This document shows, piece after piece, positions 1 through 64,000 of a stretch of 64,000 nucleotides of DNA. Source of the DNA: Streptococcus sp. (GTDB taxonomy: Bacteria > Bacillota > Bacilli > Lactobacillales > Streptococcaceae); contig JAUMZQ010000013.1 of the NCBI GenBank assembly GCA_030528055.1, positions 17,518 through 81,517 on the forward strand. Direction: 5' to 3'. The position numbers and the translations under genes are program-made. Every line of letters starts with the position of its first letter. Within the stretch, counting starts at the first letter, position 1. The notes beneath the pieces are model-generated. The model was not told the DNA's origin and ran no database searches. It was given only the letters and a program-made list of their open reading frames with translations.

Positions 1-3000
1 GGGAAGTTCGATCCGAAGGATTGTATAGCAATGCGGTTGATCAGGGAGATAGTTTTTTATATTCGCAAACAGAAGGAAAGAATTTTGTTTATTCAACAGA
101 TGTGACTTTTCTACAGGATAAAGGAGCTGCAGCTCTTGTTTTTCGTAGTGACAATAATCCAGATAATAAAAACAGCTATGCTGTGAATCTAGATGCTAGT
201 AGCAATAAAGTTAAATTCTGGAGATGGGATGGAAATCAAGATTATCAACTGATTGATGAAAAACAAATTGTAGCTACAAGTGATAAAAAATACCAATTAA
301 AAGTAGTTGCTATTGGATCATGGATTTCTTATTATGTCAATGATGTGTTAGTTGCAAGTACAGGAGACTATACACTTCAGAGGGAAGATAAGGGACAGAG
401 AACTTACCTTGATAAGGGTTATTTTGGACTTTTAAACTGGAATGGTGAAATGATTTTCCAGAACACTCATTATACAGCTATCGATGATAACAATACACCA
501 TTATTGAAAGATGTAACAGTGACTTCACCTGTGGGAACTGTTGAAAAAAAGGGGCAGTTTGTTCCAACGGAACCTATCACTATTCAATATGTTAAAAACG
601 ATGCCTCAAAGATTGATTTAAGTATTGTTAGTCAATCGAATAAGGCGAAAATTAGGGTTCAAGATGCGGAAGGCACTGTTTATGATGATTTAAAAAATAT
701 TCCATTGAAAGTAGGAGCCAATTACCTTGCAATTACCAGTCAAGTAACCACAGATGATGGGGAAGTAGCAACAGTAACTTATCGTATCAATGTTCACCGT
801 AGGCAAGCTGATGAAGTTTATTACAATGAACTGCATCGTAATCAATATCATTATTCTGTAAAAGATGGATGGGCTAACGATCCAAATGGTTTGGTATATT
901 ATAATGGTGTTTATCATCTATTCTATCAATTTTATGATGATAAAAAATGGGGACCAATGCACTGGGCTCACGCAACAAGCACTGATTTGTTGACTTGGGA
1001 GGAGCAACCGATTGCACTTTATCCAGATGCTAATGGTACGATGTTCTCGGGTTGTATCGTGGTTGATAATCAAAATACATCTGGTTTGTTTCCAAAGGGA
1101 ACGGGTGGATTAGTTGCGCTGATTACAGCAGATGGAAATGGTCAACGTATTAAACTAGCATATAGTACTGATGAGGGAAAAACATGGACGAAGTCGGATA
1201 AAGTTGTAGCTGACTGGAAAGATGATCCACTGCAATCACAAGATTTCAGAGATCCAAAAGTATTCCGTTGGGAAGATAAGTGGTTCATGGTGGTTGCTGG
1301 TGGACCAATGAGAATTTATTCTTCAACAAACCTACTGGACTGGACCGTAGAATCAACCTATGCCGATTTGCATACAGAATGTCCGGACCTATATCCGTTA
1401 CAAACAGCGGATGGCACTTTGAAATGGGTTCTCTCAAGAGGAGGTCGCCATTATAAAGTTGGGGACTTTAAACAAGTTGATGGGAAATGGACTTTTGTAG
1501 CAGATGAAGGGTATCAAACAACAGACGCCACGATGAATTTTGGTAAGGATTCTTATGCTGCAATGACCTATTATGTTCAGGATTTTGGCAGTAGTGCTCA
1601 TCCGACCATTCCAGAAATTGTCGAATTAAATTGGATGAATACTTGGGAGGATTACTGCAACCTTGTCGCTGAGAGAGTTGGACAAAATTTCAATGGAACT
1701 TTTAATCTTAACTTAAAACTGGGATTAGTAAATGATAATGGTAGATATGTGTTAACACAAAAACCAATTGAAGCTTATAAAAATCTACGAGACACGGAAA
1801 ATGCGATGACTTTCAAAGATGTTGAAATCACCCCGAATAATAATTTGCTATCAGGCTTCAAAGGCGATACTTATGAAATTGTATCGACATTTAGACCAAG
1901 TGAAAATACAAAGAAAATTGGATTCAATCTCCGTGTTGGTGATGGTGAAGTTACAAAAGTTATCTACGACTTGGAAACAGAGAAATTATCCATTGATAGA
2001 AGTCAGTCTGGCGTCATTTTGACGGATCAGTTTGCAGCGATTAATAGTCAGGCGGTAACACGGAATGCTGATGGCAGTATTGATTTGCATTTATATGTTG
2101 ATAAATCAAGTGTGGAGGTGTTTGCTAAAAACTACACTGTAGCTGGAGCTAACCAAATTTTCACTTCGCCGACTAGTTTAGGTTTGAGCACTTTGGTAGA
2201 AGGTGGTAGCACCAAAGCAGATATCGCTATCTATTCCATGAAGACCATATGGAAGAATAAGTTAACAGTCACAAAACCGCTTGAAGTAGTGCAAGCATCA
2301 GCGACTACGAATAATCTATATGTTGGAGACACGACAGAATTAAAAGCCTATGTGATGCCGGCAGAAGCTAGTCAAGACATTGTTTGGACAGTGAGCCAAC
2401 CAGATATTGTTGCCCTAAAGGGAACTGGGAATAAAGTATCTGTGACAGCACTGAAAAAAGGCAGTGTTACCATCTACGCGAGCTCTAAAGAAAATCCTTC
2501 TTTGGTGAAGTCCTTTACTGTTAACATTTTGGAAAATAATTTCCAAACGAATATTAAAGATTTAACAGCCCTTGCAGGGAATTGGTACATTGATGACAAA
2601 TCACTTTTGGATTCAAATACTAGTTCAAACGATTACTATATGACAAAAAATAAAGTCGAGTTTTCAGAATATGCTTTGGATTTAGACTTGAAATATAAAA
2701 AGGGTCTGATGAATATCTTTTTTGCATCCGAAAATAGTCAGCCAGCTTTCTCCTATGCTATTCAGTTTGGAGCTAACAATGTCATTAGACTTTACCGTTT
2801 CTTCGGAGATACTATTGCTGAAGCTAATATGAATAATCCCATAAATGATGATGTCTTTCATCATGTGAAAATTGTAAAAACAAAAACAGCTGTGAGTGTT
2901 TTGGTAGACGGTGTGGAATACTTGAAACACAATTTTGATCATGTAGAAGATTTTTATAACCATGCCCATGTTGGGCTTGGTCTATGGGATGGGGCACTTG

Positions 3001-3725
3001 AAGTTCAAAATTTCTTTATAACCAATCTTAATGAAGAAAAATCGCCTGAAGTTTTAAATGAGAAAAAAGAAATTATTGATCCCAAAACAGGTGTTCGAGT
3101 AATTCTGGATAAGGGGGAACTGGCTACAATCACTGATATTGGTGTTGAACATATAGAAACAAACCACATCAACACTCCATCTGTTTTAAAGAATAAAGAT
3201 TATGATCTCTTTGATATTGTTTTGAAAAATAAAGATGGTCAGAAATTAGCTAATCAAAAGGATGTCCTTGTAATTCTTCCAATTGATTTGGGTAAGGAAG
3301 TTGATAAGGTATTTTACCTTCCAAATTCTGATCAAGAAGAAGATTTGAAATTTATTCAAACTACAATCCTTGATGCGAATGGAAATCGTATGAATGCCGT
3401 TTCTTTTGTAGCGAAACATTTTAGTCAATATGGCATCGTCTATAAAACATCTGCTATTAAGGAAGATAACGCGAATACTACAAATAGTCATGACAATCAA
3501 AAAACAGTTTCTACACCTAATAGTAGCCATGTGAAAGAGACAGTACTTTCTACTGCTAGACATCAAACAAATTCAGCAGTGGGAAGATCAGAAAACAAAA
3601 CAACGTCTACTAACCAGCTTCCAGAAACTGGAGAAAACCGTTCTTATTTAACAATTGGTTTAGGTTTATTGGCATTTCTAAGTTCAATTAGTTTGATATT
3701 TAGAAGGAATACCAAAAAGCAATAA
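1..3725 (+). CDS. fruA: Cell-wall-anchored fructanase (GH32), 5' end cut by window edge
   Basis: Secreted beta-fructosidase that hydrolyses levan or inulin-type fructans and sucrose to fructose at the cell surface. The frame is open from base 3 with no stop, so the signal peptide and N-terminus lie upstream; the TTG at 21 is not a real start. Visible order, numbered from that TTG: a lectin-like accessory domain (about 1-155), the GH32 catalytic part (about 265-760) with the nucleophile motif WANDPNG (Asp about 287), the RDP motif, and the ECPDLYP motif carrying the acid/base Glu. Then come a BIG2-type Ig-like domain (about 770-840), a second lectin-like domain (about 845-995), a spacer and a sortase signal LPETGE with a hydrophobic segment and RRNTKKQ tail. 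S. mutans FruA is about 1,420 residues, so roughly 190 are missing here. The lev genes follow directly, which supports a fructan role. Confidence 0.93.
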   Translation, partial: EVRSEGLYSNAVDQGDSFLYSQTEGKNFVYSTDVTFLQDKGAAALVFRSDNNPDNKNSYAVNLDASSNKVKFWRWDGNQDYQLIDEKQIVATSDKKYQLKVVAIGSWISYYVNDVLVASTGDYTLQREDKGQRTYLDKGYFGLLNWNGEMIFQNTHYTAIDDNNTPLLKDVTVTSPVGTVEKKGQFVPTEPITIQYVKNDASKIDLSIVSQSNKAKIRVQDAEGTVYDDLKNIPLKVGANYLAITSQVTTDDGEVATVTYRINVHRRQADEVYYNELHRNQYHYSVKDGWANDPNGLVYYNGVYHLFYQFYDDKKWGPMHWAHATSTDLLTWEEQPIALYPDANGTMFSGCIVVDNQNTSGLFPKGTGGLVALITADGNGQRIKLAYSTDEGKTWTKSDKVVADWKDDPLQSQDFRDPKVFRWEDKWFMVVAGGPMRIYSSTNLLDWTVESTYADLHTECPDLYPLQTADGTLKWVLSRGGRHYKVGDFKQVDGKWTFVADEGYQTTDATMNFGKDSYAAMTYYVQDFGSSAHPTIPEIVELNWMNTWEDYCNLVAERVGQNFNGTFNLNLKLGLVNDNGRYVLTQKPIEAYKNLRDTENAMTFKDVEITPNNNLLSGFKGDTYEIVSTFRPSENTKKIGFNLRVGDGEVTKVIYDLETEKLSIDRSQSGVILTDQFAAINSQAVTRNADGSIDLHLYVDKSSVEVFAKNYTVAGANQIFTSPTSLGLSTLVEGGSTKADIAIYSMKTIWKNKLTVTKPLEVVQASATTNNLYVGDTTELKAYVMPAEASQDIVWTVSQPDIVALKGTGNKVSVTALKKGSVTIYASSKENPSLVKSFTVNILENNFQTNIKDLTALAGNWYIDDKSLLDSNTSSNDYYMTKNKVEFSEYALDLDLKYKKGLMNIFFASENSQPAFSYAIQFGANNVIRLYRFFGDTIAEANMNNPINDDVFHHVKIVKTKTAVSVLVDGVEYLKHNFDHVEDFYNHAHVGLGLWDGALEVQNFFITNLNEEKSPEVLNEKKEIIDPKTGVRVILDKGELATITDIGVEHIETNHINTPSVLKNKDYDLFDIVLKNKDGQKLANQKDVLVILPIDLGKEVDKVFYLPNSDQEEDLKFIQTTILDANGNRMNAVSFVAKHFSQYGIVYKTSAIKEDNANTTNSHDNQKTVSTPNSSHVKETVLSTARHQTNSAVGRSENKTTSTNQLPETGENRSYLTIGLGLLAFLSSISLIFRRNTKKQ

Positions 3726-3776
3726 CAATTAGTCTAAAATCATAATATATATATCATATATAAAAATTTTATATTT

Positions 3777-3826
3777 GGCCCTTTATCATTGAAATAGTTG
3801 ATAAAGAGCCTTTTGTGCTTGTTTTT
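3777..3826 (+). terminator. Terminator after fruA
   Basis: Inverted repeat of about 12 bp (GGCCCTTTATCA, 3777-3788, with TGATAAAGAGCC, 3799-3810, one mismatch) followed by a T-rich run. It separates fruA from the phosphatase gene. Confidence 0.75.
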
Positions 3827-3852
3827 TATTATTCAAAATATTAATTAAAAAA

Positions 3853-3861
3853 TGTTATAAT
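3853..3861 (+). promoter_or_regulatory. Extended -10 promoter for the HAD-levQSRT operon
   Basis: TGTTATAAT is an extended -10 with a consensus TATAAT hexamer at 3856-3861, 28 bp upstream of the ATG at 3889. No good -35 is visible, which fits an extended -10 promoter. Confidence 0.55.
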
Positions 3862-3888
3862 ATAGTAATTAGGTCAAGGAGGGAAACG

Positions 3889-4686
3889 ATGTATCAGATT
3901 ATTTTTAGTGATATAGATGGAACATTGATCAACAGTGAATATCAAGTTAGTGAAAAAACGAAATTAGCTATTTACAATGCTGTGAAAAATGGCAAACTAT
4001 TTGTTCCTATATCGGCTCGTATGCCTAAAGCCATTCAACCAATTATCGACACAATAGGAATTTCTAGCCCAATCATTTCTTATAATGGCGCATTAATTCA
4101 GGATGAAGACGGTAGTGTTTTATTAAGCCAAACGATGAACACGGAACTGGCTATAGAAATTTGTCAATTTATTGCAAATCATTATGAAACAGTAGCTTGG
4201 AATGTTTATAGCTATCACAAATGGTTAGCCCAAGAACAAGACAATGACTGGATTGATCGGGAAGAAATTATCGTACAAGTTGTACCAGAGCGCGTGTCTA
4301 TAACTAAATTGGAGGAATTGCCAGTTGTACATAAACTGCTTCTTATGGGTCCGCCTTCTGTTATTGCTCCTCTTGAACAAATTCTAAAAAAATCTTATCC
4401 ATCTTTATCTATTGCAAAATCAGCTCCTTTTTTCATCGAAATAATGGCTGATGGTATTGAAAAAGGTCAAGCTGTTGCCTATTTTGCTAAAAAGAAACAG
4501 ATTGATTTAGTAGATACTGTTGCATTTGGTGATAATTATAATGATTTAGACATGCTACGAACTGTTGGAATAGGTGTGGTTATGGGGAATGCCCCAGAAG
4601 ACATCCGTAAAGAGTTTGATTATGTAACGACTGATAATAATCATGATGGGATTGCTAAGGCTCTGGAGAAGTTAGATGAAGAATAA
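3889..4686 (+). CDS. Cof-type HAD-IIB family phosphatase
   Basis: Cytoplasmic haloacid-dehalogenase hydrolase of the Cof/YidA type, probably acting on a sugar phosphate or a related small phosphoester. The 265-residue protein starts with motif I DIDGT (about residues 8-12) and has the C-terminal GDNYNDLDM motif (about 213-221), which carries the Mg-binding acids, with a type IIB cap between. A strong ribosome binding site (AAGGAGGG) lies just before the ATG. It overlaps levQ by 11 bp, so it is translationally coupled to the sensing genes. The exact substrate cannot be told from sequence. Confidence 0.88.
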   Translation: MYQIIFSDIDGTLINSEYQVSEKTKLAIYNAVKNGKLFVPISARMPKAIQPIIDTIGISSPIISYNGALIQDEDGSVLLSQTMNTELAIEICQFIANHYETVAWNVYSYHKWLAQEQDNDWIDREEIIVQVVPERVSITKLEELPVVHKLLLMGPPSVIAPLEQILKKSYPSLSIAKSAPFFIEIMADGIEKGQAVAYFAKKKQIDLVDTVAFGDNYNDLDMLRTVGIGVVMGNAPEDIRKEFDYVTTDNNHDGIAKALEKLDEE

Positions 4687-5647
4687 ATTAGATTATAAAA
4701 GAGCAATGTCTGTATTTTTTTGGTTAGTAACTATCTCTATCATAGGAGTTATTTATGTTCGTGGAATTTCAGAACCCGCTGTTAAAAACCAGGTTAAAAT
4801 TGGTGTTACTTATATGACGATGAACAATAATTTTTATAAAATCTTAAACTCTGAGATCAAAGAAAGTATCAATAATCACAATGATATTCTTTATGTTCGA
4901 GATCCAGAACTGGATGAGGACAGACAAAGCCAGCAAATTGATTCCTTTGTTAAGCAAAAAGTAGATATTATTGTTATTACTCCAGTTAAAAGTAATAGCA
5001 AGAGTATCATCTCATCGTTAAAGAAAGCCAAGGAACAAGGAATTAAAATTATTGCTGTTGATACACAAATTGAGGGCTTGGCTGTTGATTCTACTATTGT
5101 ATCTAACAATTATGAAGCAGGTGTGTTGGATGCACAAAATATGATGAAGACAGTATCAAATGCAAATATTTTGTTGTTGGAACATTCAAATACAGTTTCG
5201 GCTACAGAGCGAATACAAGGTTTCTTAGATACCATTAAGGGAAAGAAAAATTATCAAGTGGTTGCGCGTAAAGATACTTTGGGGCAAACAGAAGTTGGAA
5301 TGCCAGAGGTTATGGAAGTTATTGACCAAGGAGTTGATTTTAATGTTGTAATGGCACTCAATGACACGAGTGCCTTAGGAGCTTTGGCTGCTATTAAAGA
5401 AAAAGGTCTGACTAATAAAATCTACATTTACGGTGTAGACGGTTCTTCGGATATGAAAAATTTGTTAAATCGTACAAATGACGTTCAGGCAACGGCAGCT
5501 CAATCACCTATTACCATGGGAGAAAAAACAGCAGAAGTTATTTATCTTTTAATCAATGGCAAACCAGTAAAGAAAGAATATGTCATTCCAGTTAAACTCA
5601 TTACTAAAGAGAATATTGGTGATTATGATATTGCGGGGTGGCAATAA
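4676..5647 (+). CDS. levQ: Membrane-anchored periplasmic-type sugar-binding protein (LevQ-like)
   Basis: Likely extracellular sugar sensor of a LevQRST-type system. One hydrophobic segment near residues 12-27 is followed by a LacI/ribose-type binding fold (Peripla_BP_4), from VKIGVTYMT to the KLITKENIGDYDI end. There is no lipobox cysteine, so the protein is probably held by an uncleaved signal anchor rather than as a lipoprotein, which suits signalling more than ABC import; no ABC transporter genes are nearby. It overlaps the phosphatase gene upstream and shares the TAATG junction with the kinase gene. The symbol is transferred from the S. mutans system by gene content. Confidence 0.8.
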   Translation: MKNKLDYKRAMSVFFWLVTISIIGVIYVRGISEPAVKNQVKIGVTYMTMNNNFYKILNSEIKESINNHNDILYVRDPELDEDRQSQQIDSFVKQKVDIIVITPVKSNSKSIISSLKKAKEQGIKIIAVDTQIEGLAVDSTIVSNNYEAGVLDAQNMMKTVSNANILLLEHSNTVSATERIQGFLDTIKGKKNYQVVARKDTLGQTEVGMPEVMEVIDQGVDFNVVMALNDTSALGALAAIKEKGLTNKIYIYGVDGSSDMKNLLNRTNDVQATAAQSPITMGEKTAEVIYLLINGKPVKKEYVIPVKLITKENIGDYDIAGWQ

Positions 5648-6969
5648 TGTCCAATATCAAGAGTGTCCGCTACAGCAAAATGGCTCTCATCATTATCAAT
5701 CTCGTTGCAATTGTCTACAATGTATCCTTGTATCTATTTTCGACAAATTATATCGTCGCTAAGGGATTCAGTCATGCTTTGCTTGAAAAGTTAAATCAGA
5801 TCCCAAATTCTCCTAAAACAGTATTTATTAGTAGTATTGTTTTGTACCTTTTATTATTGTTAGTTATTTTTTACAGGGACCATCAACAAGAAGGGCAATC
5901 TTCTATCTATGATTGGTTATCTGTTGTGGAAATTGTTTTGATGATTGCCTTGTTTATAGCATCTCAATCCTCATATAATGGTTTGATTTTACTGGTATTT
6001 GCTGACATTTTCTATAATTCAAAAGAATTTAACACAACAACTAAAGGAAAGAAATATTGGCTGGCCTTTGTGTTCTTTAGTTTTGCAGCTCTGTTGCTTT
6101 CAAATTACGACATTTTATCTCTGTTTGTGAATTTGCCATCATTAGATGCTTTTATTAGTTTCTATCCTCAATCAACTCGGATTGCCATCTTATTTTTTAA
6201 AAATTTCTTAGTATCTTTAAATATGGTTGTCTTTATCATTTCTCTGTTGTTTTATATCATGTACTCTATTACTCAAAGACACAATGTTGAAGAGGAACTT
6301 CGCATGGTGTCAAAAGTTAATACGGAACTAAATAGCTATGTTGCTTTGACCGAAAAAATCGTTGAAGATAGAGAAAGAAAGCGAATTGCTCGTGAAATTC
6401 ATGATACATTAGGTCATGCTTTGACAGGAATATCTGCTGGTATTGATGCCGTTAGAGTTCTCGTTGAATTGGATCCAAAACGTGCTAAGGAACAATTACA
6501 GAGTATGTCTTTAGTGGTTCGTGACGGAATTCGAGATGTTCGAGGATCGTTAAATAAATTGAGACCAGGAGCTTTAGAGGATGGAAGTTTGAAGGAGGCT
6601 CTTAATCGAATGATTCGAGAGTATGAATCTATATCGCATTTAAAAATTGAACTTTACTACCGCTGGGATAGGGTTGATTTGGACAGTATGAAAGAAAATG
6701 TTGTTTTTCGTGTTATTCAAGAATCGATCACGAATTCACTGCGTCATGGCCATGCGAGTAAGGTCACAATTCACCTTTTAAATCAAGAAAACTACATTAT
6801 TAGTATCCAAGATGATGGAATCGGTTTTGAAACATTACAATATGGCTATGGTCTAAAACAAATGCGTGAACGCCTAAGTGTGATTGGTGGTACCGTTCGT
6901 TTTGAAAATAAAAATGGATTTTTCACATGGATTGAGATACCAAAAAGAAATGGAGAAATAGATGATTAA
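5647..6969 (+). CDS. levS: Sensor histidine kinase, NarL/LuxR-partner type (LevS-like)
   Basis: Membrane kinase that would phosphorylate the next gene's regulator. The ATG at 5647 overlaps the levQ stop (TAATG); the GTG at 5638 is less likely. In this 440-residue form there are about six hydrophobic segments up to residue 210, a short coiled linker, a HisKA_3 dimerisation domain with the phospho-acceptor His at about 252 (AREIHDTLGHAL), and a HATPase domain with N box ESITNSLRHG and G box DDGIGF. No extracellular sensor domain of any size is visible, which fits sensing through LevQ and LevT. It overlaps the response regulator gene by 8 bp. Confidence 0.87.
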   Translation: MSNIKSVRYSKMALIIINLVAIVYNVSLYLFSTNYIVAKGFSHALLEKLNQIPNSPKTVFISSIVLYLLLLLVIFYRDHQQEGQSSIYDWLSVVEIVLMIALFIASQSSYNGLILLVFADIFYNSKEFNTTTKGKKYWLAFVFFSFAALLLSNYDILSLFVNLPSLDAFISFYPQSTRIAILFFKNFLVSLNMVVFIISLLFYIMYSITQRHNVEEELRMVSKVNTELNSYVALTEKIVEDRERKRIAREIHDTLGHALTGISAGIDAVRVLVELDPKRAKEQLQSMSLVVRDGIRDVRGSLNKLRPGALEDGSLKEALNRMIREYESISHLKIELYYRWDRVDLDSMKENVVFRVIQESITNSLRHGHASKVTIHLLNQENYIISIQDDGIGFETLQYGYGLKQMRERLSVIGGTVRFENKNGFFTWIEIPKRNGEIDD

Positions 6970-7639
6970 AGTATTAATTGTGGATGACCAAGAATTGATT
7001 CGAGAATCTCTGAAAATTATTTTATCCGCACATACAGATATTAAAGTAATCGGTAGTGTTGGTGATGGGAATGAAGTTTTGGATGCTATTCATAAAGAAA
7101 AACCTGATGTTATTTTGATGGATATTCGTATGCCTAATATGGACGGTGTTCTTTGTACCAAGCTAGTAAAAGAGAATTATCCTGATATCAAGATTATTAT
7201 TTTGACAACCTTTGACGACGATGAATTTATCTTTAGTGCCTTGAAATATGGTGCTTCAGGGTATATTTTAAAAGGAGTTTCAATGGAAGAATTGCATCAA
7301 GCTATTTTAACAGTATTTAATGGTGGTGCGATGATTAATCCTGATATTGCTACAAAGGTATTTAAAATTTTTTCTCAAATGGCACACTCAAATATTCATG
7401 TGACAGTTGAAGAGAAATATGTTGAGGATATGTCTCAAAATGAATGGAGAATTATCCAACAAGTAGGATTTGGATTGTCTAATAAAGAAATTGCGGTAAA
7501 ACTTTTTCTATCTGAAGGGACTGTTCGGAATTATCTATCCAGTATCTTATCCAAGTTAAACCTGAGAGATCGGACACAGCTAGCTATTTGGTCAGTTCAA
7601 ACTGGCGTTACAATGAGAGATTTAAGTCAAGATGAATAA
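6962..7639 (+). CDS. levR: LuxR/NarL-family response regulator (LevR-like)
   Basis: DNA-binding partner of the preceding kinase. It has an N-terminal receiver domain with acidic pocket DD near residues 8-9, phospho-acceptor Asp about 54 (ILMDIRMP), a Thr near 80 (ILTTFDDDE) and Lys about 102 (YILKG). A C-terminal LuxR-type helix-turn-helix (about 160-215) includes GLSNKEIAVKLFLSEGTVRNYLSSI. The 225-residue length is usual. It overlaps the kinase and levT by 8 bp each. It probably activates the levD promoter, where spaced TGACA repeats are seen, and perhaps fruA. Confidence 0.88.
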   Translation: MIKVLIVDDQELIRESLKIILSAHTDIKVIGSVGDGNEVLDAIHKEKPDVILMDIRMPNMDGVLCTKLVKENYPDIKIIILTTFDDDEFIFSALKYGASGYILKGVSMEELHQAILTVFNGGAMINPDIATKVFKIFSQMAHSNIHVTVEEKYVEDMSQNEWRIIQQVGFGLSNKEIAVKLFLSEGTVRNYLSSILSKLNLRDRTQLAIWSVQTGVTMRDLSQDE

Positions 7640-8948
7640 ATTACTATTAATTTTAAAGAAAAAAATGATTTTTATCCCCCTTCTCACGCTTCTTTTTGTT
7701 GGAGGAGGAATTGGGGTTTATTTTTGGAGTCAGAGAACAATCGTTCTTCATATTGCAGTCTATTCTGGTAGTAGTTGGGATGTACCAAACAGTAAAGACA
7801 ATCATGTCATTGATTCAGCTATCGAGAAATTTAAAAAACAACACCCCAATGTTCAAGTTGTCTATGATAGTGGGATTCCTAAAGACGATTACTCTTCTTG
7901 GTTAGCGGATGAAATTCTTAAAGGTGAGCAGAATGATCTCTTTATCGTGCCAGAGGATGATTTTAGTTTGTTAGCTTCAACTGGAGCTTTGAAAAATCTC
8001 TCTTCTTTTGTTGACCAAGATTTAGATACTAATGAGTATTATCGTTCGGCACTGAATGCAGGGGTTTACAAGGGAAATTACTACGCCTTACCTTTTGAAA
8101 GCAATCCTATTATGATGTGTGTAAACAAAGACTTGCTAGAAAAAGAGGGAATCACACTACCAAATTCTGAATGGACTTTGAATGATTTTTATAAAATTTG
8201 TCAGGCTGTTACAAAGGACACAGATGGAGATGGAGTGATTGACCAATACGGCAGTACAGACTATAATTGGCAACAAGCCTTACTAGCCTATGGCGGTGAA
8301 ATTTATAATCAAGACAACAATCAATTGATGATAACTACTAATGAAATGCGACAAGGTTTGTCATTTCTTTCAAAACTGAATGCCCTAAATAACAATTATC
8401 AAGTTTCATCAGATGATTTTGACCAAGGGAAAGTGGCTTTTTATCCAGTAACACTGGCACAGTATAGAACCTATAAACCCTATCCTTATCATGTTGCAAA
8501 ATATTCCAATTTTTCTTGGACCTGTATTCAAATGCCTTCAGAGAGTCCAGACTACCCCGCTACGCAAGTTCAGACTTCTCTTTTTACCATGTCATCCAAG
8601 ACCAAACATCCAGATTTAGTATGGGATTTGATGAAAATTTTATCAAACGATAAAGATATTCAACAAGAATTAGTAAATAAATCTCAGGGAATGTCTGTTC
8701 TCAAATCAGTAATGACTAGTCCAGAAACTCAGAATACTCTTAATTCTACAGATTTGGGACAAAATTCTTTAACCGTTGAGACTCTAAATCAGATTATGCT
8801 AGATTCAAAGGTTACTCCACGTTTCAAACATTATAATAGTATTTTAGTGAAAATTGACTATCTGGTAAATCAGGCTATTAAAAAGAAAAATATTGATAGT
8901 GAATTACTGTCTATTCAAAGAGAAATTGAGGAAGATTTGGATGAATAA
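7632..8948 (+). CDS. levT: Membrane-anchored extracellular solute-binding protein (LevT-like)
   Basis: Second sugar-binding component of the four-component system. It has an N-terminal anchor (about residues 10-32) and then an ABC-type family 1 substrate-binding fold (SBP_bac_1; AVYSGSSWD, DLFIVPEDDF, ALPFESNPIMMCVNKDLLEKEGI). As in LevQ there is no lipobox Cys, so it is probably anchored by an uncleaved signal sequence. No permease or ATPase genes accompany it, so a sensing role is more likely than uptake. It is the last gene of the sensing operon and is followed by a clear terminator. Confidence 0.83.
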   Translation: MNKLLLILKKKMIFIPLLTLLFVGGGIGVYFWSQRTIVLHIAVYSGSSWDVPNSKDNHVIDSAIEKFKKQHPNVQVVYDSGIPKDDYSSWLADEILKGEQNDLFIVPEDDFSLLASTGALKNLSSFVDQDLDTNEYYRSALNAGVYKGNYYALPFESNPIMMCVNKDLLEKEGITLPNSEWTLNDFYKICQAVTKDTDGDGVIDQYGSTDYNWQQALLAYGGEIYNQDNNQLMITTNEMRQGLSFLSKLNALNNNYQVSSDDFDQGKVAFYPVTLAQYRTYKPYPYHVAKYSNFSWTCIQMPSESPDYPATQVQTSLFTMSSKTKHPDLVWDLMKILSNDKDIQQELVNKSQGMSVLKSVMTSPETQNTLNSTDLGQNSLTVETLNQIMLDSKVTPRFKHYNSILVKIDYLVNQAIKKKNIDSELLSIQREIEEDLDE

Positions 8949-8997
8949 AGGGTAAAAATGTTCTATTTTTCTATAATTGCTTATTAGAAATCTACTA

Positions 8998-9023
8998 CAC
9001 GACTTTTTGAGTCGTGTTTTTTT
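8998..9023 (+). terminator. Terminator after levT
   Basis: Perfect 7-bp stem CACGACT/AGTCGTG with a 5-base loop, followed by seven T residues. It splits the sensing genes from the PTS operon. Confidence 0.85.
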
Positions 9024-9025
9024 AA

Positions 9026-9111
9026 TGACATTTGTCACATTTTTATTGACAATCATCATCTAAATTTAGTGACATGAGACAATAGGAAAACAATTTAAGA
9101 TTCAGTACAAT
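9026..9111 (+). promoter_or_regulatory. levD control region with TGACA repeats and weak promoter
   Basis: TGACATTTGTCA (9026-9037) is a perfect 12-bp palindrome. Further TGACA words occur at 9047 and 9070, so the three forward copies are 21 and 23 bp apart, about two helical turns. A -10-like TACAAT (9106-9111) has no good -35. This is the layout expected of an activator-dependent promoter. Binding by LevR is an inference. Confidence 0.5.
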
Positions 9112-9174
9112 ATTGATAAATAAAAGATAGGTTTGGAATTCCACTGAATTTTAAATCAAAAAGGAGATGGACAC

Positions 9175-9609
9175 ATGAGATATTTGTTACTCATTAGCCA
9201 TGGTGGCTTGGCAACAGGTCTGAAATCATCTTTATCCATGTTTGCTGGAGATAAGATGGAGCAAGTGTTGGCTTTTGGATTAAAAGAAGGACAGTCTGTT
9301 GATGATTTTTCACTAGAGGTCAAGGAAGGTTTAAAAACATTGACTGATGAAGATACTGTTGTGGTACTTGCAGATATCGTAGGTGGAAGTCCCTTAACGA
9401 CAACTTGTTCTGTTTTAGAAGAACTTGGGAAACTGTCGAACACGACGGTTTTAGGTGGTATGAATTTAACGATGGCTCTCACAACAGTTGTTATGAAAGA
9501 TTTGTTAGAAGGCAATGCATTAGTGGAATCCGTTTTATCTGAATCCCAAGCCGCTTTGCAAGAATTTGAAATAACAAGCGCAGACGAAGAAGATGACGAC
9601 GATATATAA
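9175..9609 (+). CDS. levD: PTS mannose/fructose-family EIIA (LevD)
   Basis: Cytoplasmic EIIA of the mannose-family PTS, receiving phosphate from HPr. The active His is residue 9 in LLISHGGLATG, and VVLADIVGGSPLTT is the family core; the length is about 144 residues. An AAGGAGATG-like ribosome binding site precedes the ATG. The C-terminus is an acidic tail (ADEEDDDDI). It heads the levDEFGX operon, 17 bp before levE. The lev assignment rests on the adjacent sensing genes and fruA; by domain alone mannose or another hexose would be possible. Confidence 0.9.
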   Translation: MRYLLLISHGGLATGLKSSLSMFAGDKMEQVLAFGLKEGQSVDDFSLEVKEGLKTLTDEDTVVVLADIVGGSPLTTTCSVLEELGKLSNTTVLGGMNLTMALTTVVMKDLLEGNALVESVLSESQAALQEFEITSADEEDDDDI

Positions 9610-9626
9610 GATAAAAGGAGAAAAAC

Positions 9627-10121
9627 ATGTCAGTATCATTTGTTAGAATAGACGACCGTATGATTCACGGTCAAACCGTAACACGTTGGGCGAAGGAATA
9701 TCCTTGCGATGGTCTTGTTGCTGTCAATAACGCAGCAGCTGGTAACGCAGTTTTAAAGCAAGCTTACAAGGCTGCATCCGATAAAAAAACATTTGTTTGG
9801 ACAGTAGAAGATTGGGAGAAAAAATCTCAAAAAGTTTTGGAATCAGATAGTAGGTATTTTTTGATAACTAAAAATCCACTTGACATGAAAAAAATCCTAG
9901 TAGATCAGAAATTTGTTCCAGGAGATGTGAAAGAGATTATCGTTGGACCTTGTAATGATCGTCCAGGTGCTATTAAATTGGGAAATAATCAGTCCATTAC
10001 GCAAGAAGAAGCAGAAGCTTTGCAAGCCATTCAGGCGGCTGGTTATAAGGTGAAATTCCAATTATTGCCAGATGTTTCAATTGGTTATTGGGATAACTTT
10101 AAATCTAAATTTGGTTTTTAA
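9627..10121 (+). CDS. levE: PTS mannose/fructose-family EIIB (LevE)
   Basis: EIIB of the sorbose/mannose subfamily, which takes phosphate from EIIA and passes it to the incoming sugar. The phosphorylated His is about residue 14 in RIDDRMIHGQTVTRWAKE. At 164 residues it has the usual length. It is encoded separately from EIIA, unlike the fused ManL of the general mannose PTS, which supports a lev-type assignment. AAAGGAG precedes the ATG. Confidence 0.92.
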   Translation: MSVSFVRIDDRMIHGQTVTRWAKEYPCDGLVAVNNAAAGNAVLKQAYKAASDKKTFVWTVEDWEKKSQKVLESDSRYFLITKNPLDMKKILVDQKFVPGDVKEIIVGPCNDRPGAIKLGNNQSITQEEAEALQAIQAAGYKVKFQLLPDVSIGYWDNFKSKFGF

Positions 10122-10151
10122 CCATTCAAAATATATAAAGGAGAATTTGCG

Positions 10152-11000
10152 ATGACTATTTCTTGGATTCAAGCAGCCTTGTTAGGTTTATTTGCTTGTT
10201 TGTCTTCAATGCCGGGTCTAGGTGGTACTTCTATCGGGAACTACACACTTGGACGCCCCTTAGTAGGTGGTTTAGTTTGTGGTATCATTCTTGGCGATAT
10301 CAAGACAGGTATTATTTGTGGGGTTGCCATGCAGTTGGTTTATATTGCGCTTGTAACACCAGGTGGTACCGTTTCAGCGGATGTTCGTGCGGTATCTTAT
10401 ATTGGTATTCCACTTGCAATCGTAGCTATTCACTCACAAGGTTTATCTGCTAACTCAGCTGATGCTGCTAATCTTGCAAAATCAATGGGAACACTTGTAG
10501 GAACTGTGGGAACAGTTCTCTTCTACGGAACAGCAACAATGAACCTTATTTGGCAACATATTGGTTGGAAAGCCATTGAAAAGAAACACTTCCGTAAGAT
10601 ATATGCAGTTGATTTTGCTTTCCCTTGGATTTCACATATTATATTCTCATTCATTCCAACATTGATTATGTGTAAATTGGGGTCAGACGCGGTAACAGCA
10701 CTTAAGGAAATGTTACCATTAGATGGAATCCCAATGAAAACCCTCTTTACAGTTGGATCATTACTTCCTTGTGTGGGGATAGCCATTCTTTTAAAACAAA
10801 TTGTTGAAAAAGCAACAGACTTTATTCCATTCTTTGTTGGTTTTACCTTAGCGGCATCACTTGGTCTTAATCTTGTATCTTGTGCAGTTATCTCTCTTAT
10901 CTTTGCTGTTTTATTCTATGAATTACAAATGGCACGCAATGTTCGAGCAACTGCGACAGTAAGTGCTGATTATGAAGAGGATGATGAGGAGGATATCTAA
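10152..11000 (+). CDS. levF: PTS mannose/fructose-family EIIC (LevF)
   Basis: Integral membrane EIIC that forms the sugar channel with EIID. The 282 residues show several hydrophobic segments and the family N-terminus (GLFACLSSMPGLGG, GGLVCGIILGDIKTGIICGVAMQLVYI). It ends in an acidic tail (SADYEEDDEEDI) whose codons also supply the GAGGAGG ribosome binding site of levG. It starts 30 bp after levE. Confidence 0.93.
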   Translation: MTISWIQAALLGLFACLSSMPGLGGTSIGNYTLGRPLVGGLVCGIILGDIKTGIICGVAMQLVYIALVTPGGTVSADVRAVSYIGIPLAIVAIHSQGLSANSADAANLAKSMGTLVGTVGTVLFYGTATMNLIWQHIGWKAIEKKHFRKIYAVDFAFPWISHIIFSFIPTLIMCKLGSDAVTALKEMLPLDGIPMKTLFTVGSLLPCVGIAILLKQIVEKATDFIPFFVGFTLAASLGLNLVSCAVISLIFAVLFYELQMARNVRATATVSADYEEDDEEDI

Positions 11001-11001
11001 G

Positions 11002-11835
11002 ATGACTAAAAAAATAAGTAAAAAAACATTATCAAAATCATTCCATCACTGGTACTATGGGAACTTGACATGTTTCTCTCAAGAACATATGCAAACATTT
11101 GGTTACTTAGCTTCCATGCTTCCAATTGTGGAAGAATTGTATGATAAAAAAGAGGATCAAGCAAAATCTATACAAACCTATACTGCTTTCTTTAATACAG
11201 AACCACAATTAGGCTCTCTTGTTGTCGGCATCACAGCTGGGTTAGAAGAAGCGCGTGCAAATGGTACTGGCGAAGTGGATGATGAGACCATCAATGGACT
11301 TCGTGCAGGTTTAATGGGACCAATTGCTGGTATCGGGGACTCACTAATTGTTGGCACACTAATTCCGATAATCCTTGGTGTTGCTCTTGGTTTGTCAACA
11401 GGCGGATCACCATTAGGAGCAATCTTCTACATTATAGTTTGGAATTTACTGGCTTATTTTGGAATGAGGTTTGCTTACTTCAAGGGTTATGAACTTGGAG
11501 ATAAAGCAGTCACTTTCTTAGTTGGGCCACAAGGACAAGCTATTCGTAAAGCAGTCTCTATCGTTGGGGGTATGGTTATTGGTGCAGTTGCTGCTACATG
11601 GGTACCAGTTAAAACAGCATTTCAATTGAAAAATTCAAGTGGAAAAGCGTACTTAGTTCTTCAAGACCAATTAGATGGAGTTTATCCAGGGTTATTGACA
11701 GCGGCGTTTATCGCATTTTGTTGGTGGTTAATGGCTAAGAAAAATCTATCTCCAATAGTAGTTATGCTTTTGTTGGTTGTAATTGCCTTTATAGGTGTTT
11801 TACTAGGATTCTTCAATCCAGGTTTGAAATATTAG
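11002..11835 (+). CDS. levG: PTS mannose/fructose-family EIID (LevG)
   Basis: EIID membrane partner of LevF. The ATG at 11002, right after the levF stop and 8 bp from GAGGAGG (10986-10992), gives 277 residues starting MTKKISKKTLSKSF. A longer in-frame start at 10963 lies inside levF and lacks support. Family motifs include SFHHWYYGNLTCFSQEHMQ, GITAGLEE and MGPIAGIGDSLIVGT, with hydrophobic segments in the C-terminal half. Confidence 0.93.
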   Translation: MTKKISKKTLSKSFHHWYYGNLTCFSQEHMQTFGYLASMLPIVEELYDKKEDQAKSIQTYTAFFNTEPQLGSLVVGITAGLEEARANGTGEVDDETINGLRAGLMGPIAGIGDSLIVGTLIPIILGVALGLSTGGSPLGAIFYIIVWNLLAYFGMRFAYFKGYELGDKAVTFLVGPQGQAIRKAVSIVGGMVIGAVAATWVPVKTAFQLKNSSGKAYLVLQDQLDGVYPGLLTAAFIAFCWWLMAKKNLSPIVVMLLLVVIAFIGVLLGFFNPGLKY

Positions 11836-11862
11836 TAAAAATATAGACAGCGGAGGAAGCTT

Positions 11863-12159
11863 ATGTTGCAAGAAGATACAATTAAAGGATATGAAACGGA
11901 AATTCAATACCAAAAACACATGATTGAAAATCTTGGTCGGTGGTTGACACTGATGTTTATCATTTCAAGTGTTGGTGGCTTACTAATTTACTCGTTCAAA
12001 GATAGTAATCTTCTACTTTTTATTCTAGGAATTTTCTTAGCTTCCATAGGCTTCTTAGCTATGCTAATATTTGGTTACGGTATTTATAAAGGACGAATAA
12101 ATTTAATGAGAGTCATTCAGGACTTTAAATTAAAATTAGAAGTTAAAAATAATAACTAA
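11863..12159 (+). CDS. levX: Small two-TM membrane protein (LevX-like)
   Basis: A 98-residue protein with a charged N-terminus, two hydrophobic segments (about 28-46 and 51-72) and a basic C-terminus. It follows levG by 27 bp with a clear ribosome binding site (GCGGAGGAAGC) and precedes the operon terminator, the place of levX in S. mutans levDEFGX. Its function is not known; a role in PTS assembly or regulation is only a guess. The symbol is positional. Confidence 0.65.
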   Translation: MLQEDTIKGYETEIQYQKHMIENLGRWLTLMFIISSVGGLLIYSFKDSNLLLFILGIFLASIGFLAMLIFGYGIYKGRINLMRVIQDFKLKLEVKNNN

Positions 12160-12160
12160 A

Positions 12161-12186
12161 AAAACATCTCATTGAGATGTTTTTTT
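12161..12186 (+). terminator. Terminator after levX
   Basis: ACATCTC/GAGATGT stem with an ATT loop, flanked by A and T runs. It closes the lev operon. Confidence 0.88.
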
Positions 12187-12230
12187 GTTCTTTCATTTTT
12201 ATTTTTAACTATAAAAAATGCCTATACAAT

Positions 12231-12239
12231 GGTATAATG
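12231..12239 (+). promoter_or_regulatory. Promoter -10 for pyrD
   Basis: TGGTATAAT is an extended -10 (hexamer 12234-12239). Transcription would begin close to 12246, downstream of the ATG at 12241, so the ATG at 12295 is the better start for pyrD. Confidence 0.6.
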
Positions 12240-12294
12240 AATGCAGAAGTCTTATTTAAGGCTCGTGTGTATCGAAAAAAGGAGTTTGTTTATT

Positions 12295-13233
12295 ATGCCA
12301 TCAACACAAACGCAAATAGCAGGTTTTTCTTTTGAAAATTGCTTGATGAATGCAGCTGGAGTAGCTTGTATGACGATTGAAGAATTGGAATCAGTCAAAA
12401 ATTCTTCTGCTGGAACCTTTGTTACAAAGACGGCGACATTGGAACCAAGAATAGGGAATCCAGAGCCACGTTACCAAGATGTTCCACTTGGCTCTATTAA
12501 TTCTATGGGGCTTCCGAATCAAGGTTTGGAATATTATTTAGATTATTTGCTTGATTTACAAGAAAAAGAACCTCATCGGACATTTTTTTTGTCTTTAGTA
12601 GGTTTGTCGTTGGATGAAACGCATACTATTTTGAAAAAAGTAGAAGATAGTGAGTTTAGAGGTTTGATTGAGTTGAATCTTTCTTGCCCTAATGTTCCCG
12701 GAAAACCTCAAATTGCCTATGATTTTGAGACAACGGAACAAATTTTAACAGAAATTTTTTCTTACTTTACGAAGCCACTTGGGATTAAGTTGCCGCCTTA
12801 TTTTGATATGGTTCATTTTGATCAGGCAGCAGCTATCTTTAATAAATTTCCTATTCGCTTTGTGAATTGTATCAATTCTATTGGAAATGGACTTTATATT
12901 GAGAACGAAAGGGTTGTTATCCGTCCTAAAAATGGTTTTGGTGGTCTCGGTGGCGAGTACATCAAACCGACAGCCTTAGCAAATGTTCATGCTTTTTATC
13001 AACGCCTAAATCCCTCTATTCAGATTATTGGAACAGGTGGAGTCTTGACTGGTCAAGATGCTTTTGAACATATTCTTTGTGGTGCAAGTATGGTTCAAGT
13101 AGGTACGACACTTCATAAAGAAGGAGTAGCTGTTTTTGAACGAATTACAACCGAGCTAAAAGAAATAATGAAAGAAAAAGGTTACGACACACTGGATGAT
13201 TTTAGAGGAAAACTCCAATATATCCCAGAGTAA
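12295..13233 (+). CDS. pyrDA: Dihydroorotate dehydrogenase, class 1A (fumarate-type)
   Basis: Cytoplasmic flavoenzyme that oxidises dihydroorotate to orotate in pyrimidine synthesis; class 1A enzymes use fumarate as acceptor. The 312-residue TIM barrel has the class 1 active Cys at about 131 in [11 protein letters not shown] and family motifs [11 protein letters not shown] and [21 protein letters not shown]. The start is set by an AAAGGAG ten bases upstream and by the promoter position. It stands alone, with no pyrK beside it, as expected for class 1A. Confidence 0.92.
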
Positions 13234-13261
13234 TGAAGCTATTTTGATAGTAGAAAAATTA

Positions 13262-13307
13262 AAAACTAAGAAGGAAAAGGGATACCTGTTTCTTCTTAGT
13301 TTTTTTG
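13262..13307. terminator. Bidirectional terminator between pyrDA and the flavoprotein gene
   Basis: A 12-bp perfect stem (AAAACTAAGAAG/CTTCTTAGTTTT, 13262-13273 and 13292-13303) followed by Ts on the plus strand. The two flanking genes converge on it. Confidence 0.85.
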
Positions 13308-13308
13308 T

Positions 13309-14436
13309 TTAACAATCGCAGACAACATCACAACAAGATAAGTCATCAAGGAATAGCTGATTTTGTTTAAAGAAGTTGATTTCATCTTTATCTAGTTTCC
13401 AATTTTCACGTTCCGCAATTGTTGCAATAACAGGTAGGAAACGTTGACGGAATTTATAGATATAACAGAAAATAACATTATCTTGACGCAAACTCGGTCC
13501 GATAAGAAAAACATTGTTGCAAATAGTTGACTCATCTTTTTTTGAAACTAGAGGAAGACCATCTTCATTATAATCAAATAACGAATCACCCTTTATTTGA
13601 TGAAGGCAAGTGTTAAACCCAGTAGCAAGAATTGGTCGGTGCTGGCTAGTCACTTCTTTTCCGTTTGAGAATTCTATTAAATAATGATCGTTTTCTTTCT
13701 TAATAGCTGTTGCAATATAGTTTTCATGGATATGAGTATGAAAATCAGGGTTATTTTGAATATGTTGCAAACGTTCTTGAGTAATTGGTGCTAGAGAAAT
13801 ACTTGGATCGGGAGCTGTCTCGCTTTTACCAAAATGGTTAGTATAGAGTTCTACAGTATTTCCCTGATAAGCTAAATTGGTCAAGGCATCGCACCCACTT
13901 TCATTTCCACCAATAACCACAAAACTTTCCTTTGATTGAACATGAAAAGAGTCTATCTCGCCATAGTGCATAGCATGTTCGGCTCCTTTGATATCTGCTT
14001 TAGATGGATTCTGATATTCTCCAGTAGCCATGATAAGGTAGGTTGTTGTAAACGTTCCTTTGTTTGTAGTAAGTTGATAGTGGTTACCAACTTTTTGAAT
14101 TTGCTCAACGGCAGTTTCCTTATAGATAGGTAGATCATAGTGTTTGGCCACTAAATGGAGGTATTCTGCGTATTCAGCACCAGATAGGTGTTCCTTTGAA
14201 AAGGTAAAAGCAGGTGAGGTATCTGGAGCAATAGCATTGAGATCGGGGGAACCAAAACCATTACTCGTAAAAGAGGGAGTGATGAAACGAGTAGTTTTAG
14301 GCCATTTCAAAAAACTATCTCCGATATTTCCTTTTTCCAAAATAATAAAGTCTTTGATATTTAAACGATGCAGAGCTACCGCAAATCCAATACCTGCTGC
14401 ACCTGCACCGACAATGATTATTTTATGATTTTCCAT
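13309..14436 (-). CDS. FAD/NAD(P)-dependent oxidoreductase (flavin monooxygenase-like) with Cys-rich C-terminus
   Basis: Two-dinucleotide-binding-domain flavoprotein resembling the CzcO/flavin-containing monooxygenase group. An N-terminal FAD site (VGAGAAGIG) and a second Rossmann motif (VVIGGNESGCDA, about 185) are present. The start is ATG 14436 with AAGGAGGAAATTC before it, giving 375 residues; the longer in-frame start is inside that site. The protein ends in LSCCDVVCDC, five cysteines in the last twelve residues, an unusual tail that could bind metal or form disulphides. It is divergent from the Amt-type gene. Substrate unknown. Confidence 0.8.
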   Translation of the reverse strand: MENHKIIIVGAGAAGIGFAVALHRLNIKDFIILEKGNIGDSFLKWPKTTRFITPSFTSNGFGSPDLNAIAPDTSPAFTFSKEHLSGAEYAEYLHLVAKHYDLPIYKETAVEQIQKVGNHYQLTTNKGTFTTTYLIMATGEYQNPSKADIKGAEHAMHYGEIDSFHVQSKESFVVIGGNESGCDALTNLAYQGNTVELYTNHFGKSETAPDPSISLAPITQERLQHIQNNPDFHTHIHENYIATAIKKENDHYLIEFSNGKEVTSQHRPILATGFNTCLHQIKGDSLFDYNEDGLPLVSKKDESTICNNVFLIGPSLRQDNVIFCYIYKFRQRFLPVIATIAERENWKLDKDEINFFKQNQLFLDDLSCCDVVCDC

Positions 14437-14478
14437 GAATTTCCTCCTTGACAAAAAGAAATGATTGGGCTAACATAA

Positions 14479-14490
14479 TTAACCAGTTAA
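14479..14490. promoter_or_regulatory. Inverted repeat TTAAC-CA-GTTAA between divergent genes
   Basis: TTAACCAGTTAA has perfect 5-bp arms around CA and lies between the flavoprotein and Amt-type genes. It could be an operator, but no regulator gene is adjacent. No GlnR box was found here. Confidence 0.3.
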
Positions 14491-14539
14491 CTATTTTTAG
14501 TCTAACAAATATTTCTTCATTTGTAAAGAGAGGTTGTAC

Positions 14540-15571
14540 ATGTTCCTTTTTATTAGTATTTTAGTTATGTGGTTAATGATATTTGGAGTTTCTTTTTTCT
14601 ATGTAGGCTCTCTCAACGAAAAACTCGAATCTACCATTATCTATCAGTTTGTAATAGCTGTTCTTATTACTAGTTTGGTATGGTTATTTGGAGGCTATTC
14701 CTTTTCCTTTCAATCACAATATTCTACCATTTTTTCACTAGATAACTGGTCAATTGATGAATTACTAAATATGCTTTTTCAATTGTGTTTTTGTCTGTAT
14801 GCAGTTGTCATGCTAATTGGTTCTTTCATTGATAGAGTTAAAACAAAAGCTCTTTTGGGAATTGTGATAATTTGGGTACTTACAGTTTACTGTCCTTTAG
14901 CTTATCTTATATGGAATGAGCATGGCTTTTTGAGTCAATTGGGCGTTTTAGATTTTTCAGGTGGTTTGGTGGTTCATCTATCTGCTGGAGTTTCGACCTA
15001 TGTTTTGGCATATATTATTGGAAAAACCCCTCATAAACATGAACAAACTCAGAACAAATCGTTATTTTTAGGCATGCTTTTTGTAACATTGGGTTGGTTT
15101 GGTTTTAATGCAGGTCCAGTCGGAGAATTAAATCAGTCAGCTGGTGTAGTGCTTGTAAATACGCTTTTAGCTATTCTGTTTGGTGGTCTTGTTTGGAGTG
15201 GCGCATCGTGTCTGACAACTAAAAAAGAAGACGTAGCAATATTGTTAAATGGAATGATTGTTGGCTTGGTTACAAGTACAGCTGGTGTTGGTTACTTACA
15301 TCCTTTTCAACTGATCCTAGTTGTTAGTTTTGCGAGTTTGTTTACTTACTATTTGACTAATTGGTTGGGTGAGAAAATCCAGATAGATGATGTGGTAGAC
15401 TCTTTTGGGATGAATGGTCTGGGAGGTTTATTCGGTAGTCTTGGTTTGATTTTATTTCGTCCTCAAATCATTGGTGCAGAACTATTAGCGATAGGTGTCA
15501 CCCTAACTTTATCTGTCACCGTCTCAATAATACTAGGCAAGATTTTTTTGAAAAAAAAACATGACTCTTAG
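14540..15571 (+). CDS. Amt/Mep/Rh-family ammonium transporter, atypical pore
   Basis: Membrane protein of 343 residues with about ten or eleven hydrophobic segments. Landmarks of Amt proteins are present: FFYVGSL, FGGYSFSF, the DFSGGLVVHLSAG segment with the first pore His, LGWFGFNAGPVGELNQ, and near the end DDVVDSFGMNGLGGLFGSLG. In the last motif the usual second pore His (as in VHGVGG) is Asn. It is shorter than typical Amt (about 400) and has no PII gene beside it. Start: ATG 14540 after AGAGAGG; the TTG at 14534 is less likely. Ammonium transport is the family function, but the pore change makes the substrate less certain. Confidence 0.82.
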   Translation: MFLFISILVMWLMIFGVSFFYVGSLNEKLESTIIYQFVIAVLITSLVWLFGGYSFSFQSQYSTIFSLDNWSIDELLNMLFQLCFCLYAVVMLIGSFIDRVKTKALLGIVIIWVLTVYCPLAYLIWNEHGFLSQLGVLDFSGGLVVHLSAGVSTYVLAYIIGKTPHKHEQTQNKSLFLGMLFVTLGWFGFNAGPVGELNQSAGVVLVNTLLAILFGGLVWSGASCLTTKKEDVAILLNGMIVGLVTSTAGVGYLHPFQLILVVSFASLFTYYLTNWLGEKIQIDDVVDSFGMNGLGGLFGSLGLILFRPQIIGAELLAIGVTLTLSVTVSIILGKIFLKKKHDS

Positions 15572-15743
15572 CTAGATATTCACATCATTATCAAGAATTT
15601 TCTAATTAAAATCCTATAAAAAATTTAAAAAATATGAGAAAATAATAACAGAAAACGAATTCAAAACGATTGTAAACAGTAAGGAAGGTTACTTTTCATA
15701 AATTTTGAATTCTTCTACTTTTCACTTATTAAGGAGGAATAGA

Positions 15744-16679
15744 ATGTCTGAAATCTATTTAGCAGGTGGTTGTTTTTGGGGATTAGAAGAATATTTTTCA
15801 AGAATTAAAGGGGTGTTAGCGACAACTGTTGGTTATGCCAATGGACAAGTGGAATCAACCAATTACGAGCTGATTCACCAAACAGATCACGCCGAAACAG
15901 TGCATATTACCTATGATGAAAACAGTATTAGTTTGCGAGAAATTTTGTTGTATTATTTCCGAGTAATAGACCCATTATCTGTCAATAAACAAGGAAACGA
16001 TGTCGGTCGTCAATACAGAACAGGAATTTATTATACGGATAGCAGTGATTTGCCAGTGATTCAAACTGTTGTAAAAGAAAAAGAGGCACAACTAGGGCAA
16101 GCCTTGGCTGTTGAAGTAGAGGCATTGCGTCACTATGTTTTGGCTGAAACTTATCATCAAGATTATCTCAAAAAACATCCTAGAGGTTATTGTCATATCA
16201 ATGTAAATGATGCTTATCAGCCTTTAGTTGACCCAAGTCAATATGAAAAACCGAGTAATGATGTATTGGAGCAAAAATTATCCAAAGAAGCTTATCAAGT
16301 GACACAACAGGCTGCGACGGAACGTCCCTTCCAAAATGAATTTTTTGATACCTTTGAAGAAGGAATTTATGTGGATGTAACGACAGGAGAACCCTTGTTT
16401 TTTGCAAGTGATAAATTTGATTCAGGATGTGGTTGGCCTAGTTTTACTCGTCCTATTGCGCGTGAGGTTATTAAATATTATGAAGATAAGACTCATGGAA
16501 TGGAGCGAATTGAAGTTCGCTCACGTTCGGGCAATGCTCATTTAGGACATGTCTTTACCGATGGACCTAAAAAAGAAGGCGGTCTACGTTATTGTATCAA
16601 TAGTGCTGCCCTACGTTTTATTAAGAAAGAAGATATGATTCAAGAGGGATATGATTACCTAGTGAATTATATGGAATAA
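15744..16679 (+). CDS. msrAB: Fused peptide methionine sulfoxide reductase MsrA-MsrB
   Basis: Repairs oxidised methionine: the N-terminal MsrA domain (Cys in [10 protein letters not shown], about residue 10) reduces the S form, and the C-terminal MsrB domain (about 175-305) reduces the R form. MsrB shows [15 protein letters not shown] and the catalytic Cys in [11 protein letters not shown]; the usual extra Zn-binding CxxC pairs are not seen. ATG 15744 after AAGGAGGAATAGA gives 311 residues, the normal size of streptococcal MsrAB. No signal peptide, so it is cytoplasmic. Confidence 0.95.
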
Positions 16680-16689
16680 TCAAGTGGTG

Positions 16690-16716
16690 AAAAGTGGCTT
16701 TTCGCCACTTTTTATT
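16690..16716 (+). terminator. Terminator after msrAB
   Basis: AAAAGTGGC/GCCACTTTT stem with TTTTC loop and a T-rich tail. Confidence 0.8.
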
Positions 16717-16826
16717 TCACCCGCTATATCCTCAATATTTTTTGATCCATGTGCGTTGTAAGAAAGTTCAGAGCTTAAGTTTTTTACATAAAATAATTGG
16801 AATCGATGTTACAACATTTAGATAAG

Positions 16827-17630
16827 TTATCCACCAAAATATTTTTGTAGAATCTTGCTATAGTGGTTTAATAGTAATTTATCGGATAATCTGGGGAAAA
16901 TTGAGTTCAGTTTAGCAAAAAATGTAGTCCCTTTTCCCATTAGAATAACCTGTTTTTGCTTTTGTAAACCAGTGAGTAAGGCTTGACAAACCTCATCAAC
17001 TGTTGAAATTGAAATATTCATTTCTTTCCAAACACGATGATAGGGTTTCTCTGAAGGAGTGTCGGCAGCATTTGGACAAAAGTAGGTTAAACGAATCGGA
17101 CTTCCTTCTTGTTTCAGTTCACGATTCGTTGCTTCAATAAAAGAGAAAAGACCAGCTCTGGAAGCCACATCAACGGTATAATAAGGAAAAGCTAGGCGTC
17201 CGTCTGCAAAACCTCCAGAGTGGACTAAAGTAGATCCTTTTTGTTGTTTCATAAGAGGTAAAAAGTTTTGAGTTAATAAGATAGCCCCTAATAGATTGAT
17301 ATCCAAAGTCCTTTTAATTTCTGTTTCAGTGTGTCTAGCTAGTGGTTTTCTAACATCGTACCCTGTCGCATTGATTAGGATATCGATTTCTTGAGACCAC
17401 TCGGACACAGTTTTTGCTGCTTTCTCTACTGAAATTTGCTTGGAAATATCGTCTAAAACAGCTGTTCCAATTACTTGTGGAAATTGTTCTTGTAATTTTT
17501 TTAGGGGAGCTTCTTGTCTAGCTAGTAAGAATAACTGGGATCCTTGATTTGCCAAAGACCGAACATAAGCACTGCCCAGATTTCCTGTTGCACCAACAAT
17601 AACGATTTTTTTCTGTGAGAATTCTTTCAC
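16827..17630 (-). CDS. Short-chain dehydrogenase/reductase
   Basis: NAD(P)-dependent SDR of about 267 residues: an N-terminal glycine motif (VIVGATGNLGSAYV), an NATG-like motif (LINATGYD, about 90) and a catalytic stretch with Ser (LVHSGGF) and a Tyr about 11 residues later (PYYTVDVASRAG). The Lys of the usual YxxxK is not evident; the motif reads YYTVDVAS, so the active site may be atypical. The GTG at 17630 has GGAG seven bases upstream; the ATG at 17675 has none, so the shorter form is chosen. Substrate unknown. Confidence 0.75.
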   Translation of the reverse strand: MKEFSQKKIVIVGATGNLGSAYVRSLANQGSQLFLLARQEAPLKKLQEQFPQVIGTAVLDDISKQISVEKAAKTVSEWSQEIDILINATGYDVRKPLARHTETEIKRTLDINLLGAILLTQNFLPLMKQQKGSTLVHSGGFADGRLAFPYYTVDVASRAGLFSFIEATNRELKQEGSPIRLTYFCPNAADTPSEKPYHRVWKEMNISISTVDEVCQALLTGLQKQKQVILMGKGTTFFAKLNSIFPRLSDKLLLNHYSKILQKYFGG

Positions 17631-17806
17631 TGCTTGACTCCTTGTAATTGTGTTCAAATAACAGCTGGTATCCATAAATAGCTAAGATTTTCATAATATT
17701 ATATCATAACTCCTATGTATTTTCTGGTGGTCGTAGAAGTACTTTTATCTGAATCATTAAAGAGAGGGACATTTTACACCTATTACTTTACTTATTTACC
17801 TTAATT

Positions 17807-17815
17807 TGCTACAAT
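17807..17815 (+). promoter_or_regulatory. Extended -10 for the amidohydrolase gene
   Basis: TGCTACAAT, an extended -10 about 75 bp before the ATG at 17890. The leader of roughly 65 bases shows no riboswitch I can recognise. Confidence 0.4.
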
Positions 17816-17889
17816 AACGAAAAAATTTATCAAGAATCAATACCAGTTGGAACTTTTTTCCCGCTGAACGATTTAATAGAGGAGAGAGA

Positions 17890-19161
17890 ATGAAAGCCTT
17901 TAAGAATGTTAATCTAGTGACCTGCGATGAAGCATTTCATGTTTATCCAGAAGGGCTGTTGGTGCTAGAGGATGATTGCATTCTTTATTGTGGAACTTTT
18001 GATCAAAGTTGGCTAGAACAATGTCAGGAAGTTATTGACTATTCTGGTGCTTGGATAATGCCTGGATTGGTGAATTGCCACACTCATAGTGCTATGACGA
18101 CTTTGAGGGGAATTCGTGATGATAGCAATCTTCATGAGTGGTTAGAAGACTATATATGGCCTGCTGAAAGTGAGTTCACTTCTGAAATAACAACTAAGGC
18201 AACTCAGCTAGCTCTTATTGAGATGTTGCAATCTGGGACAACCACTTTTAATGATATGTATAATCCTGTGGGTGTAGAGATTAGTCACATTTATTCATTA
18301 GTTCAGGCCTCTAAAATGCGTGCCTACTTTTCGCCTACTTTGTTTAGTTCACCTCTTGAGACTGATGAAGAAACGATACAAAGAACACGAAAAATTATTG
18401 AGGAAATTCTTTCTTATCAGAATGACCGATTTAAAGTAATGGTAGCTCCTCACTCACCCTACACTTGTAGTAGGGAATTGCTAAAGCAAAGTTATGATTT
18501 AGCAACTGAATTAGATTTGATGATTCATATCCATGTCGCAGAAACAGAAGAAGAAACCAACATTATTTTAGAGCGCTATGGGAAACGTCCATTGGAGTTT
18601 TTGAAAGAATTGGGCTATCTGGATAGGTCGGCGATTTTTGCCCATGGTGTGGAGCTCACAAAGGATGAAATTTTAGAATTAGGGCAATCAAATGTAGCGA
18701 TTGCGCATAACCCTATTAGTAATCTTAAACTGGCTTCTGGTATTGCTCCGATAATAGAGTTGAAAAAAGCTGGCGTTGTAGTTGGTCTTGCAACAGATTC
18801 TGTTGCTTCAAATAATAATTTAGATATGTTTGAAGAAGCTCGAACGGCTGCCTTGCTTCAAAAAATGCGTGCCAAAGATGCAACTCAGTTTACAATTGAG
18901 CAAGCTCTTAAATCGTTGACAATTGAAGGAGCCAAAGCATTGGGATTGGCTGATAAAATTGGTAGTTTAGAAGTCGGAAAACAAGCTGATTTTCTTGTCA
19001 TTCAACCAGAGAAAAAGGTTCATCTATACCCTAAAGAAAATATGCTTTCTCATCTAGTTTATGCTGTCAAGGGAAACGATGTTCAAGATGTTTATATTGC
19101 GGGCGAACAAGTTGTAAAAAATGGACAAGTACTGACAGTAGAAGTACCAGATATGAGTTAA
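17890..19161 (+). CDS. Amidohydrolase, MTA/SAH deaminase family
   Basis: Metal-dependent cytoplasmic amidohydrolase of the TRZ/ATZ group, 423 residues. It has the first metal motif HTHSAM (about 60), HVAETEEE (about 218), HG (about 249) and the late metal Asp in LATDSVASNNNLDMFEE (about 300). Closest by motif are 5'-methylthioadenosine/S-adenosylhomocysteine deaminases (MtaD), but guanine-type and other aminohydrolases share the fold, so the substrate is inferred. GAGGAGAGAGA before the ATG. Monocistronic and convergent with pepX. Confidence 0.82.
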   Translation: MKAFKNVNLVTCDEAFHVYPEGLLVLEDDCILYCGTFDQSWLEQCQEVIDYSGAWIMPGLVNCHTHSAMTTLRGIRDDSNLHEWLEDYIWPAESEFTSEITTKATQLALIEMLQSGTTTFNDMYNPVGVEISHIYSLVQASKMRAYFSPTLFSSPLETDEETIQRTRKIIEEILSYQNDRFKVMVAPHSPYTCSRELLKQSYDLATELDLMIHIHVAETEEETNIILERYGKRPLEFLKELGYLDRSAIFAHGVELTKDEILELGQSNVAIAHNPISNLKLASGIAPIIELKKAGVVVGLATDSVASNNNLDMFEEARTAALLQKMRAKDATQFTIEQALKSLTIEGAKALGLADKIGSLEVGKQADFLVIQPEKKVHLYPKENMLSHLVYAVKGNDVQDVYIAGEQVVKNGQVLTVEVPDMS

Positions 19162-19166
19162 ATATA

Positions 19167-19255
19167 AAAAGACGATCTATATGTACCAGAACTCTTAAAT
19201 TGGATTTTTCTTATCCAATTTTTGAGCTTGGCACAATGATGAGCGTCTTTTTTTA
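19167..19255. terminator. Nested bidirectional terminator between the amidohydrolase gene and pepX
   Basis: An outer pair AAAAGACG (19167) with CGTCTTTT (19244) encloses an inner perfect 9-bp hairpin AAATTGGAT/ATCCAATTT. A run of Ts follows on the plus strand. Confidence 0.7.
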
Positions 19256-19275
19256 TTGTTTGATGTGGGAGTGCA

Positions 19276-21564
19276 TTACTGACTCATGACTGGAAGATTT
19301 AGTTGAGATTTTTCTAAATCGACTGTTAAAGTATAATCTGTTTGATCTCGAACGGTGATTTCAAAGTCAGTTGTGTAGAGGACTAGTCGGAGTTGACTAC
19401 CTTTTTTTATATTATAAATGCTTGGTTGCAACTCAAAGCTAAAATCTAGCCATTGATCTATTGGAACTTCTTCTACGGTTAATAAGTCCGTACGGTTTTG
19501 TAGATTGAGGTATCCTTTACTAATCACACGGTAGGGCATGTCAGAAAAATGGAGTTCCATGAGATTTTCTAACATGTGATAGCGTCCGTTATCCATTGTG
19601 CGTCGCTTTAAAATAGATGGGATAGCACCCAAGCGTTTCTTTTTCCCAAAATCTACTAATTGAGCGGAAATTAATCCCTTATCTATACTTGATTTTAGAT
19701 GAAGGTGAAGTCTTGTAGAGCCATTGAGGAAAAGGTCTTCCTCAACTGTCCAATCAACTGTTATTTGGTTAACTTTTCCCTTATATAGTTCATTTTTAAA
19801 GACTGAATAAGATTGACTGAAACGTTGGTAATTGTTTTCGCTATAGGCATTTTGAATTGTTTGACAGTCTTGACCTAGTTGAAGAGTGTGGAGTTTATTT
19901 TGCTTTCCAAAATTCTCTAAGGTTATCCAATTCTGAGGTTGGCAATTGTCCTGCCAGATAACAGCAGGTAATTCATAATTTGAAGGATAGTGTAGAAGTT
20001 TTTTAGACAATAAAGCATTCATAGACTCTCTAAAATCAATAGACTGCCAATTATTCATGTAAACATGTGCTCCGTGATGGAGAAATAGATGTTTTTTGAC
20101 ATGATTTGGAAGAGCATGAAACATCTGATAGACATGACTTGGCTTAACATTCCAATCTTGCGTTCCGTGGGTGAACACAACTTCAGCTTGAACTTTATCT
20201 GCATTAAGGAGATAATTGCGATTATGCCAAAATTGGTTGTAGTCACCAGTATCGCGACCTAAATCTACGGCTTGCTTTTGTAAATAATCTAAATATGCAC
20301 GATTGTGTTTTAGAAAATCACCAGCTCGTAGATTTCGAGAATAAGTGAGTGCAGTTAGAGATTCAAAGTCTTCGCCGGGATAACCACCTGGACTTGTAGC
20401 CAACCCATTTTCCCGATAATAGTTGTACCAAGATGAAATTCCTGCCTCAGCGATAATTACTTCCAACCCATCAACACCAGTTGTTGCCAGACCATTTGAT
20501 AAAGTACCCAAATAAGAAATACCGGTTGTGGCTACTTTTCCATTTGACCAGTCTGCTCTGATTTCGTTTGTACGGTTGTGACTAGTAAAGGCACGACAAC
20601 GACCATTCAACCAGTCAATAACATTTTTGAAGGCTTCTATTTGATAATAATCACCGCTTGTCATCAAACCTTGCGAATCTTTTGTTCCCACACCAGAAAC
20701 ATAAATAGTAGCAAAGCCACGAGGTAAAAAATAATCATTCAGAGTATAGGTATCGATATGACCTAATTTTTCCTCCGACTCGGTAACTAGCTGAGTTTTT
20801 TCTTGATTTGGCTTGCTTTGAAAAGGATAAAATTCTGGTGTCTTTACTTTAATTTGATGAGGCTCTTTTTTTAATAATTCTGCATTCATATTGTGGAGAG
20901 CTTGGTCGCTAGCCTTATCATTGACTCCTTGGTGATAAGGAGAAGCAGTCATAATGGTAGGAACTTTTCCATTATAACGAGGACGAATAATACTCACCTT
21001 AATGAGGTCTGCAAGACCATCTTGATCAGTATCTACTCTGCTTTCCACATAGACAACCTCTCGTATGGCATCATGACTAGTAAAGGTTGCTAAGCTTTTT
21101 CCGTTGAAGAAATGATAGGTATTATCTTCTGGGATTAGATGCTCGCTGATTAGCGTATCAATAAGCGTATTCCCATTTTTAGTTCGACAATTCAATAACT
21201 GATATACATTTTCAAGAAGATTACCGTAAGTAATTGGGAATTGACTATCTTGGCAAAATTTCTGGCTACTCTCAAAGTCAACAAAAGGAACAAAGTCTAA
21301 AAGTTGAAAAGCTACTGTATAAAAAATTTCAGATGATAATTCTTTATCGGATGCAAAAAAAGTGAACAAGTCAGTTTCTTTATCGGCAATCCAATTTTTG
21401 AAGATGTAATCTGTATCCTTATAAGTAAAGAAAACCCAAGACAGAAAATTTTTAAAATTTTTCTTAGCAGTTTGATTTTGGTCGAAATAAAAACCTAATT
21501 CTGCCAGTTCTTTTGTCATAGTATCTTCACTAACTTTTGTATAACTATACTGATTAAAACGCAT
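19276..21564 (-). CDS. pepX: Xaa-Pro dipeptidyl-peptidase PepX
   Basis: Serine peptidase that removes X-Pro dipeptides from peptide N-termini; typical of lactic streptococci for using proline-rich peptides. 762 residues, the normal length. The S15 catalytic core shows the nucleophile Ser at about 350 in TGISYLGT, the Asp in HGTQDWNV and the His in HHGAHVY; a C-terminal beta-rich domain follows. No signal peptide. ATG 21564 has AAAAGGAAAATTT upstream. It is divergent from glpF. Confidence 0.96.
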
Positions 21565-21601
21565 AAATTTTCCTTTTTTGTTATTTTTATTAAAAATGAC
21601 C

Positions 21602-21630
21602 TTTACATTCTTTATTATAACTGATAGAAT
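21602..21630 (+). promoter_or_regulatory. glpF promoter
   Basis: TTTACA (21602-21607), 17-bp spacer, TAGAAT (21625-21630) with TGA just before it (extended -10). Confidence 0.6.
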
Positions 21631-21666
21631 AAACTTTGTCTAAAAATATTTTAAGGAGAAGGATCA

Positions 21667-22521
21667 ATGGATTTTAGTTGGGCAATTAAATATGCCACAG
21701 AATTTTTAGGAACAGCTATTTTAATTATTTTGGGAAATGGAGCTGTAGCCAATGTCGAATTAAAGGGCACTAAAGGACACCAAAGTGGTTGGTTGGTTAT
21801 CGCGGTTGGTTACGGAATGGGAGTAATGATTCCTGCTCTAATGTTTGGAAATGTATCAGGAAATCATATCAATCCAGCATTTACGCTTGGTTTGGCAATT
21901 AACGGCTATTTCCCATGGGAACAAGTAGCTCCTTACATCCTTGCTCAATTTTTAGGAGCGATGTTTGGTCAAGCTTTAGTTGTCGCAACACATTATCCTT
22001 ACTATTTAAAAACAGAAAATCCAAATCATATTCTAGGAACATTCTCAACAATTTCTAGTTTAGATCATGGAACAGCAGAATCACGCAAGTCTGCACTGAT
22101 CAACGGCTTTATTAATGAATTTGTTGGTTCGTTTGTACTATTTTTTGCAGCATTAGCCATGACAAAGCACTTTTTCGGTGCCGAATTTATTCAATATTTA
22201 ACCAATCTTGGAAGAGACCTTTCTACTACAGATATTAAAGCACAACTGGGAGCAACTATAAATGCTGGTCCAGCAGTTGCTCATTTAGCGCTTGGTTTTC
22301 TTGTGATGGCTCTAGTGACATCTCTTGGTGGTCCAACTGGTCCAGGATTAAATCCAGCTCGTGACCTTGGTCCACGTATTGTACACTATCTATTGCCAAA
22401 ATCTGTTTTAGGAGAGCATAAGGGAGACTCAAAATGGTGGTACGCTTGGGTACCAGTTCTCGCTCCAATCTTGGCTGGTCTTGCAGCTGTAACTCTATAT
22501 AAGCTTCTGTATAGTTATTAA
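21667..22521 (+). CDS. glpF: Aquaglyceroporin / glycerol facilitator
   Basis: MIP-family channel of 284 residues with six membrane segments and two NPA boxes: NHINPAFTLG (about 75) and GLNPARDLGPR (about 232). The Asp after the second NPAR is typical of glycerol-conducting members. No glpK or glpO is adjacent, so it is a stand-alone channel here; water or another small solute is possible. AAGGAGAAGG precedes the ATG. Confidence 0.9.
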   Translation: MDFSWAIKYATEFLGTAILIILGNGAVANVELKGTKGHQSGWLVIAVGYGMGVMIPALMFGNVSGNHINPAFTLGLAINGYFPWEQVAPYILAQFLGAMFGQALVVATHYPYYLKTENPNHILGTFSTISSLDHGTAESRKSALINGFINEFVGSFVLFFAALAMTKHFFGAEFIQYLTNLGRDLSTTDIKAQLGATINAGPAVAHLALGFLVMALVTSLGGPTGPGLNPARDLGPRIVHYLLPKSVLGEHKGDSKWWYAWVPVLAPILAGLAAVTLYKLLYSY

Positions 22522-22570
22522 ACTCTAATTATTTTAATGGCTATTCATTAATTCATATGAATAATTAAAA

Positions 22571-22613
22571 AACACCTCTGGCATGATATGATTTGTACCA
22601 GAGGTGTTTTTTT
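22571..22613 (+). terminator. Terminator after glpF
   Basis: 11-bp stem AACACCTCTGG/CCAGAGGTGTT followed by T residues. Confidence 0.88.
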
Positions 22614-22660
22614 GCATTTTTATTTGTTGGGAACAATTGAATCATTTAAAAAAGAAAGGG

Positions 22661-22689
22661 TTTACATTTTTTGTAGCTTATGTTACACT
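22661..22689 (+). promoter_or_regulatory. Promoter for the 22780 gene
   Basis: TTTACA (22661-22666), 17-bp spacer, TACACT (22684-22689) preceded by TGT (extended -10). Confidence 0.6.
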
Positions 22690-22779
22690 ATATTTGGTAA
22701 TAAAAAATAAATAAAAAGAATAAAAAATATAAATTTAAAGGTATTTGTTGATAAAAAATAAAGAAAAGAGACAATACCG

Positions 22780-23676
22780 ATGGTAAAACGATTTATTAGT
22801 TCCAATACATCAGAAATTTTAGGAATGACTGCTACAGAACTAAAGCAGAGTATTCGAGCGAGTGAAGGGCGAGTGATCTTGTCTGAAAATGTTGCTTTTA
22901 AAGAATCTTATATAGGAGATGTAACCAATGCTGAAATTGCTAGGGCGTTTGGGGCAGATTTGATTTTGTTAAATGGTATGGATATTCTGCATCCTTTTGT
23001 GGCTGGTATTGAAGCTACAGAGAATTTTGTAGAAGAATTGCATCGCTTAGTAGGACGTCCGATTGGTATCAATTTAGAACCCATTGATAGTCGGGCAGAC
23101 ATGGCAGAGGAACGCCAAACTATTAACGAAGGCCGTCAAGCTAGCCTGGAAACGATTTGCCGTGCTCAAGAGTTAGGTGTTGATTTTATTTGCTTAACTG
23201 GAAATCCAGGAACAGGAGTAACGAATCAAGCCATTATTGATACAATCCATCTAGTGAAAAAATATTTTTCAGGCTTATTGATCGCGGGTAAAATGCATGC
23301 TGCAGGTGTGGACGAAGCAGTGGTTGATTTAGAGGCTATTTCTTCATTTGTTGAAGCTGGCGTGGATGTTGTTTTAGCTCCAGCAGTCGGCAGTGTTCCA
23401 GGATTTGATAAAGAAGATTTGAAACAAATTGTCCAATTAGCTCATAAAAAAGGTGCATTAGTTATGAGTGCAATTGGTACGAGTCAAGAAAGTGCTGATG
23501 AGGATACAGTTAAACAAATGGCTATTCGCAATAAAATCTGCGGTGTTGATATTCAGCACATTGGAGATTCGGGATATGGCTGTTTAGCACCGGTGGAAAA
23601 TATCTTTGCTATGAGTAAAGCTCTTAGAGGACAACGTCATACCATTTCGATGATTTCACGTTCTATCAATAGATAA
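22780..23676 (+). CDS. TIM-barrel protein of unknown function (PEP phosphonomutase-like / DUF7916 type)
   Basis: 298 residues with a repeating beta-alpha pattern: RVILSENVAFKESYIGDVTNAEIARAFGADLILLNGMD, GRPIGINLEPI, DFICLTGNPGTGV, GLLIAGKMHAAGVD, DVVLAPAVGSVPGF, ALVMSAIGTSQES, IQHIGDSGYG. This matches my memory of a family sometimes labelled PEP phosphonomutase-like and often found beside sugar PTS genes; the reaction is not known to me. The flanking repeat suggests it was once next to the ROK repressor gene, and so part of the beta-galactoside region. Confidence 0.6.
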   Translation: MVKRFISSNTSEILGMTATELKQSIRASEGRVILSENVAFKESYIGDVTNAEIARAFGADLILLNGMDILHPFVAGIEATENFVEELHRLVGRPIGINLEPIDSRADMAEERQTINEGRQASLETICRAQELGVDFICLTGNPGTGVTNQAIIDTIHLVKKYFSGLLIAGKMHAAGVDEAVVDLEAISSFVEAGVDVVLAPAVGSVPGFDKEDLKQIVQLAHKKGALVMSAIGTSQESADEDTVKQMAIRNKICGVDIQHIGDSGYGCLAPVENIFAMSKALRGQRHTISMISRSINR

Positions 23677-23748
23677 AAAAGAAGCAGGAAACAAAGATGT
23701 TACACCTTGTATCCTGCTTTTTATTATTCAAAATTAGTGGTTAGAATT
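23671..23748. repeat. Direct repeat, left copy (terminator plus vestigial ROK 3' end)
   Basis: About 75 bp matching 25294-25368 at most positions. It starts at the last codon of the 22780 gene, includes the terminator hairpin, and on the minus strand carries a relic of the ROK C-terminus (TTNFE-stop, against TTSFE-stop in the right copy). It ends at the stop codon of the AraC-type gene. Confidence 0.8.
23682..23722. terminator. Terminator after the 22780 gene
   Basis: AAGCAGGA/TCCTGCTT stem extended by ACAA/TTGT, with T residues after it. Also serves the AraC-type gene coming from the other side. Confidence 0.8.
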
Positions 23749-24550
23749 AGTTTTCTCTCATAAGTTTAACTATCAAATTCGGTAAATTGATTAAGATTGG
23801 AGGATCTTCAGGTATTGCTTCCCTTAATAAAATGTTAAATTCCTTTTTTTCTTTATAGTTTATTGGAAATGTAATCTGTTCTTCAACTTTTCCCCTCAAA
23901 CAATCTTTCAAATCAAAATATCTAAAGATTTTACTATTTTTTTCTACAGAACATGCCAAAATATAGTAACTTCCGTCAGGAACATTGAGGAAAGTGCATT
24001 GATTTCCTGTTTTCCAAGGAATAACAGCTTTTCCTACTATCGGTGCATGATTTGGCACAGGCGTCCTAAATAATCCTACAAAGGTCACATCGCTTTTATA
24101 ATTCTTGGGATAAGTTAAGATTATGGTACATCTATTTTTATTTTCTTTTTCCTCATACTCGTGATATGTTTTTGTTAATAACTCCTCGTTTTTTTTATAT
24201 TTATTTAAAATATTATATAATTTTTCAATATTTTTTTTGTATTCTTTGGGAGAAAGTCCAGTATTTTTCTTGAATATATTAGAGAAAGAACCTGAACTTT
24301 CATATCCCGATTCTAATTGTGCAAAAATAACACTTTTACGTTCTTTTACAAGTTTCTGTATAGATTTTTCCAATTTCAGAATCGATATGAATTCTTTAGC
24401 TGAAAATCCCATTTCTTTTTTAAATTTTCTACTAAATTCATATTTGCTATATCCAAATTTTTCAGCAGTATCAGCTATAGAAACTTTTTCCATTTCTTCT
24501 TCATTTTCTAATTTTTTTCTGATATATTCAGCAATAACCTTTATATTCAT
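23747..24550 (-). CDS. AraC-type transcriptional regulator
   Basis: 267 residues with the DNA-binding part at the N-terminus: two helix-turn-helix units, VSIADTAEKFGYSKYEFSRKFKKEMGFS and VIFAQLESGYESSGSFSNIFKKNTGLSPKEYKK (about 22-110). A C-terminal domain follows (about 135-260) whose GxYYILAC-like and acidic strands suggest a small effector-binding fold, though no family is certain. It is more AT-rich than its neighbours. Divergent from the SRPBCC gene, which it may control. It lies inside the repeat-flanked insertion. Confidence 0.8.
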   Translation of the reverse strand: MNIKVIAEYIRKKLENEEEMEKVSIADTAEKFGYSKYEFSRKFKKEMGFSAKEFISILKLEKSIQKLVKERKSVIFAQLESGYESSGSFSNIFKKNTGLSPKEYKKNIEKLYNILNKYKKNEELLTKTYHEYEEKENKNRCTIILTYPKNYKSDVTFVGLFRTPVPNHAPIVGKAVIPWKTGNQCTFLNVPDGSYYILACSVEKNSKIFRYFDLKDCLRGKVEEQITFPINYKEKKEFNILLREAIPEDPPILINLPNLIVKLMREN

Positions 24551-24709
24551 TATTTTATATAAATCTCCGTATTACTTTTTATATTTTAATTGTATTATTT
24601 TAACATATTAAATTGAAAATGCAATTCATGATAAGATTTTTCTTTTTTTCTATTGTATATTTAGTTACATGAGAAAATATCTTAATATTATGTTTAAAGG
24701 AGCGCTAAA

Positions 24710-25141
24710 ATGAATAAGATAATTTACGTTGAAAAGACACTGAACTGTTCTGTAAAAGAAGCATTTCAACTATTTTCAGATAAAGAAGAGGCAAAGTGGA
24801 TGACTTGCCTTGATGCAAATATTGACAATTTTGTTGGAGGAAAATATGAACTTTTCTGGAATTTGGAAAATAAGGAAAAAGATTCAACTTTGGGATGTAA
24901 GATTCTTGCTTACAAACCTGATGAATTTATTGCTTTTGAGTGGAAAGGTCCATCAGATTTAAAAATTATGAATGATGCTAATCCTTTGACGGTTGTTTCA
25001 GTATCTTTTATTCCTATTGGGGATAAAACACGAATTCATCTTTTTAATAGTGGTTGGGGAGATTCTCCTGAATGGGACAATGCAAGAGAATATTTCAGTA
25101 AAATATGGAATAGGCTTTTTGAATCTTTAGTTTTTATATAA
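24710..25141 (+). CDS. SRPBCC / AHSA1-like domain protein
   Basis: 143-residue single-domain protein with the START/SRPBCC pattern: YVEKTLNCSVKEAFQLFSDKEEAKWM, GGKYELFW, ILAYKPDEFIAFEWKGP, VVSVSFIPIGDKTRIHLFNSGWGDSPEWDNAREYFSKIW. Such proteins have a deep ligand pocket; the ligand here is unknown. AAAGGAGCGC precedes the ATG. It is paired with the divergent AraC-type gene and both lie between the two direct repeats, so the pair probably arrived together. Confidence 0.78.
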   Translation: MNKIIYVEKTLNCSVKEAFQLFSDKEEAKWMTCLDANIDNFVGGKYELFWNLENKEKDSTLGCKILAYKPDEFIAFEWKGPSDLKIMNDANPLTVVSVSFIPIGDKTRIHLFNSGWGDSPEWDNAREYFSKIWNRLFESLVFI

Positions 25142-25293
25142 TAAACATTGCGTAGAATGGTACAAAAATATATTTTAACCTGAAGAAGAAATAAAAGAAT
25201 GTAATAATACCCAGATTCAGAAAGGTAAAGTAACAACTAATATTTTTGAGAATCATCACTTCTTATAAATAAAAAAATAAATTAATTTTCATA

Positions 25294-25368
25294 AGATAAA
25301 AAAGAGGCAGGAAACAAAGATTTTACACTTTGTTTCCTGCTTTTTATTCAAAACTAGTAGTTAGAAAT
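25294..25368. repeat. Direct repeat, right copy (terminator plus real ROK 3' end)
   Basis: Near-identical to 23671-23748, with about six substitutions, a 3-bp gap and a 1-bp gap. Here the matching segment runs into the true C-terminal codons of the ROK gene. About 1.5 kb lies between the copies. Confidence 0.8.
25305..25346. terminator. Bidirectional terminator between the SRPBCC and ROK genes
   Basis: Perfect 13-bp stem GCAGGAAACAAAG/CTTTGTTTCCTGC (25307-25319 and 25328-25340) followed by five Ts. Confidence 0.85.
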
Positions 25369-26537
25369 TCGTGATAGATACACAAGCTAACAGCAGCTCT
25401 GGCAATATTTAGGTTAGAAAATGGTTTGATAATAATATCTACATGCTTCTGATTTGGAAAGAGCGGGACAGCTTGTTCTAGTTGAGTTAGGATTTGCTTG
25501 GCAATAATTGGTAGTGAGAAAAATTCACCATCTAGATAAATTCGTTCAGTATCTACTAGCTGACAGAGATTCGAAATGGAAATAGCTAAATATTTACAAG
25601 CTGTATGAATAAGCTCCATACAGGCGATGTCTCCCAACTGATAGGCTGCTAGCAGTGTATCAAGAGTGATGTCTTTTGGATCTGCAACTAAAGTTTTTAA
25701 TAATGAAACCTGTGAAGATTTGTAAAGAATCGTTGCTTTTTGGATAAGTGCTCCTTCACTAGAATAAACCTGCAAACAACCGTTTTTTCCACAACTACAA
25801 GCTTCTCCTTCTGGATGAATAACGGTATGCCCGACTTCACCAATCAAAAAATTGTTTTGGCTATAAATTTGCCCTCGATACATATAAGAACAGTGGATCC
25901 CTCTAGCCACATGGTAAACAATAAAATTGCTATCGCTTGAATGATAATTAAATAAGCGTTCTGACAAGGTTAAGCAATGAGATTTGTTTCCAAAATAAAC
26001 AGGAATATCAAAAGCTCTCTGGATTCGCTGCAAATCAATTTCCTTCCAATTAGGATTGTTAGAAATAATTTCAGATGTTTCAGAGAAATTGACATGTCCA
26101 GCAATGGCAATGGCGATAGAGGAAATGGAGTATTGTTGATTTTTTATTAAAAATTGCTTTATTATCTGGATAATTTTTGTGTCTGTTGGACCACCGTGTT
26201 GTTCAATATTGCAGTCTTGACAGTCACTATCTAAAATATCTCCTACATTATCGACAATAGCTATAGATAGGTATTTTTCGGAGATTTCAAATCCTAAATA
26301 ATAACGTTGGCGAGGAGCAATATCTAGCAGGGTTTTTTTACGCCCAACGCTATCATCGTCTAATTCTCCAAGTTCTCTAACAAAATTCTCCCTAATTAAT
26401 TCATTGACAATATTTCCAGTAGTGGCAGGAGTGATATTTGTATATTTAGAAATATCAATACGCGAGAGAGGTCTCTTAGCATAGAGTTGGTCTAGAATGG
26501 TTGCTCGCAGTTCTGCCTGTTTTTTGGTTAGTACCAT
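25344..26537 (-). CDS. ROK-family transcriptional repressor (NagC/XylR type)
   Basis: 397 residues: an N-terminal winged helix-turn-helix (RATILDQLYAKRPLSRIDISKYTNITPATTGNIVNELI) and a ROK sugar-kinase-like domain with the Zn-binding motif CSCGKNGCLQ (about 246-255). It is divergent from the Lac-family PTS genes and probably represses them and itself through the perfect palindrome at 26575-26593. The inducer is presumably a sugar from the imported beta-galactoside, an inference from the neighbours. Confidence 0.9.
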   Translation of the reverse strand: MVLTKKQAELRATILDQLYAKRPLSRIDISKYTNITPATTGNIVNELIRENFVRELGELDDDSVGRKKTLLDIAPRQRYYLGFEISEKYLSIAIVDNVGDILDSDCQDCNIEQHGGPTDTKIIQIIKQFLIKNQQYSISSIAIAIAGHVNFSETSEIISNNPNWKEIDLQRIQRAFDIPVYFGNKSHCLTLSERLFNYHSSDSNFIVYHVARGIHCSYMYRGQIYSQNNFLIGEVGHTVIHPEGEACSCGKNGCLQVYSSEGALIQKATILYKSSQVSLLKTLVADPKDITLDTLLAAYQLGDIACMELIHTACKYLAISISNLCQLVDTERIYLDGEFFSLPIIAKQILTQLEQAVPLFPNQKHVDIIIKPFSNLNIARAAVSLCIYHEFLTTSFE

Positions 26538-26561
26538 TGTATTTTCCTCAATTCTATTGTC

Positions 26562-26590
26562 ATAGTATCAAAAAATATTGAAAAATTCAA
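26562..26590 (-). promoter_or_regulatory. Promoter of the ROK gene
   Basis: Minus strand: TTGAAT (26590-26585), 17-bp spacer, TACTAT (26567-26562), then a short leader to the ATG at 26537. The -35 sits inside the palindrome, as expected for autoregulation. Confidence 0.6.
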
Positions 26591-26593
26591 TAT
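26575..26593. promoter_or_regulatory. Palindromic operator candidate for the ROK repressor
   Basis: ATATTGAA-AAA-TTCAATAT, perfect 8-bp arms. It overlaps the ROK -35 and ends where the cre site begins, 7 bp upstream of the PTS -35, so a bound repressor could affect both promoters. Confidence 0.6.
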
Positions 26594-26606
26594 GTAAGCG
26601 TTGACA
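26593..26606 (+). promoter_or_regulatory. Catabolite-responsive element (cre)
   Basis: TGTAAGCGTTGACA fits the Gram-positive cre consensus for CcpA. It overlaps the -35 hexamer of the PTS promoter, a position that represses. Confidence 0.8.
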
Positions 26607-26629
26607 TTTCTTTTTCTTTTCTATATAAT
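26601..26629 (+). promoter_or_regulatory. Consensus promoter of the beta-galactoside operon
   Basis: TTGACA (26601-26606), 17-bp spacer, TATAAT (26624-26629): both hexamers are perfect. A leader of about 95 bases runs to the EIIB start. Confidence 0.85.
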
Positions 26630-26732
26630 ATTTATAGAAAATTAATAAAATACATTAAATTTTATATTTTTTACACTTTTTATTTATAATTTTAAAATAA
26701 TATTGCCGAATATTTTTGAGAGGAGAATGACC

Positions 26733-27053
26733 GTGGTGAAAAAACAAATTATGCTAGTCTGTGCTGCAGGTATGAGTACCAGTTTGATGGTGAATAAAAT
26801 GCAGAAATCAGCAAGTGAACGTGCTATTGAAGCCGATATTTTTGCAATTCCTGTTGCAGAAGCAGATGACTATTTGGAAACACACCAAGTGAGTGTTGTT
26901 TTACTAGGACCACAGGTACGTTATCTTTTGAAGGGATTTGAAGAAAAATTAGCTCCATCAGGAACACCTGTAGATGTCATTCCGATGACCGATTACGGCA
27001 TGATGAAAGGCGATAAGGTGCTAGATTTAGCCAATACACTCATACAGGAATGA
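26733..27053 (+). CDS. PTS Lac-family (cellobiose/lactose type) EIIB
   Basis: Small cytoplasmic EIIB of 106 residues with the phosphorylated Cys in MLVCAAGMSTSLMV and the family end DYGMMKGDKVLDLA. GTG 26733 lies 6 bp after AGGAGA; the in-frame ATG at 26727 is too close to that site to use it. First gene of an operon with EIIC, GH35 beta-galactosidase, aldo/keto reductase and perhaps the LPXTG gene. No EIIA gene is seen in the operon. Confidence 0.88.
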   Translation: MVKKQIMLVCAAGMSTSLMVNKMQKSASERAIEADIFAIPVAEADDYLETHQVSVVLLGPQVRYLLKGFEEKLAPSGTPVDVIPMTDYGMMKGDKVLDLANTLIQE

Positions 27054-27070
27054 TTTGAAAATAGCTGTTA

Positions 27071-27097
27071 ACTAGTAAATACGATGGGATTACTAGT
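27071..27097 (+). promoter_or_regulatory. Intercistronic stem-loop between EIIB and EIIC genes
   Basis: ACTAGTAA/TTACTAGT perfect 8-bp arms with an 11-base loop and no T run after it. In a 173-bp gap that also holds AAGGAGGAAAGAG (27117-27129) with no start codon at a workable distance. Perhaps an mRNA processing or stability site. Confidence 0.35.
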
Positions 27098-27226
27098 ACC
27101 ATAAAAGCTAGATAGTAAGGAGGAAAGAGAAACTTTTACTACGGAACAATTGCTAAAAAGTATTATTTCTAAGAATTTAGTAAGATACTTGACTTGTATA
27201 CCATTAGAAAATAAGGAGATACTATT

Positions 27227-28585
27227 GTGAGTAATTTTATTGATAAATGGCAAGCTAGATTAATGCCTATTGCAAATCGTGTTGGGAATCAGAAGTTTCT
27301 AGTTGCTTTAAGAGATTCATTTATTGGTACAATGCCGGTCATTATGACAGGTTCATTTGCTTTGATGTTAAATGCTTTCTTTTCAGATTTACCAGGACAA
27401 TTTGGTTGGACTTGGATACCAAATACCTTTCAATGGTTAATTGATATAAATTGGTTGGTCTTTAAAGGTAGTATTCCAATCGTTGTTTTGTTATTCTTGT
27501 TTACATACGGTGTGAATATTGCAAAAATTTATAAAGCAGATGAAGTTTCAGCAGGCTTAGTTGCTGTTGCTTCCTATGTTATTACAATCGGAGGTTCTAT
27601 TACTAAAACTTTCGAAGTTTCTGATAAATCGAATGCTTTAGGTAAAATTGTCGGAAAACTTCCTGAGTTTAAGGTGGCTGGAAATAACCTCTCTGTCACA
27701 CTTAATGGAGTAATTCCAGGAGACCAAATTAGTGCAAGAGGCTATTTTACTGCGATTATTATTGGTTTGATATCTGTTATTATCTTTTGTAAAGTAATGA
27801 ATAAGAATTGGACAATTAAGTTACCTGATTCAGTTCCACCAGCTATTATGAAACCATTTTTATCAATTATTCCGGCAGCAGTTGCCATGTATGTTATTGG
27901 TATTGTGACTTATTTATTTAATAAAGTGACTGGAGAAATATTAATTGATTGGATTTACAAAGTATTACAAGCACCATTACTTCATTTATCACAAGGTTTC
28001 TGGGCAGTTCTATTAATTGTTTTTCTTAATAAAGTTTTCTGGTTTTTTGGTCTTCATGGTGGAAATGTGTTAGCACCTGTTATGTCAAGTTTGTTTGGTG
28101 TTACAATGCTGGCTAATTTGGAAGCTTATCAAGCAGGTCATGCAATTCCTTATATGTGGACTGATAATTCATTTGGTGCATTTGTTTGGTTTGATGCTAT
28201 CGGTGTTGCAATTGCTATTTTATGGCAATCAAGAAGTAAGCATTTAAGAGAAGTTGCTAAACTAGGCATTTTCCCAATGATATTTAACATCGGTGAACCA
28301 GTCATGTATGGTCTTCCAATAGTTTTAAATCCGCTTATGTTGATTCCATTTATTTTGACACCTATGGTAATGGTAACAGTTGCTTATTTTGCAACGACAT
28401 TTGGACTAGTTGCTCCAGTTACTCAAAATGTTGCTTGGGTGATGCCACCAATCCTTTACGGTTTCTTCGCTACAGCCTTTGACTGGCGCGCGATTATTTT
28501 GTCTATTATTAATATTGCTATCTCTACCTTTATTTACTTACCATTTGTTAAAATAGCAAGTAAACAGGAGGAACTAACACAATGA
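27227..28585 (+). CDS. PTS Lac-family EIIC permease
   Basis: Membrane permease of 452 residues with many hydrophobic segments and the EIIC motifs FIGTMPVIMTGSFALMLNAF, WFFGLHGGNVLAPVM, FNIGEPVMYGLPIVLNP. GTG start with AAGGAGATACTATT before it. It overlaps the beta-galactosidase start by 4 bp (ATGA). Together with EIIB it likely imports and phosphorylates a beta-linked disaccharide or oligosaccharide. The substrate is inferred from the GH35 partner. Confidence 0.92.
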   Translation: MSNFIDKWQARLMPIANRVGNQKFLVALRDSFIGTMPVIMTGSFALMLNAFFSDLPGQFGWTWIPNTFQWLIDINWLVFKGSIPIVVLLFLFTYGVNIAKIYKADEVSAGLVAVASYVITIGGSITKTFEVSDKSNALGKIVGKLPEFKVAGNNLSVTLNGVIPGDQISARGYFTAIIIGLISVIIFCKVMNKNWTIKLPDSVPPAIMKPFLSIIPAAVAMYVIGIVTYLFNKVTGEILIDWIYKVLQAPLLHLSQGFWAVLLIVFLNKVFWFFGLHGGNVLAPVMSSLFGVTMLANLEAYQAGHAIPYMWTDNSFGAFVWFDAIGVAIAILWQSRSKHLREVAKLGIFPMIFNIGEPVMYGLPIVLNPLMLIPFILTPMVMVTVAYFATTFGLVAPVTQNVAWVMPPILYGFFATAFDWRAIILSIINIAISTFIYLPFVKIASKQEELTQ

Positions 28586-30372
28586 CCACATTTGAAATCA
28601 AGGAAGAATTTTATGTTGACGGAAAACCGTTTAAAATTTTATCGGGTGCGATTCAATATTTTCGTCTACATCCAGATCAATGGCGAGAAACACTGTATAA
28701 TTTAAAGGCATTAGGATGTAATACTGTAGAAACTTATATTCCGTGGAGTCTTCATGAACCACATGAGGGACAGTTTGTAAAAGAAGGGATGCTAGATTTC
28801 GAAGCCTATTTTGATTTAGCTAAGGAACTTGGGTTATACATCATTGTTCGGCCTTCTCCTTATATTTGTGCAGAATTTGATTTTGGTGGGATGCCTGCTT
28901 GGCTACTGACTTATCCTAACATTCGTTTGAGGGTAAATAACAAACTTTTTCTAGAAAAAGTAGCTCATTTTTATGATTGGCTCTTTCCTAAATTATTGCC
29001 TTATCAATTTACTCAAGGTGGACCTGTTTTAATGATGCAAGTGGAAAATGAGTATGGGTCCTATGCTGAGGATAAAGAATATCTTCGAGCTATTGCGAAG
29101 CTAATGCGTGATAGAGGGGTGACAACTCCTCTCTTCACATCTGATGGTACATGGATTGAAGCTCTTGAATCGGGCACCTTGATAGAAGATGATGTTTTTG
29201 TGACAGGAAATTTTGGTTCCAAAGCGAAGGAAAATACAGATAATCTTCGTGCATTCATGGATAAACATCATAAGAAATGGCCGTTAATGTGTACGGAATT
29301 TTGGGATGGATGGTTTAGTCGATGGAACGAACCAATTGTTCGGAGGGGTGCAGAAGATTTAGCCAGTGATGTGAAAGAAATGTTGCAAATTGGAAGCATG
29401 AATCTCTTTTTGCTTCGTGGTGGAACAAATTTTGGTTTTATTAGTGGTTGCTCTGCGAGAAAAACAAGAGACTTGCCACAAGTAACTTCCTATGATTTTG
29501 ATGCTCCTATCAATGAATGGGGAGTTCCTACTGAGAAATATTATGCTGTTCAAAGAGTCATTCATGAAGTCTATCCAGAATTGGAACAAACAGAACCGAT
29601 TGTTCGTCAAGCAAAAAGGTACGGTACTTTTTCGGTAGAGGGAACAGCTAATTTGTTTGATATTGCTCCAGTTATTGCAAAAGAAAACAATGTTGATTAT
29701 CCTCAACCAATGGAAAAAATGGGACAAAATCATGGATATGTTCTTTACCGTTCTGATATTAAAAATCAATACCATGAAGAGCGATTAAAAGCTCTAGAAA
29801 CTCATGACCGCTGCCAATTTTATGTTAATGAAGAGCATTTAGCAACTCAATATCGAGAAGAAATTGGGGATGAAGTTCTCTTTTCTGCAGATACAGAAAA
29901 AATTAAAATTGATGTATTGGTTGAAAATATGGGGCGTGTAAACTATGGGTATAAGCTAGGAGCTCCAAGTCAATCAAAGGGTGTCAAAGGTGGGATTATG
30001 ATTAATCATCAATTCCGTAAAGGTTGGCGTCAATATGGACTAGAGTTTGATGAAGAAATGCTTTCAAAGATTGAATGTACTCAACCACTTCCAAATGAAG
30101 TAAAAGCTCCAATTTTTTATAAATTCAATGTCGCTTTAGATGAAATTTCCGATACATTTATTGATTGTTCCAAATACGGTAAAGGATGTATTAGTGTTAA
30201 TGGTTTTAATTTAGGGCGCTACTGGAGTCAAGGCCCGATTCAATACCTTTATGTTCCATCTGGATTGCTCAAGGAAGAAAATGAATTTTTAGTATTTGAA
30301 ACAGAAAATATTAAAATTGAAACATTATCCCTCGTAGACAAACCAGTTTATAAGGATGAGGAGGAAGTATGA
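28582..30372 (+). CDS. bgaC: Beta-galactosidase, GH35 (BgaC-like)
   Basis: Cytoplasmic glycosidase of 596 residues, no signal peptide. The GH35 TIM barrel starts GKPFKILSGAIQYFRLHPDQW; the acid/base Glu is about 157 (VENEYGSY) and the nucleophile Glu about 239 (CTEFWDGW). C-terminal beta domains end with VNGFNLGRYWSQGPIQYLYVP. The S. pneumoniae relative BgaC prefers terminal Gal-beta-1,3-GlcNAc; by similarity this enzyme may act on such host-type linkages. In S. pneumoniae the partner is a mannose-family PTS, while here it is a Lac-family EIIBC. Confidence 0.93.
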   Translation: MTTFEIKEEFYVDGKPFKILSGAIQYFRLHPDQWRETLYNLKALGCNTVETYIPWSLHEPHEGQFVKEGMLDFEAYFDLAKELGLYIIVRPSPYICAEFDFGGMPAWLLTYPNIRLRVNNKLFLEKVAHFYDWLFPKLLPYQFTQGGPVLMMQVENEYGSYAEDKEYLRAIAKLMRDRGVTTPLFTSDGTWIEALESGTLIEDDVFVTGNFGSKAKENTDNLRAFMDKHHKKWPLMCTEFWDGWFSRWNEPIVRRGAEDLASDVKEMLQIGSMNLFLLRGGTNFGFISGCSARKTRDLPQVTSYDFDAPINEWGVPTEKYYAVQRVIHEVYPELEQTEPIVRQAKRYGTFSVEGTANLFDIAPVIAKENNVDYPQPMEKMGQNHGYVLYRSDIKNQYHEERLKALETHDRCQFYVNEEHLATQYREEIGDEVLFSADTEKIKIDVLVENMGRVNYGYKLGAPSQSKGVKGGIMINHQFRKGWRQYGLEFDEEMLSKIECTQPLPNEVKAPIFYKFNVALDEISDTFIDCSKYGKGCISVNGFNLGRYWSQGPIQYLYVPSGLLKEENEFLVFETENIKIETLSLVDKPVYKDEEEV

Positions 30373-31298
30373 AATATCTAAATGTTGGAGGTGAATTAAA
30401 ACAAGCCAGTCAGTTGATTCTTGGCTGTATGCGTATGGCAGAAAAGTCAGGCGATGAGATTGTTGCCATTTTAAAAACAGCAGAGGAAATTGGAATTAAT
30501 TTTTATGATCACTCAGATGTCTATGCTGGGGGTCAGTCAGAAGCAAAATTTGCTAAAGGCTTGCAGACAGCGAAAATTCCTCGCGACAAGGTGATTATTC
30601 AGTCGAAGTGTGGTCTTCGTGATGTTCATCAAAATTATCATTTTGATTTTTCGAAAGATTACATTGTAAGCTCAGTCGAAAAAAGTTTACAGCGATTGCA
30701 GACAGATTATTTGGATATACTTCTACTACATCGTCCAGATGCACTGATAGAACCAGATGAGGTGGCAGAAGCTTTTCACCAACTACACCAAGATGGGAAA
30801 GTACGTTATTTTGGAGTTAGTAACCAAACACCTTATCAAATTGAATTGTTACAAAAAAGTATGAATCAAAAATTACTGGTTAATCAATTACAATTTGGTC
30901 CAGCACATACGATTATGGTGGACGAGGGTCTCAATACTAACATGCATAATCGCTTTGCTATTTTTAGAGATGGTGGTGTTCTAGACTATTGTCGATTAAA
31001 AGACATTACTATTCAAGCGTGGTCGCCATTTCAAGTGGACTTGGCTCAAGGGTTATTTATGAAACATCCTGACTATCGTCAATTAACAGATGTTTTACAG
31101 CAGTTTGCTAATCAATACCAAATATCTTTTGAAGCAATGGTACTCGCGTGGATTTTGAGACATCCTGCTCAAATGCAACCGATAGTAGGAACTATGAATA
31201 CCTCACGCTTGGCATCTATGGCACAGGCATTTGACATTTCTCTACCACGATCTGAATGGTATCAAATTTATAAAAGTGCGGGCAATAACTTACCCTGA
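30369..31298 (+). CDS. Aldo/keto reductase
   Basis: NADPH-dependent oxidoreductase of 309 residues, YdhF-like. Catalytic tetrad residues are visible: Asp and Tyr in FYDHSDVYAGGQSE, Lys in IIQSKCG, His in LLLHRPD; the cofactor end is PIVGTMNTSRL. It overlaps the beta-galactosidase gene by 4 bp, so it is co-translated with it and may handle a sugar or aldehyde product. The substrate is unknown. Confidence 0.88.
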   Translation: MKYLNVGGELKQASQLILGCMRMAEKSGDEIVAILKTAEEIGINFYDHSDVYAGGQSEAKFAKGLQTAKIPRDKVIIQSKCGLRDVHQNYHFDFSKDYIVSSVEKSLQRLQTDYLDILLLHRPDALIEPDEVAEAFHQLHQDGKVRYFGVSNQTPYQIELLQKSMNQKLLVNQLQFGPAHTIMVDEGLNTNMHNRFAIFRDGGVLDYCRLKDITIQAWSPFQVDLAQGLFMKHPDYRQLTDVLQQFANQYQISFEAMVLAWILRHPAQMQPIVGTMNTSRLASMAQAFDISLPRSEWYQIYKSAGNNLP

Positions 31299-31369
31299 TA
31301 TTTTAAACAAGTCCTGAGTATACGTTTTGAATTTGTTTAACTTTTTACAGTTTCTGAAAGGAGCTTTAC

Positions 31370-32770
31370 ATGAATAAAAACAAGAAAATTCATTTTATAG
31401 TGATTGTTTCTGTGATGTTGACGTTCATTTTTACAGTTTTCATTCCAGTAGGAGCGGATGAGAAAACTGAAAATAATGTCTCTAGCGATACCGTTGCTAC
31501 AACTACTGAAAGCACATCTTCTGATAAGGAAAATGAAACATCAGAAATTGCAGTGCCGATAGCGGATGCAAAAGATGTGGCAGCACCAGTATCAAATGAG
31601 ACACCAGCAAATACAGAAACTTCGAATCAGAATATGTCAGAAGAAGAAAAGCAACGAGCAATTGCTCAAATGGGAGCTAATCAGGGAGACGTTTGGGTAT
31701 GGTCCGCGGATAATAAAGTGGAAGGTGAAAAACGAGGACCAAATGGTGGTGCTGGACAATTTAATGGAGGATCAGTCGTACAGGGAGGACGACCAACTTA
31801 CAATCCACCGGCTTCTTGGTACTATCTTGCCTATAAGGGAGAAGGCATGACCGATGAAGAAGCACAAGCAGCTTTTAATAAAGAACTTAATCGTTGGATG
31901 ACGGAGTTTGATCCATGGGGAGTTATTGTTGAAATGTCAGATAATCAAGCAAGCAATGCTTGGGCAGATGTTCGCAATATGAAAGCTTTTGTTTTGCGTC
32001 AAAATTCAAGCACATGGGATCAGATTGTGGATCATCCTGAAGCAGTTCAGTGGGCATCACAATTTAAAGGGAATATGTCTAGTAATGTTGGAGATGCAAA
32101 TAAAAGTGCTGTTAGTGGAGGAGGAACTTCTTTAGAAGTATTGACAAAACAAGATAGAGTAGCCCATTGGGGGTCTGATCAAGCGCGTCATATAGAAAGT
32201 CCTCAAACGATAAAAGCGGTTCTTGTTTCTGTTGAAGCTAGAATTTCTGATAAATCAGATCCAAATGCTAAGCTTGGAATTCAAGTGGGAGGAGATTGGA
32301 AGTTTGATAAAGATGAAAGTCACCCATATTGGTATCCAGGGGCTGGTCTATCAGGTATTCAACGGTTATCTAAAGATTGGGCACGTTATTATTTCGTAAG
32401 TGTAACTGGAATACAGGATGCAATGGCTGAGAGAGCTATCACGCCAGAGGAGTTTTTTGCATCTACTGTTCCACTAGCAGATATGAAAAAAGAGTCTGTT
32501 CCACTTCAAGAGAGCACACCACTTTCAAATGCACTTCCAACTGTACAGACTCTTTCTTCCAATGAAGAAAAGACTACAGGAAATAATGCAAATGTGACAG
32601 ATCCAACGGAAACAAAATCAACTGTTTCTAACACTTCTCACTCTCGTAGTCTACCTCAAACAGGGAGTAAAAATAGTTATCTACTTATTCAATTATTTGG
32701 TTTAGGATTGTTATTGTTAGGAGCTCAGCTTATGAGAATATCTAGAATAAATGTTTCATCAAAAGAGTAA
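31370..32770 (+). CDS. LPXTG cell-wall-anchored protein of unknown function
   Basis: 466 residues: a signal peptide (about 1-29, ending VGADE), a Ser/Thr/Glu-rich stalk (about 30-100), a compact domain (about 100-375) rich in Trp and Gly (GDVWVWSADN, PASWYYLAYKGEG, FDPWGVIVEMSDNQASNAWADVRNMKAFVLRQNSS is the start of it), a second low-complexity linker and the sorting signal LPQTGS with hydrophobic segment. I do not recognise the central domain. It follows the aldo/keto reductase by 71 bp without a terminator, so it may belong to the beta-galactoside operon; a glycan-binding role is only a guess. GAAAGGAGC precedes the ATG. Confidence 0.85.
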   Translation: MNKNKKIHFIVIVSVMLTFIFTVFIPVGADEKTENNVSSDTVATTTESTSSDKENETSEIAVPIADAKDVAAPVSNETPANTETSNQNMSEEEKQRAIAQMGANQGDVWVWSADNKVEGEKRGPNGGAGQFNGGSVVQGGRPTYNPPASWYYLAYKGEGMTDEEAQAAFNKELNRWMTEFDPWGVIVEMSDNQASNAWADVRNMKAFVLRQNSSTWDQIVDHPEAVQWASQFKGNMSSNVGDANKSAVSGGGTSLEVLTKQDRVAHWGSDQARHIESPQTIKAVLVSVEARISDKSDPNAKLGIQVGGDWKFDKDESHPYWYPGAGLSGIQRLSKDWARYYFVSVTGIQDAMAERAITPEEFFASTVPLADMKKESVPLQESTPLSNALPTVQTLSSNEEKTTGNNANVTDPTETKSTVSNTSHSRSLPQTGSKNSYLLIQLFGLGLLLLGAQLMRISRINVSSKE

Positions 32771-32801
32771 ACATTCTTTGATGTAAAATAGGCAGTCAGA
32801 G

Positions 32802-32830
32802 CACTCTGTTTTTTAACAGAGTGTTTTTTT
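32802..32830 (+). terminator. Terminator after the LPXTG gene
   Basis: CACTCTGTT/AACAGAGTG stem with a short T loop, followed by seven Ts. Confidence 0.88.
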
Positions 32831-32922
32831 GAATAATTTATGATGTGTAAAAATATCGGAGTACGTTATAGAAAAGAATAGCTTTTTTTCTACTAGATTC
32901 AACTAGAAAATCTTCCTAAAAA

Positions 32923-32931
32923 TGATATAAT
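32923..32931 (+). promoter_or_regulatory. leuS promoter (extended -10)
   Basis: TGATATAAT with TATAAT at 32926-32931, 28 bp from the ATG at 32959. The leader is too short for a T-box. Confidence 0.6.
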
Positions 32932-32958
32932 AGGAATATCACAATATTGGAGAACTGT

Positions 32959-35460
32959 ATGACTTACTATAATCACAAGGAAATTGAACCCAAGTGGCAA
33001 AAATATTGGGCAAAAAACCATACTTTTAAAACAGGAACAGATCAAGAAAAACCAAATTTTTATGCTCTAGACATGTTCCCTTATCCTTCTGGGGCAGGTC
33101 TTCATGTGGGGCATCCAGAGGGTTATACTGCAACAGATATTTTGAGTCGTTACAAACGTGCTCAAGGTTTTAATGTGTTACATCCTATGGGGTGGGATGC
33201 TTTTGGTTTGCCAGCAGAACAATATGCAATGGATACAGGAAATGATCCAGCTGACTTTACCGCAGAAAATATCGCTAACTTTAAACGCCAAATCAACTCA
33301 CTAGGTTTTTCGTATGATTGGGAACGAGAACTCAATACAACTGACCCAAATTACTACAAATGGACTCAATGGATTTTCACTAAATTGTATGAAAAAGGCT
33401 TGGCTTATGAAGCTGAAGTGCCAGTTAACTGGGTGGAAGAGTTGGGAACGGCTATTGCCAATGAGGAAGTGTTGCCAGATGGAACTTCGGAGCGTGGTGG
33501 TTATCCTGTTATCCGCAAACCGATGCGTCAATGGATGTTAAAAATTACAGCTTATGCAGAACGTTTGCTTAATGATCTTGAAGATTTGGATTGGCCAGAA
33601 TCTATTAAGGATATGCAACGGAACTGGATTGGGAAATCAACAGGTGCTAATGTAACATTCAAAGTAAAAGGAACGGATAAAGAATTCACCGTTTTTACCA
33701 CTCGACCAGACACACTTTTTGGAGCAACTTTTGCGGTATTAGCTCCAGAACATGCTCTTGTTGATTCAATTACAAGTCCTGAACAACAGCAGATTGTTGC
33801 AGATTATAAGAGACAGGCTTCCCTTAAGTCAGATTTAGCACGTACAGATTTAGCCAAAGAAAAAACAGGTGTATGGACAGGGGCCTATGCTATTAATCCT
33901 GTAAATGGGAAAGAAATTCCAATTTGGATTGCAGACTATGTACTAGCTAGTTATGGAACAGGTGCAGTAATGGCTGTTCCAGCTCATGACCAACGTGACT
34001 GGGAATTTGCTAAGCAGTTTGATTTGCCAATCATTCCAGTTTTAAAAGGTGGTAATATAGAAGAAGCTGCCTATACAGAAGATGGCATCCATATCAACTC
34101 AGATTTTCTAGATTGTCTTGACAAAGAAGAAGCTATTGCAAAAATGATTGCTTGGTTAGAGGATAACAATTGTGGGCAAGAAAAAATCACCTACCGTCTG
34201 AGAGACTGGTTGTTCAGTCGCCAACGTTATTGGGGAGAACCTATTCCGATTATTCATTGGGAAGATGGGACTTCAACAGTTATTCCTGAAGAGAATCTAC
34301 CACTAGTGTTACCTGTAACCAAAGATATTCGTCCATCGGGGACTGGAGAGAGCCCTCTAGCGAACTTGGAGGATTGGCTTGAGGTTACAAGAGAAGATGG
34401 CGTAAAGGGACGCCGTGAAACCAATACCATGCCACAATGGGCAGGCTCTAGTTGGTATTATCTTCGTTATATTGATCCACATAATAAGGAAAAATTAGCG
34501 GACGAGGAACTATTGAAGGCTTGGCTACCAGTTGATGTTTATATCGGTGGTGCTGAACATGCCGTTCTTCACCTTCTTTATGCACGTTTCTGGCATAAGT
34601 TCCTCTATGATTTGGGAATTGTACCGACAACAGAACCCTTCCAAAAATTATTTAATCAAGGGATGATTTTGGGAACTAGTTACCGTGATCATCGTGGGGC
34701 ACTTGTTGCTACGGATAAAGTAGAAAAACGAGATGGTTCATTCTTCCATATTGAAACAGGTGAAGAGTTGGAACAAGCACCTGCAAAAATGTCTAAATCA
34801 CTCAAAAATGTTGTCAATCCTGATGATGTAGTGGAGCAATACGGGGCGGATACACTTCGTATTTATGAGATGTTCATGGGACCATTAGATGCTTCCATTG
34901 CTTGGTCGGAAGAAGGGCTAGAAGGAAGCCGAAAATTTCTTGATCGCGTATATCGTCTGTTACAATCTAAAGATATTGTCAAGGAAAACGATGGACACTT
35001 AGACAAGGTATACCATCAAACTGTTAAATTGGTGACCGAACAGATTGAGGAACTTCGGTTTAATACAGCGATTGCTCAATTGATGGTCTTTGTCAATGCT
35101 GCTAATAAAGAAGAACATTTGTACATAGAATATGCAAAAGGCTTCATCCAATTACTTGCTCCATTTGCACCTCATTTGTCAGAAGAATTGTGGCAGCAAC
35201 TTACTCAAGATGGTCAGACTATTTCTTATGTAAAATGGCCGACTTATGATGAAACAAAGCTGATTGAAGATGATGTTGAAATTGTTGTTCAAATAAAAGG
35301 AAAAGTTCGTGCGAAACTTGTGGTTGCTAAAGATTTATCAAAAGAAGAATTGCAAGAACTTGCCCTTAAAAATGAGAAAATCCAATCCGAACTAATAGGA
35401 AAAGAGGTTGTAAAAGTCATCGCAGTTCCTAATAAATTGGTAAATATTGTTATAAAATAA
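32959..35460 (+). CDS. leuS: Leucyl-tRNA synthetase
   Basis: Class I synthetase charging tRNA-Leu, 833 residues, the usual length. The ATP-binding HIGH-type motif is [13 protein letters not shown] (about 42-54), the editing domain sits at about 225-420 ([25 protein letters not shown]), and KMSKS at about 610. The ATG at 32959 follows TTGGAGA; the in-frame TTG at 32947 lies in that site. Monocistronic. Confidence 0.97.
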
Positions 35461-35466
35461 TGACTA

Positions 35467-35540
35467 AAACATCTCCATAATAGAGATGTTTCAGTCCTAA
35501 GAAAGCCCATAGAATTCATTTTCTAAGGGCTTTTCTTTCT
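35467..35540 (+). terminator. Tandem hairpins after leuS
   Basis: First hairpin AAACATCTC/GAGATGTTT (35467-35491) has no T run. A second, AGAAAGCCC with GGGCTTTTCT (35500-35536), has a T-rich tail and is the likelier terminator. Confidence 0.65.
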
Positions 35541-35691
35541 ATTTAGAGGTATAATAGATGTTTTAGTTAATGGAAATTTGTAAGATGAGAATCTACTCAG
35601 AGATCTTATAATTGCTATTCCTACTTGTATTATATATAATATACGAATAGATAAAGGAAGTTTCGACTGACATTTAGTACAAAGGAGTAAT

Positions 35692-36654
35692 ATGAAAAAA
35701 ATTAAATACAGGTATTTGGTATTGATTGTTTTGAGCCTTTTGATTGCTTCGATCGCTCTAATACTACCTCATGTAAATAAAGACAAAAAAAGTTCTGAAA
35801 CAACAGCTAAAAAAACAGTTGTTTCTTCATCAAGTAGTGTCTCTGAATCATCATCTCAATCTTCCTCCACTGTTCAAGTACAATCACCGTCTTCTGAAGT
35901 TGTAAAGGAAGAATTTTCCATTGATAATGGTGGGAAGTCTATTTATGGTTATTATACCGCTCCTAAAAATTACAAAGAGATAAATCTTCCGACGATCGTA
36001 TTTGCACATGGTTTCAATGGAAGTGCGGAATTTGGAGATGCTTATGCTCAACATTTTGCAAAAGAAGGATACATTGTTTATAGTTTTGATTTTTCAGGTG
36101 GTAGCCCTAGAAGTAGAAGTGATGGCAGTATTTATGAGATGTCTGTATTCACGGAAGAAGCAGAATTAACAACTATCGTTCAAACCTTACAAAAACAAAG
36201 TTTCGTGGATAAAAACAACATCTATTTATTAGGGAATAGCCAAGGTGGAGTTGTCTCTATCATGACAGCTGCTCATTTGGGGAATGAGATAGCAGGTGTA
36301 TTTCTAACAAATCCAGCCTTTGTTTTATTTGATGATGCTAAGAGTTTGTTTTCATCTGTTGATGAAATCCCTGAACGTTATAACCATAAGGGAAATATGG
36401 TAGGAAAGGTTTATTTTGAAAAATCACTGGACTACAATATTGAAGATACATACAAAAAAGTGACGAGTCCAGTTTTGATTATTCAAGGTGATAGTGATGA
36501 GATTGTTCCTCTCTCTTATGCAAAGGATGCTGAAAAATTATTAGTAAAAGGTCAGTTGCATGTCATTTCAGGAGCTGGACACATGTTGAATTCTCAAGAG
36601 AATAATGAAGCGATGCAAACGATAGATACCTTTTTGGCAAATTTAAAAAAGTGA
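35692..36654 (+). CDS. Membrane-anchored alpha/beta hydrolase
   Basis: 320 residues: an N-terminal hydrophobic anchor (about 7-25), a Ser-rich linker (about 35-70) and an alpha/beta-hydrolase domain facing outward. The catalytic set is visible: the oxyanion region FAHGFNGSAE, nucleophile Ser in LLGNSQGGV (about 183), Asp in IQGDSDEIVP and His in GAGHML. Esterase or peptidase; the substrate cannot be named. AAAGGAGTAAT precedes the ATG. Monocistronic. Confidence 0.85.
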   Translation: MKKIKYRYLVLIVLSLLIASIALILPHVNKDKKSSETTAKKTVVSSSSSVSESSSQSSSTVQVQSPSSEVVKEEFSIDNGGKSIYGYYTAPKNYKEINLPTIVFAHGFNGSAEFGDAYAQHFAKEGYIVYSFDFSGGSPRSRSDGSIYEMSVFTEEAELTTIVQTLQKQSFVDKNNIYLLGNSQGGVVSIMTAAHLGNEIAGVFLTNPAFVLFDDAKSLFSSVDEIPERYNHKGNMVGKVYFEKSLDYNIEDTYKKVTSPVLIIQGDSDEIVPLSYAKDAEKLLVKGQLHVISGAGHMLNSQENNEAMQTIDTFLANLKK

Positions 36655-36736
36655 TAGAATAATTATATAAGCTAAGTGTCCGTCAGTTAGAGAATAAATA
36701 CAATAGAGTAGGACAAAAGGTAGTAATATAAAGAAA

Positions 36737-36763
36737 AAAACATGTTCATCACATGTTTTTTTT
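36737..36763. terminator. Bidirectional terminator between the hydrolase and VTT genes
   Basis: AAAACATGT/ACATGTTTT stem with TCATC loop, A-rich before and T-rich after. Confidence 0.85.
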
Positions 36764-36766
36764 GAA

Positions 36767-37390
36767 CTACTGGAATGCTTTCCAAAAAAAGTCAATAATG
36801 TAAGTCAATCCGTAAGTATAAACGATAAGAGTGAATGGTTTACATAGTACAATGATTGTAATATAACGTTTAAACGACATTTTAGTTAGCGCTGCTAACA
36901 TACAGAGAAAATCAGCAGGGCTGATTGGCCAAATCATCATAAAGATAAAGAAACGATCAAAACGGTCTCCTTTATCTAGCCAAGTGATATATTTATTGTA
37001 GGTTTTTTTACTGACAACGGATTGAACAAAAGCAGGACCATAAGTTCGAGACAAGTAAAAAATAATAATACAACCAATGACGATACCGACGTAATTATAA
37101 ATTGTTCCAACGATATGACCATAAATATAAACTCCTGCAACAGAAGTGAGAGCTCCTGGAATAATAGGAACGACAGTTTGTAAAATTTGTAAAAAGATAA
37201 ACAGTGGCGGTCCCCAAAAACCAGCTTGTTGAATAAAGGCAGAAAGTGTTTCTTTGGATTTTAAGATACCAGCATAGTAAGCCCAGATACAAAAAAGAAT
37301 AGTAGCTACAGCACCAATGATAGATGACCAGTTGATTATTTTTTGAAGAAGCGGAGAAACAGTTGTCATTTGTTTATTTTTTTCAGACAT
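36767..37390 (-). CDS. TVP38/TMEM64 (VTT/DedA-type) membrane protein
   Basis: 207 residues, about five or six hydrophobic segments, with the VTT signature around ILQTVVPIIPGALTSVAGVYIYGHIVGTIYNYVGIVIGC and the GDRFDRFFIFMMIWPISPADFLCMLAA region. Relatives take part in lipid scrambling or transport in the membrane. TAGGGAG precedes the ATG. Divergent from yqeG. Confidence 0.88.
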   Translation of the reverse strand: MSEKNKQMTTVSPLLQKIINWSSIIGAVATILFCIWAYYAGILKSKETLSAFIQQAGFWGPPLFIFLQILQTVVPIIPGALTSVAGVYIYGHIVGTIYNYVGIVIGCIIIFYLSRTYGPAFVQSVVSKKTYNKYITWLDKGDRFDRFFIFMMIWPISPADFLCMLAALTKMSFKRYITIIVLCKPFTLIVYTYGLTYIIDFFWKAFQ

Positions 37391-37556
37391 AAAAACTCCC
37401 TAATCTATAAAATCTAATTTTCATTGTAACATATTTTCATTATTTTGTAAGAATACAGAAAATGATGCATCATATTCTATAATATCATACCAATCATGAG
37501 CAATGAAATATTACTCTATTGATAACAAGATCAGATGTGCGAAATCTACGCTTTTA

Positions 37557-37565
37557 TGCTATAAT
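37557..37565 (+). promoter_or_regulatory. Promoter of the yqeG operon (extended -10)
   Basis: TGCTATAAT, hexamer 37560-37565. Transcription would begin near 37572, so upstream in-frame starts of yqeG are ruled out and the GTG at 37594 is preferred. Confidence 0.65.
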
Positions 37566-37593
37566 GATGAGAATACAATTTTTGGAGAAGAAT

Positions 37594-38121
37594 GTGGTAC
37601 TTGAAGATTATATACCTGATTTTGCGATTGAAGCAGCCTATGATTTAACCGTAGAAAGTTTGAAAAAACATAAAATTAAAGCTGTTTTAGTGGATTTAGA
37701 TAATACCTTGATTGCTTGGAATAATCCTGATGGGACACCGGAGATGAAACAGTGGCTTCACGATTTACAAGATGCAGGTATTCGAGTGATTGTCGTATCG
37801 AATAATACTAAAACACGTGTCAAGCGTGCAGTGGAAAAGTTTGAAATTGATTATGTCTACTGGTCTATGAAACCATTTACCTTTGGAATTAATCGAGCAT
37901 TGAAACAATTTCATTTTAAGAAAAATGAAGTTGTCATGGTGGGAGACCAACTGATGACGGATATTCGTGCGGCACATCGTGCAGGCATTCGTTCCATTTT
38001 AGTAAAGCCATTGGTAGAACATGATTCAATCAAAACCAAGTTAAACCGTATGCGTGAGCGTCAGGTGATGAAAAAAATCACTGAAAAATACGGCTCGATC
38101 AAGTATACAAAAGGAATTTAA
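37594..38121 (+). CDS. yqeG: YqeG-family HAD-IIIA phosphatase
   Basis: 175-residue HAD phosphatase with motif I VLVDLDNTLIAWN (about 30) and motif IV VMVGDQLMTDIRAA (about 113). GTG 37594 after TTTGGAGAAG, giving the family's usual N-terminus (VLEDYIPDFAIEAAYDL). It starts a conserved run of ribosome and cofactor genes and is followed by yqeH after 3 bp. Confidence 0.9.
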   Translation: MVLEDYIPDFAIEAAYDLTVESLKKHKIKAVLVDLDNTLIAWNNPDGTPEMKQWLHDLQDAGIRVIVVSNNTKTRVKRAVEKFEIDYVYWSMKPFTFGINRALKQFHFKKNEVVMVGDQLMTDIRAAHRAGIRSILVKPLVEHDSIKTKLNRMRERQVMKKITEKYGSIKYTKGI

Positions 38122-38124
38122 TCA

Positions 38125-39231
38125 ATGGAAGCAATTTTCTGTATTGGTTGTGGAGCGACAATTCAAACCAAGAATCAATCCAAGTTAGGTTTCACGCCTC
38201 AGTCTGCCCTAGATAAAGGTTTGGAATCAGGAGAAATTTATTGTCAACGTTGTTTTCGCCTTCGTCATTACAATGAGATAACAGATGTTCACTTGACAGA
38301 TGCCGACTTTTTGAAATTATTACATGAAGTGGGAGATAGTTCGGCATTAGTTGTTAATGTAGTAGATATTTTTGACTTCAATGGTTCAATAATTCCTAAT
38401 CTTCCTCGCTTTGTATCTGGTAATGATGTACTACTTGTGGGGAATAAAAAAGATATTTTACCTAAATCGGTTAAGGATAAAAAGGTTACACAATGGTTGA
38501 TGGAAAGAGCTCATGAAGAAGGTCTCAGACCAATAGATGTGTTGTTGACTTCTGCACAAAATAAGCAAGCTATCAAAGAACTGATTGAAAAAATAGAATA
38601 TTATCGAAAAGGGCGTGATGTTTACGTAGTTGGCGTGACAAATGTAGGGAAATCTACTTTGATTAATGCGATTATTCAAGAAATCACTGGAAATAAAGAG
38701 CTCATCACAACCTCTCGTTTTCCGGGAACTACCTTAGATAAGATTGAAATTCCGCTTGCTGATGGCAACTATATCTACGATACTCCAGGAATTATTCATC
38801 GCTACCAAATGGCACACTACTTATCACCTAAAGCCTTGAAATATGTGAGTCCTAAAAAAGAGATAAAACCCAAAACATACCAGTTGAATGCTGAACAAAC
38901 TCTCTTTTTGTCAGGGTTAGGACGTTTTGATTTTGTATCTGGAGCATCTCAAGGTTTCACAGCGTACTTTGATAATGAATTGAAGCTTCATCGAACAAAA
39001 CTAGAAGGAGCCACCGACTTCTATCAAAAACATGTGGGAAGCTTGCTGACTCCTCCATTTGCTGGAGAAGTAGAAGCATTCCCCAAACTAGTCAAACATG
39101 AATTCAATATAAAAGAAAAAACAGATGTGGTATATTCAGGCTTGGGATGGATACGAGTGAGCGGAGTAGCAAAGATTGTTGCTTGGGCACCAGAAGGAGT
39201 GGCTGTTGTAACGCGCAAAGCTATTATCTAA
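38125..39231 (+). CDS. yqeH: Ribosome biogenesis GTPase YqeH
   Basis: Circularly permuted GTPase for small-subunit maturation, 368 residues. A Zn finger (CIGCGATIQ...YCQRC, about 5-49) comes first, then G4 (NKKD) before G1 (GVTNVGKSTLIN, about 170) and G3 (DTPG, about 218), the permuted order. A C-terminal domain follows. Tightly linked to yqeG. Confidence 0.96.
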   Translation: MEAIFCIGCGATIQTKNQSKLGFTPQSALDKGLESGEIYCQRCFRLRHYNEITDVHLTDADFLKLLHEVGDSSALVVNVVDIFDFNGSIIPNLPRFVSGNDVLLVGNKKDILPKSVKDKKVTQWLMERAHEEGLRPIDVLLTSAQNKQAIKELIEKIEYYRKGRDVYVVGVTNVGKSTLINAIIQEITGNKELITTSRFPGTTLDKIEIPLADGNYIYDTPGIIHRYQMAHYLSPKALKYVSPKKEIKPKTYQLNAEQTLFLSGLGRFDFVSGASQGFTAYFDNELKLHRTKLEGATDFYQKHVGSLLTPPFAGEVEAFPKLVKHEFNIKEKTDVVYSGLGWIRVSGVAKIVAWAPEGVAVVTRKAII

Positions 39232-39324
39232 TTGCCTTTTACGTATCTAGATTATATACTGGCTTTTGATGGTGAACTTCATCGAAACTTGCTAGTTAGG
39301 TAAATCATAATAAAAGAGGAAAAA

Positions 39325-39636
39325 ATGACATTAACATCAAAACAACGAGCTTTTTTGAATAGTCAAGCTCACAGTCTGAAACCAATTGTTCAGATTGGAA
39401 AAAACGGATTGAACAATCCCATTAAAACAAGTATTCGTCAGGCACTAGATGCTCGTGAATTGATTAAAGTTACTTTGTTGCAGAATACTGATGAAACAAT
39501 TCATGATGTTGCAACTACTCTAGAGGAAGAAATCGGAGTTGAGACTGTTCAAAAAATTGGAAGAATTTTGATTCTCTATAAACAATCTAGTAAAAAAGAA
39601 AATCGGAAAATATCTGTTAAAGTGAAGGATATTTAG
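39325..39636 (+). CDS. yhbY: RNA-binding protein YhbY (CRM domain)
   Basis: 103 residues with the CRM pattern: LTSKQRAFLNSQAHSLKPIVQIGKNGLN..., ending KIGRILILYKQS. It binds pre-ribosomal RNA in relatives. AAGAGGAAAAA precedes the ATG. Fourteen bases separate it from nadD. Confidence 0.94.
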   Translation: MTLTSKQRAFLNSQAHSLKPIVQIGKNGLNNPIKTSIRQALDARELIKVTLLQNTDETIHDVATTLEEEIGVETVQKIGRILILYKQSSKKENRKISVKVKDI

Positions 39637-39650
39637 AAGGAAATCCGCCT

Positions 39651-40283
39651 ATGGCAATAGAATTATTGACCCCTTTCACTAAGGTGAATTTAGAACCAGA
39701 AGTTAAAGAGAAAAAAAGACAACAAATTGGAATTTTGGGAGGAAATTTTAATCCTGTTCATCATGCTCATTTGATTGTAGCAGATCAGGTACGCCAACAG
39801 TTAGGCTTAGATAAAGTTCTCCTAATGCCAGAATATGAACCCCCTCATATTGATAAAAAAGAGACTATTGATCAAAAACATCGAGTGAAAATGCTTGAGT
39901 TAGCGATTGCTGATGTTGAGGGATTGGAAATTGAATTTATTGAACTAGAACGAAAAGGTATCAGCTACACCTACGATACGATGAAATTATTGACTGAAAA
40001 AAATCCAGACTGTGATTATTATTTTATCATTGGAGCGGATATGGTGGATTATTTACCTAAATGGTATCGTATTGATGATTTAGTCAAAATCGTTCAGTTT
40101 GTTGGAGTGCAAAGACCTCGTTATAAAGCTGGGACTTCTTATCCAGTTATTTGGGTGGACGTACCTTTGATGGATATTTCTTCAAGTATGATTCGAGATT
40201 TTATTGCGCAAGACAGAAAACCTCATTTTCTTTTACCACCTGCTGTTTTAGATTATATTGAGAAAGAGGGATTGTATAGGTGA
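39651..40283 (+). CDS. nadD: Nicotinate-nucleotide adenylyltransferase
   Basis: Makes deamido-NAD from nicotinate mononucleotide and ATP. 210 residues with [20 protein letters not shown] (about 26-45, the HxGH-type motif reads HHAH) and the second nucleotide motif [10 protein letters not shown] (about 178). The stop overlaps the yqeK start. Confidence 0.95.
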
Positions 40284-40870
40284 ATTACGAACAGTATATT
40301 GGACTATCGCGCGACGATTTATTAAAGAAAATACAAGCAGTTTTACCTGAAAAACGATTCAAGCATTGTTTAGGAGTAGAAAATGCTGCTAGACAATTAG
40401 CTAAAAGATATGATGTGAATATTGATAAAGCTGGTCTTGCGGGTTTGCTTCATGATTACGCTAAAAAAGTTTCAGATGATGATTTTCTTGCTCTGATTGA
40501 TAAGTATCACCTAAATGAAGACTTGAAAAAATGGGGCAACAATGTGTGGCACGGAGTGGTCGGTATCTATAAAATTAAAGAAGATTTTGATTTACAGGAT
40601 CAAGAGATTCTCCACGCGATTGAGATCCATACAGTCGGTTCAAGTCAAATGTCTGCACTAGATAAAGTAGTCTATGTTGCAGATTATATTGAAGAAAATC
40701 GCTCATTTTCAGGAGTGGATAGGGCTAGAAGTATAGCTAATGAATCTTTAGATAAGGCAGTTGCTTATGAGACAGCTCATACAGTTGCTCATCTGGCACA
40801 AAAAGGGATACCAATTTACCCCCAAACTTTAGAAACTTACAATCATTTTGTCAAGTATTTGGAGAAATAG
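40280..40870 (+). CDS. yqeK: HD-domain hydrolase YqeK (diadenosine tetraphosphatase)
   Basis: 196 residues with HD-domain metal motifs: H in [12 protein letters not shown] (about 29), HD in [11 protein letters not shown] (about 57), and a late D in [11 protein letters not shown]. subtilis YqeK cleaves Ap4A symmetrically. GTG start inside the end of nadD (4-bp overlap). Confidence 0.93.
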
Positions 40871-41383
40871 ATGAAAACAGCCTTATTAGTCATTGATGTT
40901 CAGAATGGCTTAATGGACGCTAATCCTTATCAATCAGCAATATTTTTAGACAAACTGAAAAAGAATATTCGCTTAGCTAGAGAGTATGATATTGAGATTA
41001 TTTATGTCCGTCATAATAGTCAAGAGTTTGAAAAAGGAACAAGAGCTTGGGAAATCGTTCCTAGTATTGCTCCCTTGAAGACTGATATAATTATTGACAA
41101 GACATACAATAGTGCTTTTAAAGAGACCAATTTGGATCAATATTTAACGGATAATAAAATTTCAAGGCTTATTCTGACAGGAATGTTGACAAATTATTGC
41201 ATTGATACTACTGTTAAAGTGGCTTTTGAGTTGAATTATAAGGTTTGCGTCATTGAAGGTGGCTCAACGACATTTGATGATGAACGTATAGCAGCAGCTG
41301 ATTTGATTGAACATTATGAGAATATTTGGGCTGATAATTTTGCCCTTGTGGATTACTTTGAGAATATAATAAAAGAGGAATAA
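40871..41383 (+). CDS. Cysteine hydrolase, isochorismatase/nicotinamidase-like
   Basis: 170 residues with the catalytic triad: Asp about 9 (LLVIDVQNGLM), Lys near 78 (IIDKTYNSAF) and Cys about 112 (LTGMLTNYCIDTTVK). Its place next to nadD suggests nicotinamide or related NAD metabolism, but the family is broad. The ATG follows the yqeK stop directly. Confidence 0.88.
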   Translation: MKTALLVIDVQNGLMDANPYQSAIFLDKLKKNIRLAREYDIEIIYVRHNSQEFEKGTRAWEIVPSIAPLKTDIIIDKTYNSAFKETNLDQYLTDNKISRLILTGMLTNYCIDTTVKVAFELNYKVCVIEGGSTTFDDERIAAADLIEHYENIWADNFALVDYFENIIKEE

Positions 41384-41737
41384 ATGAAAGAAACAGAATT
41401 ACTACAATTGGTTGTTCAGGCAGCTGATGAGAAAAGAGCAGAAGATATTGTTGTTATGGATTTACAGCCAATCACGAGTGTAGCTGATTATTTTGTAGTT
41501 TTAAGTGCAACAAATAGTCGTCAGCTAGAAGCAATTGCTGATAACATCCGTGAAAAAGTGAAAGAAGCCGGCGAAGATTCTAGCCATGCTGAAGGAGATA
41601 GCAAAACAGGTTGGGTTTTGCTGGATTTAAACAGTGTCGTTGTCCATATCTTTTCAGAAGATGAGAGAGAACGCTACAATCTTGAAAAATTATGGCATGA
41701 GGCATCGTTAGTGGATACTGGAACTTTTTTGAATTAA
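41384..41737 (+). CDS. rsfS: Ribosomal silencing factor RsfS
   Basis: 117 residues of the Iojap/RsfS fold: [36 protein letters not shown] and [34 protein letters not shown]. Binds ribosomal protein L14 and blocks subunit joining in starvation. Directly abuts the previous gene. Confidence 0.96.
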
Positions 41738-41742
41738 AAAAT

Positions 41743-41766
41743 GGGGCTGAGAGTATTCTCAGTCCC
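41743..41766 (+). terminator. Weak hairpin after rsfS
   Basis: GGGGCTGAGA/TCTCAGTCCC with GTAT loop but no T run, so perhaps an attenuator or processing site rather than a strong terminator. Confidence 0.35.
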
Positions 41767-41799
41767 TTAACACTATGATTTTCTAGAAAAGGAATAAAA

Positions 41800-42534
41800 A
41801 TGGCTACTTATGAAACATTTGCGACCGTCTATGACAGTATCATGGATGATAGCTTGTATGAGAAATGGACAAATTTTAGCTTAAGACATTTTCCAGAAGG
41901 CAAAAAAAAATTGTTAGAGCTGGCTTGTGGTACAGGCATTCAATCCATTTATTTTAAAAAGGCAGGTTTTGATGTTACTGGACTTGATCTGAGCCAAGAA
42001 ATGATTAAAATAGCTAGCAAACGTGCTCAAGATGTGGGGCTAGATATTTCATTTATTCAAGGGAATATGCTGGATTTATCAAAAATAGAAACCTATGATT
42101 TAATCACTTGTTATTCGGACTCACTCTGTTATATGGAAGATGAGATAGCAGTTGGCGATGTCTTTGAGCAAGTCTATCAGCATCTCAACGATGGTGGTGT
42201 TTTTATTTTTGATGTTCACTCAATTTACCAAATTGATAAGATCTTTCCAAACTATGGCTATCATGAAAATGCGGATGATTTTGCTTTTGTATGGGATTCC
42301 TATCTTGGTGATGCTCCACACTCTATCGTTCATGAGTTGACTTTTTTTATCAAAGAAGGAAACGGCTTTTTCTCACGTCACGATGAGATTCATGAAGAAC
42401 GCACTTATGATAGAATTACGTATGAGGTTTTACTGGAGCAGGCAGGTTTCAAAAATATCAAAGTGTATGCAGATTTTACAGACAATGAACCAAGTGAAAC
42501 AAGTAGTCGTTGGTTTTTTGTCGCGGAGAAATAA
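41800..42534 (+). CDS. Class I SAM-dependent methyltransferase
   Basis: 244 residues with motif [15 protein letters not shown] (about 37-50), [12 protein letters not shown], and a post-II acidic loop [13 protein letters not shown]. This gene sits between rsfS and tmcAL in streptococci and is of unknown substrate. AAAGGAATAAA precedes the ATG. It almost touches tmcAL. Confidence 0.9.
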
Positions 42535-42535
42535 G

Positions 42536-43624
42536 ATGTCAGTTACTGGAATTATTGCAGAGTTCAATCCCTTTCATAATGGTCATAAATATTTGTTAGA
42601 CCAAATTGATGGATTAAAAATTATAGCTATGTCAGGAAATTTTATGCAACGTGGCGAACCAGCTATTGTTGATAAATGGACGAGAACTCAGATGGCTATT
42701 GAAAATGGTGCGGATATTGTAGTAGAGTTGCCGTTTTTAGTCTCTGTACAATCTGCTGACTACTTTGCCAAAGGAGCTCTATCTATTTTGTCACAACTAA
42801 AAATAGATAGATTGGCTTTTGGTACGGAGGATAATTTAGATTACAATCAAATAGGAAAAATATATTGCGAAAAAGAAAGAGAGATGTTAGACTTTCTAAG
42901 TCATCAACCCCAACATCTCTCCTATCCTCAAAAAACACAGGAAATATGGAAAGAATTTACAGGCATTCAATTTTCAGGAAATACTCCAAATCACATTTTA
43001 GCATTGGCTTATACAAAAGTTGCTGGTAAACTTGGGATTGATTTGTTTCCTATTCAACGCCAAGGTGCAGGTTTTCATTCTTTAGAAAAAAATTCTCTTT
43101 ATGCTTCAGCAACTAGTTTACGCCACCATATTCATGACAAAGAATTTTTAACAAAGTATTCTCCTTGTTCCAAACTTCTAAGCAATAGTCCACAAGTTTT
43201 TTGGGAGAATTATTTCGATTTATTGACCTATCAAATTTTATCTAATAGAGATTTGACAAGGATTTACCAAGTAAATGATGAAATGGCTTCTCGTATGGTC
43301 TCTAGTATTAAAACCTCTTCAACAATTGATGAATTAATAGATAGCTTATCCACTAAGCGTTATACAAAAGCACGTGTCAGAAGGCTATTGACCTATGTTT
43401 TAATCAATGCTAGAGAGGAAAAACTACCCGAATCTATACATGTTTTAGGTTTTTCAAAAGAAGGACAAAAATACCTTTCCTCCATAAAGAGAGAAGTTTC
43501 CTATGTGACAAGGATAGGAAAAGAACTGTGGGATATTGTTACTCAAAAAGCAGATAGCATTTATAAATTGGGGCATCACGATATAGAAGAACAAAATTTT
43601 GGAAAAATCCCAATACAATATTAA
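42536..43624 (+). CDS. tmcAL: tRNA(Met) cytidine acetate ligase TmcAL
   Basis: Nucleotidyltransferase-like enzyme that acetylates the wobble cytidine of elongator tRNA-Met. 362 residues from ATG 42536, which follows CGGAGAAATAAG and starts just after the methyltransferase stop. N-terminal motif [16 protein letters not shown]; also [23 protein letters not shown] and GFHS. The longer in-frame ORF upstream overlaps the methyltransferase gene and is not used. Confidence 0.93.
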
Positions 43625-43710
43625 AAAATATTGGCTCTCATGTGAGACTATACCTCATACTCTTTAGATATTACAATAATATTTGTTATCGTTTTTAATT
43701 GTAAAAAAAC

Positions 43711-43740
43711 AAATCAACCTAGTACAATAGGTTGATTTAT
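43711..43740. terminator. Terminator after tmcAL
   Basis: 11-bp perfect stem AAATCAACCTA/TAGGTTGATTT with a 6-base loop, between convergent genes. Confidence 0.8.
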
Positions 43741-43793
43741 ATTATATATTTGGATATAGTTCAAGATTTTAAGAGTAACCTATTTTCTTTCAT

Positions 43794-44699
43794 CTATTTT
43801 GAATTTTTAGTCCAAAATTCATCTACCTCACTCAATATTTCATCAGCGGTTTTTAATGTAGCTTCTTCAATGGATAGTCCAGTTTTTTGCAAATAATATT
43901 TGATGAGATAATAGCCACATGTATAACCTGAAGCGTAAGGAAGTCCAACACCTTTGCCACCCTGCATTTTTGTAATCTCATCACCATATAGATAGGGCAT
44001 TGCTTCTTGCATATTATCAATATGGAGATTCTCTTTTAATATTGGTTTAATCACTTTATTTAAGCTGTCTAGATTATTTTTTGTGACCCAAGGTCCAATA
44101 TTCTCTTTGCCATACATTTTTTCTGCAAAGTTTTCGGCAAGTCCTTCAGAAACAATCATTTCTTTCAGTGGACCTTTACCCCATTCAATAAATTGATAAC
44201 GAATATTGTGATTGCATTCATGTGCAACTGCAGACGGTATCCTACTTATTGTATAATCATTTGGAACAAGAGAAAGAAAAATATATCCCGGAATTCCGCC
44301 ATCACCACTGTAGTTTTCATTGATAGCCATCATTGGACTATTTTGGTTACCTAATAAGGCCGTTACATAATAATCTTTTTCGGGTAATTCTATACCATTA
44401 GAGGTGAAAGCCTCAATCGAATGGTAAAATGCATTGGTGATGTCTCTCCAGAAGTTGGCATCAAGCCGATTGATAGATGAAATATCTTCTTTTACGAAAT
44501 CTTTCGGCATCTTATGCATAAAACTCATTAAAGTCATAACGTTAAAAGGTATGTTTTCGTCAAAAGAAATATGCTGTTTTTCAAATTTCTTTTTAAATGG
44601 AACGAGTAGATTTTGTTTAAAAATCTCATCTCTTTTTTCAATTGGAGACTCTAAAATTTCTCTATAAATTGTATCAGACTTGATCAAATGTAATTTCAT
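43794..44699 (-). CDS. DUF2268 putative Zn-dependent protease (YjaZ-like)
   Basis: 301-residue cytoplasmic protein with a HExxH-type metal motif in AVAHECNHNIRYQFIEWG (about 158-170) and a downstream Glu in MIVSEGLAENFAEKMYG that can be the third ligand. This matches the DUF2268 metalloprotease group. AGGAGTAAATATT precedes the ATG. Divergent from a MerR/TipAS regulator, and its own promoter has the 19-bp spacer characteristic of MerR control, so it is the likely target. The natural substrate is unknown. Confidence 0.85.
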   Translation of the reverse strand: MKLHLIKSDTIYREILESPIEKRDEIFKQNLLVPFKKKFEKQHISFDENIPFNVMTLMSFMHKMPKDFVKEDISSINRLDANFWRDITNAFYHSIEAFTSNGIELPEKDYYVTALLGNQNSPMMAINENYSGDGGIPGYIFLSLVPNDYTISRIPSAVAHECNHNIRYQFIEWGKGPLKEMIVSEGLAENFAEKMYGKENIGPWVTKNNLDSLNKVIKPILKENLHIDNMQEAMPYLYGDEITKMQGGKGVGLPYASGYTCGYYLIKYYLQKTGLSIEEATLKTADEILSEVDEFWTKNSK

Positions 44700-44727
44700 A
44701 ATATTTACTCCTTTTATTAATAAAGAA

Positions 44728-44758
44728 ATTATACACCCTAACGTTGCGTCAAAGTCAA
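44728..44758 (-). promoter_or_regulatory. MerR-type promoter of the DUF2268 gene
   Basis: Minus strand: TTGACT (44758-44753), 19-bp spacer, TATAAT (44733-44728). The spacer holds an imperfect dyad centred on GACGCAACGTTA. Long 19-bp spacers are a mark of promoters activated by MerR-family proteins. Confidence 0.75.
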
Positions 44759-44791
44759 CTATTTATGATAAAATATTTTTGAGGTGTTCCT

Positions 44792-45532
44792 ATGTATTTA
44801 ATAAAAGAAGCAGCGCAAATTTCAGGAGTTACAATAAGAACTCTACACCATTATGATCAAATTGGTCTGATGAAAGTAAATAAATCCGAGAACGGTTATC
44901 GATATTATACTAATGAAGATATTGAGAAAATAAAAATGATTAGATACTATAGATTTCTTGGGTTTTCTCTTGAAAAAATAGGAAATATCATAAATGAAAA
45001 AGATTTTGATATCATCACTGTTTTACAATCCCAATTAGAAATGCTTGCTGATGAGCAAAAAAAGATTTCACTTCTTATGGATAATATAAAAAGGACAATT
45101 GACGCAAAAAGATCCCAACTTGAAGCCCAAACTACAACTCAATTTGAAGGTTTTACGATTTTAGATAATATTGAATATCAAAGTAAAGCGCTGGAACAGT
45201 TTGGGAAAGACTCAATGATTGAGGCTTCACAGAGACAAAAAGGGATAGAATTAGAAGTTAACGAATACTTTAATGCTATTTTTATAAAGTTTGCACAAAA
45301 GAAGAATCATAAGAAGCAACCGAGAGAGAAAGATGTGCAGAAGATTTGTCTAGAACTCTACAAAACCTTAAATAAATATGCTTTTGATTGCTCTATAGAA
45401 GTCTTTGGAATAATCGGTAAAACTTATTATCATAATCAAGAATTTAGAAGAAATATTGATAAATTTGGTGAAGGATTGGCAGAATATATTTCTGAGTCGA
45501 TTGCTATATTTGTTACAAATGATAATCAATAG
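44792..45532 (+). CDS. MerR-family regulator with TipAS-like effector domain
   Basis: 246 residues: an N-terminal MerR winged helix (YLIKEAAQISGVTIRTLHHYDQIGLMKVNKSENGYRYYTNEDIEKIKMIRYYRFLGFSLEKI), a coiled-coil dimer helix (about 75-115), and a C-terminal TipAS-type domain (about 140-240) that in TipAL and Mta relatives binds antibiotics or other small molecules. It probably controls the divergent protease gene. No drug pump is adjacent. TGAGGTG lies upstream of the ATG. Confidence 0.87.
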   Translation: MYLIKEAAQISGVTIRTLHHYDQIGLMKVNKSENGYRYYTNEDIEKIKMIRYYRFLGFSLEKIGNIINEKDFDIITVLQSQLEMLADEQKKISLLMDNIKRTIDAKRSQLEAQTTTQFEGFTILDNIEYQSKALEQFGKDSMIEASQRQKGIELEVNEYFNAIFIKFAQKKNHKKQPREKDVQKICLELYKTLNKYAFDCSIEVFGIIGKTYYHNQEFRRNIDKFGEGLAEYISESIAIFVTNDNQ

Positions 45533-45577
45533 TTATTGAATAAAAGAATATATAACTACTCTATATTAAATGATAAA

Positions 45578-45706
45578 TCACATGGTCATAGGTATTTGGT
45601 AATTGATACTAGCATGGACATAATCTCTTGTTTTGACTTGTAGTTCTTCCGATGAGTGAAAAACTTCTTTGTTTATAAGTTTAATCTTGAAGGAATGATA
45701 AATGCT
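45578..45706 (-). pseudogene. Possible transposase C-terminal remnant (DDE integrase type)
   Basis: Open for 43 codons to a TGA; the stretch KLINKEVFHSSEELQ followed by RDYVHASINYQIPMTM resembles the end of integrase-core transposases, in which a short FHS-EEL segment precedes a SNN-PM motif. No start and no upstream half. Weak similarity by eye only. Confidence 0.3.
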
Positions 45707-45891
45707 CAACCAACGACACATGGTAGAAATACTATATAATTTCTGTCTAGTTTAGTGTAATCTATGAAATTAAATTTAACATTTGATACAGGAAATTTCC
45801 TAACAGGGAGAAATAAATAGTTTATAAAAGATAGTGAAGCTTATAAGAAAAGTATAAAAAAAGAGGCTGAGATGAAATAATCGTCTTCCTC

Positions 45892-45979
45892 TGTCAAGTG
45901 TACAATAAAATACTAAAAATAGTTAAGCAACCTGATTCCTAAATTCGATAGGAGTTAGGTTATTTAATTTTACTTGATA
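45892..45979 (-). mobile_element. IS3-family element remnant (end of orfB plus terminal repeat)
   Basis: On the minus strand 45979-45923 reads YQVKLNNLTPIEFRNQVA then a stop, the exact kind of C-terminus seen in IS3-family OrfB transposases. Beyond the stop a sequence starting TGTCAAGTGTACAA at 45892 looks like the element's terminal repeat. The rest of the element is gone; homology ends about 30 bp from the HxlR stop codon. Confidence 0.7.
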
Positions 45980-46008
45980 ATGTTAGGTTTTGTAAAAATT
46001 GTAAATTT

Positions 46009-46323
46009 TTATAAATTTTCCTTACCCCAATCATTGATACGTAGTAGTAATATCAACAAGTCTTGTCCTTTATCAGTTAGGGAATATTGAGTACGGAGCG
46101 GCCAGGTTTTAAAGTCCTCTCTAGTGATAAGATCATACTGTACTAGGTCATCTAGAGAACGGACTAGCATGGTTTTTGTGACACCTTTTACTTCACGTTG
46201 TAATTGATTGAAACGTATTGGCTCATGTTGTGAAATACTCCAAAAAATCTGGAGTTTCCATTTGCCTGCAAGAGCATCCATGACGTGAGTTAAACCACAG
46301 TTCCAATTTGGTTTTGTTTGCAT
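46009..46323 (-). CDS. HxlR-family transcriptional regulator (YodB/HypR-like)
   Basis: 104-residue winged-helix protein: WNCGLTHVMDALAGKWKLQIFWSI, IRFNQLQREVKGVTKTMLVRSLDDLVQYDLI, TQYSLTDKGQDL. The Cys near residue 9 is in the place of the redox-sensing Cys of B. subtilis YodB and HypR, which respond to quinones or disulphide stress. Divergent from a nitroreductase gene, the same pairing as HypR-HypO and YodB-YodC. AGGAGGGG precedes the ATG. Confidence 0.88.
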   Translation of the reverse strand: MQTKPNWNCGLTHVMDALAGKWKLQIFWSISQHEPIRFNQLQREVKGVTKTMLVRSLDDLVQYDLITREDFKTWPLRTQYSLTDKGQDLLILLLRINDWGKENL

Positions 46324-46339
46324 AGCCCCTCCTTTTTTA

Positions 46340-46364
46340 AGTAGGTCACAAAAAAGTGCCTACT
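46340..46364. promoter_or_regulatory. Operator-like dyad between HxlR and nitroreductase genes
   Basis: AGTAGGTCAC ... GTGCCTACT with six A bases between; the arms pair except for one extra base. It sits just upstream of the -10 TATAAT (46387-46392) of the nitroreductase gene and close to the HxlR start, where a bound repressor would block both. Confidence 0.6.
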
Positions 46365-46424
46365 ATTCTTCTCTTACTAATTTTATTATAATAAAACTAT
46401 CTTAAGAAGACAAGGAGACTTATC

Positions 46425-47039
46425 ATGAATGATTATCTACATTTTTTGGACGAGCGTGTATCTGTTCGGCAATTTGTTCCTGATGCCATTTTATCTAACG
46501 ATCTTATCAAGGAGATGCTAAAGCATGCTAGCTATGCTCCATCCGGAAACAATTTCCAACCTTGGCGCGTTGTGGTTGTTAAAAACAAGGAAAAGCAAAG
46601 AGAGCTGAAGAGATTGTCAGCTCATCAGCCACAAGTTGAGACAGCTTCGGCAGTGTTTTTCCTATTTGGAGATAAAGAAGCCTATAATTTGGATTGGTGG
46701 CAAGCTTTTCATTTGGAAAAAGGAGTCATCACGGAGGATAATATGGCTGAATACATTAGTAGAATTCGTCAGTATTTTGATCTTCACCCTGAAGACAAGG
46801 GAACTGAGGAATTGCGATTGGATGTTGGTCTATTTGCTATGAATCTCATGCAAGTGGTGCGAGCTTTTGGTTATGATAGCGTACCTATGCGAGGTGTTGA
46901 TTTTGAGGCAATCAAAACTTATCTCAAACTACCGAATGATTGGGAACCAATTTTGATGTTGCCAGTAGGAAAGGCTTTGCAGGCGGGCTACCCGCATGTG
47001 AGAAAATCTGTTGAGGAATTTGCCGAAATCATTGAATAG
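46425..47039 (+). CDS. Nitroreductase-family oxidoreductase
   Basis: FMN-dependent NAD(P)H oxidoreductase of 204 residues: RVSVRQFVPD, HASYAPSGNNFQPWRVVVV (FMN site), VGLFAMNLMQVVRAFGYDSVPMRGVD, and ILMLPVGKA. In the HypO/YodC type these detoxify quinones or nitro compounds. AAGGAGACTTATC precedes the ATG. Likely repressed by the divergent HxlR protein. Confidence 0.9.
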   Translation: MNDYLHFLDERVSVRQFVPDAILSNDLIKEMLKHASYAPSGNNFQPWRVVVVKNKEKQRELKRLSAHQPQVETASAVFFLFGDKEAYNLDWWQAFHLEKGVITEDNMAEYISRIRQYFDLHPEDKGTEELRLDVGLFAMNLMQVVRAFGYDSVPMRGVDFEAIKTYLKLPNDWEPILMLPVGKALQAGYPHVRKSVEEFAEIIE

Positions 47040-47117
47040 AATACTATTGGAAATTAGATGATTTGGGGGAATAAAAGCTTCATTTCTTATTCTAAAACTG
47101 ATTTAAGAAAATAAATC

Positions 47118-47147
47118 AAAAGAGAATCGTCAGGGTTCTCTTTTTTA
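47118..47147 (+). terminator. Terminator after the nitroreductase gene
   Basis: AAAAGAGAA/TTCTCTTTT stem with 9-base loop, T-rich tail. Confidence 0.82.
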
Positions 47148-47172
47148 TTTTAAAATTTTTTCGATAAAACTC

Positions 47173-47225
47173 TTGACAAGTGAGTAACCACTCACTATAA
47201 TATAAGAAAGTGAGTAATCACTCAC
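47173..47225 (+). promoter_or_regulatory. Promoter with two palindromic TetR-type operators
   Basis: TTGACA (47173-47178), 17-bp spacer, TATAAT (47196-47201). O1 GTGAGTAACCACTCAC (47180-47195) fills the spacer and O2 GTGAGTAATCACTCAC (47210-47225) lies over the start of transcription, 30 bp centre to centre. The last gene of the operon encodes a TetR protein, the likely ligand. Confidence 0.88.
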
Positions 47226-47240
47226 CGAGGAGGAAAACGA

Positions 47241-47957
47241 ATGGAAAAATTACTAAATCTCAGTTACTTAAATAAATCTTATGGACAGCAAGTTGTTTTG
47301 AGTGACATCAGCTTCAAATTAGAAGCAGGAAATATCATTGGACTAATAGGGCCTTCAGGAGCTGGAAAATCAACGATGATTAAAACAATGCTTGGTATGG
47401 AAAAAGCGGACTCAGGAACAGCTCTGGTCTTAAATAAAAAAATGCCTAATCGCATGATTTTAGGAGAGATTGGCTATATGGCTCAATCAGATGCCCTATA
47501 TGAATCGTTAACAGGTCTTGAAAACTTACGCTTTTTTGGCCAAATGAAAAAATTATCAGGGAAAGAATTGGAAGCTGCTATTCTTCATGTTAGTTCGGTA
47601 GTAGATTTGAGTGATAGTCTTGATAAGTATGTTCATCTGTATTCGGGTGGTATGAAGAGGCGTTTGTCTCTGGCAATAGCTCTTCTAGGAAATCCTAAAC
47701 TATTGATCCTTGATGAACCGACTGTTGGGATTGACCCATCTTTAAGAAAAAAAATATGGGAAGAACTCGCTAAATTAAGAGACAATGGAATCGGTATTTT
47801 AGTGACAACTCACGTTATGGATGAAGCCGAATTAACTGATAGGGTCGGTTTATTGTTGGGCGGGCATATCATTGCTTTAGACTCACCAGAAAATCTTAAG
47901 AATGAGTACGGGGTAAACTCCATTGAAGAAGTATTTTTGAAAGCAGAAGGAGAATAG
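47241..47957 (+). CDS. ABC exporter ATP-binding protein
   Basis: 238 residues with Walker A GPSGAGKST (about 36-44), signature YSGGMKRRLS (about 134), Walker B LLILDEPTVGID (about 155) and switch His in TTHVMDEA. The ABC-2 drug-export type. GAGGAGGAAAACG precedes the ATG. The permease follows after one base. Confidence 0.93.
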   Translation: MEKLLNLSYLNKSYGQQVVLSDISFKLEAGNIIGLIGPSGAGKSTMIKTMLGMEKADSGTALVLNKKMPNRMILGEIGYMAQSDALYESLTGLENLRFFGQMKKLSGKELEAAILHVSSVVDLSDSLDKYVHLYSGGMKRRLSLAIALLGNPKLLILDEPTVGIDPSLRKKIWEELAKLRDNGIGILVTTHVMDEAELTDRVGLLLGGHIIALDSPENLKNEYGVNSIEEVFLKAEGE

Positions 47958-47958
47958 T

Positions 47959-49047
47959 ATGCGTATCGTAGCAATTAGTAAAAAAGTTTTAATTGAATTA
48001 TTTCGTGATAAACGGACTTTAGCCTTGGTATTTGTGGCTCCAATTCTTATTTTGTGGTTGATGAATACTATGTTCTCGGCAAACAGTTCAACAGATGTAA
48101 CTCTTGCCACAGTGGACGTTCCTTCTAGTCTCGTAACGACATTAGATGATATCAAGCATGTAGCTGTGAAGACATATGATTCGAACGATTCAGCGAAAAA
48201 AGCCTTAAAAAACCACAAGATTGATGGTGTTATTACTTATTCAGAAGAAGATGGTTATAAAGTAACTTATGCAAATACAGATTCAACAAAAACAGCTATT
48301 ACTCGTCAAGCCTTGAAAGGAGCGATAGCGGGGGAGCAAACAAAATCAATGCTAGCAAATATTAAAAAAATCTTGCCAGCCAATGCACAGCTACCCACAT
48401 CTTCCTCTAAAATCCATGAATACTACAATTATGGAGATAAAGATACTGGATTTTTTACTAAGATGATTCCCATCCTAATTGGATTTATCACTTTCTTCTT
48501 TGTATTTTTAATTTCAGGAATGGCTCTGTTAAAAGAACGAACTACGGGTACTTTGGATCGTCTGTTAGCAACTCCTGTCAAACGCTCTGAAATTGTTATC
48601 GGATATATGATTTCTTATGGAATTATTGCCATCCTACAAACTTTTATTATTACAATGACATCTATTTGGGTGATGAAAATTGATGTTGTCGGAAATATAT
48701 TTGATGTTATAATAGTTAGTGTACTGTTAGGATTGGTTGCCCTTGTATTTGGATTTTTACTGTCAACTATTGCTAAGTCAGAATTCCAAATGATGCAATT
48801 TATTCCTTTGATTGTAATGCCTCAGCTATTCTTTTCAGGCTTAATTCCGCTAGATAGTATGGCTGATTGGGTCAAAATTTTGGGTAAAATTTTGCCACTA
48901 AATTATTCAGGGCATGCTCTAACAAAAATTATTCTAGAGGGTGGCAGTTTATCAGATGTTTCTGGTGACATAGGAGTACTTGTACTTTTCTTGGTAGTTC
49001 TAACAGTTGCAAATATTATAGGTTTAAAACGTTATCGAAAGGTTTGA
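47959..49047 (+). CDS. ABC-2 type permease
   Basis: 362 residues: one N-terminal membrane segment (about 22-42), an extracytoplasmic loop (about 45-165) and about five more segments. The family motif LKERTTGTLDRLLATPVKRSEIVIGY sits after the second segment and VMPQLFFSGLIPLDSM near the fifth. Partner of the upstream ATPase; likely exports a drug, lipid or peptide. Eight bases to the TetR gene. Confidence 0.92.
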   Translation: MRIVAISKKVLIELFRDKRTLALVFVAPILILWLMNTMFSANSSTDVTLATVDVPSSLVTTLDDIKHVAVKTYDSNDSAKKALKNHKIDGVITYSEEDGYKVTYANTDSTKTAITRQALKGAIAGEQTKSMLANIKKILPANAQLPTSSSKIHEYYNYGDKDTGFFTKMIPILIGFITFFFVFLISGMALLKERTTGTLDRLLATPVKRSEIVIGYMISYGIIAILQTFIITMTSIWVMKIDVVGNIFDVIIVSVLLGLVALVFGFLLSTIAKSEFQMMQFIPLIVMPQLFFSGLIPLDSMADWVKILGKILPLNYSGHALTKIILEGGSLSDVSGDIGVLVLFLVVLTVANIIGLKRYRKV

Positions 49048-49054
49048 TATAGAG

Positions 49055-49690
49055 ATGAACAATGATATTCTATCAATTTATGGTGAATGGCTGAAAAATG
49101 ACAACTTACCTCCGGGAAAGAAAAAAACACTACAGGCAGCACTAGAATTATTTTCAGAGCAGGGATATAACGGAACATCCACGGCTCAAATTGCAACAAA
49201 AGCAGGAGTTAGTCAAGCTACTATTTTTAAATATTTCAAGACTAAAGAAGAATTATTATATAGCATTGTAGCCCCTGTTTTACCAGAAATATTCGGACAA
49301 TTTATTGTTGAATTAAAACAATATACTAATCTAGAAGAAGCCGTTGCTTTTATTATTCACGATCGGTATCAATTTTTGGTAGCGAATCAACTAATTATTA
49401 AGATTATTATCCAAGAATTGTTTGTAAATAATGATATTAAGAATCGAATGAAAGAATTGTTTGTTGAAAATCAGATTTTTGAACAATTAACAGATTGGAT
49501 TGAAATGTTACGAAGTAATAATTCTCAATTTCGTAGGGAATTGGTGGTTGGTGAAGTCATTCGAATCTTTATTTCACAACTATTTACTTATTTTGCGCAA
49601 GGTTACATCTTAGATATTCCCTTAAAAGATGAAAAGAAAGATTTAGATAAGATTGCAGCGCAGACGATTACCCTCTTGAGCGAAAATTAG
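49055..49690 (+). CDS. TetR-family regulator of the ABC exporter
   Basis: 211 residues with the N-terminal helix-turn-helix LQAALELFSEQGYNGTSTAQIATKAGVSQATIFKYFKTKEELLYSIV (about 29-75) and a helical ligand domain. It is the third gene of the operon it most likely represses through the two operators at 47180-47225. Ligand unknown. Confidence 0.9.
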   Translation: MNNDILSIYGEWLKNDNLPPGKKKTLQAALELFSEQGYNGTSTAQIATKAGVSQATIFKYFKTKEELLYSIVAPVLPEIFGQFIVELKQYTNLEEAVAFIIHDRYQFLVANQLIIKIIIQELFVNNDIKNRMKELFVENQIFEQLTDWIEMLRSNNSQFRRELVVGEVIRIFISQLFTYFAQGYILDIPLKDEKKDLDKIAAQTITLLSEN

Positions 49691-49742
49691 AATAAATTTT
49701 CAAAACGGATAGGATAAGCACAATATACAATAGAGATATAAG

Positions 49743-49796
49743 AAAGAACAAGTAAATTCTGATAGAACAGTCAGGGATTTGCTTGTCTTTTTCTTT
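49743..49796 (+). terminator. Terminator after the TetR gene
   Basis: ACAAGTAAAT pairs with ATTTGCTTGT (one G-T pair), with AAAGA/TCTTT extension and a T-rich tail. Confidence 0.65.
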
Positions 49797-49863
49797 CTCA
49801 ATTTGCAGAAATAAAAGGAAAATAAGATAGAATGGAATGTTGAATTCTTAAAAGTGAAAAAAA

Positions 49864-49924
49864 TCACAATTTTTTGTGAAAATGATACTGAAAACATTGG
49901 TTCCAGTCCCAAAAAGTGTATAAT
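49864..49924 (+). promoter_or_regulatory. Palindrome and promoter upstream of the MFS gene
   Basis: TCACAA-TTTT-TTGTGA (49864-49879) is a perfect palindrome. Downstream are a TTGGTT -35-like hexamer (49897-49902) and TATAAT (49919-49924) with a 16-bp spacer. The half-site resembles those bound by CRP/Fnr or Rex proteins, but the arms face the other way, so the regulator is open. Confidence 0.5.
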
Positions 49925-49976
49925 AAAAGTGTGTTGAATGCGTTTGCATAAGCGATATACGAAAGGAGTTGCACTA

Positions 49977-51168
49977 ATGAATAAACCATTAAATAGATGG
50001 GTCATGTTATGTGCTCATGTTGTCATTAATCTAGTCTTAGGTGGTGTATATGCTTTTAGTTTTTTTCAAAACCCCTTTGATGGATACATTTCACTGGGAT
50101 CCGGCCTTGCTAGCTTTAGCCTTTTCAATCAATATGGGAATTATTCCCATTCCAATGATTATAGGTGGAAAAATGATTGACCAAGGAAAAGGGAAGTTAG
50201 CGATTATCCTAGGAGGTATTATCTTTTCTGTTGGATTCATTTTGTCAGGATTTGTCCAAACACTTCCGATGTTACTATTCACTTATGGTTTGATTGCTGG
50301 TTTTGGTTCAGGTCTAGCATTTACTGGAAATTTAAACAACATTATGAAATTCTTTCCAGATAAGAGAGCCTTGGCATCTGGAATCGTTTTATCTGGGGTA
50401 GGTGTAGGAACCCTACTCTGTACACAGATTGCCAAAGTCTTTCTTGAGAATATGTCTATTTCATCTTCTTTATTATGGCTCGGAGTTATTTACTTGTGCG
50501 TGCTATTTGTGACACAATTTTTCATTCGTTCGGCTCCAGCCAAGAAGGATAATGTCTTGGAAAAATCTGACTTGGATCTGACTTGGCAAGAAATGTTGAA
50601 AACGGGTCGTTTTTGGATGTTGTTTGTTATTTTAGCTGCTGGTTGCTTTGCTGGTACAGTTATTAATGCAACCAGTGCACAAATAGGAAAGCAACAATTT
50701 GGTTTGGGATCGGCTGCCCTTGTTGTTGGTCTTATTTCAGTCTTTAATTCAGTTGGTAGAATATGTTGGGGTTACATTGCAGACAAAATTGGGAATTATA
50801 AAACTCTAATAGCCGTTTACTTTATTATGATTCTGCTCATGTTCTCACTTTCTATCGGAAAATCTGTCAATGTCTTTTATATTTGTGCTGTAGGAATTGG
50901 TTTCACCTATGCAGGTGTCTTGACGGTCTTTCCAAGTCTAACCAGTAAAAATTTTGGTCTGTTAAATCAAGGAATGAACTATGGCTTTATGTACATTGGT
51001 TTTGGTATAGGAGCTGTTACGGCACCATATATTACCTCATTCATAGGAAGGGAAACTCAATCATTTAACATGGCCTTTTATTTGTCCATTTTATTGTTGT
51101 TAATTGGTATTGTTCTTATTCCATTTGTTAATAAAGCAAATGCAAAGGTTTTGAAAGGAGAAAAGTAA
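49977..51168 (+). pseudogene. OFA-family MFS transporter, broken by a frameshift
   Basis: Reading from ATG 49977 (GAAAGGAG upstream) gives MNKPLNRWVMLCAHVVINLVLGGVYAFSFF and then shifts out of frame; the family sequence goes on as KTPLMDTFHWDPALLALAFSINMG in the next frame from 50064. The break is a run of seven Ts (50060-50066) where six would restore one frame of 396 codons with about twelve membrane segments and the oxalate/formate-antiporter pattern (SGVGVGTLLCTQIAKVFLE, NSVGRICWGYIADKIG). Either a real mutation, slippage, or a sequencing error. panE-like gene follows 1 bp later. Confidence 0.88.
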
Positions 51169-51169
51169 T

Positions 51170-52099
51170 ATGAAATTCGCAATTGCAGGCGCAGGAGCTA
51201 TGGGAAGTAGATTTGGGAAAATGCTTTATGAAGCAGATCAAGATGTTGTTTTGATTGATAATTGGAAAGAACATGTTGATGAAATTGATAAAAATGGTTT
51301 AAAAGTTCTAACTGATGGAAAAACGCATTATTATAAAATACCTGCTTATCTTCCTGAATCAACTCCTAAACAACATTTTGATTGCATTATTTTATTCACG
51401 AAAGCGATGCAAATTGATACAATGTTATCCAATATAAAGCACTTAATTGATGAAGAAACGTATATTTTAGTTTTGGCTAATGGTATAGGAAATATTGAAA
51501 CTATTGAAAAGTATGTTGACAAGGCACACATAGTAGCTGGTGTTACAGTTTGGTCCTCAGAATTAAATGGTCCAGGTTTTGTTACATTGACAGGTAAAGG
51601 GACAGTATCTCTTCAAGGAATAGAGATTAATCCAGAGAGTGAGAAATTTTTAAATCAGTTAGTTGATACGATGAATCAGGCACAATTAAATGTTTCTATT
51701 TCAAAAGATGTTTTAGAAGCTATTTGGAAAAAAGCAGCTTTCAATTCTGTTTTGAATACATTAACTAGTATCATTGGGTGCAATGTAGGGGAATTTGGAC
51801 GGTTTACAAGCAGAGATTTTCTGATTGATGGAGTTTTAAATGAATTTGAAGCTATAACTCAAAAAATGTCTATTCAATTTAATAAAGAAGCAACCAAAGA
51901 ACTCATTGTATCTCAATTTTCTGACGGTGGAAATGCTGATCACTATACCTCAATGTATCAGGATTTATCAAAGAAACGAACTACGGAAATCGATTATCTT
52001 AACGGATATATCGCAAAGAAAGGGAAAGAATTAGGAATCGCAACACCATTTAATGACCTCTTGTCTTCATTGGTTCATTGTAGGGAAGAATTATTTTAA
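51170..52099 (+). CDS. panE: 2-dehydropantoate 2-reductase (ketopantoate reductase) family
   Basis: 309 residues with the N-terminal NADPH motif IAGAGAMGSRFG, the catalytic Lys in ILFTKAMQ-like and KKAAFN contexts (IWKKAAFNSVLNTLTSII) and the usual C-terminal helical half (DHYTSMYQDLSKKRTTEIDYLNGYI). Reduces ketopantoate to pantoate for coenzyme A. Directly after the frameshifted MFS gene (GAAAGGAGAAAAGTAAT upstream), so they form one transcript; the pairing could mean the MFS moves a related acid. No other pan genes are near. Confidence 0.82.
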   Translation: MKFAIAGAGAMGSRFGKMLYEADQDVVLIDNWKEHVDEIDKNGLKVLTDGKTHYYKIPAYLPESTPKQHFDCIILFTKAMQIDTMLSNIKHLIDEETYILVLANGIGNIETIEKYVDKAHIVAGVTVWSSELNGPGFVTLTGKGTVSLQGIEINPESEKFLNQLVDTMNQAQLNVSISKDVLEAIWKKAAFNSVLNTLTSIIGCNVGEFGRFTSRDFLIDGVLNEFEAITQKMSIQFNKEATKELIVSQFSDGGNADHYTSMYQDLSKKRTTEIDYLNGYIAKKGKELGIATPFNDLLSSLVHCREELF

Positions 52100-52100
52100 T

Positions 52101-52133
52101 CACTTAGATTAGCGAATATCACGAATCTAAGTG
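52101..52133 (+). terminator. Hairpin after panE
   Basis: 10-bp perfect stem CACTTAGATT/AATCTAAGTG, followed by a weakly T-rich stretch. Confidence 0.55.
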
Positions 52134-52150
52134 AAATTCCTCTTTTCTTA

Positions 52151-52159
52151 TGATATAAT
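52151..52159 (+). promoter_or_regulatory. Promoter of the YebC-family gene (extended -10)
   Basis: TGATATAAT, hexamer 52154-52159, 39 bp before the ATG. Confidence 0.55.
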
Positions 52160-52197
52160 GGGAGAATGAAAATGAACAATATAAAGGAGATAATTTA

Positions 52198-52914
52198 ATG
52201 GGACGCAAATGGGCCAATATTGTAGCTAAAAAAACGGCTAAGGATGGAGCAAACTCAAAGGTTTACGCAAAATTTGGTGTTGAGATATATGTAGCAGCCA
52301 AAAAAGGAGAACCAGACCCAGAGTCTAATTCAGCACTTAAATTTGTTATTGAGCGTGCAAAACAAGCACAGGTACCCAAGCATGTAATTGATAAAGCTAT
52401 TGATAAGGCTAAGGGAAATACCAATGAAACCTTTACAGAAGGTCGTTATGAAGGTTTTGGTCCAAATGGTTCGATGATTATTGTGGACACATTGACTTCA
52501 AATGTCAACCGTACGGCTGCCAATGTTCGTTCTGCTTTTGGTAAAAATGGTGGAAATATGGGGGCAAGTGGTTCTGTTTCCTACCTATTTGACAACAAAG
52601 GAGTAATTGTTTTTCCTGGCGATGATGCAGATAGTATTTTTGAGTTACTTCTGGAAGCAGATGTAGAGGTTGAAGATGTAGAGTCAGAAGACGGAAGTCT
52701 TACTATTTACACTGCTCCAACGGATTTGCACAAAGCATTGGTTACTTTGCGAGAATCTGGTATTCAGGAGTTTCAAGTAACTGAGTTGGAGATGATTCCA
52801 CAATCTGAAGTTCATCTTGAAGGAGATGATTTACTAACTTTTGAAAAATTGATTGATACATTAGAAGAAGATGAAGATGTCCAAAAAGTCTATACTAATG
52901 TTGAAGGATTCTAA
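52198..52914 (+). CDS. YebC/PmpR-family protein (YeeN-type)
   Basis: 238 residues with the family signature [21 protein letters not shown] at the start, [25 protein letters not shown] in the middle and [21 protein letters not shown]. Long annotated as a transcriptional regulator; newer work ties the family to translation through difficult sequences, so the regulator label should be read with care. AAAGGAGATAATTT precedes the ATG. Monocistronic. Confidence 0.93.
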
Positions 52915-52969
52915 TGGTTTGTAAATAATCAGTATTAGCGACTAGCTATTAATTCTATTTCATTTATTT

Positions 52970-53003
52970 AAAGAGAAGATGGTGTGAATCTTCTCTTTTT
53001 AGT
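52970..53003 (+). terminator. Terminator after the YebC-family gene
   Basis: AAAGAGAAGAT/ATCTTCTCTTT stem with 7-base loop, T-rich tail. Confidence 0.85.
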
Positions 53004-53113
53004 ATCAAAATTTTTAATATTTTAAATTGTTTGATAAAACTACTATTTACTAACAGATATAAATATGATAGAATAATAGAAAATAAATAATTGTAGTGCA
53101 AAAGGAGAAAACG

Positions 53114-54277
53114 ATGAAAAAGGTTTTGATGTTCACCACTTTGGTTTTGACAACAGTGACACTAGCTTCTTGTAGCCTTGCCAAAAATAAGAGTAGTAAT
53201 TCAGATGGATCTACTGCTGTTGGAAATGGCAAAGTTGAAATGAAAATAAAAGATGGTCAGTATGTATTGCCAAGTGATTCTGACTCAGATTCTAAGTATC
53301 TAGCTCTTAATATTGAAATTAAAAATAAGGGAGATAAAAAATTAACCCTTTCTAACACAGATTTTGGGCTATATAATTCTGATGACGAAAAAGAAAAGCC
53401 TGTAACCGTCTATGATTCTACTGAAAAATTTAACTCTTTCTCTTACGATTCAGTGTCTAAGGGTAAAAGTGTTAAAGGTTATATTGTTTTTGAAGTAGAT
53501 AAAGATGAAAAATATGAATTGCACTATTCTCCAACAATTATTTCAACGGACGACAAGGATTCAAACGAAATTCAAGTCAAAGTTGATCCGTCTAAATACA
53601 CTGATGATGTTGATAAAGCAGAAGAATTGGCAAGCGAGTATGTCAACTCAGTCTTTCTAAGTGGAGAAGCTTCAGGAAATGCCGAAAATGTGAGTGTGGT
53701 TCCCTCAAAAACCTCTCCTCTTCTTTTAGCTGATGATAAAAAATCAGACAAAGACTCTAAAGATGATAAAAAGAAAGACAAGTCTTTCACTTTAGGTGGA
53801 GATGTGAAAAAAGACCGTAGCGAATTTACTAAGAAATTTGCCAGTGATTTTGGAGATGAATTTTCATACTACCACCCTTCTGAAGCTGAACTTAGTACAT
53901 TTATTGCTGCTTATACAAAAGCAAATGCTAAACGTGCTAAAATAACTTATAAAGTTTCTGAATACCTTCCAGAACATGTTGTTATATATGTTCGTCCAGA
54001 AGTTATTGGACTTGAAAACTTGAGAACGGGTGATTTAATCACTAAATTTGCCAATGAACACAGAGGGGAATATTCAAACTATTCAGATGCTCTTTCAGCT
54101 GCTGAGAAGTATATTATAGAACAAGCCCCAACTCAGTTTGATACTTTACCATTGGTAACGAATAAATACATGGACAGTGAAGGATACAAAATTGAATTTA
54201 CCAAAAAGAGTGGTAAATGGGTTATTAACACTTCAGGATATAATTATGAATCATTGTCAGAAGCATTCCAAGGTTAA
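53114..54277 (+). CDS. DUF5105-type lipoprotein
   Basis: 387 residues. ATG 53114 follows AAAAGGAGAAAACG. The signal peptide ends in lipobox LASC (Cys about 20), so it is a membrane-anchored lipoprotein. A beta-rich domain (about 45-165; YLALNIEIKNKGDKKLTLSNTDFGLYN), a Lys/Asp-rich linker (about 205-230) and a helical-mixed domain (about 235-385) follow, the layout I associate with DUF5105. Function unknown. Monocistronic. Confidence 0.82.
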   Translation: MKKVLMFTTLVLTTVTLASCSLAKNKSSNSDGSTAVGNGKVEMKIKDGQYVLPSDSDSDSKYLALNIEIKNKGDKKLTLSNTDFGLYNSDDEKEKPVTVYDSTEKFNSFSYDSVSKGKSVKGYIVFEVDKDEKYELHYSPTIISTDDKDSNEIQVKVDPSKYTDDVDKAEELASEYVNSVFLSGEASGNAENVSVVPSKTSPLLLADDKKSDKDSKDDKKKDKSFTLGGDVKKDRSEFTKKFASDFGDEFSYYHPSEAELSTFIAAYTKANAKRAKITYKVSEYLPEHVVIYVRPEVIGLENLRTGDLITKFANEHRGEYSNYSDALSAAEKYIIEQAPTQFDTLPLVTNKYMDSEGYKIEFTKKSGKWVINTSGYNYESLSEAFQG

Positions 54278-54310
54278 TATTATATAGAATAAAAACAGTT
54301 GTTACTAACT

Positions 54311-54347
54311 TAAAGGAGCATCTCCATTGTGGAGTTGCTCCTTTTTT
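54311..54347 (+). terminator. Terminator after the lipoprotein gene
   Basis: AAGGAGCA...TGCTCCTT stem with an inner CTCC/GGAG pair and six Ts. Confidence 0.85.
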
Positions 54348-54464
54348 ATAAACATTTTAAACAGTTACTATTTGTAATCATTTCAAAATATAATTTTAAA
54401 AAAGTTGACATGAAAATAAGATATGATTGAGGTACGATAAAATTTGTATGGAGAAATATTTTTT

Positions 54465-55115
54465 ATGAAGAAAACATTGATTAAAGCAACTATTGGTATG
54501 GCTTCAACAGCGCTTTTGGCGACGGTTGGTACACAGATAGCAAATGCGGATAGTTATGTAGTGCAACATGGAGATTCTTTCTTTGGAATTGCTAGTGCTT
54601 ATGGAATGAATCCGTATGATTTGGCTGCTAAAAATGGAAAATCAATATTTGATACAATTAATCCTGGTGATACTTTAGAAGTAGATGGTGCTACTTATGC
54701 AGCCCCTGCAGTAGAGCAAATTTCTAACAATGCCTATGCTGTATCTGATGTGGAAGATGTTGTTTTAAACACGCCAACAAACTATGGAAACTCTTATCCT
54801 ATCGGACAATGTACATGGGGAGTTAAAGAGTTGGCACCATGGGCAAGTAACTGGTGGGGAAATGCTAATACATGGGCAATTAATGCCAGTAGCTCAGGCT
54901 ATGCAATTGGAAATGTTCCAGTTGTCGGCTCAATAGCTGTATGGGATGGTGGAACTTTTGGTCATGTGGCTTATGTAACAGATGTTCAAAGCAACAACTC
55001 CATTCAAGTATTAGAAGCGAATTACAATCATCAAAAAGCTATCAATAACTATCGTGGATATTTTGATCCAACACAATTTCTTGGGAATGTTACTTACATC
55101 TACCCTAATTATTAG
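54465..55115 (+). CDS. Secreted LysM-CHAP cell wall enzyme
   Basis: 216 residues from ATG 54465 (GGAG at 54449-54452). Signal peptide (about 1-28, cut after ANA), LysM domain (about 29-70; SYVVQHGDSFFGIASAYGMNPYDLAAKNG), and a C-terminal CHAP domain with catalytic Cys in PIGQCTWGVKELAPWASNWWGNANTW and His in FGHVAYVTDV. Such proteins cut peptidoglycan stem peptides and help cell separation. The TTGACA at 54405 has no well-spaced -10. Confidence 0.92.
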   Translation: MKKTLIKATIGMASTALLATVGTQIANADSYVVQHGDSFFGIASAYGMNPYDLAAKNGKSIFDTINPGDTLEVDGATYAAPAVEQISNNAYAVSDVEDVVLNTPTNYGNSYPIGQCTWGVKELAPWASNWWGNANTWAINASSSGYAIGNVPVVGSIAVWDGGTFGHVAYVTDVQSNNSIQVLEANYNHQKAINNYRGYFDPTQFLGNVTYIYPNY

Positions 55116-55163
55116 AAATCGTTGGATTTGATACCTGTCTCCATCCAATAATAAAAACGCAAA

Positions 55164-55204
55164 AAAGATTTAATTTTGAAAAATTCAAAGTTAAATCTTT
55201 TTTT
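55164..55204 (+). terminator. Terminator after the LysM-CHAP gene
   Basis: AAAGATTTAA/TTAAATCTTT with inner TTTGAA/TTCAAA, followed by Ts. Confidence 0.85.
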
Positions 55205-55341
55205 ATTTCTCTCCAATCACTCAATATTTAATAAAGGATAGAACTTATATGATAAATGTTGATTTATAAAGGAGAATAGTTGTCTCTTTCTTTGAAAATA
55301 TGTTAGAATGGAGAAAGAAAGCATTTTAAGAAAGGGAACAA

Positions 55342-55866
55342 ATGAAGTATTTTCATAAATACAAATTTGATAAAAGCAAATTTCGATTTGGAATGCGTAC
55401 TGTTAAAACAGGGCTAGCTGTGTTTATTGTTTTATTGCTTTTTCATCTGCTTGGATGGAAAGGGTTGCAAATTGCTGCTCTGACTGCTGTTTTCAGCTTA
55501 CGAGAAGACTTTGATAAGAGCATCCATTTTGGAACTTCTCGTATTTTAGGAAATAGTATTGGCGGTTTTTATGCCTTGGTTTTTTTAACGGTAAATATTA
55601 TTTTTGGTGGTCATTTTTGGGTCACTTTGCTATTTGTTCCAATTTGTACGATGTTAACAATTATGACGAATGTAGCTATGAATAATAAAGCAGGAGTTGT
55701 TGGTGGGGTATCTGCAATGTTAATTATTACCTTGTCTATTCCTGCAGGAGATAGTATTATTTATGCTTTTGCCAGAATATTTGAAACATTCGTGGGGGTC
55801 TTCATTGCAATGCTTGTAAATTCTGATGTTGATCGTCTGCGAAATTATTTTAAAGCAAAAAAATAA
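55342..55866 (+). CDS. Aromatic acid exporter family (FUSC-like) membrane protein
   Basis: 174 residues with about four to five hydrophobic segments: FRFGMRTVKTGLAVFIVLLLFHLLGWKGLQIAALTAVFSLREDFDKS, then TSRILGNSIGGFYALVFL and ARIFETFVGVFIAMLVNSDVDR. This is the N-terminal ArAE (DUF939) unit; longer relatives add a cytoplasmic C-terminus that is absent here. Transport role by family only. AAGAAAGGGAAC precedes the ATG. Confidence 0.8.
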   Translation: MKYFHKYKFDKSKFRFGMRTVKTGLAVFIVLLLFHLLGWKGLQIAALTAVFSLREDFDKSIHFGTSRILGNSIGGFYALVFLTVNIIFGGHFWVTLLFVPICTMLTIMTNVAMNNKAGVVGGVSAMLIITLSIPAGDSIIYAFARIFETFVGVFIAMLVNSDVDRLRNYFKAKK

Positions 55867-55872
55867 AATCTA

Positions 55873-55889
55873 TGTAAGAAAATCTAACA
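55873..55889 (+). promoter_or_regulatory. GlnR box
   Basis: TGTAAGAAAATCTAACA fits TGTNA-N7-TNACA exactly. It lies 7 bp upstream of the glnR -35, fitting autoregulation of glnRA by nitrogen supply. Confidence 0.88.
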
Positions 55890-55896
55890 TTATTTC

Positions 55897-55924
55897 TTGA
55901 CATAAAAAATATTTCAGATATAAT
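55897..55924 (+). promoter_or_regulatory. glnRA promoter
   Basis: TTGACA (55897-55902), 16-bp spacer, TATAAT (55919-55924). Confidence 0.82.
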
Positions 55925-55947
55925 AGTGCTAGAGAGGAAAATTATTG

Positions 55948-56313
55948 ATGAAGGAAAAAGAATTTCGTCGCAATATGGCAGTCTTTCCAATGGGTAGTGT
56001 TATGAAGTTGACAGACTTAAGTGCACGTCAAATCCGTTATTATGAAGATCAAAATCTTATTCGTCCACTTCGAAATGAAGGAAATAGACGGATGTATTCT
56101 CTGAATGATATGGATCGTCTCTTGGAAATTAAAGATTACATTACTGAGGGGCATAATATTGCTACCATTAAGAAAAAATATGACGAACGTGAAGCAAAAA
56201 TTCACAAAACAATTAGCGAAAAAGATGTTCGTAGAGCCTTACACAATGATATTTTAAGACAAAGTCGCTTTGCTTCTTCTCAGCCAACTTTTGGTCCTAT
56301 GCGTCGGCCATAA
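55948..56313 (+). CDS. glnR: Nitrogen regulator GlnR (MerR family)
   Basis: 121 residues: winged helix MGSVMKLTDLSARQIRYYEDQNLIRPLRNEGNRRMYSLNDMDRLLEIKDYI, then a C-terminal tail that in relatives senses feedback-inhibited glutamine synthetase. ATG 55948 after AGAGAGGAAA; the TTG at 55945 is less likely. 33 bp before glnA in the same operon. Confidence 0.96.
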   Translation: MKEKEFRRNMAVFPMGSVMKLTDLSARQIRYYEDQNLIRPLRNEGNRRMYSLNDMDRLLEIKDYITEGHNIATIKKKYDEREAKIHKTISEKDVRRALHNDILRQSRFASSQPTFGPMRRP

Positions 56314-56346
56314 ATCATTTGTTTTTTAAATTAAAGGAGAAACCTA

Positions 56347-57693
56347 ATGGCAATTACTGCAGTTGATATTCGTCGTCAAGTGAAAGAAAAAAATGTTACT
56401 TTTATTAGACTAATGTTTTCAGATATTTTGGGAACAATGAAGAATGTTGAAATTCCTGCAACAGATGAACAGCTTGATAAGGTGTTGTCTAACAAAGTTA
56501 TGTTTGATGGATCATCCATTGAAGGATTTGTTCGTATCAACGAATCAGATATGTATCTTTACCCGGATTTAGATACTTGGACTGTTTTCCCTTGGGGAGA
56601 TGAAAATGGTAGTGTAGCCGGCTTGATTTGTGATGTTTATACAACAGACCATGAGCCTTTCCAAGGTGACCCTCGTAGCAATTTAAAGAGAGCCCTTAAG
56701 CACATGCAAGAGCTAGGCTTCAAATCATTCAATCTTGGTCCAGAACCTGAATTTTTCCTTTTCAAACTGGGTGAGAACGGGGATCCAACACTAGAAGTAA
56801 ACGATAAAGGTGGTTATTTTGATTTAGCACCGACAGATTTGGCAGATAATACTCGTCGCGAAATTGTAAATGTTTTGACGACAATGGGATTTGAAGTAGA
56901 AGCAAGTCACCATGAGGTGGCCGTTGGTCAACATGAAATTGATTTCCAATACGATAGCGTTCTTCGTGCCTGTGATAAAATTCAATTATTTAAGCTAGTT
57001 GTTAAAACTATTGCTCGTAAACACGGTTTATATGCGAGCTTTATGGCAAAACCTAAATTTGGAATTAACGGTTCAGGAATGCATTGTAATATGTCACTCT
57101 TTAATCAAGATGGAGAAAATGCCTTTTTTGACCCAGAAGATCCTAAAGGAATGCAATTATCAGAAACAGCTTATTATTTTCTAGGTGGCTTGATTAAACA
57201 CGCCTATAACTATACTGCAATTATGAACCCAACAGTTAACTCATACAAACGTTTGGTTCCAGGATATGAAGCGCCTGTATATATTGCTTGGGCCGGTAGA
57301 AATCGTTCTCCGCTCGTACGTGTACCAGCTTCACGTGGTATGGGAACTCGTTTAGAACTTCGTTCAGTTGATCCGATGGCGAATCCTTATATTGCGATGG
57401 CTGTTTTACTTGAAGTCGGTTTGAGTGGAATTGAGAACAAGATTGAAGCACCTGCTCCAATAGAAGAAAATATCTACATTATGACTGAAGAAGAAAGACA
57501 TGAAGCAGGAATTACAGACTTACCATCAACGCTCCACAACGCTGTGAAGGCTTTGACAGAAGATGAAGTTGTAAAAGCAGCATTGGGAAATCATATTTAT
57601 ACTAGTTTTGTTGAAGCTAAACGTATTGAATGGGCAAGTTATGCAATGTTTGTTTCTCAATGGGAGATAGATAATTATCTTGATTTGTATTAA
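56347..57693 (+). CDS. glnA: Glutamine synthetase, type I-alpha
   Basis: ATP-dependent amidation of glutamate to glutamine, 448 residues, the GSI-alpha length without the adenylylation loop of GSI-beta. Signature regions: [27 protein letters not shown], the ATP site [17 protein letters not shown] and the EYE-type loop [30 protein letters not shown]. It forms the sensing pair with GlnR. AAAGGAGAAACCT precedes the ATG. Confidence 0.97.
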
Positions 57694-57720
57694 GATGAAT
57701 AAACAAGAAATATCAATAAA

Positions 57721-57760
57721 AAAAGTTCTTAGTCACCTAAAAGTGACTAAGAACTTTTAA
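57721..57760. terminator. Strong bidirectional terminator between glnA and rnjA
   Basis: 16-bp perfect stem AAAAGTTCTTAGTCAC/GTGACTAAGAACTTTT with CTAAAA loop, serving both convergent genes. Confidence 0.92.
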
Positions 57761-57782
57761 TTTTTATTTGAAAATAGATTTG

Positions 57783-59471
57783 TTATTCTTTTTCTTCCTC
57801 GTCTGGTGTTAAAATCATTGGAATAATGATTGGTTCCCGTTCTGTGTTTTCATAGAGGAAAGGACGAAGAGCATTAACGATAGCACCGTTAACAGATTGA
57901 ATGCTAGCATCTTTATTTTTAAGTGCGATACGAATGGCATTGAAGAGGATGCGTTGGCTTTGTCTAATAAGGTCACCAGATTCGCGCATGTAGATGAAAC
58001 CACGGCTCAAGATATCTGGACCAGCTAGAATCATTTTAGAGTTAAAGTCAACAGTTGCAACAGCAAGGACGACTCCATCTTCTGACAAGTCTTTGCGGTC
58101 ACGTAGTACTGCAGCCCCAATTTCTCCAATACGATTGCCGTCCACATAAATATCTTGTGCATTAAAACTACCGGCGATTCTTGCAGAATTAGCCGTTAAA
58201 GCTAGAACATCTCCATTGTCCATGATAAAGATATTGTCCTTAGGAACACCTGTATCAATGGCTAAACCAGCGTGGACTTTTTGCATTCGATATTCACCAT
58301 GTACCGGCATGAAATATTTGGGTTTTATGAGGCGAAGCATTAACTTTTGCTCTTGTTGTCCACCGTGACCTGATGTGTGAATGTTATTGATTTTTCCATG
58401 GATAACATCCACACCTGCTTCTGAGATAATATTGATCAGTTTATTAACACTAGTGGTGTTTCCGGGAATTGGACTAGAAGAAAAGATTACAGTATCACCA
58501 GGTTGTAATTGTACTTGACGATGAGTTCCGTTGGCAATTCGTGATAAAGCTGCCATAGACTCTCCTTGGCTTCCAGTACACATGATGAGTATTTCATTGG
58601 CTGGGTATTCTTTAATTTCGTTGGCTTCAATAAAAGTATCTTTGGGAACTTTTATATAACCAAGTTCAATACCATTGACAATAGCTTTTTCCATTGAGCG
58701 TCCAAAGACAGCAATTTTACGTCCACTCTTCACAGCGGCTTCAGCAGCTTGTTGAAGACGGAAAATATTGGAAGCAAATGAAGCAAAAATGATGCGCCCG
58801 TGAATGCCTTCAATAATCTTCATAATGGATTGTCCAACTACTTTTTCAGAATTTGTGAAAGTAGGAACTTCGGCATTAGTAGAGTCAGAAAGCAACGCTA
58901 GAACGCCTTCCTCGCCGAGAGCTGCCATTCGATGAAGGTCAGCAGGTTCGCCTACTGGAGTAAAGTCAAATTTAAAGTCACCTGTACAAACAATTTTTCC
59001 TTGAGGTGTATGAATAACAATCCCTAGAGGTTCTGGAATTGAGTGAGTTGTGCGAAAGAAAGTTGCCTTTAGATTTTTAAATTGAAGTTCGGTATTTTGA
59101 TTAATTTCGTAGAGCTTAGCGTCGCGCAAGAGACCATGTTCTTCTAATTTTCCACGAATTAATGCTAGGGCAAGAGGACCAGCATAAATCGGAACATTTA
59201 CTTGTTTGAGAAGAAAAGGAATGCCTCCGATATGATCTTCGTGACCGTGAGTAATTAAGACACCTTTGACGCGATCCATGTTTTCTACAATGTAGGAGTA
59301 GTCAGGAATGACATAATCAATTCCTAGCAAGTCATCTTCAGGAAATTTGATTCCTGCATCTACAATGATAATTTCATCTTGGTATTCGATTCCGTAGGTG
59401 TTTTTTCCAATCTCGCCTAAACCACCAATCGCAAAAACGCCAACTTCTTCGGGTTTTAAAGTATATGACAT
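57783..59471 (-). CDS. rnjA: Ribonuclease J1
   Basis: Metallo-beta-lactamase/beta-CASP RNase with 5' exonuclease and endonuclease activity in mRNA decay and rRNA maturation; 562 residues. Metal motif [11 protein letters not shown] (about 75-84), beta-CASP motif GSQGES and late His in MPVHGEYR. Assigned as J1 rather than J2 because it follows rpoY (3-bp gap), the same pair as in B. subtilis. Confidence 0.95.
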
Positions 59472-59474
59472 GGT

Positions 59475-59705
59475 TTAAAGCTCCGTAATTTTAAAATCAT
59501 CTGATTCTTTTTCGTATTCTAAATGTTTATCAGATAAGCGTTCAATAAATTCAATATTGTAATTTGTTTTCTCTTCAACTAGTTTTCGCGCTTTGATTCG
59601 TCCCTCTAATTCTGAATTTGCGTCCACTTCTAAATAAAGGGAGCGTGTATTTTTTCTACGAGGACTTCGTTCCTTTGTTTCTTGATAAAAAACCTTGTAA
59701 ATCAT
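59475..59705 (-). CDS. rpoY: RNA polymerase epsilon subunit RpoY
   Basis: 76 residues starting [27 protein letters not shown] (DUF1447 family), an accessory RNA polymerase subunit in Firmicutes. The ATG at 59705 follows AAAGGAATAAAA; longer in-frame starts up to 59750 add a basic extension absent from the family. Co-transcribed with rnjA. Confidence 0.93.
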
Positions 59706-59920
59706 TTTTATTCCTTTCATTTTCATGGTTAATCTACAGAAAACAACCAATTTATTTTAGCTATATTTTTATTTAATTCTGAGTAATAGATTGACCTTGA
59801 TTCGTTACAATTACAACAATTATACCATAAAATATACCATTAGTAAAAAGAAATGAGGAAAAGTCTTTTGTAGATAGGAAAGAGATTATTTTGTTCCTAC
59901 CCTTGTTTGTTTTTTTATAG

Positions 59921-59926
59921 TATAAT
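59921..59926 (+). promoter_or_regulatory. -10 of the tsaB-rimI-tsaD operon
   Basis: TATAAT, 31 bp before the tsaB ATG; the -35 is weak. Its position excludes the upstream in-frame starts of tsaB. Confidence 0.55.
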
Positions 59927-59957
59927 AGAAATCAGATCATCAAGTAAGGAAAAAATT

Positions 59958-60641
59958 ATGAAACTTCTAGCTTTTGATACATCCAATCAAGCACTTTCGT
60001 TAGCTATTCTAGAAAATGATACCATCTTGGCTACGGTGACACTGAATAACAAGAAAAATCATAGTGTTACCCTCATGCCTAGTATCGAATTTTTAATGGC
60101 GACTCTTGAACTTCAACCAAAAGACTTGGATCGCATTGTGGTTGCTATGGGACCGGGAAGTTATACAGGATTGCGTATTGCAGTTACGACAGCTAAAACC
60201 TTAGCACAAACTCTCAAAATCGATTTGATAGGAATTTCTAGCCTATTGGCTTTAGTGCCAGCGGGTATTGAAGGACTTGTTATTCCTCTGATAGATGCTA
60301 GACGCAATAATGTTTATGCTGGTTTTTATAAGAATACCCAAGCAGTTCGTTCAGAAGAACATCTGCCTTTTGAAACAGTTTTAGAGCTCGCCAGTTCTGA
60401 GAAACAAGTGACATTCGTTGGAGAAGTAGCAGCTTTTGAGGAGCAAATTCGTAAGACTCTTCCTAACGCGTGTATTTACCCAACTTTACCAAATGCTGTG
60501 GAGATTGGTAGAATGGGATTATCTTTGCCAGCTCAATCCATTCACGATTTTGTACCGAATTACCTCAAACGAGTGGAAGCTGAAGAAAATTGGTTAAAAA
60601 ACCATAAAGAAAGCCATGAATCTTATTTGAAACGCTTATGA
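59958..60641 (+). CDS. tsaB: tRNA threonylcarbamoyladenosine protein TsaB
   Basis: 227 residues of the ASKHA fold: MKLLAFDTSNQALSLAIL, VVAMGPGSYTGLRIAVTTAKTLA, PLIDARRNNVYAGFY. Partner of TsaD in the t6A modification of ANN-reading tRNAs. ATG 59958 after AAGTAAGGAAAA. Overlaps rimI (ATGA). Confidence 0.95.
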   Translation: MKLLAFDTSNQALSLAILENDTILATVTLNNKKNHSVTLMPSIEFLMATLELQPKDLDRIVVAMGPGSYTGLRIAVTTAKTLAQTLKIDLIGISSLLALVPAGIEGLVIPLIDARRNNVYAGFYKNTQAVRSEEHLPFETVLELASSEKQVTFVGEVAAFEEQIRKTLPNACIYPTLPNAVEIGRMGLSLPAQSIHDFVPNYLKRVEAEENWLKNHKESHESYLKRL

Positions 60642-61084
60642 TAACAATTGAAAAACAAAATGAGTCAGTAAATGTTTCTGATTTAGCTCAGCACATTTCT
60701 GTAGTTTTAACAGATGTATACGGTGTTAGTCCGTGGTCATTGGAACAGATAAAAAAAGACATTCTTCATCCTCTGACGGTTTATATGTTAGCATGGGATG
60801 AGACCAGTTTAGTTGGATTTTTAGCTTTTCAAACGACCGAATACGAAATAGAAATTCTTCAAATTGCTGTTGCAAAGCACTATCAAAAACAAAAAATAGC
60901 AACAAAATTGTTTCAATCATTACCTGTAGAAAAAGCTATTTTTTTAGAAGTAAGAGAGTCTAATCAGACTGCTTTATCCTTTTATAAAAAAGAACAATTT
61001 AAAGAAATCGGACGGCGGAAAGATTATTATAAAAAGCCGATTGAAGATGCCATTATTATGAAAAGAGAGAGTCATGAAAGATAA
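60638..61084 (+). CDS. rimI: Ribosomal protein alanine N-acetyltransferase RimI
   Basis: 148-residue [51 protein letters not shown] (acetyl-CoA loop is QKQKIA, looser than the common RxxGxA), and [30 protein letters not shown]. Sits between tsaB and tsaD, as usual; overlaps tsaD by 11 bp. Confidence 0.9.
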
Positions 61085-62090
61085 CTATATACTAGCTTTT
61101 GAAACATCTTGTGATGAGACAAGTGTTGCAGTTTTAAAAAATCATCACCAACTGTTATCCAATGTGATTGCTAGTCAGATTGAGAGCCATAAGCGTTTTG
61201 GGGGAGTGGTTCCAGAAGTGGCCAGTCGCCATCATGTAGAAATCATTACCATTTGTATTGAGGAAGCATTGGCTGAAGCTGGAATTACAGAAGAAGAAGT
61301 CAGTGCTGTAGCGGTAACCTACGGTCCCGGCTTGGTCGGAGCGCTTTTGGTTGGATTGTCAGCAGCTAAATCTTTTGCTTGGGCTCATCAAATCCCTTTG
61401 ATTCCTGTTAATCACATGGCAGGGCATTTAATGGCGGCAGAAAACACCGCAACATTAGAATTTCCTCTCTTAGCTCTACTAGTAAGTGGTGGGCACACAG
61501 AATTAGTGTATGCTAGTCAAGCTGGTCACTACAAATTGGTAGGAGAAACAAGAGATGATGCCGTTGGGGAGGCTTATGACAAGGTAGGACGTGTGATGAA
61601 TCTCTCTTATCCTGCGGGGCGTGAAATTGATGAATTAGCTCATAAAGGAGAAGATTGTTACCATTTCCCTAGAGCTATGATAAAAGAATCTAGTTTAGAA
61701 TTTTCGTTTTCAGGTTTAAAGTCAGCTTTTATTAATCTGTATCATAATGCAGAGCAACGCGGAGAGCATTTGTCCAAAGAAGATTTGTCAGCTAGCTTTC
61801 AAGCAGCAATTTTAGATGTTTTAATGGATAAAACCAAGAAAGCTTTGGCTCAATACCCAGTTAAGACTCTAGTTGTTGCAGGTGGTGTGGCGGCAAATCG
61901 TGGATTGAGAGAGCGGTTGGAAGCAGAAATAACAGATGTTCCTGTGGTAATTCCTCCATTAAGACTGTGTGGAGATAATGCTGGTATGATTGCTTATGCT
62001 AGTGTTAGTGAATGGAACAAAGGAAACTTGGCTTCACTAGATCTTAATGCGAAACCTAGTTTAACCTTTGAATATTTCAATGAAAAATAA
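61074..62090 (+). CDS. tsaD: tRNA N6-adenosine threonylcarbamoyltransferase TsaD
   Basis: 338 residues with the Fe-binding His pair in [11 protein letters not shown] (about 111-115), [12 protein letters not shown] at the start, [22 protein letters not shown] and [16 protein letters not shown]. Transfers the threonylcarbamoyl group to A37 of tRNA. Confidence 0.96.
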
Positions 62091-62107
62091 TCAGAAAGAG
62101 AGTGAGT

Positions 62108-62803
62108 ATGAGAGGAGAGACTTTTAGACAAGGATTTCAAGCTGCTATTCCGACAGCTCTGGGCTATATTAGTATTAGTATGGCCTGTGGTATTATTAGC
62201 GCTTCTTACATCCAACCGATGGAGATGATTTTGATGAGCCTTTTTGTGTATGCTGGGAGTGCTCAATTTGCCATTTTAACCTTAATTGGTGCTCAGGCTC
62301 CAGTAACAGCTATTGCTTTAACTGTTTTTTTAATCAATTTACGACACTTTTTACTTGGACTACACACTTCAACCTTCTTTAGAACATCAAGTCTTTGGAA
62401 AAATATTGGAATTGGTACTTTCTTGACTGATGAAACTTATGGAGTGTTGATGAGTGAACATATTCATACAAAAGATATCACACCTCAATGGATGTATGGA
62501 AATATTTTAACGAGTTATTTTGCATGGTTACTTGGCACGATTTTAGGTGTAGCCTTTGGATCTTTTTTACCCAATCCAGAATCCTTCGGACTTGACTTTG
62601 CTTTATTGGGAATGTTTATTGGAATTTTTTCTTCTCAATTTTTAGTGATGTTGGAAAAGATTGCATTGAAGAAAATTTTAACGGTTTTAATAGCAGTGGC
62701 AGTGAGTTTCTTTTGTTTGGCGAGTGTATTGAGTCAGTCCTTGGCGGTTTTAGTAGCTACCTTGATTGGTTGTACAGTGGGGGTAATGGTTGATGAGCAG
62801 TAA
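62108..62803 (+). CDS. azlC: AzlC-family branched-chain amino acid exporter, large subunit
   Basis: 231 residues, multi-pass: GFQAAIPTALGYISISMACGIIS, YAGSAQFAILTLI, INLRHFLLGL, TDETYGVL. Works with AzlD to export branched-chain amino acids or analogues. ATG 62108 preferred over GTG 62102. Overlaps azlD by 11 bp. Confidence 0.93.
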   Translation: MRGETFRQGFQAAIPTALGYISISMACGIISASYIQPMEMILMSLFVYAGSAQFAILTLIGAQAPVTAIALTVFLINLRHFLLGLHTSTFFRTSSLWKNIGIGTFLTDETYGVLMSEHIHTKDITPQWMYGNILTSYFAWLLGTILGVAFGSFLPNPESFGLDFALLGMFIGIFSSQFLVMLEKIALKKILTVLIAVAVSFFCLASVLSQSLAVLVATLIGCTVGVMVDEQ

Positions 62804-63116
62804 TTATATTTTTGGAATTCTTATTTTTTCAGCAATTGTGACTTGGATTCCACGAGTGTCACCATTTATTCTAGTCAAGTACAAGGAATTACCTCCTATC
62901 GTCGAGAGATTTTTAAAATTTTTACCAGTATCTATTATTTTTGCACTGATTTTATCTAGTGTGACAGTTGCTAAAATGGGAATGTTACCTCAGTTTAAGT
63001 GGTTGGACTTATTGGCGGTTTTACCCACTACTTTTATTGCTTTTCGTTATCGCAATTTAATTTTGACGGTAATTGTTGGAGTTGTTTTTATTGCTTGTTT
63101 GCGTCTAGTTTTCTAA
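62793..63116 (+). CDS. azlD: AzlD-family branched-chain amino acid exporter, small subunit
   Basis: 107 residues, four hydrophobic segments, family pattern ATWIPRVSPFILVKYKELPPIVERFLKFLPVSIIFALI. ATG 62793 within the end of azlC, so translationally coupled; TTG 62790 is less likely. Confidence 0.92.
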   Translation: MSSNYIFGILIFSAIVTWIPRVSPFILVKYKELPPIVERFLKFLPVSIIFALILSSVTVAKMGMLPQFKWLDLLAVLPTTFIAFRYRNLILTVIVGVVFIACLRLVF

Positions 63117-63175
63117 GAATTGTCAGAAATATTTCTTTTATGGTATAATTAGTAAAATGATAAAGGAGTACAAGA

Positions 63176-63922
63176 ATGGCAGAAGCAGGTCACACATTTT
63201 TAGCAAAATTGGGTAAAAAAAGATTGCGTCCAGGTGGGAAAAAAGCAACAGACTGGCTGATTGAACAAGGTCATTTCTCTAAAGACAAAAAGGTTTTAGA
63301 AGTGGCATGTAATATGGGAACAACCACCATTGAACTGGCTAAAACCTATGGTTGCCAGATTACTGCAGTAGATCTGGATGCTAATGCTTTAAATCAGGCT
63401 CGGATTAATAGCGAAAAAGCTGGTATTAGTGAGCTGGTAACCTTTGAAAAAGCTAATGCAATGAAATTGCCCTATGATGATGAGACTTTTGATATTGTCG
63501 TCAATGAGGCTATGTTAACCATGCAGACAGAAAAAGGGAAAAATAAGTGCATGGACGAGTATTATCGTGTACTGAAAAAAGGTGGAATTTTGTTGACACA
63601 TGATGTCATGCTCAAGCAAAATGATAATGATGTACGAGAAGAATTATCACGAGCTATCAATGTCCATGTTGGCCCTTTGACAGAAGGAAGCTGGATTCAA
63701 CTGGCTCGCTCTCATCGTTTTTCAAAAGTGGAAACTATGGTTGGACAGATGACTTTAATGAATCCACGTGGTATGATTTATGACGAAGGGCTTGGCGGAA
63801 CAGCCAAGATTATCAAAAATGCTCTGAAAAAAGAGAATCGTTCTCAGTTTTTTAAAATGTTTAAAATGTTTCGAAAAAATCAAGAGAAACTTGGCTTTAT
63901 TGCAATGGCTTCTAAAAAATAA
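63176..63922 (+). CDS. Class I SAM-dependent methyltransferase
   Basis: 248 residues with motif I VLEVACNMGTTTIELA (about 39-54), ITAVDLDANALNQA and DIVVNEAMLTMQ. UbiE/COQ5-like fold; the substrate cannot be named. AAAGGAGTACAAGA precedes the ATG. It is followed within about 25 bp by the IS end. Confidence 0.9.
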   Translation: MAEAGHTFLAKLGKKRLRPGGKKATDWLIEQGHFSKDKKVLEVACNMGTTTIELAKTYGCQITAVDLDANALNQARINSEKAGISELVTFEKANAMKLPYDDETFDIVVNEAMLTMQTEKGKNKCMDEYYRVLKKGGILLTHDVMLKQNDNDVREELSRAINVHVGPLTEGSWIQLARSHRFSKVETMVGQMTLMNPRGMIYDEGLGGTAKIIKNALKKENRSQFFKMFKMFRKNQEKLGFIAMASKK

Positions 63923-63945
63923 ACTATGATTACTATAAAAAGAGA

Positions 63946-64000
63946 GGCTCTATGTCAACTGTAGTGGGTGACCTATAACTAAGCCCGAGAGGAGACGAAA
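63946..64000. mobile_element. Probable terminal repeat of an ISL3-family element (continues off the window)
   Basis: The stretch beginning GGCTCTATGTCAACTGTAGT at 63946 resembles the terminal inverted repeats of IS1167/IS1193-type ISL3 elements of streptococci as I remember them. The transposase, if present, lies beyond 64000, so neither intactness nor orientation can be judged. Confidence 0.5.

Follow-up and report, generated by a model that had tools for sequence, protein, structure and literature searches.

How did a divergent gene pair, encoding an AraC-type regulator and an SRPBCC-family protein, come to lie between two convergent Streptococcus genes whose junction is present on both sides of it? 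The locus was studied within a window of 64,000 nucleotides, the whole stretch of DNA that was analysed. The pair is very probably a lineage-specific acquisition between the convergent DUF7916 and ROK genes, and the locus as a whole is probably best explained by a recent acquisition of this kind that was accompanied by duplication of the junction.

The duplicated junction and the inserted pair

The AraC/SRPBCC pair is flanked by two direct copies of a junction repeat (Table 1), confirming the two bracketing copies of about 75 bp noticed in a first-pass annotation. When the left copy was locally aligned with the right one, 67 of 73 columns were identical (92%) and one gap of 3 nt was needed, for a score of 107; dinucleotide shuffles (n = 500) scored 20.0 on average (sd 2.7, maximum 35). 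The span originally given for the arrangement, 23671 to 25368, holds at its left edge; its right edge belongs at about 25366, the end of the right repeat. An ungapped repeat finder returned 60 nt at 90% identity starting from 23666/25289, plus 26 nt at 88%, and detected no second family of direct repeats of at least 40 nt within 8 kb in the 64-kb window. The repeat comprises the gap between the convergent DUF7916 and ROK genes together with the 3' end of the ROK gene. A search of the organism's own assembly (2.12 Mb, 30 contigs) did not yield a third strong copy. The next matches were the two hairpins again, this time on the opposite strand (E 6.6e-4 and 0.0012), and the remaining ones had E values of 0.009 or worse. 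The annotation had raised the prospect of the same repeat occurring at many unrelated loci; the assembly search returned no such dispersed copies.

Table 1. Features of the locus, in window coordinates.
Feature	Position	Strand	Evidence or description
DUF7916 gene (the TIM-barrel gene of the first-pass annotation), left neighbour	22780..23676	+	Pfam PF25509, E 1.1e-128
Left junction copy	23671..23746		Bidirectional terminator-like hairpin; ROK 3'-end relic on minus strand
AraC-type regulator gene, 267 aa	23747..24550	-	PF12833, E 2.3e-17; PF00165, E 2.1e-14
Divergent intergenic region common to both acquired genes	24551..24709		159 bp between start codons
SRPBCC/AHSA1-family gene, 143 aa, divergent from AraC	24710..25141	+	PF08327, E 2.2e-11
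AT-rich 147-bp remnant, part of insert	25142..25288		Between SRPBCC gene and right copy
Right junction copy	25294..25366		Bidirectional terminator-like hairpin, uninterrupted stem; runs into ROK 3' end
ROK-family repressor gene, right neighbour	25344..26537	-	PF00480, E 2.3e-34

The left copy also carries the relic of the ROK C-terminus (TTNFE-stop) that had been described there. Its minus strand reads L-I-L-T-T-N-F-E-stop, and the true ROK gene ends in C-I-Y-H-E-F-L-T-T-S-F-E-stop; LTTNFE-stop thus matches LTTSFE-stop of the real end in the ROK frame, which argues that the left copy originally adjoined ROK. In the right copy, a faint trace of the DUF7916 end (IFIR-stop versus RSINR-stop) shares R-stop with the gene and is too short to carry weight. 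Both copies fold into strong hairpins on both strands, at -17.3 (plus) and -19.0 (minus) kcal/mol for the left copy (z -4.6 and -5.4) and -24.9 (plus) and -20.4 (minus) kcal/mol for the right (z -7.1 and -6.4); 0 of 200 shuffles folded as well in any of the four cases. T-rich DNA follows the hairpin on both strands of both copies. A consensus scan listed a terminator for one of these alone, the minus strand of the right copy, and the hairpins are putative terminators. The stem is unbroken in the right copy and contains broken pairs in the left, which suggests decay of the left copy.

The stop codon of the AraC gene abuts the left copy. The C-terminus of the protein looks complete, as 10 of the 14 aligned homologues end within 2 columns of it; the other four run 10-11 columns further. 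In the SRPBCC protein the PF08327 domain spans residues 13-140 (44.5 bits against a cut-off of 22.1). In the remnant behind this gene the longest open stretch over six frames is 40 codons, on the minus strand. Its plus-strand stretch of 29 codons (25179-25265) had no Pfam match and one weak match in plasmids (E 0.6), and no convincing relative of the remnant DNA was found among 284 genomes of the genus. The remnant is perhaps the rest of the donor DNA. Three open reading frames of 80 aa or more lie between the repeats: the AraC gene, the SRPBCC gene and one antisense to AraC. No integrase, transposase or resolvase is among them. Single-sequence structure predictions of the two proteins were poor (pLDDT 44.5 for SRPBCC and 48.0 for AraC). 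In a search of solved structures the AraC profile was matched in its helix-turn-helix part only, and the best E value for SRPBCC was 0.086; a library of defence systems gave no match below E 0.06.

The inserted part had been described as more AT-rich, and the insert between 23747 and 25288 has a GC content of 27.0%. Among 56 mechanical open reading frames of at least 120 codons (mean GC 35.9%, sd 2.8), the AraC gene is the lowest at 27.5% and the SRPBCC gene the third lowest at 31.2%. The codon use that was to be compared alongside is not unusual: after amino-acid correction it is 0.188 for AraC and 0.229 for SRPBCC against a mean of 0.172 (sd 0.037). This weakens any case built on composition, and a low GC content by itself is poor evidence of acquisition.

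The same junction in related genomes

The DUF7916 gene with its 3' flank was used as a query against 284 genomes of the genus, the own genome included. It matched 55 others. In 15 of them the match spans the entire gene, with a DNA identity of 74-78%, and the 40 more distant or partial matches were set aside before the junctions were counted; the 14 set-aside loci that were read (L030-L043) have no convergent ROK gene directly downstream. The ROK protein (E up to 1e-80) found relatives in 33 other genomes, with identities of 69-72% in 14, 64% in one genome (G118) and 39-49% in 18. The last 18 were left out as probable paralogues because the own genome holds a second such locus on another contig (C13). 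At 34968-38415 that contig bears a second DUF7916 gene (68% DNA identity) near PTS genes and another ROK gene, whose protein is 40% identical. We found no mention of DUF7916 in the literature searched.

In all 14 genomes with a close ROK relative, the DUF7916 and ROK genes are convergent and adjacent with no insert between them, which supports at the species level the earlier claim that the two genes were once neighbours. The stop-to-stop gaps at these empty sites measure 86-91 bp in 11 genomes, 34-35 bp in two and 9 bp in one. The DUF7916 gene of these relatives is 76-78% identical in DNA and 82-88% in protein; the DNA alignments end at the gene end or within 12 nt of it, and the intergenic DNA of the relatives did not align to either junction copy. 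The best internal direct repeats at the 14 empty sites score 13-20, compared with 107 here, so none of them shows the two repeats whose presence in strains lacking the pair would have spoken against the original reading. The single shared terminator that had been expected at such sites fared less well: inspection by eye, alongside computed folds, points to one hairpin in three of the 14 only, and to two different hairpins in tandem in 11. Judged from the likeness of the junctions, which puts eleven genomes in one group and three in another, the empty-site evidence comes from about two lineages.

The junction copies are 92% alike, whereas the DUF7916 DNA of the relatives is 76-78% identical. 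Barring gene conversion that kept the copies similar, this makes it probable that the junction was duplicated after the lineage had separated from all the relatives sampled.

Beyond the junction, the gene order DUF7916-ROK-IIB-IIA-IIC-GH35 was seen in four of five loci fetched at length (L154, L155, L156 and L158). In G118 the order is ROK, IIB, IIA, IIC, GH35, aldo/keto reductase, DUF7916; this rearranged genome has no bearing on the junction and stands outside the count of 14. The PTS operon beside the ROK gene of the window has no IIA gene, IIB ending at 27053 and IIC starting at 27227. A IIA gene occupies that position in all five relatives fetched at length (PF02255 in the one scanned), and tblastn found no IIA remnant in the 173-nt gap (27054-27226). 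The divergent region between ROK and IIB contains a 12/12 match to a sigma-70 promoter directed toward the PTS operon (26601-26629), in a scan whose total number of matches was near that of shuffles.

Relatives and possible sources of the two proteins

Relatives of the AraC protein were present in 31 other genomes of the genus (E up to 1e-20) and in 19 of 294 other genomes of the order (E up to 1e-40). We read 48 of their loci, namely 29 of 32 other places from the genus search and 19 of 22 from the order search. In 45 of the 48 (L056-L082 and L092-L109) a co-directional VOC-type match begins no more than 400 nt downstream, accompanied in 25 of those 45 by a TfoX-type gene; these assignments come from Pfam scans of representatives. 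In two further loci, L083 and L084, a TfoX-type gene precedes another open reading frame, which in L083 matches a glyoxalase/VOC profile, and the remaining one (L110) has neither type of gene beside the AraC relative. A match to SRPBCC was found near none of the 48.

At E up to 1e-8 the SRPBCC protein has relatives in four of 283 other genomes of the genus, with 47% identity and at other sites, and among 239 genomes of the phylum it was found in the own genome and in one other at 32%. The two of these SRPBCC loci that were read, L086 and L089, have no AraC-type gene beside the SRPBCC relative. Since this holds on both sides, with SRPBCC absent from all 48 AraC loci, the pairing of AraC with SRPBCC, as judged from gene neighbourhoods, is unusual among the genomes searched. 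In L089 (14-1941) the 47% relative lies just downstream of an RNA-uracil-methyltransferase-like gene (PF05958). In L086 (1480-3214) two similar methyltransferase C-terminal tails stand in a row beside the relative (2298-2603 and 2921-3214), and this doubled tail is reminiscent of an integration site at which a gene end has been duplicated.

The arrangement can be compared with the AraC loci of the Lactobacillales, where related regulators (33-45% identity over the whole length) also stand beside a gene for a small protein of VOC/PhnB type. There the VOC-type gene is co-directional and directly downstream, whereas here the small protein is of the SRPBCC/AHSA1 family and its gene is divergent. 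Small-molecule binding is common among proteins of the VOC and SRPBCC folds, which suggests a ligand-responsive regulator paired with a small binding protein; the AraC-type protein would respond to a small molecule and control the divergent SRPBCC gene.

A donor was sought in several collections. Plasmids gave 274 records for the AraC protein, all below 60% identity (41.4% being the best among the 20 of 274 listed), and five for the SRPBCC protein, the best at 33.8% and with 52-57% of the query covered. Phages gave 10 records for AraC, none covering 80% of it, and the matches listed fall within its first 108 residues. Viral contigs contained no relative of either protein and no instance of the exact repeat pattern, and the DNA between 23640 and 25420 had no match in plasmids or phages. 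Among named genomes the donor search returned one Lachnospiraceae locus at 27%. DNA from 24551 to 25300 matched 89 of the 284 genus genomes (own included; E up to 0.01), mostly over stretches of 20-65 bases that we judged to be chance and rejected; the exceptions are pieces at 72% in the four genomes known from the SRPBCC protein search.

Route of entry, alternatives and meaning

The empty sites, the doubled junction and the ROK relic support the first-pass proposal of an entry of the pair accompanied by a doubling of the junction, and we infer that both happened in the same event. The incoming DNA would have carried, or been joined to, a copy of the DUF7916-ROK junction, and a single homologous exchange at the resident junction (insertion-duplication) would have left one copy on each side of the pair. 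The donor may have been circular or concatenated, with recombination confined to a single site; natural transformation is one setting in which this could occur. We consider the chances evenly balanced that the duplication arose by this insertion-duplication route. After such an entry the left hairpin would receive the DUF7916 and AraC transcripts and the right hairpin those of SRPBCC and ROK, an orderly arrangement for transcription.

In Campbell-type insertion-duplication the added DNA is bounded by direct copies of the pairing sequence and no transposase is needed, as would be the case here. An identity of about 75 bp is short for efficient single-crossover integration. A ComEC/Rec2-type family protein (PF03772) is present; it lends weak support, being found in 10 of 14 named control genomes, Escherichia coli included. 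Transformation in Streptococcus pneumoniae is reported to produce merodiploids with repeat-bounded duplications; those are large, tandem and bordered by insertion-sequence copies, whereas here about 75 bp are duplicated around a foreign pair of 1.5 kb (PMC3784515). In homology-facilitated illegitimate recombination foreign DNA is anchored by one-sided homology, as it may have been here, but the abstract describing it gives no hint that the junction would end up on each side of the insert (PMC3240628). Ordinary codon use, the lack of a donor in the searches above, the failure of the relatives' intergenic DNA to align and a consensus terminator match confined to the minus strand of the right copy count against acquisition with duplication of the junction.

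Four other accounts were weighed. It is unlikely that the pair arrived on a mobile element that integrates site-specifically between long repeats of the attachment type and has since lost its integrase. Integrases leave a recreated gene end on one side and a truncated relic on the other, as seen here, and the doubled methyltransferase tail beside the 47% SRPBCC relative in L086 and the 147-bp remnant, for which no convincing relative was found, would fit as well. Yet no integrase, transposase or resolvase is encoded among the frames of 80 aa or more that the repeats enclose, and the repeat, found once on each side, turned up nowhere else in the assembly and in no phage, plasmid or viral contig; comparable junctions, empty in 14 of 14, give no sign of a hot spot. 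An insertion sequence or transposon does not fit in repeat length or gene content: such elements make target duplications of 2-14 bp and have terminal inverted repeats and a transposase, compared with a repeat of 73-76 bp and no transposase among the same frames.

Rather unlikely, too, is a tandem duplication of the junction that came first, the foreign pair entering later between the copies in an unrelated event. This would require two events, and none of the 14 relatives shows a tandem junction duplication, even though the outer edges of the repeats lie in or at gene ends, as could result from a small tandem duplication, and the inner edge of the left copy coincides with the AraC stop codon.

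That the pair and its repeats are ancestral, and that in the 14 relatives the repeats recombined, removing the pair and restoring a single junction, is very improbable. Deletion between direct repeats would give exactly the empty site seen; however, more than one loss would be required, the pair is AT-rich, and repeats at 92% are too alike beside neighbour-gene DNA at 76-78%, unless gene conversion has acted. A chance resemblance or a dispersed terminator-like family can practically be dismissed: terminators do resemble each other in AT-rich genomes, but the score of 107 far exceeds the shuffle maximum of 35, the similarity takes in the ROK end besides the hairpin, and neither the assembly nor the window yielded a further strong copy.

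Acquisition with duplication of the junction thus remains the preferred reading, and the locus is a clean, ordinary gene gain of a kind already known. We think it quite improbable that bidirectional terminators between convergent genes are preferred docking sites for gene pairs that bring a second copy of the terminator; were this true, the acquisition would have been insulated on landing and the locus would be one example of a general route. A new question would arise only if the pattern recurs at many convergent junctions. The locus keeps a legible record of gene gain in the empty sites of relatives, the doubled junction and the gene-end relic, and it illustrates how a convergent junction can take in new genes without depriving either resident gene of its predicted terminator.
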